Shown here piece by piece: positions 1 through 35,187 of a stretch of DNA of 35,187 nt (position 1 is its first letter; each line of letters opens with the position of its first letter). The notes beneath the pieces are model-generated. The model was not told where the DNA came from. It was given only the letters and a program-made list of their open reading frames with translations, and ran no database searches. The position numbers and the translations under genes are program-made. Source of the DNA: Spirogloea muscicola (Eukaryota; Streptophyta; Zygnematophyceae; Spirogloeales; Spirogloeaceae); the NCBI GenBank assembly GCA_009602725.1, contig WELB01000024.1, positions 16,479 through 51,665 on the forward strand, given 5' to 3'.

Positions 1-15
1 CCACCGCCCCCGGCC

Positions 16-3000
16 ATGAGCAGGCTGTCCTTCCGGCCGCGCCCCTTGGACATCCACAAGCGCCTGCCCATCGTCCGCTCCGTCAAGGAGCTCGACGCCG
101 ACGACGGCGCCGCCGCCGCCGCCGCCGCCGCCGGCATCGGCGGCGGCGGCGGGGCTAGAATCCACGCGGCGACTGACAGTGATGGCGATCAGGTGCTCCA
201 CCGTAGCTTTGCCCCTCTCTGCAGCTGTTGGTCGCCCGCCCGCAGCCGCCAAAGGCTATGCCTCGTCGGAGGCGCCGGCGAGCCGTCGCGAGAGATTTCG
301 GCAACGCTCGTCGACCATGGCCGTCGCCGCCCAGCTGCGGCAGGCCAGCCGTGGAGGCCCTGTGGGCATCGCTCAGGCCGCTCGAGAGCTCGCGGCAGTC
401 CATACTGGCCAGCGAGACGCAGCAGCTTCTGCTGCACACCCGCCGCTTGCTATTTCCCAAACCCTAACCCTGAATAAGAATCCTAACCTTAAGCCCCAGA
501 ACCTTATCCAAGCCGCGCGGGCTCGAGTCACGGCCTGCGCTGCCTCTCCGAGCTCACATGGGTGTGGAGGCCCCAGTTCGAGAGCCTATCCATGCCTTTC
601 CGTCCTAGCTCATGCCCTGCCGCGCCCCGCAGTCGCGCCGCGAGAAGACCCGCAAGACCGTCGGCGACATCCCCATCCCCTACTACGAGGTCGTGCCCAG
701 CTACGAGCGCGACTACACGCCCACCTTCGCCCAGCCCCAGTCCTACGTACGGAGCAAGCCGGGTGCGAATATTCGCCTCTGATGCAGCCCAGTTAGACGT
801 GGAGGGCCCCGTTAGCATCCCACGTTGAGCGAGAAGTGTTAGCTCCGTCGTTCCTACCATTGACCTTGTTGGGGATTTGGCACTCACTGGTGGGCCTGCA
901 GCAGGATTTGGCTACTGTGACACGATGTCATAGAGTACGTCACAGAGACTAGAGCCCATCTTTGCGGAGCAACATCGAGGACTTAGGTCTGCCGCAGCGC
1001 TGGCTCGCTGAGAAGCTCCTTGCTGGCGTGAATGTTTCAGCGAGGTCTGAGGACGGCGCGTACGTGGAGTACGACCTGGACGATGAGGACGAGGACTGGC
1101 TGGACCAGTTCAATGACGAGCGCAAGATTCTGCCCCCCAAGAAGTGCGCACGATCCATTGGACTCCCACCTTTCCGTTCTCGCTCCCAGCTCAGAACGTT
1201 GGAGTCAATCACCGAATGATCACTTGCACCACCAATGATGGGTTCCAGCCAAGGCTCAGATCAAGAGCTCACGTGGCATCCTCCGAGATACTGCCAAAGC
1301 AAATGGGAGTGCAGAACGAACCTGCAAAAGCTTGCCAACATTGCCAGTTGCGTCCACCGATGCCTGTTCTCTTGGGCCATGCCATCTCAATCTCCTGTCT
1401 GATCCGGCTGCGATCTGGCCAACCTGCCAGGTTTGAGTGGATGCTGTATAAGTTGGAGCTTCTGGACCATCGGCAGCGTGAGAAGGCCGGCATTGGGCTG
1501 CTGGTCCTTGGCAACCCCGTGCCCATCATGCTCCAGCGCGAGATGGCGTATGAGGTGGGTCCCTCTTCCTCTCTCTCTCGCATCATCGTGGTCATGCTAG
1601 GCTCCGACTCTGGCCAGCTGACATGGGCCCTTGTGATGTCGGAAGCAAGTTTTCCAATGGCGAAGGCCCTTTGCATGCAGTTGCTTTGGAGCGGGTACCT
1701 CTGACCTTCTTCTGTTACCTGTGCAGATCTTGCGGACGCAGACGACAAGGCAGGCAGTCACGGCGGCCGTGTACGACTACTGGAATGCCAAGGTGTGCGC
1801 TTTCTTTGAGGGCTCACCTTGGCTGACCGTCGCAAGGATGCAGCTCTGCTTTTGAGGGCTGCCTGCACCTGCATAGACAGTTTGAGGCGTCAGTCTTGCT
1901 TATTGGTGGCATGCATTGTCCATTTTGCAGCGGGAAAGGTGGCAGAAGCCCATCCTCAGGCGACTGCAGGTAATGTGGTATCTAATACCAAGCGCTTCTT
2001 AGGAGCCTTTGCATACAGGGGAAAGGTTTGCATCTGCAGACACTTCCCTCTGTGGGGTTTAGCACTGAATTCTGCCACCAGACTGACAAAAGTGATGTGT
2101 TCTCCAGCCTGCACCTTCAAACAACGATACAAATCCGTTCAACGTGTTCCGACCCCGGGAAAGGGTCCACAGGCCTCACACGCGGAGGGTGAGTTTTGGT
2201 ACTTGGTCTAAGAAGCAGACTGTGTCAGCATATACTCTGCAGGCTTACGAATCCTCTCTAGTCTCGCTTTCCTCCACATTATTGCCCGTACTCCTGCCAG
2301 AGTGACGCTGTTGGGAAAGCGCGATGAATGCATCTCGTACACTCATTATTTCTAATCAAGCCTAAACCCTACCCTAAACCCCCTAATTGAAATTTCTATA
2401 CCCCAGACCCTAGACAGACCCTGCTAAGGGTCTCTGGGCAATTGAGTAATGAAGGTGAAAGAAACATTTGGCGTCTACTTTCTTGCAGCTAGGGGTTGGT
2501 GTCCTTGGCTGCAGTCCACATGATTTAGAACCTCCAGTCGCTGATGGCAGAATGACCACAATTTGATCCTTTGCACTTGCAGATGCAGAGGCGGGAGAAT
2601 GATGTCCACTCATTCGAGAAGTTGCGACAGGTCTGATGAATGTCCATGTGAACTACCTGGCATGCTTCCTGCAGTCCACTTACAGTCGTGTTAGACAGAG
2701 TCATTGCTCAGGCTGCCTAAGATTGAAGATTTTGCAACACCAGATCTATCTCATAGTTGCTCGTGTGGATCTTGCGATGAACCTTGTCGTCTCAGGTTCG
2801 AAAGAACCTGGAGGAGGCTAAAATATTGCTCCTTGAGCTCCAACGAGTAAGCACTTATGTTCACGACCTCTCACAAAATCGTGCAAGCAAGTTGGAGAAG
2901 AGGATTGCTTGGATGTTTGGGGATGGATGTCTGTGAGGTAGACCCTCTCAATCATGTTGTCTTCCATCCTGCCTTAGCTTGAAGGACCTGCTATTGATTA

Positions 3001-4104
3001 TCAAGGATTGCCTTTGACTGCTCCAGCGGGAGGCGAAGAAGAAGGAGCTGGTGGAGTGCGAGGTCCAGCTGCAGAGGCTGCATGTGCGGCTGCGGGTATG
3101 GATGCCGAACTCCCTCAAGTGCTGTGCTTGGACCCAACTTCCCACTCTTCTGTAACCTCATTCTAAGCCTTTCTTCACACGCGCTCCACAGCACGACCCG
3201 CGCCTGGCCGAAGACGAGTATGTGGCGCAGCCGCAGTTCAGCATGATGCCGCCGCCGCCGCTGCCACGGAAGCCCACGCTGGCCCGCAGCGACAGCGAGC
3301 ACCTGGAGCGCATGAACGGCCACCTGCTTGGCATGCGCAAGCGGACTCGGCGGCGCAACTTCCCGGGCGCAGGGAGGGGCGGCCGACGGGTGAGCTGGCC
3401 AGTTACCCTCGAACCAAAGAGCAAGAAGTAATAAATAAGCATAACCCCTAACCAAGAAGCATAACCACCGTAACTCCTCTTGAATAAGCATAACCCAACT
3501 TCCAACCTGCAATGCACGTCTTCGGTATCGTGGCCGGGATACGGGCACTTACGTCGGCCATGACCTCATCAAAGAGCTGATGGAATCTCAAGAGTGGCGC
3601 ACGTCTCAGGTGGCGCCACTGGAGCCACTGGAGCCAGTGCTGCTCTTCACGCAGCCGCTCAACCTCAGCCTCCCAGAGGCAGCGCCGCTCGTGCCCCTCA
3701 TGGGCAACACCCACCACAGCAGTGGCGCTGGCGGCTGCAGTGATCCCCTCCGGCGTGCGCCGCAGTGCCTGCGGGGCCGCTTCGGGCGCGGCGGTCGAGT
3801 AATCTTCGACCGCTGGGACGTCCTGTCACGCGCCATGCTGCTGCCCTGCGACAATGGCCACAGCCACTTAGGTTCGTTGCTGACGCAGCCAGCGGCCACT
3901 GCTGCAGCGCCGCGTGCCTCTCCCCCCCTCTCGGGTTGCGCCAGCTTCGAGTCCTTCCCTCAGATGCCACCTCCACACCGATTTGACGCTACGGCCGCCA
4001 CCATCGCCAGATGCTCTTCTCCAGTGCACGACTTGGGAAAGAACATGCTGTTGCTACAGCCAGGGCGGCCTCCGACTGGCTTCGAACAAAGACGTGATTC
4101 GTGA
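16..4104 (+). CDS. EPL1: Enhancer of polycomb-like protein (EPL1/EPC family)
   Basis: EPL1/EPC proteins are scaffold subunits of the NuA4 (Tip60-type) histone H4/H2A acetyltransferase in the nucleus. The start at 16 opens with MSRLSFRPRPLDIHKRLPIV, a typical EPL N-terminus, followed by an Ala/Gly tract from a CCG repeat. Inferred exons: 16-192, 633-746, 953-1143, 1431-1554, 1727-1792, 1931-1969, 2108-2188, 2583-2630, 2796-2846, 3027-3095, 3192-3389 and a last exon from about 3511 to the stop at 4102-4104. Conserved EPL blocks are YERDYTPTFAQPQSY, YVEYDLDDEDEDWL, FEWMLYKLELLDHRQREKAG, RERWQKPILRRLQ, NDTNPFNVFRPRERVHRPH, the coiled-coil-like QRRENDVHSFEKLRQVRKNL, and a C-terminal RGRFGRGGRVIFDRWD. 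Splice phases agree for all introns except the last, which lacks a phase-compatible AG (see findings). The exon 2/3 border (746/953) is the least certain of the others. Confidence 0.9.
2359..2384. repeat. Interstitial telomere-like motif in an EPL intron
   Basis: The intron after 2188 contains CCTAAACCC and CCCTAAACCC separated by a few bases, resembling the plant/algal telomere unit CCCTAAA. A shorter ACCCTAACCC lies at 461-470 in intron 1. Confidence 0.5.
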
Positions 4105-4934
4105 CTGCCATTCTTTGTAAATATTCCTGGCTCGCTGCTGTCATGGTCACCAATACCATTGCTTCATGTGTAGTCGTCATCTGCCTGTGTTGTCCTGGCA
4201 AGTTGCACTTGACTGACAGCAAGACCTATTCTCCAAGCAATGGGGTCTGCTGCCTTTGATACGTGCTAAGGAGAGACATTACTGCATTCTAGCACTCTTG
4301 AAAGGGCGCCTGCTTTCAATACTAAAAGTGCTAACGAATCAATGACTGGCCTTGCTAGCCCAGTGGAAAACGGATAGCTACGAGAAGTTGGATACCAAGT
4401 TCAGATTGGCTACGCCCAGCAAGATCTGCAGCTAACATGTACTTCAGCTACAGCAGTGGTCGGTTGAATAACAGTATTTGGATCCTTTAGAATGACAGGA
4501 GATGTGACTTCCTCCACTCAAATGTTTACACATGTTAGCAGGGATTGCAACAACGAAGACGAGGGAGGCCTCCTGAGCAATCGAGCAGCTCCTGCAGCGA
4601 TTGCCCACTCAGTAGCTGGACATGTCATAAGGCGGCAGATTCCAGACGATGCAGCCATGCAGGATGCCCTATCTGCAAAGTCCACCAAGCAGCTCAAGAG
4701 CCACTACGCCGAAGGCAAAGCAGCTGTTGCTGCTGCCAATGTCCAGGAGGAAGAGAGTCAAGTGTGAGAGCACTTTAAAAAGCACAGGCGGCATAAAAGG
4801 GCAGTGGAGTGGAACCATGTGGGCTGCACTACATAATAAGAGTTTGCCTGGGAGTCTAGGAAGAGAGATTAGAGGATACATCTGTGAGCAAGTCCCACAA
4901 TACCGTAGATCGCATGGTTGACCAGTCCAGTATT
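4105..4934. other. Convergent intergenic region with a 91-codon ORF
   Basis: This lies between the converging 3' ends of EPL and the cation transporter. On the + strand, 4492-4767 is open for 91 codons, with an Ala-rich, charged C-terminal half (for example KSHYAEGKAAVAAANVQEEE). A possible acceptor TTAGCAG precedes an in-frame GATTGC near 4543, so it could be an extra 3' exon of EPL or a chance ORF in a 3' UTR. No family is recognised. Confidence 0.25.
4116..4120 (+). terminator. TGTAA poly(A) motif of EPL
   Basis: TGTAA lies 12 bases after the EPL stop codon. TGTAA is the usual chlorophyte polyadenylation motif. The position fits, but the pentamer is short enough to occur by chance. Confidence 0.4.
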
Positions 4935-7900
4935 TTAGCCAAGACCTACATAAACTCTCTCGTGTGGAGGAGGGGCGCGAGGGTTGCTGGTCTCAATGTC
5001 CACGTGGAGGACCTCAGGTACGAGCCCTTTTATCTCTTTTTCTAGCCGATCCACTTCAGATCCAAGAGCAGTGACTACTTCCTCTCCTGAAGTTGCCACG
5101 TCATGTAGTGCTATCAGATCAATACAGGATTTAACTCTGTTAAAGAATTGGTACAAATAAAAGAAATACGCAAGAATGGATTGGAAGTCTCGCTCAGCCT
5201 ACTTGGTAACTCCTTGTGACGGCGACAAAGAGGATGGGAGCAATAGAGGTTGATGCTTGCAAGCCCAGGCCCCAGATTTGCAACTCACCATAATGGGCCA
5301 TGACCTGATCAAGTTCTTCGTCCCCTGACTTCAGTACTGCACTCCGCACCTGCAGATACTACGATGCGCCGTCATCAGATTGACATTGGAGCCATCCTTC
5401 CGATGGTCTTGGCAAAGACCCCAGACCCTTGTGCGAAGCTAACAACATATGACATCGTTAAAGACTGACCTGGTTATACAGCACGTCCTTGCCAACACGC
5501 CGTAGATGTCGTTGCACTATGATGATGCCATTGAAATCTGCCATACACAGTCCAATATAGTACAATCATCAAACAGTGGACCTATCCATTGAGGGGTGGT
5601 GCACAGCTTGCCAGCCGATGAGGCATTGCCGGCTAGAGTTGTAAAGTCGAGCACCTGCATTTACCTATTTCAGCCTTGAACCTATACGTCCCAGGACCCA
5701 TAACCTCGCTTTTGCAGTCCCAGACATTGTCAACAACCTGAATACATTGCAGAATCATAGAGGCATTACATTGACTGTGACATGTGGTGCATTGGCTACA
5801 GCTTCAGATGTCTTTAATAAAAGATGGGCAAAGAGCTGACACAGACACTAAGTACAAGTACCCCTGGCATGCAGACATCATGGAAGTCCTACCGGATCCT
5901 TCCTCAAGAGCGCAATGATTTTCCGGATATCTGATGGCTCCATAGACTGGCCAAGCAGCGCACGGCGATTCCTTTGAATGAGGAATGCAGCAACCTGCCC
6001 AACCACAGGGGCGCAGGTAAATTTTAGCAGGTTGTAATTGCTGAAAACTCTAGGCTCTTCAGTAGACCGAAAAAGACAAGGCAGCAGTGCCACTTGTCAT
6101 TCATTTGCGTCTATCAGTGGACTCACTGCTCCTAGGAGGCCTCCAATGGCAATGGAGCCAACTCCATCCCAGACTGGGTTTCCAGTGAGTTCCACAGCCA
6201 AGAGGGATGCTGCTGCAATGACGCAACCTGTGACAGCGGCTCCATCCTGGCAAGCAGCGCCGGGTAAGAGTTCACCTCATGCCTTAACAGAAATTTACTC
6301 CTCTCTTAATCAAGTAGGTGAGCTTTGAAGCAGACTCTATGAGCCTTCACATTGGACGCCCAGCACTTCACGCCTCCTCGCATTGCACACCTACATATGA
6401 CATGGTAACAATGGACCTGGTGCACAGATCTTACCTCCATCATGACGGCCACTGCAGCAGGGTCACCACTTCGCCAGAGGTAGTCTCGGAAGGTCATGCC
6501 CTCAGCCTTTGCGCCAGCCTGCACTGCTCTGAATGCCATATGTAGAGATGCTCCTGCACAATCAATTTCGTGCAACAGGATTGGGCCGCAGAAGCTGAAG
6601 AAGGTTGTCAAGATGGACATTGGTCCATACATTACAGTCAATGGCTGGTTGTCGCATACCTTCCATAAGCACTGAGCCTCCAAGAACCAAAGCTGCCATG
6701 TACATGTTCATAACTGGCTGCAAGAAGAGCAGCGCCTTAGGGACAACTTCCCAAAGAGAGATATGCGCATTGACGATCTGCAACTGAGTGGCTAGCCAAC
6801 CTGCTGCATCATGTCGCTCTCAAGTACCAGCAAGAATCTAATGACAAGGGTGACGTAACTTGCACACACTAACCTCTGGATTCCAAAGACTATGAAGCCC
6901 GTGCATGATGGTAACGCCTGAGCCTAAGCAGAAGATGCCTGTTGCGGACACCAATGCCCAGATGAAGCGTTCCTTTGAATAGCCATACCTGTTGCAAGAT
7001 ATCTGCTTCAGAAAGCAAGCAGGGCAACAGCTTGCTGGCCATAGCAGGAAACTTTGACGACGTTGTTGCTAGCTGTGTGCAAGACCAAGAAAGAGGAAAA
7101 GCTTGGCACGCAGCTACATAAAGGACAGCGTTTTGCTCGACTCTGCTCATCAGCTGTCAATCAGGAGCAATACTTTCTGGCAACGTAAGTGGTCGAAGCA
7201 ATGCCAGCCTTACGGATGCTCAAGGTCGGGAGCTCGATTGGAGCTGACAAGTCCGTACCACAGAAGAGACTGTGCAAGGTAAAGAGAAAAGCATTAATAT
7301 GAACAATGGGCCTTGAACTTCTTAGCAAGCCAATGACTTCAAGGCTCGCATTGTATGCATTACTGATGCATTTATGACACACCTGGTTGGCAACATCAGC
7401 AAGAGAGTGGACTGCCTCAGCAGCCATGACGCTGCTCTGTGTTGCCAACCAAACGCCCGCTTTCAAGCTGAAGACAAGGAAGTTGCACCAAAGGGCAACC
7501 ACCACTGCACGCTGGCTGTAGGAGGATGCATGTGACACCAGGAGGTCAGCAACATCACGGTGCGTGGACCCAATCTCATACCGTGGAAGACGGTCCAGCA
7601 TTGCATCCGATTAAGCAGATTCACAGCAGATTGTGCTGGAGGTGACACCTGTGGTCCTTGGCAACCATTCGGTGAGGATGCCTCTCTGAGTGGCGAGTGT
7701 CAGCAGTTGAGCCCTTGACCACCGTGCTGTACGCTGCACTCGAGCTGAGAAGATATTCAAGGGTGCGTTGATTCTCAGATAGACAGTGCGAGCCGCACTC
7801 TCCTGGCGCTCCAATATAGATCTCCAAGAATGCCATTCCTCCCCCGCTCGAGTTGCAAGTCATTCTTGCTCGGCTCCCACTGCCAGTCACTCCATAGCTA

Positions 7901-8488
7901 ATCCAAGCATTGTGAAGCCTCACCTCGAGCCATAGGTGTGATGACAGCCCCCCGAAGCCCGTGCACCATGGTTATTGGGGCCCTGGTGTACTGTGAAGGC
8001 GAGCTTGCGGCACTTCTCGGGAGATATAACGACCCAAGAAAGAGGCTCTCATCCAACTTCAGTGGATCCGTCAGTGTGTGACTCTGCCGCTTGTGCGCGT
8101 TGCCTGCTTCGTGGACCACCGCTTCCACGGAGCTGCTTGGGGCCTCCATGGCTGCAGCACGCCAATCCGGTGCACCATGACAGGAGCCTGACAAGGTGGA
8201 GACACCGATTCTATGCTCGTGCCTCCACCTATCCCTCCAGTCTTGCAGGCTTGAGCTGACAATGGGGCCTGCAGCTCGGTGCCCCTGGCCAGAGGCCGCC
8301 TTGCGGAGCTCCTCGCAGGGGGAGGACCGCCGCTGCCAGTGGAGGAGGCGATCGGCCTCGGAGCTGCGCCTGCGGCCGCTGGCATCGGGCAGGCCAAGGG
8401 CGGGCGGCGAGAGGAGGGCGCGCCGCCGCAGCAGGCCGCGGAAGGCCGCCGCTGCAGACATTGCCCCTCTGCGGAGCGGCAGCCTCAC
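4935..8488 (-). CDS. MTPC4: Cation-efflux (CDF) transporter, MTPC4/SLC30A9-like
   Basis: CDF proteins are membrane divalent-cation/proton antiporters; this subfamily resembles plant METAL TOLERANCE PROTEIN C4 and animal SLC30A9. Phase-consistent exons, 5' to 3': from within about 7601 to 7383, 7269-7214, 6988-6874, 6717-6660, 6553-6435, 6246-6127, 5994-5893, 5737-5665, 5537-5470, 5349-5289, 5086-4935. Visible blocks are SQRAVVVALWCNFLVFSLKA (first membrane helix), AEAVHSLADVANQ with the HxxxD metal-site motif, YGYSKERFIWALVSATGIFC, AEGMTFRDYLWRSGDP, EDGAAVTGCVIAAASLLAVE, AAFLIQRNRRALLGQSMEP, DCKSEVMGPGTYRFKAEI, and the C-terminal EEVVTALGSEVDRLEKEI. The N-terminus is unresolved. GC-rich DNA starting at an ATG at 8488 (or 8461) encodes an Arg/Ala-rich stretch (MSAAAAFRGLLRRRALLSPP) that could be an organelle transit peptide. 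Exons joining it to 7601 were not identified. Confidence 0.88.
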
Positions 8489-8846
8489 TGCAGCTCCGTG
8501 CGGCGGCGGCGGTCGCCGCCGCGCGACGCCGCGCCAATGCGGCCCTCGGATACGCCCGAGGGCCGCCGCGCCTCAGCGGCGGGCNCGCCGCCGTCGCCCT
8601 TGGCCCGGCGGCCGTGACGCAGCCGCCTCGCCGGCTTCGGCGGTCGCGCCCTCGGGGCTCTGCGGCTGACCAGCCTGTGGCCTCAGCACCAGGCGGGTCT
8701 GACATCTGGCCGCCTGTGCCAGCGTCGGCGTCGCTTCGAGCTGTCGCGCTGTCTCAGCCCTCCGCTGGAACAGCTGAGGAGGCCGCTCGAGGCCTCCATG
8801 TCCTCCCCAGCCACTGCGCACGTCCTGCCTGAGTGACTGAGTGACC
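8489..8846. promoter_or_regulatory. Divergent promoter region, transporter / DBR1
   Basis: About 360 bases, strongly GC-rich on the transporter side, separate the putative transporter start (minus strand) from the putative DBR1 start (plus strand). The layout suggests a shared bidirectional promoter. The single ambiguous base at 8585 lies in this GC-rich stretch. No TATA box or other defined element was recognised. Confidence 0.4.
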
Positions 8847-11800
8847 ATGAAGGTCCAAATCAGCACTCGTTATGCTTGATTTGTGCTAGTCAGCTTAGCT
8901 ACCAATGCTAATGGGATCAGCTGCATGCGGGGTAGCAAGGGGCGCTCTAATGCGGACTTACCAGCAGCCGCTCAATCTGCTTGCTCTTCTCGAGACTTTG
9001 AGTTAAATTGCCGTGATGTGCTTGCCGACCCTTCAACCCTAACCACAGTGCGTGACTCCCTTGAGGAGGTCGTAATGAATGGCGAGCTGGCTGGGAACTC
9101 CAAGTTGATGTGACGCACTTGGACGTCTAGGTGACGTTGAGGCTGAAATGACATGTGAACATGCTGGGTACTCCGGTCTTTCAGATTGCCGTGGAGGGCT
9201 GCGCCCATGGCGACTTGGACAACATATACGCCACACTACAGCATTTGGAGCAAGTCGAGAGCATCAAGGTTGACCTCCTCATCTGCTGTGGAGACTTTCA
9301 GGTGACGATTGGCCCCCTTCATGGTCACTAACTGATAAACTGGCTCCAATCATGTCACCATTAAAGCCAGACCCAACACTGTGTAATTGGCAAAATTTTT
9401 GCAGTACTGGCTCCCATCAATCGAGAGGCTGCATTGGGAACTTCTCTTGTCAAGCTGAGTTAGACTCTCACCAATCTGGCCGCCACTGTGCTGACTGTAT
9501 GCTTCAGGCTGTTCGTAACGAGCATGACCTAGAGACAATGGCGTGTCCAGCAAAGTATCGTATGATGAACACATTCTGGAAGTACTACTCAGGAGAAGCA
9601 GTAGCTCCCATTCTGACCATCTTCATTGGCGGCAATCACGAGGCTCAGAACCACCTCTGGGAGCTGTGAGCAGACTGGCCCTTGACCAAGGTCAGCCCCA
9701 TGTCGGATGCTGTGCCATTAGTCCTTTACACTATGTATGAGATTTTCATGGGGCTGTCTTCTGCAGCAGCAGTCATAAACAGGAGACAAGCCCTGATAAG
9801 ACATCCTGCACTTTCTCCAAGAGAGTGGAAATAATGTTACTCTTCTTTGCACTGGCCACTGTGAAGGAGAGGCAGCACATGTATCTCAAAGAATCAAAAT
9901 CACACGCAAGTAGAGAGGTCTCTTACTTAGATGGTGAATGAGGGAGATATAGCCCTACTCACATTTCTGTTGAGTGCTGTCGTATAGAATCCGTCTCATG
10001 ACATGCTCATTGTTGCAGTTTCTATGGGGGTTGGGTGGCTCCCAACATATATTATCTGGGTGCCGCTGGAGTTGTCAAATTTGGTGGCATTCGTGTTGGT
10101 GGGCTGTCAGGAATATACAAACCACAAGATTATCACCAAGGTGAAGCCCCTTCTCCCACTAATACCACGAGGATCAAGATGGGGTGCATGCAATTGTTGA
10201 CTGCTCACAGGTTGCTGGATTGGCATGTATGCACCAGCCAGCCTCTCACCTTCTTGATGTATGTGCTTCTCCAAACACAGGGCACCATGAGCATCCACCT
10301 TATGACTATCAGAGTATGAGGAGCAGCTACCACATACGATCCTTTGATGTTGGCAAGCTGAAGCTTCTGAAGGAACCCATTGACATCTTTGTATCCCACG
10401 ACTGGCCTAACGGCATATGGGAGCATGGGAATGTGCAAGAGCTTGTCCGACGTAAGCCCTTCTTCAAAAACGATGTAAGTGACACTATCCTGAGCATATT
10501 AGCAAAGGCCTTGCAGCAATAACAATAGCTCGGACTTCCTACTTATGTCACAAGGTTCCACTCCAGTCGACTAAGCTTCTTACACAGAAAGTATTACTGC
10601 TTTGTATACAGACAATACGATTAATGAGCTTGTCGAGACGCAGATTGACTCCGGACGCCTGGGGAGCCAGCCAAGTAGCGGATTGCTGCATCATCTACAG
10701 CCCTCCTACTGGTTCTCAGCGCACCTCCACGTCAAGTTTGCGGCCGCTGTGAGACATCCATCTGGTCGGTTGACCAAGTTCTTGGCACTGGACAAGTGCC
10801 TGCCAAACCGCAACTTCCTGCAGGCAAGTATTCTCATTGTGTCCGCCATTCTTCATCTCAGCACCTTATCCAAGAAAGCACATTTCTCCTATTATCTTTG
10901 TCCAATATTAAGAAAGGCTGGTTGATATGCTGATAACAAAGCCCACTGTGCAGGTGGTGGACTTTTCGCAAGCACAGGGTCCCCTTGAGCTGCACTATGA
11001 TGAGGAGTGGCTTGCTGTTACTAAGGCTTGTCATCCTTTTCTGCCTTTGTCAAGGGCCCGATACCAGCAACCTCAGTGCGTGCAGTCAACCAACCCTGCC
11101 GTGCGTCAATTGACAGATGCCTTCACAGCTCAACATATCAAAATCTGGAACGCAGTTGGTTGCGCAGCGCACTGTTGCCCATGACTGGAGTATGCTCTGC
11201 TCTTACTCCTCTCTTGTGTCGACCTTGGCAGCGTTCCAGATCTGGCCTCTCATAGGGCTTGGGTCCAGGAGAGAATAGCGAATGTAGGATCAGCAATTCC
11301 ATGCAACTTCACACGGACTGCTCCAGCTTATAGGCCTCAGGAGTCATTGATTATATCCAGCAACAGAGTCATCTCAGCCAATGGTGCAATACCTGTCTCA
11401 CCATTAGTATCTGTTCTGAACTTTGGGAAAATTCAGCTGTATCCGAAAGCAACCAAGCAAATACAGAGAGTCAGTGGACTCTACCGGGGCACCACATTAT
11501 TTCCTCATGGCGTGAAGTTCACTGCAGACAGGCAGGTTGGCTTACCTCTTCCTGCATGTCATCTGTGCAGGCCATGCAAGGAACCTTCAAATGCTAGACT
11601 TCCTGGAGCTGCTAGGGTTGCCGAACATTTTCAATGGAGATTCTCAGTCCACATCACAACAATCAGGTGACTGCGTACTGTCTGCAACTAGTCTAGTATC
11701 TGAGCTTGCACCAGCCAATGTGGAGTGTGCCACTGTAAGTCAATGTCCGGCTTATCTTAGGCTACTCAAGCGATGATGGTCACAAGGGCGTGATTACCTT

Positions 11801-12011
11801 GATGACCATCTGCATATATAATAAAGTTCAATCATGTAACTTTCTTTGGGATTTCAAGGGTGTTGTTAGCAATGTGCTCCTGCCAGTACTGATGACTATG
11901 ACAAGGGCCCTCCCTCCAATTGTCCTGGTAGTCATCCATGCAGGAAGTGAAGGTGATACGAATCCCGAAGAAGTTGAGCTGCCAGAGGAAGACGAGAGTG
12001 CAGATTATTAA
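8847..12011 (+). CDS. DBR1: RNA lariat debranching enzyme
   Basis: DBR1 hydrolyses the 2'-5' bond at the branch point of excised intron lariats so that they can be degraded. Inferred exons: 8847-8852 (ATGAAG), 9185-9301, 9508-9665, 10019-10140, 10281-10474, 10644-10823, 10954-11075, 11232-11383, 11571-11666, 11944-12011. All phases agree and give 404 residues, close to the usual 400-540. Metallophosphoesterase motifs are all present: [10 protein letters not shown] (Cys-x-His), [44 protein letters not shown] and [13 protein letters not shown]. The C-terminal DBR1 domain shows [43 protein letters not shown] and an acidic [12 protein letters not shown] tail. The intron after 10823 is of GC-AG type. 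The 6-nt first coding exon and the donor at 11383 are the least certain borders. Confidence 0.93.
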
Positions 12012-13455
12012 GGTGGTCGCCTGATGATACAAGCTGATTGGGCTCACCAAGAGTCTGCCTTCAGAATCCAATCGATTGCCTGTTGCAACGGAGATAAAGG
12101 GCATCAGTGTCAGAAACAGTCATGATCTTTAAGTACATCGCTCATAACGCATCCCGTCTTTGATGGTTGACTTAAGTACACCATTGTATTGGTGCTCCCA
12201 GTGCCTTACAATTGCAATTGGCAGGCTTGTAGATCATAAAGGCATGCTGCACCAGTTGCAGATAGGTATGTACCAGTATTTTCGCTGTATGCCACTAAGG
12301 AGATGGAGAACCACCTTGTAGCCCATACAGGTGCTCCTGACAGGATCAGCTGCTACTCCATCATGATTACGTGGCCTGTCATGATACAAAGACTTGGCCT
12401 TGCTACGGCCAATTCAGCCTTGCTTGCCAGGCATCTCCCTGCAGCAAAACACATGAGCTTAATATGCACCACACTGATACAGTGGTGCCCACCCATCTAG
12501 CCCTGTCTGTGCTATCCAGACTGCCCTTAATTGAACATGGCAATCTCGTCTGAGATGCCATGGCTATACCAGTTTTGCCGGCCATGCATGCTCCCCACAT
12601 ACTGCCGCCAGCAGCCCATCAGAGGGAGTAACAGTAATGGGCTTTCTCCGGGACCTGCACTGTTGTGGCCGGCAGGAGCCTAAATGCCATTATCATCAGC
12701 GTTCTGACATCTTAGCTTCATCTTTAGGCAGTTTCTTTTAAGCTGTGGTGATTCTGTTCGCGGCAGTGGCATGCCGATACTTGCATATGAAAGTCAGGGC
12801 ACCAATGAGCTCCATCAACCACAAATGAACAGCTGGGGAGAAGGAGTACTATTGGCAACTTCTGCACGGCTGCAGGGCTACATACGGATACTGACAACAG
12901 CTTGAAATGTTTGACAAGTCAGTGAGTGTACAACGTGAAGTATGGGCAGAGATAAGTGCAAGTATTTGCGGTGTCTCTCTCATAGCCTGGAGATGCTGAG
13001 CACAAATATTGGTATGTACAGGACTTCTGATCAAAGTCAACTAGGCGTATATTAAAGCTTTAGATTTACCAAGTGCCACTGTACTTGCTGCAGAAGTGAA
13101 TTTGCTACCTTGACGTCTAAAAAAGCTGGTGATTTAAACGTTCTGTGCAATGGCGGTATCTATCACACCTGTGCTCCCGGTGTCAGGCAAAGCACTGTAC
13201 ACAAAGCAAGTGTTGGGCGTGTTTACCAAATGCTGTCATCGTATTGTTTTAGAACCCTGTCTTGAATCATCCAGCAAGTTAGCAATGTTAGCCACGTTAT
13301 CCTGATCGGTGCAACTTCGAGTAGAGGCTTCTGGCAGTCTTTACTGGCTGTCAGTGCATAGCTTTAGAAGTAATCTTCCGTTTCTTATATTGAGGTCCAG
13401 ATGGCACACACCATGTGGGGTCTGAGTGGAACAGCCCTGATCCTCTGTCTTGGGC
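12012..13455. other. Intergenic, no supported gene
   Basis: This stretch lies between the converging ends of DBR1 and the LRR/Cys-rich gene. Only short, unconserved ORFs were seen on either strand. Undetected small exons or a long 3' UTR of the LRR gene cannot be excluded. Confidence 0.4.
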
Positions 13456-16400
13456 CTATGCTGACAAGGACAGCCAGGGCCTTCTCCATTGGTAGCCCTC
13501 CATTCTACCAGCGCAGTGCAAGCAGCAACTTTTCTTTAAGTACCACAGGGCATGTGGCTGGCTGGTGATTAACAAGCTTGCATTATCCGTCTGATTAGTC
13601 AACCTAAGTTCCGTTAGCAAGATTCTCAAGGCATGAGCAGGTTCTTGTTGCCTGTGGTTATTCATGACTGTATATTGATATTAATGCACTTGCTACTGCT
13701 TTCAGTAAGGTGTTTCCAAGCAGTCGAGACTTGACCATGTCTTAATCACCTCGTATGGGTAACAGTACCTGAACGTGCCCAAGAGGCATCCTCGAGCAAT
13801 ATCTTTGATGTGTAAAGCAGTCGGGCAGGGCCTTCTGTCAAAGCCGTCAGCCTCCACATTCACTGTCTATGGCAGCAGCAAAGGTTACCTCATCCATAAT
13901 CAAGCTGTCTTTCTACTTGACAAAGCTGACCTGAATGTTTGGCCAGCTTCACATCCAAAACCCGCTCAGACCAGTCTACTACTTTGGTATGTCGGACGAC
14001 TTGCCTCCTTATGCTTGCAGGAAACTCAAATATCTGATCAAAGTCTCAAGCTTATGTGAAGGCATTGCACTGCTGCCACTGCGCATGTACAGTAGCCACT
14101 GTATTACCGAGAAACTGATCCATTCCTGCTCGATCCAGGCTCACAGAGTAAGCAAATGTAGGCTTTCTCTGAAAAGTCCTGCGAGCTAGAGAGACCAAGG
14201 GCCAACAGCGCTGCCTTTATCATCAAGTACAAGGCCTCGTGCTTATTTAGCGCCCTATTAGAACACCATGCAGTGGTAATTGCTGCAGGAGCAGTCATGG
14301 CCAGGAGGAGGTTCTGTTCGGCAGAAGCAACCAAAACCATCCTGCGATGGGCATCTCCCTCCTCCATCGCAATAGCTGCAACAGTCTGAGTCGCATGTTG
14401 GATCACCGCAGAGGCTGTTGACCGGCTTGTAGCGGTCGAGCTTGCAGAATCCCTTGCTGGAGAAAGATTTGGCACCTTGTCAATACTGCTGGCTGTAACT
14501 TGTGCAGAGTGGTATTCAGAATTGACAGCTTGACATTGCGACTATTAATGAGCATCAATGGGCTCGAACGTCAACCAAGATCAGCAGATGCGGATATTCA
14601 TAACTTGAGGTGAGCCCATTGCAGATAGCAAGTATCAGATGTATGTGGTTGCTAAAGATTGGCATGCAAGCATGCCAAGACCTCCTTCCATACCTGCACT
14701 TCCCGCTGACGCAATCGGGGTGGTACTCTGTGTTAATTGCAGTGGTATTGCAGGAAGTGCCATCTGCCAACAGCTTCAACGTGCACTTGCCATTCCTGTA
14801 AAATTGACCTCCAGCCAACTAGTGTCAGTTGTTCACAACTGGACCCTGATCAAGTGCACAATCTAGCAAGGCAGAGGTGCAGCGAGCGAGAATCAAGGAA
14901 GATTCATGATCTTGGCTGGAAGACATGATTGTCTTTAAATTGGAAATAGCATGATACCCATACAGCTCACAAGACCTGATTCCTACATGCAGGAAGCGGT
15001 GGCACAGCCTTTGTGAGCAGCAAAAGGGTATCCAGGGTCCATGGCACGTGTGCAACTAGCACCATCTGAAAGCGGGGCAATCTTGGCACATGTGCCATTC
15101 CTGAGGGATGATCACCTTGAGCAAGTGGTGAACAACTGCTGCTGTGGAGGAATAATCAGATCAAAGCGCTCAAAGCAGGTGGCACTTTCTGCTAGTACAC
15201 AGGCACATACGACTGGTCTGCATACAAGCCCAAGCATTTGCATGATTGTCACCAACCTCGGTGGGAAGGGAGGATGTACCTGCACTTCTGAGTGCTGCAA
15301 AAATCGTTGCCAGAAATGTAGTCACAGGATGTATTAGCTGTTGCAGTGTAGTTGTAGAGGCAATGTCCAGCAGCACTGCCGACATCATATGTCATTGATT
15401 TTAGTGCCTGGGAAGAGCAAAAGCCTATGGAAGGATGCATGCTTTGAAGTCCATGAGTACATAGCCCATGAATACTGTAGATGCAGCGTCATTTGTAACC
15501 TTATGATCAGCAATTGCAGTCTTACTCGCAAGTCCCTTTCAACTTGCACTGGAAGTTCTGGTAGAAGTCATCATGCCGAACATATTCACATGAAGAACCA
15601 GCGGTACGGAAGCCACTGAGTGTACAGGACCCATTTCTGGGCCACCAAGCCAGCAACTAAAATCACGAGCATGCATAGCACTTACTCCTTGATGCTGAAT
15701 GCCAGATGACTTCAGAGCACATCTTCTGTATGGATTTGAGGTCCAACATTCTAAGGTCTGTGTCCCGCCAAGCTTAATTCACCAGATAAGTGGGTGCTCA
15801 CGCTTGGCAGACAGCGTTATAGCAACCCGGGTTGAGAGTTGGATCCTCCACGAAGCTACATGCTGAAATGTAGGGGTTGAGGGGACCTCGCACGCATGAA
15901 CCATTCGTGCTGCGATATGCAAGAACACCACACTAAGTACATAGCATAGGTTGCATGTATGCTTCACTGAGCATGTCATTGCTCAGAGTACTCGTGTTGC
16001 TATAAGTGCATGTAATCTATAGCACGGCTGGTAACCCCGGGTACAAGATGGACTTGGTTGGCAGTCATACTTGCAAATATAGTTGTTACAAGTCTCAACA
16101 GACAGCTCCTCTTCATAGCATAAATTCCCGCCTGGATTTCCAGGAACTGGAATGCACTTGCCATGGCTGCCATAACCAACTCAGTGAGAGATTTATCAAG
16201 CTGCATGCTGTCACGTCAAACACTTATACACAAGTAAAAGCTCAACGTCCTGTATGAGTCCTGTATTGAGCCCTGTATGAGCACAACTTCATTTTGGGTC
16301 TACTACCAGTTTAGAGTCCCAAGGTCCAGTAAGAAGAGGTTCTCACGAGTCACAAGTTGCGGTATTGCAGAAGAAATCTGCCCCTGTGGAAGAGACATAG

Positions 16401-19400
16401 CAATTTTTGGCCTCGTAGAGCTCTGTCTGGCAGGTATTGTTGCTGCCAGCGCAGATGTCACAAGTAGCGCCAGTCAGATGTATTGCCAGGCTCATAGGAG
16501 CAGTGCAGCTGCATACTGCAGAACAGAAGCAGAGGAGCTTACACACAGTGGTTGTAGCCGCAGTTGGGATCTGGGTAGCCCATGCCGTACTCACAAGCCG
16601 CGAAGTCATCGCCAATGCAATCTGTGGAGGAGGTTGGTGACAAATACTGCCTGCACTCTTAGATAGTGCTTTAGCGGAGTCTCTCCAGAGCACAACATGC
16701 TCCTTGCACTATCTAAGTTCCACTCAGCATTTGTTGCTCAATTGCACGGGTGATGCTTACAACGAGTATTTTTGTAGAAGGAGCCGCACTCTTGTGCTGA
16801 TTTCTGACCAAAAGAGTTGGCTCCAAAGCAATTCAGAAGGAAACGTGTATTGACGTGTGGAGCTGTGATGAGCGGTTGTGGACCATTCAGGTAGTTCGAG
16901 GATACATCGAGTATGTTCAATCCTGTCTGGTTGACGAGCTTCTTGATTGCAGCAGGGAAGGGCCCACTGAGGCTGTTCATTGACAGATTACTGCACCACA
17001 GGAAGAGGTGATGTCATTAGCGAATGTTGTCAACTTTGATGAAGTGATAAGAGGTGAAGCGTACAGGCGTGAGCAAGGTCTAGCCAGGTGAAGCAATGGA
17101 AGGGTGCCCAATTGTATGGTGAAAGCATGCTCCTGGCTACTCAAGGGACACCGATGATGCAGTTGTGCACGACAAGCATTCAACACAACCCAAAGATTGT
17201 ACACGAAGCAATTGAAGCCAGAGCATGTAAGCTGCTCGTGATGGATACGAGATAAGCGTTGTCCCTCACAGTTTCTTTAGCGCAGTCAGGTCACCGAACT
17301 TTGCAGGAATAGGGCCTGCCAAATTGTTATGGTACAAGTACCTGGAGACAGGGCTTCTCCTTGATTACCAGTACAAGTTTTGAGAACCCCTGCAAACGAG
17401 TATCTGACTACTACTCGAGTATTGGTCTTATGCTGCATCTATGGCATCCTGCTTGTATTCAATATGACCATCAAGGCAATTCTGCAGCATGTGAAGGCAA
17501 CACATAGACATGGCGGCACTGGGCAAGCCCCTTGGCATTTTTTCATGGGTGTACAATCATACAGACAATCAGCGTACATGATCCCAAGTTTTCTTAGGCT
17601 GCCCAGGTTGGTGGGGATGCTACCAGTCAGCATGTTCATGGAAAGGTCCCTGCATGCACGCACTAAAATGTTCAGCTTGAGTACTGCAAAAAGACACGCC
17701 TTCAAATTCAAGAAGAGGTTCACATTATTACTTTCATACCATACCATGCACACTGAGCACTGTGAATGTTATTACTGTTCCCGGTGCCATGATTGTTACA
17801 AAGGGACTGCAAGCCTTCCCACATAAAGCAAATTCAAAGCTTGTCAAGCGTAAGAGAGCTAGAGAGAGAGAATGTACAAGACAGTAAGATTGACGATTCT
17901 GCCAATGCCATTGGTGATGCTGCCGGTGAGCTTGTTTCTTGCAATTTGTCTGTGCAGATATAATCAGTACTGCAACGGTGTTACTCACAGAAGGCTGGTG
18001 AGTTGGGAACCAACTCAATCTGCAATGGTAATGTCAGCACTAGAACAATGCATTCTCTGACATCCTAAATTACAAATATTGTAGGTGCACTGACAGCTTC
18101 GAGAGATGTGTCAATTTCTCCAGCCCAGAGGGAATGAGTCCTGTGAACCGGTTGTTGTCAACAATGCTGCTCAGAAGAGGTACGATTAACAGTGCGCTCA
18201 GTCAATCAATCCTTTCGTAGACAATGGCGATGACCGACAGCTTGTCTGAGTATTAACAGGGGATGACTCCATGCTGGGCGATGATATGCTCTTTGACTGG
18301 TACACGATGCACATCACGGATTGATTTGCAGCCATCATACTATGACCAGGTTATTATTATACCCACGCCTTCGTCTAACTGCATTCTAACATTATGTGAC
18401 GTTATTGTAGGGTGTCATAGGATAGTCACGGGCGGAAATTACAAGATAACAAGAGATGAGAGGTTGTTGATCGCTGTTGGTATGCTCCCTTCCATCTGGT
18501 TGTTGGCAAGATGACTTCATGCACCAGTTGCAGCCACTTGAGGAATGTCTCAGCACTCTTGATTGTTTCAAAAGTGGGGTTGATTGCTGAAGCATGCAGA
18601 ACATCTTTTGTTGACATATTATTCTGAGATTGCCATCTTCCTTGAGCACTCACATGAGTTCCAGCTTGGCTAAGCGACCAATCGTCAGAGGTATGGATCC
18701 TGTGAGCATGTTGTTATCAACATTCCTGCATGGACGTCGTCAACTGCTTAAATGGATATCGACATGTATAAGGAGCTACTTGTACTAAAATATTGGAAAT
18801 GAGAAGCTTGAATATGCTTCAGTCAAGGCACTTGAAATACTTATGCAGTGAGAAGGACTAAATGGCTAGATGGTGCACACTTGAGAAACAAGTAGTAGTT
18901 ATGTGGTTGTGATACCTACAGCAGGACAAGGTTGAGGAGATTCCCAATAGTGGTTGGAAGAGGTCCCTTCAGCAGGTTGTCCTGCAGGTGTCTGTGTTAT
19001 CGTACCACGGAGGCATCGTAAGTCTGCCATCCGCAAGGCTTCGGACTTTCTGATTTAATTTGTCATTTCTACAAGCTTTCGACCCAGCACTGACCACTGC
19101 TGAAGCCCCTCAGGTGGGAGGACATCACTAGTGAGAAGAGACACAACACAGTGACAACAATCCAGTCAAGTTGACCTATTTGTAATGTGAGTATGTATTG
19201 ACAACTGGCCCGAAATGAAATTACTTTCACACATTCCTGGCCCAGGTAGTCCTCGGAGCATACAGTGTGACAAGATTGCTCAGGTTGCCAACACTGGGAG
19301 CAATGGTCCCATTCAACTTCAGGCCTGCTAACTCCCTGCAGACAGGCAACAAGCAGAATTGAACCTACAGGGTGTCACACAGATGAACGTCAATCAGCCC

Positions 19401-20417
19401 TGCCATCAAGCTAGACTTGGTTGAAACACCAGAGGAGCCGCAATGGCGGCCCACATGTCACCAAGGTCAACAAAGCTGGCTTTGCAGCTTACAAGATTGA
19501 TACCCTGTTTGTGGAATCGCAGGAGACTCCGAGCCAGCCAGAGCATGGGTTGGACCCCGTCCATGAAGAAAGAAGTGGAGGGTTCAGGAATTTTGCTTTG
19601 AGGTCCAGAAGTACGCCAGCTGCATATCTTTGACAGAAAGTAACCCTATCAGAGAAGCAACCCAGTGGTACAAGCCCTTGGTCTCCGAACAAGCAAGCCT
19701 GGTGTGGCGTCATGTACGAGCGGGCCAACTCACAGTCTGGATTGACTGGCAGAAGGAGTCGCTGTCTTGATTCCTGGCCTTGCACTGCTGGTCCCTGGTG
19801 CCACAAAAAGTGAGCCAGCACTCAGCCAGCCGTAGCATGACAAGTGACACCAGCCTTGTGAGGTAGTAATTGCTTCCGATGCAACTAGAACAGAGATACA
19901 TCTGATGTTTTATGTTGAGAGCCACCAGCCGCAGAGGTGGATGTACTACAGAAAGTGAGGCTTAAGCAGGTAGGAGTGCTAAATCACAGTAAAGCAAAGG
20001 TTCGATATGTACAAGAAGGGTGCAAGCAGAGAGACTGAGATTGACGTGTTTGCTAACAGACTTTGCTTGGACATGATTGGTGCAAACCAGTGACTCAAGA
20101 CGCCAACCACTTGATGTGACGCCTTCAGCATCTGCAAAGAACTGGAACAACAAAGTCACATTGAATCCTGTGCTACAATGCTCGCTGCATAAAGACGTGG
20201 ATGTGCAGGAAAGAGCACGAAGAAGTGCGAGTCAAGGAGTGCGGGCAAGCACATATGTGGACTTGTGTATCTCTCTCTATCTGTCTCTCTGTTTTTCCCC
20301 TCTTTGCGTGCAATATAGGCGCTTGCTCGCACTCCTTGCGAGAAATACACACAGAGGGATAGAGAGAGAGAGAAAGGGGGGGAGAGAGGGAGAGAGAGAG
20401 AGACAGAGAGAGAGAGA

Positions 20418-20505
<88 letters not shown>

Positions 20506-20863
20506 NGCCAGGGCCCGGCTGGGCGGCCCGCGCTCGGGCGTGCGGTAGCAGTGCTGCTCCCGGCGGCTCCAGCACGCCGCGTACTCGCTGTCGGCCCCCG
20601 GCGAAGCCTCCCGCGGGCGGCGCGCCCACGCCTGCCACTCGGGCGACTCCACGCCGCCGCTGGCCTCGCAGTCTGCGCCAACACGGCGGCGGGGCCGTCA
20701 GCTGCGGAGCTCCAGGGCCAAGGCGGTGCGGCGACGGCCGAGGATTACCGGCTAGATGGGGCTCGAGGTCGGCGTCGGCATCTGCATCGGGAGCTGCGTA
20801 GGGCTCCGGATCGCCGGCGGCGGCGGCGGCGGCGAGGAGCGCGGCGAGCAGCAGCGGCGCCAT
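13456..20863 (-). CDS. Secreted LRR protein with a cysteine-rich module array
   Basis: No exact family is recognised. Exon 1 (20863-20749) encodes a hydrophobic signal peptide, MAPLLLAALLAAAAAAG. It splices in phase to 20672-about 20507, a Trp/Cys-containing segment with EYAACWSRREQHCYRTPERG. A plant-type LRR N-cap follows (about 19627-19493: LLDLKAKFLNP, SSWTGSNPCSGWLGVSCDS). Eight exons of exactly 72 nt then each encode one 24-residue LRR: 19335-19264, 18991-18920, 18725-18654, 18514-18443, 18166-18095, 17949-17878, 17649-17578, 17341-17270. The ninth LRR plus cap is 16990-16761. Cysteine-rich exons: 16621-16543, 16508-16347, 16166-about 16037, 15862-15802, 15615-15526, 15375-15280, 15100-14987, 14795-14694, 14456-14267, then 14178-14108, 13834-13769 and 13651-13456 (stop). 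Phases agree throughout. No kinase domain or clear transmembrane helix was found, so a wall or extracellular protein is more likely than a receptor kinase. The last three exons and the link across the 20.36-20.51 kb microsatellite are less certain. Confidence 0.75.
14267..16621 (-). repeat. Tandem cysteine-rich module exons
   Basis: Nine consecutive exons each encode a segment with about 3-14 cysteines. Several share the pattern [NH]-G-[KT]-C-x5-L-x-[DN]-G-x-[SP]-C-x(n)-C-x(2-4)-C: HGKCIPVPGNPGGNLC, NGTCAKIAPLSDGASC and NGKCTLKLLADGTSC. Others share a C-x-DP/NxxC-Y-N-xx-C ending (EYGMGYPDPNCGYNHC; VEDPTLNPGCYNAVC). The last of these is the longest and richest, with CDSDCCSYCDGGGRCPSQDG and GCFCRTEPPPGHDCSCSNYH. 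The spacing recalls disulfide-bonded extracellular modules, but no named Pfam domain is claimed. Confidence 0.7.
16761..19335 (-). repeat. Nine-unit LRR exon array
   Basis: Nine leucine-rich repeats of the plant-specific LxGxIP type, for example NNMLTGSIPLTIGRLAKLEL, NRFTGLIPSGLEKLTHLSKL and MNMLTGSIPTNLGSLRKLGI. Units 1-8 each fill one exon of exactly 72 nt, starting after the second codon base and ending the same way, so units can be gained or lost without breaking the frame. Introns between units are about 190-320 bases. Confidence 0.85.
20358..20505. repeat. (GA)n microsatellite ending in an ambiguous base
   Basis: An imperfect then perfect AG/GA dinucleotide run of about 150 bases. It is followed by an N at 20506 and then GC-rich coding sequence of exon 2 of the LRR gene. 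The repeat is probably intronic, because reading it as protein gives only Ser-Leu or Glu-Arg dipeptides. The N suggests an unresolved or collapsed repeat, so the donor of exon 2 may be missing here. Confidence 0.9.
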
Positions 20864-21196
20864 GGCGGAGCCGCGGGCGGCGGCGATGGTGGCGGGCGGG
20901 GGAAGTGGACTTCCTGATTCAAAAGATGGAGGGCTCGGTGGGGCGGGTGTCGAGGCGGGCGGGGAACCGGGTTTTTCCTGCGGGCGGGGTCGCAGGCGCT
21001 GTCCGGAGTCCCGTTCAGCCGCACGATGGTCGCATCCGGCGGCTCAAAGCACGCGGCAGCACGCCCAGCCGGCCTGCCGGCCCTCGATTCCCGGCGACAG
21101 ACTCGGGCCGGCCAGCCGGGCATTGCTGTTTAGGGTTTCAGGTCTACAATTCAGGCTTAAGGTCTAGGGTTTGTATCGGCCGCCGCGTGGCAGCCC

Positions 21197-21575
21197 GTGA
21201 TGGGATCCTTTAATCGGCTGCGCCATCCGGCGTGCCGTTAAAGCGGCGCCATGGCGACAGCGGGGCCGGAGCCGTTGACGCCGGCCCCGGGTCGCACCGC
21301 CGTAGATCCCCAAATCGCTTCCAGGTTCCGTGATCGAAACACGATCCGCGGTACCCGGCGTGCCGTAAAGGCAGCGCCTAGCGACAATGGGGCCGGGCCG
21401 GGTAACGCCGTCCCCGGAAGACCGTGGATCCCTACGTGTGTCTACGTTCCGTGATGGAATCTCAACCGTCTGCGGCATCCGGCGTGCCGTCAAGACTGCG
21501 CCTGGCGGCACCGGGGTCGGATCGGGTGACGCCGACCCCAGGCCGCACCGCCTCGCTCCCCACGTACGCCCAGGT
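21197..21575 (+). repeat. Three-copy imperfect tandem repeat, unit about 121-133 bp
   Basis: Copies start at 21197, 21330 and 21451, each opening with GTGAT[GC]GRA. Each carries the shared core CCGGCGTGCCGT (copies 1 and 3 also the flanking CAT), then a GCGCC, a GGGGCCGG/GGGGTCGG block, a GACGCCG/AACGCCG block and a closing CGTTCC/GGTTCC. Indels and substitutions leave no common reading frame, so it is probably non-coding. Confidence 0.75.
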
Positions 21576-21676
21576 TACCCGCCGTCGACCGCCGGCGCCG
21601 CTCGCTAGCGCAGGTGTACCGGATGCGCTTGGCCGAATCGCTGCAGCGGTCAACGTCCCGCGCGCTGCACCTGCGG

Positions 21677-21915
21677 GCCGGCAGAGCCCTCGCTGCTGCC
21701 TCTGGCTCTGGCCAGGGGACCCACTTCCAGGAGCCTAGCGTCTCTGACCTGAGGCTGCTTAGCAGGGGTTACTGAGTGATCCGTAGCTACTTCGTTTGTT
21801 TGTGTGCTTGTTTTCCTTAGCGCTTCCCCTGGCCTCCTTCTCGTCCTTTGTCGATTCTTTTTTGGGCTGGCTTTTCCAGCCCCTATTCTCAATGGGCGAG
21901 CACTTTCTTTCTCTC
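21677..21915 (+). repeat. Dispersed repeat, copy A
   Basis: About 240 bases closely similar to the reverse complement of 34515-34845. Shared landmarks in order: GGCAGAGCCCTCGCTGCTGC, TGGCCAGGGGACCCACTTCC, GCTTAGCAGGGGTTACTGAG, TTAGCGCTTCCCCTGGC, a GGGCTGG hairpin, and CCTATTCTCAATGGGCGAGC. No transposase or reverse transcriptase is visible, so this is probably a non-autonomous element or a solo terminal fragment. Confidence 0.85.
21864..21882. repeat. GGGCTGG-N5-CCAGCCC hairpin in copy A
   Basis: Perfect 7-bp stem around the loop CTTTT. Related, weaker hairpins follow at 22022-22037 (GCTGG, 6-nt loop) and 22520-22539 (GGGCTG, 8-nt loop). The second is flanked by a degenerate form of the same downstream motif. 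Confidence 0.8.
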
Positions 21916-24178
21916 TGCACCGCAGTCCCACCCCAACCGGACGTACTGAGCGTTCCCTGGCTGATGTCTTGGTCCTAGTCCTTCGTACTCCGGCTCCTTC
22001 AGACCTTGTCCATTCCTTTGGGCTGGCCTTTCCCAGCGACCAGTCAATCTGGCCGCGCTGGCCGAAGTGGAACTAGCGTCACACCGACACCTTAGCCACT
22101 TTGAGATGTGGCTTCCTGATGTTGTTATACTGTGGCGCACCGCACCACTCTTCCGCTGCCGCCCCAGGAGCCGAAGATCCAGGGGAATCACCCGCGGGCT
22201 CGCGACAGCCGCCGATTATCCGTGCCATCCGATCGGACGGCGGCCGCGCGTCCCGGCCCGAGCTGCCCGAAGGGGCACGGCCGGCGACTGTGGTTGTCGA
22301 CCAGGAGTATTGCTTCCATTCGCAGGTGTCACGAGCATCCCTTTCGTCTTCTGCGCCTCTTAGCCCCGTCGAGACCTATCCATGCCCTTCGAGCTGGCCT
22401 TCTATAACCATCGCTCTACTCTGCAGCGCTGAATTTTTCTCTTCTGCCCATCTTAAGCCTACGGCTTCATTTACGTTTAGCCCCAATATTTGAATTATAC
22501 TTGAAGTAGCTTCTTCTGTGGGCTGGCTTCGCACAGCCCTCGGCCCCACTGGGAGCGCACCGTCTTCTTTGCATGAACAATGCACCCCTGCTGGCCTGAC
22601 AACGCACTGCCCTGCGCAGGAGTGTCGATGAGGGTCAAGCGACGAGCACACATACTGCCAGAGGATGTTCGTGCCTCAAAACTCCTCAACCACGACCATA
22701 GCAACAGCAGCCAAGTCTTGACAATGTGCGCCATATGCCACTAGTATTGGTAGTTTAGCAGCAATGTGACTACTGGAGTGCGAGTGCCCAGCCGTCACCA
22801 GCTCCACTAACAACCACATCTCCATGATGTTGACAACCTTATAAGGCACCTGCAAAGCGTGGTATGCATGCTTATGCTGATGGGGGTCAGTTTCAGCCTC
22901 TCGCTTTGCCACGGCACAGGCAGAGCTACTCTGTGAAGCAAGCCGTCTAGTTGGAGACTTGGCGTTCTGCTCTCAGCCAACTTGTGTCTCTTGGGTTGTC
23001 TACTACAAGTACAGTTGCGGTCTTGACCAATACATTCCTCTGCTATAGCAAAGTGCACGTGTGGGCTTGGTTATCTGGATGTACATCAATGAAGATGTGC
23101 GCAATTCAGTAGCTAATGCTTGACCACAAGGAGAAAGTGTGCAATATGGGTAACTACCCAAAAGCATAATTTGTGATCTTTTCATGATCTTTTCTTTGGC
23201 ATGGCAATGCACAGCAGGAATATGCTCTTGTAGTCTTAGCAAACTCAGTGCCAATTGCCAAGACTATGTTTTACAATCAACCACAAGCCTGGAAGTGCGC
23301 AGTCAGAGAGGAGGCAGAGGGCCGAATAGGGCGAGGCTTGAGTTTCACAATTGCAGTGATTCATTGCATTTGTGTCCACCTCGTCAGACTCGAAGACAAC
23401 ATGTTCACAACATGGACATTTCCGGTCCTGCCATAAGTACCAGGCTAACAGCTGCAGCTATTGCCCCTCTGTAGAGCTGGTGACAGTGTTGTTACATATG
23501 TCATTGCAAGGGTTCCAACAGCAGGTTCGTGCTCATAATGTGCATCGACTTCCTGGATCAGGGGCATGAAACATGTTACACATGAATGCTGATCTGCAGG
23601 AGACCATGCAAGGCAAAGAACCGAGACTGCTGTTATTGATATGACATCACTGTGTGCCTCACCTGGTTCTACTTGCAGACTGGACATATCAGCAAGTCAT
23701 CATGTGTAGTTTATTCTGGATTGTCGCAGAGCTGCGGCATGAATCAGAAAAGGGGGCCCGCACAAGCAGCACTAGCTCTAACAGCAAGCTGGCACTGCCA
23801 AGACAGTACTATAAACTTAGAAGCAGGCGGATGGGAGCACACTGAGAAGTGCATGTACCTCACATATATCAATACAATGTATGTTATGAGCAATCATCCT
23901 TTTGAACACAAATATATGTAGCAGACAGTTGGAGCAACTTGCTGTCATTTGATTGACACCTGCAGGATCAACTTCGTCAAGGAATGGGTGATCAGCAACC
24001 ACTCAAAGCTTATCTGCCTGTATGCCAACACAATGCTACTTGTAGCACATACACAGCCACTATCTTATTGAGGCACCCCCAAACACAAGTCCTCATAACG
24101 TTTGGCTTTGACTTCTATGACATGCATGCCATGCATGCGGGCATCCGCGAAGATTAAGCAGAAGTCAACGGCCCTTGT

Positions 24179-24183
24179 TTACA
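24179..24183 (-). terminator. TGTAA poly(A) motif candidate of the HDAC gene
   Basis: Reverse-strand TGTAA about 210 bases beyond the inferred HDAC stop. The distance is plausible for a 3' UTR; support is positional only. Confidence 0.25.
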
Positions 24184-24392
24184 CATTATGTATGTCAAGG
24201 GTGTATACATGACATTGTGGCCCTGCATCTCTTTGTTTCTGCTCAATGAACAGACTAAGGAACAAATGCTGAGAAGTCAAAAAATTGTTTGGATATAGTA
24301 AGTGGGCTAAAAAAGGGAAAAGGAAGGAAGTGAGCAACCCAAGAGTGTGTGATAATGGGAAGACCTGCTAAATTGTTAGTCGCAGGAAAGAG

Positions 24393-27300
24393 CTAGCCAG
24401 GAGGGACGACTGGCACGAAACCAGGCATTGTAGAGTGCAGTACGGCGCCCAAATTTCCACCATAAAGGGGCTGCCGGCTTAGAGGCACATGATCCAACAT
24501 TGCCTCTCCAGAGTCTGCCACCTGCAGATGCCAAGACATTCCTCATTAGCTTAACCATAGAGATTTTGCTCTGACCACACATCAAGCAAACATGAACAGG
24601 GGTGATGTGCTCAAGGTTACTGAAACCCTGAAAGCCTCAATGTATGTGGCGCTGCCCTCTACAATACGTGGCTGCAGTTGACATACTCCAAAGCCTAACG
24701 GCATTCCTGACCCTGCTTTGGTGGCAGATTAAAAGGCTTCGAATCTTTCTGGGATCGCTGGCTAGCTAGCTAACCTTTCCTGATGGGAGAAGAGGATTTC
24801 TTCCTCTTCCTCTTGTTCTTCTTAAAGCCCACCTCTGCTGCTGAAGCTCCTGCTTGTCGAGATGAAGGCCTGCCGCCTCCATGTAGGCCTGCCTTCTTTC
24901 TTCCTTCGTCCATCCCTAAATGCGAACCCCCATGGTTGTTTGCTTGTGGCCGCATCACAGCAAGAGCTGGCCAGAAGGATGACTGTATTGAGCAGACCTC
25001 TGCAATGGTAGCACAACCTTCACTAGAAGGGTGCAATCTGGACGGCACCAGAGGTGGCTGGTTCCCAAGCAGCACCTGCAACAATGGAAATCCATGTAAG
25101 TAAATTGATCATGCAACCTTACTTCTGTAGGCAGGCATAAGATTGCTGTCTTTCAAGACCAGGGCTTGTCACGCACTTTCGAGCCCGGGCCCATACCTTT
25201 ACGACTGCAGCTGCGGAGGCAGAGATGGATCGCAGATTGTATCTGTAAACAGCAACGGGGTCAAGCAATCACGACAGTTCAAGTCATGGTAGCTTCTTGT
25301 CCCCTTAACTTTCATTTTGATGGCTATCAATACTTCACTTTGATGGCAATCATCACAAGGTCTTGTTGAGAGGCTAGCATTGATGCCAGTGTGTCACAAG
25401 CAAAGATGGCAGCGACTCAACAAGCTGATGGAGTTGCGGAAGCCTACCCTCCTTCCAGGACCACAAGCATCCGCCCTTGCGCCAGTGGCATGAGAAGGGA
25501 TGCCATGTGCGCATAACCCTCTGGGGTGACCTGGCAAGGAAGAAGATCTAAGTGAGCAACCAGATGAGCATGTCCAGCTCCTCTCCAAGCAGGAGAAGAA
25601 GAAAGCAGGTGTGAGCAACCGCGTCAGAAGCATACAGCTTCTGCTGCCTGAAGTCTAAAAAGCAATTCTGCAAGTTGTATTATAAGGCAGAGTTAAGATC
25701 AGCCTGAGAAAGAGACAGGACACTAACATCGCAGGCTCCTAATGGGTCGCCTCTTGCTGCATCAAAGCCAGCTGATATAATTGTCAAATCTGGTGCAAAT
25801 TGATAAGCTGCAAAACAAGCAAAACAAAGAGATGTCATTCACACTAGGTGATTGACGTTGCATTCAAGAGGCACGGGCGATGAAGTTAGTGAAGCGTCAC
25901 ATGCATCTGCATAGTACAATAAGCTTGATCAAGCACAGCAAGATAAGACACTAAAAGGAATGCTGGTTTCAGGTGATAATAGCTACCACCCATTCTATAT
26001 CAGGCCAACCTATGGGGAGAACCACATAAAAGAATGCAGCAAGGTAGTCATTGTCTCCTATGCCGCCCCGGCTCCAAGGAATGTTCACAGAGTAGCCTTC
26101 TCCAGGGCCAATGCCCACCTAAATTATGACAAGCTGATATATCAGAATTTCTGGTGATTAGGCATGCGTAACAGAGGCATGACCGTGTACGATCTATATG
26201 ATTAAAGGTTTTCTACAAGACCTCATGGGCGGCTCCAGTGCCAGGGTAGAAATGCCCGCCGTCATGTCGATGTATGGATATGAACAAGACCTACAAGAAG
26301 CCGATGCCATGGTTGTGTCAAGTCAACAATGAGCAAGTGACATGAGTCGTCGCAAAGTGTAATGAGAGTGTAAAAGGCAATTAGATCGTGAGACAGCCTC
26401 TCAAAGCAAACACTGCAAAGATTGTGTCAACGACAAGTTGGTCATGAGAAAAGCTTCTCACGGATGGATCTCTCTCAAATATCCTCTGGGTCCCATTGCC
26501 ATGGTGTACATCCTAGGAAAAACAGGGCAATCTGTAATGTAAGCTTCATCAAAGACCAATCAGAGCTGATAACGACATGCTATCAAATTAGTTGGATGCT
26601 AATTGCCTATGCCTGCTCAGTGACCATGCACTACACCTTACGCACTGGCCTTGATGGAAGTTATAGTAAGATGGATCCTCAACACGTGTAAGATGGGCTC
26701 ACAAAATCATGCTATTGCTTGGGCTTCCCAGCTGGCATGTGTGCAATTTGGACCTAGCATTGGGCCAACTGCACTGGTATGGGAAGCATCAACTTAGGAC
26801 GGCCTGCACTTACCCAATCTACAATGAGAACTTTCTTAGCTCCAGCTTCTTGTGCTGCTCTCGCAGCTACAGCCACGTTGTTGTGCAGACAGAAGCCCAT
26901 CACGGCATCGCCTTCAGCATGGTGGCCTGGTGGTCTCACCTGTCGCCGCACGGTGATTGTACGAGGCTGAAGCAATGAACTCTACAAGCAGACATATGGA
27001 TGCGACCAGTCTTTATTGAGAACCCGTAACATAGGTAGGGTGCTGGTACTGACCAGCGCAATGCCGTTCCGAGCATTGCCCGTAGCTATTGCTACAGCTA
27101 GATCCACAGCAGACCCAGCTGCCAATCGTGCAGCCCTTGCAGAGTACTGATTGGAGTACGTGTCTGGAGTGAAGTATCTGTAGACAGACGAATTTGCACC
27201 CATAAAGCTTTGCCATATGAAATTGCTTTTCATGCAACAGCACCAATCTGCAGGATCTTATTGCAAACATAATTTGCAGGCAAATCCCGACCCATTCCCC

Positions 27301-29881
27301 CTGTTACTTGCTCGAGTCACTCTTCTGAGCATGTTAGGAACTAAACTGTTCAGCTTTTCAAGGCCACGAACGTGTGAAATACAGATGTGGTTGACCTTTG
27401 ATGACTTTGACAGCTTGATTCCACTACGTCCACATGCTCATTCGAGTGGACCTGCCATCCATTGGCAAATATGCATGCTCAGCAGATGTATTTTCCCTCT
27501 GTACCTCCAAGTCATCTCTACGATGAATGTGAAGCTAAAAGAAGAGAACCAGACTACTGTCTCTGCTAAACGACTAGAGGCTTCACAAACATTGCTCATT
27601 ATTGCTCGCACAAGGCATCTCACGCAGAGTGCATCTCAACATCAACAAGAGCGCTGCAGTTCCTTTGGTTCTTGCCAAGCTCTAGCTTATAACTACCTTC
27701 AGAAGCTCTTTCTGAGTCACCTCCCTTGCTGGGATGGGTATGCATCGTCCAGGAAAGAGACCTGCAAAGATCCACATACACTGAGGTCAGCGAGCTGCGA
27801 CTAGCAGAGATGTCACAGTACACCTTCTCAGCTATGCACAGCGTTCACTGCAAGTCTAGGATGCAAACTTACACAGTCACAAGCTTTGAGAGTCACCAGC
27901 AGCATGTGACTGCTGAGGCTGTAACAGAAGTTTAGCCCCACACCATCTAGAAGATGAGCTTCATTATCATAGCTGCTTGACTATGACACAGGCAGATCAC
28001 CTGCAGCTGCTAAACCGCCAACTATGGCACGAAGTCGATCTGGCCTCTCAGGGTGCGGGCTCATGTTACCCTGCGAGCAGGGAAAGCATCAGTATGCAAC
28101 GGTTGCATGCATGAGAATTTGAGCATCGCATGCATCAGTAAGGCACTTCCCTCACACATTAAGTGCTGAATGATGAAGCGCTTGATGTGCACCTAGACGA
28201 CTTTCAACGGCAAGGCAATAATTACCTCTTCATGCATCAACATGCGACTGTCAAAACCCACAGCAGTGGCAGCAGCATTTGCCCAGTCATGAGGGGACTT
28301 GAGGCCAGCCACTGTCACGACCGCCTGAGCTGCTGTCACAGCAGGCGTCTCTTCTTCCCTCTCATCATCCTCATCTGCAGCCACGCCCAGTGACTCGGGG
28401 TCTGGCTTCAAGTCTGATTGGCCAGCGGCTACGTCTGCCACGTGGGAGCGCTTTGGCAACCCAGGAGGTGCCATGAAGCCCTCTTCCAAGATGGCTGAGT
28501 GCCGGTGTTCTCCACAGAGCTGCCAAATGCAATTGAAATCCATAAGGAGCTGTCAGAGAGGTTGGACTTTCTTTCCCAATTACAAATTGTCTTGTTGTAC
28601 AATGGATGTTACTCGTGTCATATCCTTTTGCTGCTAGCTTAGTGCAAAAGAGCCCGCAGGAAGGGCAGGATGGATAGAAGTTGCTCTTGGACCTGACAAG
28701 TATCGGCCTCGAAGTGCAGATTGGGCATGGTGCAGTTGGTGCAGTGCCACCTCGGATGCGCCTTGGCTGGCTCATAGTCAGAGTCGTTCGACTCCAAGTC
28801 TTCAAAAGTCACAAGCACAGAGGATCAATGTCGCATATTTAGTGCTTGATTCACTATCTAGTGAAGGCTGAGGTTTGTATATGTTCTCATCCTGCAGAGC
28901 CCACCTCCTTGCAGTAGGATACTTGTAGAACGAACGCAAGATCACTGCGAAGCTACTTGATCGACCTGGTCTTCATACATACTCGTGCATTGAAGCTCAT
29001 GCATCTGCCCGCATGTGTACTTTAAAGTGAGAGAGCCCAACAAGCTGACAGTCACACTGCTACTTATTTGGCAAGAAAATGAGAAGTTCAGGAGCAGCAG
29101 TGCAGCCTTCTCTGTTAGTAAGGCATCACAGTCAAACCCTGTGCTGCATACCCTTATCTTGCACTTGTGACCCAGGCCCATGAATGTAGCCATATTAAGA
29201 CACTGACAGAGAAATGAGTAAGCACAAGCCCCTACTCAACGTCCATATCCAAGTGCTTGACGATCAAGGAGGAAGACAGACTGGATCTCGGTTTAGGATG
29301 GCCTTCAATACGGAGCCGCAGCACAATAGGCAGTAAGGGAAGGCTAACACTTAGCAATGCTTGCAGCTTAACAGCCTGGGATAACGAGGCTAAAGGGCGA
29401 AGCTGAGTGATGTACCATCGTCATCGGCGCTCCCATAGAGCGCCAGGAGGTCGTCGAAGCCCCTCCCCGTCCGGCCGACGACGTCGTCCAGCCCTCCTCC
29501 GCCCTGCACTCGGGCGTCCACGAGCTCCATGTCCGGGCCGACGTAGGAGGTGGAGGCCATCCTCGCCCGCCGGAACCTGCCCAGAGGATGGTCGCCCAGG
29601 GCTTCTGCGCCCGGGGGCTCCCGCTGGCCAGCAGCCTCCTCGTCGATGTCGCTCCCGCCCGCTTCCGGCTCGCCGTCGGCGTCATCCTCGTCGTCCTCCT
29701 CGTCAGCGTCCTCGTCGGACCCTCCGCCGTCCCCGTTGGCGTCCCCCTCGCCGCCGCGGCGGTCGGCCATGTCGTCGTCGTCGTCGGCGTCCCAGAGCTT
29801 GTTCCCAACAATGGCGCCCACGCTAGGGTTTGCAACGAAGGCAGCCCCCGGGGCCCCCCAGGAGCGTGGGCCAGGGTCCAT
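24393..29881 (-). CDS. Class II histone deacetylase with RanBP2 zinc finger (HDA15-like)
   Basis: A zinc-dependent lysine deacetylase that removes acetyl groups from histone tails. Sixteen exons join with matching phases into 722 residues: 29881-29416, 28799-28693, 28519-28226, 28070-28001, 27761-27697, 27451-27396, 27177-27054, 26939-26814, 26512-26462, 26290-26222, 26118-26010, 25807-25728, 25530-25448, 25242-25197, 25075-24775, 24514-24393. The N-terminus is strongly acidic (runs of Asp/Glu, residues about 30-90). A RanBP2-type finger follows: [20 protein letters not shown] then C. The catalytic domain shows [97 protein letters not shown] and VVLEGGYNLRSIS; the His pair and metal-binding Asp/His/Asp residues are intact. 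The C-terminus carries a basic [13 protein letters not shown] stretch, a likely nuclear localisation signal. Finger plus class II domain matches plant HDA15. Confidence 0.93.
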
Positions 29882-30721
29882 CTCGCCGCCTGCCCGGGCT
29901 GCTCCTGAGCTTGCCAGGAGCTTCCCCCCTCAGCCGAGAGGCACGGCTAGGGCCCTAAGCAGCCAGCACCACGGGAGGGCAGGGCAAGGCCCCTCCCCCC
30001 GGGGGCTTGCTCCGAGCGCGCCCTAATTTCGGCTATGGCGGGTCTAGGCCCACCCGCCATAGCCGAAATTAGGGCGGCGCGTGCGCTCCATCCGCGCGTC
30101 ATCTCCGAGGCCGGACTTCCAAAACCCGGGCGGATATCGCAGGGCCCGGGAAGCCCCACTCCACGTGGACCGAGCCCTCCTCTGACGGTACGGGTTGCTG
30201 TCGGGAAGCCGCGGGGAGCGCTTTGACCGCTGATGGGGCCCCCGGCAGCATGGCCTCCTCGCAGAGGGAGCGTCCACGTCAACGACCACGTGGCTGGTAG
30301 TAGCCGTCCTCCTCCCCTGACCAGCCCCATCAAGCTTTGGAGTTGACGCTTTTCAATCAAGCCAGCCCGGGGTTGAAGTCCCTCGTCGGGGGCCCCTTTC
30401 CCTTTGGCCGCGGCGATCAGCAGAGCACAGGGCCTGCCGCTAACGTTAATGGAAATCAGTTTTAGCCTTTGCGCTAACAGCCACTCACTCACTTCAGAGA
30501 GACTTCACTCCACAGTGAGTGATCGAACACCGACCGCCACCGCCGCCGCCGCCGCCGCCTTCGTCGCCGCCGCAACCGCCGCCGGCTGGGTCAGCGCAGT
30601 GGCAGCCGCCGCCGCGGTGGGCGACGCCAGCGCGAGCTCCGGCGGCGTGGCGCCGAGCCGCTCCCGCTGCCGGATCTGCCGTCGCACAGCCGGCGGCTGC
30701 TGCCAGCGGCCGACCAGGACC
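29882..30721. promoter_or_regulatory. Divergent promoter region, HDAC / reductase
   Basis: About 840 GC-rich bases between the HDAC start (minus) and the reductase start (plus), compatible with a bidirectional promoter. It contains the perfect inverted repeat at 30019-30076. The reductase frame stays open upstream to an ATG at 30404, but the Ala-rich stretch encoded there looks like translated 5' UTR. Confidence 0.4.
30019..30076. repeat. Perfect 25-bp inverted repeat, 8-nt loop
   Basis: Left arm 30019-30043 is the exact reverse complement of right arm 30052-30076; the spacer 30044-30051 reads CTAGGCCC. The arms contain CCTAATTTCGGCTATGGC and its complement. Outside the perfect stem, GAGCG (30014-30018) and CGCTC (30083-30087) could extend it after a small asymmetric bulge. 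Confidence 0.95.
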
Positions 30722-33260
30722 ATGGCAGCTCTGGAGCTGGAGCTGGGCTTCCTGGGAGCCGGCATCATGGGCCTCGGCATGATGCGCAACCTGCTCAAGG
30801 CTGGCCACAAGGTCAAGGTGTGGAACCGCAGCCCGGCGAAGGTGAGCATCCCGCACTCAACCTGGAAGTGCAAGTATCAGCATTGTCGCCTCAGCCAGGA
30901 CCCCATTGAAAAGACCATTAAATAGACCACGTCAAAACTATAGCGCGTCGTTTGCCAGGCCTATCTGTGAGATACAGACCTCTTATGCAGTTGCTCGATG
31001 TAGACGTGCTAATGGAGGCGAAACGCCTCGAAGGGCATGATACAGCTTGGCTCTGTGTGGTCTGGCTGGTGGCACAGTGCACTGAACAGCTTTGCTTGTA
31101 ACTTTAAGCCTTGCCGTGGAGGCTGCTCTGACGCTTTGACTGCCGCTGTCATCCCGTTCTGTTGATAACAGGTCGACGCGTTGGTGGAGGAGGGTGCTTC
31201 AAGGGGGCACACGCCTGCAGAGGTGGTGAAGGCTTGTGACATTACAATCGCAATGTTAGCTGACCCGGCAGTGGCGCTCGAGGTTAGTTATATTGACTTT
31301 ACTTTCAGCAATACCTTACAAGAACCTGGGACTGTATTGCAACAGGTTCATCTCGTTACTTTTGCACACACTCCTTGTGAGGGGTTCTCAGGGAGGAGGC
31401 TTGTCTCATTATTGATCCTAAACATACGGCTCTTGAAGCTTTCCATTTGAGAAGAGTACACGACATAGATCCTGCTAGCCAAGTGCTCGATCAGGCCTCA
31501 AGGGCAGTGACAACGTTGAGTCTTGTAGCCTATCTCTGAGCAGACGCTGTTGGCATGAGCTTGCAAGACAGGTAGCACTTGGAGAAGGTGGGGTGATTGA
31601 GGGCATGTCAGAGGGCAAGAGCTATGTGGATATGTCCACCGTCGACGCCGGCACATCAATGAAGATTGGACAAGTGCGTTCAAGCCCAGTCCACTCGCTT
31701 TTCCCAGTACTTGTACTTGTCATGTACCACCATAGGAGGCTGCATTCGTGCCCAGAAGTCGATGAAACTACCAGAGCTTCTGCGTCAACAAAGACCTAGA
31801 CTGAGAAGAGATTGCCTTAATCACTACAGAGTTCTAGCCTAGCTTGAGCTGGGAGGTCTACAAGTAGTAGTGTGGCATTGGCCGTGGACCGCATGCAGTC
31901 TCCCTCCGTCTCTACACTGGTGTAGATGCCATCGACTCTGCGAGTCTTTCTGAGATTGTTCGGGGTATGACTGGGCCTGCATATGTATCAGGCTGTTGTG
32001 GAGAAGGGTGGAAGGTTCCTTGAGGCCCCAGTCTCAGGGAGCAAGAAGCCAGCCGAGGATGGCACACTCATCATTCTTGCTGCAGGCAACGAGGTGGGAT
32101 CATCAGAGCATTTTCTGCTGGACCTTGACCCCCACAACAGCTCTGCTTGAAAGTATGACACAGCTGCCAGGAGATGACAATGATTGCCCATTCAGTCTGC
32201 TTCACTCCTTGTACACAATGCAATTCCTATTGATGTATGATCATGTGTGGGCTTGATGCATGCAGGCACTATTCAAGGCTGTGGCGCCAGCCTTTGATGC
32301 CATGGGTAAGAGGTCGTTCTTTCTGGGCGACCTTGGTAATGGAGCACGCATGAAGCTGGTGGTAAATATGATTATGGGCAGGTCAGTCCATCTTCTCTGA
32401 GCACCTCCTCTTCACCTTGCTCGTAATTGATTGTGGTCTATTCTATGCCATGGAAAAGGGCATACATCTCTGAACAGCTTTGGCAGTACTTGCTTTGTGG
32501 TCAGCATGGTGGCCTCCTTGTCAGAGGGGCTTGCTCTCTGTGGCAAGGCTGGCATCAGTCAGCAAACGCTCCTGGAGGTCTTGGTAAGACTCAAGCGCTG
32601 AGTAGCTTACGGCCAGGCTGATGCTTCATAGCTTGTTTCAATATTCTGTATCTACGTACTGTGAAGCAGAGTTTGCCTGAGTTGTTAGGTGTTCTGTGGG
32701 TCATTACATTGCGGCATGCAGGTAGAAATCCCTTGAATCCATTGGAGCTGGCTATTGAAAGTCATTGAATAACCGAGTACCACTTTAGAGACAATTTCCT
32801 GCAAAAGATAAAGGGTCAAATGTTCATTATTAGTCTGACCAATGCTTTGTGGATATGAGCAGGACCTTGGTGCGATGAGTAATGGGCTATTCAAGCTAAA
32901 GGGCGCATCCATTTTGCAAGGCAACTTTCCTCCTGCGTTCCCTTTGAAACACCAACAGAAGGACATGAGATTGGCATTGGCAGTTGGAGACGAATGCAAC
33001 CAGCCAATGCCAATTGCGGCAGCTGCTAATGAGGTTAGCCCAGCAGATTCTGCACTGAGCGCTTATTCCTGGGAATTCCTCATTCCTGATTGACCATTGT
33101 GTTGCCTCTCAGATTTCTGCTCGTGAAAGTTTGGCCCTCTGTTTCACAAGGAGTTGACTTGCACATTGTACGGCAATTACTGCAGGCATACAAGCGAGCA
33201 AAGGGAATGGGCTTTTCTGATGAAGATTTTGCAGCTGTCTTTAAGGCTATCCAGCAATAA
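30722..33260 (+). CDS. GLYR1: Glyoxylate/succinic semialdehyde reductase
   Basis: An NADPH-dependent beta-hydroxyacid dehydrogenase family enzyme that reduces glyoxylate to glycolate and succinic semialdehyde to gamma-hydroxybutyrate, detoxifying aldehydes under stress. Exons: 30722-30841, 31172-31282, 31572-31673, 31992-32093, 32266-32381, 32505-32583, 32863-33033, 33186-33260. All phases agree, giving 291 residues, near the 289 of the Arabidopsis cytosolic enzyme. The Rossmann motif [17 protein letters not shown] starts around residue 8. Further landmarks are [12 protein letters not shown], the substrate loop [19 protein letters not shown], the catalytic-lysine block [15 protein letters not shown], and [15 protein letters not shown] near the C-terminus. 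ATG 30722 sits in a good context (GACCATGG) and gives the compact form. An upstream in-frame ATG at 30404 would add about 106 Ala/Arg-rich residues and could represent an organelle-targeted form. Confidence 0.95.
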
Positions 33261-33482
33261 GCCGGACATACTGGTGGCCTACCCTTGGGTCTGTGACATG
33301 GGAAGGGCGCAAGTCAATGGCGGAATGATGTTCGTGCAGTTATATCCCTGATTTTGCATCATCTCCACGTCAAACATGCCCAGTGCTTACACCTGGTCTT
33401 TCTGGCCTGCGTCTTAGCTGTTTATAGCATTTTGAGGTGCACTGTGTCATCTCTAGTGTTGACCAGAATTGCCTGCTTATCC

Positions 33483-33487
33483 TGTAA
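33483..33487 (+). terminator. TGTAA poly(A) motif of the reductase gene
   Basis: TGTAA about 220 bases after the reductase stop, matching the chlorophyte poly(A) motif. Positional evidence only. Confidence 0.35.
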
Positions 33488-34514
33488 CATAAGAGCAGCA
33501 CAAAGATACTGCCAGGTTGTGTAGAGCACTACTTGCTCTTTACCTGAGCGCACCGTCCGCCCAAGGGCTTCTGGCAGTGGCTTTACTAGGTGACAGGCAG
33601 TTCTGCATCCGCGGGGCGCTTATGAAGGGGCGCTTATTAAGCGAAGATGTTTAAGTGGCTGACATTGTCGAGTCTACGGGCATGACCACGTACTTCAGCC
33701 CCACTGTAAATTCTGCAAGCATGCATACCAACAAGGCAACTTAATGGGCAGACAGACACTCCTTTCAGAGGCTTCTCAACATCATACAATTAAGGCCGCG
33801 TCTGCGTGCAGATGGACTCTGAGGTATGCGGCGCTGTGGGCTTGCCTTGTTTAGGCATCTAGGGTTGCCCGGCTCCGTGTAGTGTAGATGGACTCCCAGC
33901 GCTTACTCGGTGGTATACACTCAGCTGGCCATTCAGCTTCTTCTGAGCTCGTCACACTTGGTGCGGGGATGGGGCTTTAGGGGCTTCCATAACAATCCGA
34001 TGGCTGTGAGAGGCCAGTCCACAAAGGTATGGCCCAGGTTCGAAAGGGCCGGAAGGCGCAAATTACGACATTACTCTCTTCAAGCAGAAGGAACGCGGTG
34101 CGCATGAAATGAAAGGGTGGCCAATTTCAAGCCAATACAGTCAGGCAGAAATTAGTGCCAAGTTGGGGCTACATCAAACGAAGCCCAAAGCTAAGGTGGC
34201 TAAGGTAACGTGTGACGTTAGTACTCACGTGGGAGCACACAAATCTCCGACAAACTAAAATGGGGAGCCGGAGCGGCCCATGGTTGACGCACGCAGGCGG
34301 CATCTCTGAGTTCCGGTCACGAGGAGGAGGCACCTCCCTTGGCCTTAGTACTTGGCCACACAGGCCCTCCATCTCTTGATATACACTCCAGGCCTTGCGG
34401 TTGGACTCGGAAGTAAAGCGAGGGAAGGAAAGCGCGGGAAGAGAAGAGAAAGAAACAGCGCTTTCCAATGTTAACTGGTGGCTGTGACCAAAAGAATGGG
34501 AATCTGAACCCGAA

Positions 34515-34845
34515 AAGAAGAAGAAAGTGCTCGCCGACTAGGAGAGCAGAAGAAAGTGCTCGCCCATTGAGAATAGGGGCTGGAACAACCAGCCCGAAAA
34601 AGAATGAACAGAGTACGAGAGCAAGAAGAAAGTGCTCGCCCATTGAGAATAGGGGCTGGAACAACCAGCCCGAAAAAGAATGAACAGAGTACGAGAAGGG
34701 GGCCAGGGGAAGCGCTAAGTAACAGAAACAAAGCTGCTACGAGACACTCAGTAACCCCTGCTAAGCAGCCGCAGATCAGAGATGCTGGGCTCCTGGAAGT
34801 GGGTCCCCTGGCCAGAGCCAGAGGCAGCAGCGAGGGCTCTGCCGG
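34515..34845 (-). repeat. Dispersed repeat, copy B (inverted)
   Basis: The reverse complement matches copy A at 21677-21915 in the same landmark order. Copy B differs by an internal tandem duplication of about 75 bp (34542-34616 and 34617-34692, nearly identical) plus a truncated third unit at 34515-34541. Near-identity of the two units suggests the duplication is recent relative to the A/B divergence. Confidence 0.88.
34577..34671. repeat. Two GGGCTGG-N5-CCAGCCC hairpins in copy B
   Basis: Stems at 34577-34583/34589-34595 and 34653-34659/34665-34671, each with loop AACAA. Read on the minus strand the loop is TTGTT, against CTTTT in copy A: the stem is conserved while the loop differs. Confidence 0.85.
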
Positions 34846-34888
34846 TCTGGCGGGAGAGCCCCCTCTCCCGCCAGATTTGCCTCTGGCT
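34816..34888. repeat. Nested palindrome
   Basis: The inner perfect 13-bp stem (34846-34858 with 34863-34875, loop CCCC) is flanked by an outer 11-bp inverted repeat (AGCCAGAGGCA at 34816-34826, complement at 34878-34888). The inner hairpin is absent from copy A of the repeat. Confidence 0.85.
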
Positions 34889-35091
34889 TGCGCAGCGAAG
34901 TCTAACCTACCGATCGATTGCTGACAATGGGACGTCCAAGACGGACGTAGAGGGCCCTGTCTGCCATAGCCTGTGGCTCCGCTAACGTAGTCACAAACAC
35001 CCTCTGTATGCAACTGGCTGGCTTTTAAATCAACGTCAGCAGTCGCAGCAATTGCAAGCTATTCTCTAACCAATTCGAGCGCCCCCAAGAC

Positions 35092-35092
<1 letters not shown>

Positions 35093-35125
<33 letters not shown>
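35093..35125. repeat. (CGG)11 microsatellite
   Basis: Eleven uninterrupted CGG units near the window edge. Similar GC-rich triplet runs occur in first exons here (EPL at about 108-152), so this may be the 5' part of another gene. Confidence 0.85.
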
Positions 35126-35126
<1 letters not shown>

Positions 35127-35187
35127 CGTGGAGCGTCGCCACCGCCCCTGAGCGCCCCACGTCCGTCGCCAGCCCGCTGGCTGCGCG

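What the first reader, a model, noticed from the sequence alone, without database searches (positions are those of the whole stretch)
13456..20863. LRR protein fused to a cysteine-module array, built almost entirely from phase-2 exons
Eight LRR exons are exactly 72 nt and phase 2-2, and most of the downstream cysteine-rich exons are also phase 2-2. The same symmetrical phase across two unrelated module types makes the gene a ready substrate for exon duplication and shuffling. I know of plant LRR proteins with one-exon-per-repeat structure, but not of this LRR plus Cys-array combination. It lacks a recognisable kinase, so it may be a secreted adhesion, wall or recognition protein of an alga.
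Basis: partly seen in the sequence, partly recalled or inferred. Interest (0 to 1): 0.75.

Follow-up and report, generated by a model that had tools for sequence, protein, structure and literature searches.

The report
Algal leucine-repeat protein with cysteine array
A green alga from the group closest to land plants has a family of plant-type leucine-rich-repeat proteins joined to a row of small cysteine modules that was found in no other organism searched; nearly every repeat and module sits on its own frame-neutral exon, and while that exon pattern is ordinary, the protein combination looks new.

Summary
The gene is on the minus strand (14258 to about 20167); the deposited gene is SM000024S07729, by name Spirogloea muscicola (prefix recalled). 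Three same-genome copies fix the exon chain: eight LRR exons of exactly 72 nt, phase 2-2; a ninth LRR plus cap (2-1); Cys1 (1-2); seven further 4-Cys exons (2-2); a terminal 12-Cys exon. 17 of 18 introns are phase 2; the one phase-1 intron is the LRR/Cys junction. dN/dS is 0.16-0.32. It is one gene: the same order recurs at 14 more loci. The 72-nt phase-2 LRR exon is ordinary (rice LRR kinases). The Cys module has no Pfam or PDB relative, and two searches of 5.8 billion proteins found it only in this genome. Corrections: the deposited first exon (to 20863) most likely belongs to a gap-broken xyloglucan-fucosyltransferase-like gene, so no signal peptide is shown; the deposited model misreads Cys3-Cys5. 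Shuffling is weakly supported: Cys-module number looks steady within each subfamily (8 or 6). Likely role, inferred: secreted recognition or matrix protein.

The parts
14258..14456 (-). Terminal exon: 12-Cys domain (KGFCKLDRY...CMVF) and stop TAA, phase 2 to end, 199 nt
   Evidence: deposited models P0001 and P0002 have the same exon
14694..14795 (-). Cys8 exon, 102 nt, phase 2-2
14987..15100 (-). Cys7 exon, 114 nt, phase 2-2
15280..15375 (-). Cys6 exon, 96 nt, phase 2-2; the C3 copy has a 1-nt insertion
15526..15636 (-). Cys5 exon, 111 nt, phase 2-2 (the deposited window model starts it at 15615)
   Evidence: P0001 and P0003 use the full exon
15802..15909 (-). Cys4 exon, 108 nt, phase 2-2 (other frame in the deposited window model)
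   Evidence: P0001 and P0003
16071..16166 (-). Cys3 exon, 96 nt, phase 2-2 (other frame in the deposited window model)
   Evidence: P0001 and P0003
16347..16442 (-). Cys2 exon, 96 nt, phase 2-2
16543..16621 (-). Cys1 exon, 79 nt, phase 1-2
16761..16990 (-). LRR9 plus C-terminal cap (NCF...QKSAQEC), 230 nt, phase 2-1
17270..17341 (-). LRR8 exon, 72 nt, phase 2-2
17578..17649 (-). LRR7 exon, 72 nt, phase 2-2
17878..17949 (-). LRR6 exon, 72 nt, phase 2-2
18095..18166 (-). LRR5 exon, 72 nt, phase 2-2
18443..18514 (-). LRR4 exon, 72 nt, phase 2-2
18654..18725 (-). LRR3 exon, 72 nt, phase 2-2; its acceptor reads AC in the C3 copy
18920..18991 (-). LRR2 exon, 72 nt, phase 2-2
19264..19335 (-). LRR1 exon, 72 nt, phase 2-2
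19493..19619 (-). N-cap exon of plant LRRNT type (LSSWTGSNPCSGWLGVSC), 127 nt, phase 1-2
19734..19794 (-). Probable upstream coding exon GPAVQGQESRQRLLLPVNPD, phase 0-1
   Evidence: deposited models P0002 and P0003; 3 of 4 variable columns at third codon positions in three copies
20088..20167 (-). Weakly supported upstream exon (FNVTLL...RLESL); the start of the LRR gene is unresolved
   Evidence: deposited models P0002 and P0003; C100 lacks the acceptor and has an 8-nt and a 6-nt gap here
20340..20506 (.). (GA)n-rich run and one-base N: assembly gap
20507..20863 (-). 5' fragment of a xyloglucan-fucosyltransferase-like gene, most likely wrongly joined to the LRR gene in the deposited model

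Best explanation
A single gene, one of at least 17 related loci in the genome of the zygnematophyte alga Spirogloea muscicola, encodes an extracellular LRR protein. A plant-type N-cap and nine plant-type LRRs form a horseshoe that binds a ligand. A C-cap leads into eight 4-Cys modules (C-x7-11-C-x8-15-C-x4-5-C) and a 12-Cys terminal domain. If the cysteines pair, this makes a stiff disulfide-braced rod or anchor that holds the LRR head in the wall or mucilage, where it serves recognition or adhesion. Both arrays grew by duplication of symmetrical phase-2 exons and meet at the only phase-1 intron. Shown: exon chain, one gene, purifying selection, the family, no known Cys family. Inferred: species name, LRR fold (from family and a fair model), secretion, disulfides, rod shape, location, ligand, duplication history.
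For: Exon chain kept in three copies and in deposited model P0001. LRR part: LRR_1, LRR_14, LRR_8, LRR_4 in Pfam; the best of 300 distinct PDB sequences at E<=0.001 (60 shown) are plant LRR receptor ectodomains; after the gene's own copies the listed best 120 of 3141 proteins are mostly land-plant LRR receptor kinases and receptor-like proteins, with a few bacterial or unnamed ones. 44 Cys in the 336-residue Cys part; 13 N-glycosylation sequons and no 19-residue hydropathy window above 1.21 in the 643 residues from the N-cap on. dN/dS 0.16-0.21 (LRR) and 0.25-0.32 (Cys) over three pairs. LRR, cap and Cys exons in the same order at 14 of 14 further loci. Modules A5-A8 pair one to one with B3-B6 (z 11.7-17.1).
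Against: No signal peptide can be assigned: deposited exon 1 most likely belongs to another gene and the true start is unresolved. Pfam's LRRNT_2 was not reported for my chain, only precomputed for P0003. AlphaFold gives no confident fold for the Cys array (10-residue means 21-49 in P0001; 32-78, most under 60, in P0005). No expression data seen. The C3 copy is damaged (acceptor AC at LRR3, 1-nt insertion in Cys6). Modules A1-A4 and B1-B2 do not pair clearly, so the duplication history of half the array is unknown.
Confidence: 0.6

Rival explanations
1. A soluble recognition protein of the RLP or PGIP kind: the LRR face binds microbial or wall fragments and the Cys array recruits a partner kinase or inhibits an enzyme.
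For: Nearest sequences are mostly plant receptors of immunity and development; PGIP and LRX appear in the PDB list. Tandem clusters of the family on C20 and C99, as in many recognition gene families (recalled).
Against: LRR dN/dS of 0.16-0.21 between the copies shows constraint, not diversification, and is lower than in the Cys part; site-wise selection was not tested.
Confidence: 0.3
2. Two adjacent genes, an LRR gene and a Cys-rich gene, joined by prediction.
For: The junction intron is the only phase-1 intron of the chain; two mapped deposited relatives carry Cys exons without LRR exons (P0009, P0010).
Against: Frame and splice sites across the junction are kept in 3 of 3 copies, and LRR, cap and Cys exons follow each other at 14 of 14 other loci, including those of P0009 and P0010.
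Confidence: 0.02
3. A decaying family with no present function.
For: The C3 copy has two lesions; C20:1083k and C274 match only part of the exons, and split matches at C20:1116k suggest broken frames.
Against: Window and C100 copies are open over the whole chain, with dN/dS of 0.21 (LRR) and 0.32 (Cys) between them.
Confidence: 0.08

Closest known systems
Plant LRR receptor kinases with one exon per LRR (rice LRR-kinases, PMC3050792, abstract and passages)
   Same: 72-nt exons, phase-2 introns that split the first Leu of xxLxLxx; here the nine split residues are L, L, L, I, F, L, L, M, L; plant-type N-cap and LxGxIP-like repeats
   Different: No kinase and no membrane span from the N-cap on; instead a 4-Cys module array with its own phase-2 exons
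Brown-algal ROCO genes with shuffled LRR exons (PMC11378527, passages)
   Same: 72-bp phase-2 LRR exons, proposed exon shuffling
   Different: ROC-COR GTPase domains; positive selection and several splice forms are reported there, whereas overall dN/dS is low here and splice forms could not be tested
Tetrahymena 90-bp phase-2 LRR exon arrays (PMC6564038, passages)
   Same: Extreme phase-2 bias of an LRR exon array
   Different: 90-bp exons, thousands of genes, highly variable exon number; a ciliate
Leucine-rich repeat extensins (LRX) and polygalacturonase inhibitors (6qxp, 8ikw)
   Same: Extracellular plant LRR proteins without a kinase; LRX joins an LRR head to a wall-binding tail (recalled)
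   Different: The LRX tail is proline-rich extensin and PGIP has no such tail (recalled); here a Cys array

Membership tests
Plant-type LRR ectodomain | LRRs of the LxxLxLxxNxLxGxIPxx type | tested here: met
   Pfam LRR families, plant ectodomains as best PDB relatives
Plant-type LRR ectodomain | LRRNT cap (LSSW...CxWxGVxC) | tested here: met
   By motif: in 3 A copies and at 6 of 10 B stretches searched, a seventh match there looking spurious; the Pfam profile LRRNT_2 was reported for P0003 only and not for my chain
One-exon-per-LRR gene structure | 72-nt exons, phase-2 introns at the first Leu of xxLxLxx | tested here: met
   against PMC3050792
LRR receptor kinase | membrane span plus kinase domain | tested here: not met
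   no kinase in Pfam, no hydrophobic span
LRR receptor-like protein (RLP) | C-terminal membrane span after the LRRs | tested here: not met
   the array ends in a stop after the 12-Cys domain
LRX | extensin-like proline-rich tail | tested here: not met
   tail is Cys-rich, 44 Cys in 336 residues
Known Cys-rich domain families | match to a curated profile or solved structure | tested here: not met
   Pfam at E<=10: only DHOase at 0.021, below its cut-off; PDB at E<=1: one match at 0.26; NCBIfam at E<=0.1: none for P0010 and only LRR matches for P0001 and P0005
Secreted protein | N-terminal signal peptide | tested here: inconclusive
   the candidate exon 1 probably belongs to a fucosyltransferase-like gene; true start not found
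Exon-shuffled array | module number varies by whole symmetrical exons | tested here: inconclusive
   8 against 6 Cys modules between subfamilies; steady within them where fully matched

The most novel reading that the evidence does not exclude
An orphan extracellular 4-Cys repeat arose in the Spirogloea lineage, spread as phase-2 exons, and was joined to an ancestral plant LRR head through one phase-1 junction, giving a kinase-less receptor or matrix family of at least 17 loci in an early-branching zygnematophyte (branching order recalled): a natural case of two unrelated symmetrical-exon arrays fused into one modular surface protein.
Probability: 0.35. Interest if true: 0.65.

Novelty: new variant of a known kind. 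Interest (0 to 1): 0.45.

Why it matters
[quoted passage not shown] This family couples a plant-type LRR head, without a kinase, to a Cys-module array found only in this genome by the two searches made. It is a compact system to test how symmetrical exons let two repeat types share one gene, and adds an unrecorded module to the likely surface proteins of an alga. It also corrects the deposited gene model at the 5' end and at Cys3-Cys5.

Tried and rejected
Rejected: a 152-nt Cys2 exon starting near 16498 (acceptor lost in C100 and C3, 1-nt gap in C100; the 96-nt exon fits all three copies). Rejected: frame DQQCKARNQD for the exon at 19794 (used in P0001), since three of four variable columns fall on third positions of the other frame; weak, four columns only. 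Rejected: the Cys-only deposited relatives as separate genes. Led nowhere: Rfam and tRNA scans, AlphaFold of the Cys array, a signal-peptide search upstream of the LRRNT (several chance-like candidates). P0004 could not be mapped exactly (12 of 13 mapped); its deposited span covers two loci. The regex count of exons is rough: it finds 7 of the 8 LRR exons in the window, one with a wrong length, and I use it only as a caution: it lists six 4-Cys candidates at C20:1083k and C274 and as few as two at C20:1116k. Exon matching with P0005 cannot see modules unlike those of P0005; it also left stray single matches (C99:75062, C99:87755, C20:1083330, C99:3956 and 4224) that I did not follow. No fold search was run, the Cys models being of low confidence. 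Papers: search listings only (four gene names) found none. No title or abstract start listed or 61 names this family, but I did not open those papers for it. The genome paper of the species is recalled and was not seen.

Full report
Where it lies. The window is C24:16479-51665 of a 153.1-Mb, 471-contig genome. A deposited protein from the same place is named SM000024S07729, locus s24:30736-37341 minus, which equals window 14258-20863. I read the names as Spirogloea muscicola (Zygnematophyceae, lineage); the meaning of the SM prefix is recalled. A genome triplication is reported for this species (PMC7994812, passages), and the window from at least 9.7 to 20.3 kb has two syntenic copies, on C100 and C3, with a break at 12.8-13.7 kb in C100.

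Exon chain. I aligned the three copies and looked for splice sites and open frames kept in all. The chain has 19 exons from the N-cap to the stop: LRRNT (127 nt, 1-2), LRR1-LRR8 (72 nt each, 2-2), LRR9 with cap (230 nt, 2-1), Cys1 (79 nt, 1-2), Cys2-Cys8 (96, 96, 108, 111, 96, 114, 102 nt, 2-2) and a terminal exon (199 nt). Donors are GT in 54 of 54 places and acceptors AG in 56 of 57; the miss is LRR3 in C3. C3 also has a 1-nt insertion in Cys6. Exon identity is 0.920-0.928 and intron identity 0.816-0.830; gaps fill 1 of 1935 exon columns and 272 of 3527 intron columns. dN/dS is 0.16-0.21 in the LRR part and 0.25-0.32 in the Cys part over the three pairs.

Comparison with deposited models. 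Twelve of 13 deposited relatives could be mapped exactly to the DNA. P0001 (C100) agrees with my chain exon for exon from the LRRNT on. P0002 (the window gene) agrees except that it reads 16207-15783 in other frames and starts Cys5 late, at 15615, which loses Cys3, Cys4 and the start of Cys5; P0001 and P0003 keep them. P0003 (C3) leaves out LRR3 and Cys6, the two damaged exons, and stays in frame since both are symmetrical; it then runs past the Cys8 donor and lacks the terminal domain. These are a predictor's choices; I saw no transcript.

The 5' end. The deposited exon 1 (20863) is GC-rich and followed by an open frame in a compatible phase that runs into a one-base N at 20506 and a (GA)n run. 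The same peptide, typed from C3, is found at C105 (93 of 93 identical), C59 (91%) and C210 (93% over 75 residues). A xyloglucan fucosyltransferase match lies in the same open frame at C105 (PF03254, E 2.5e-8) and in an overlapping frame of the same stretch at C59 (E 3e-15), both above the cut-off (frames). So exon 1 most likely belongs to a fucosyltransferase-like gene broken by the gap, and the LRR gene starts below 20506. Its true start was not found, hence a signal peptide is not shown.

What the LRR part is. Pfam gives LRR_1, LRR_14, LRR_8 and LRR_4. The best solved relatives by sequence are plant LRR receptor ectodomains (MIK2, GSO1, FLS2, ERL1). After the gene's own copies, the listed best 120 of 3141 hits (7978 candidates scored) are mostly land-plant receptor kinases and receptor-like proteins, with a few bacterial and unnamed ones. 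In the model of P0001, 16 of the 24 ten-residue blocks from 81 to 320 have means of 70 or more. Introns split the first residue of xLxLxxN: L, L, L, I, F, L, L, M, L. Rice LRR kinases have just this: 72-nt exons, phase 2, the same Leu (PMC3050792). Brown-algal ROCO genes have 72-bp phase-2 LRR exons (PMC11378527) and Tetrahymena has 90-bp ones (PMC6564038).

What the Cys part is. Eight modules each have four Cys with spacings of 7-11, 8-15 and 4-5; the last exon has 12 (C100 copy). Pfam at E<=10 gives one sub-threshold match (DHOase, 0.021) and the PDB at E<=1 gives one at 0.26; NCBIfam has nothing for it. Two searches of 5.77 billion proteins gave 13 different proteins in all, every one with an SM name (8, 9, 4 shared). 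That search needs shared 5-residue words, so distant relatives can be missed. The fold is not predicted with confidence.

The family. The Cys part hits 81 places in the genome (weakest E 7.4), on C24, C100, C3, C99, C20, C274 and C453 only. Beyond the three copies (subfamily A), I read 14 loci, on C99 (6), C20 (6), C274 (1) and C453 (1), with exons of P0005, one of them P0005's own locus. All 14 have LRR, cap and Cys exons in the same order; 12 of 14 match all six Cys exons and the terminal one; C20:1083k and C274 lack Cys1 and Cys3 at this threshold. So LRR and Cys parts form one gene, and the Cys-only deposited models are incomplete. Loci on C20 and C99 lie in roughly parallel order and orientation, as expected of duplicated segments. 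Subfamily A has eight Cys modules and B six: A5-A8 and the terminal domain pair one to one with B3-B6 and its terminal domain (z 11.7-17.1, and 7.2), while A1-A4 and B1-B2 do not pair clearly. LRR exons of deposited B models are 48-93 nt, all phase 2-2. In the seven models counted (from the LRR exons on, first exons left out) each has exactly one phase-1 intron, at the LRR/Cys junction, all others being phase 2; the five other mapped models were not counted, namely the misread window model and four short or odd ones (P0009, P0010, P0012, P0013), of which P0012 and P0013 have further phase-1 introns.

Reading. The two symmetrical arrays are real and joined through a 2-1 and a 1-2 exon. Whole-exon gain or loss is the simplest account of 8 against 6 modules, but the number is steady where arrays are fully matched, so shuffling is a capacity more than a habit here. 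The likely product is an extracellular LRR protein on a disulfide-braced tail, for recognition or adhesion in wall or mucilage. That rests on family knowledge, Cys content (44 of 336) and 13 sequons, not on a test.

Noticed in passing
window 20507-20863, C3:1056776-1057250, C105, C59, C210: Copies of a GC-rich 5' part of a xyloglucan-fucosyltransferase-like gene; the C105 peptide is 93 of 93 residues identical to that of C3, so a recent duplication or an assembly fault is possible.
   Followed up: partly
window 16207-15615: Deposited model SM000024S07729 misses Cys3, Cys4 and the start of Cys5.
   Followed up: yes
C3:1050600-1056600: Copy with a lost acceptor at LRR3 and a 1-nt insertion in Cys6, both symmetrical exons.
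   Followed up: yes
window 8585 and 20506: Single N bases that look like assembly gaps; the one at 20506 lies beside a long (GA)n run.
   Followed up: partly
window 7164-7610 (-): Open frame with a cation efflux family match just above cut-off (PF01545).
   Followed up: no
window 30377-30922 (+): Open frame with an NAD-binding domain of 6-phosphogluconate dehydrogenase type (PF03446).
   Followed up: no
C99 4-88 kb and C20 1036-1123 kb: Tandem clusters of six family loci each, in roughly the same order and orientation.
   Followed up: partly
window 21.2-21.6 kb and C3:1057.5-1061.0 kb: GC-rich stretch repeated many times in both orientations near the fucosyltransferase-like block.
   Followed up: no
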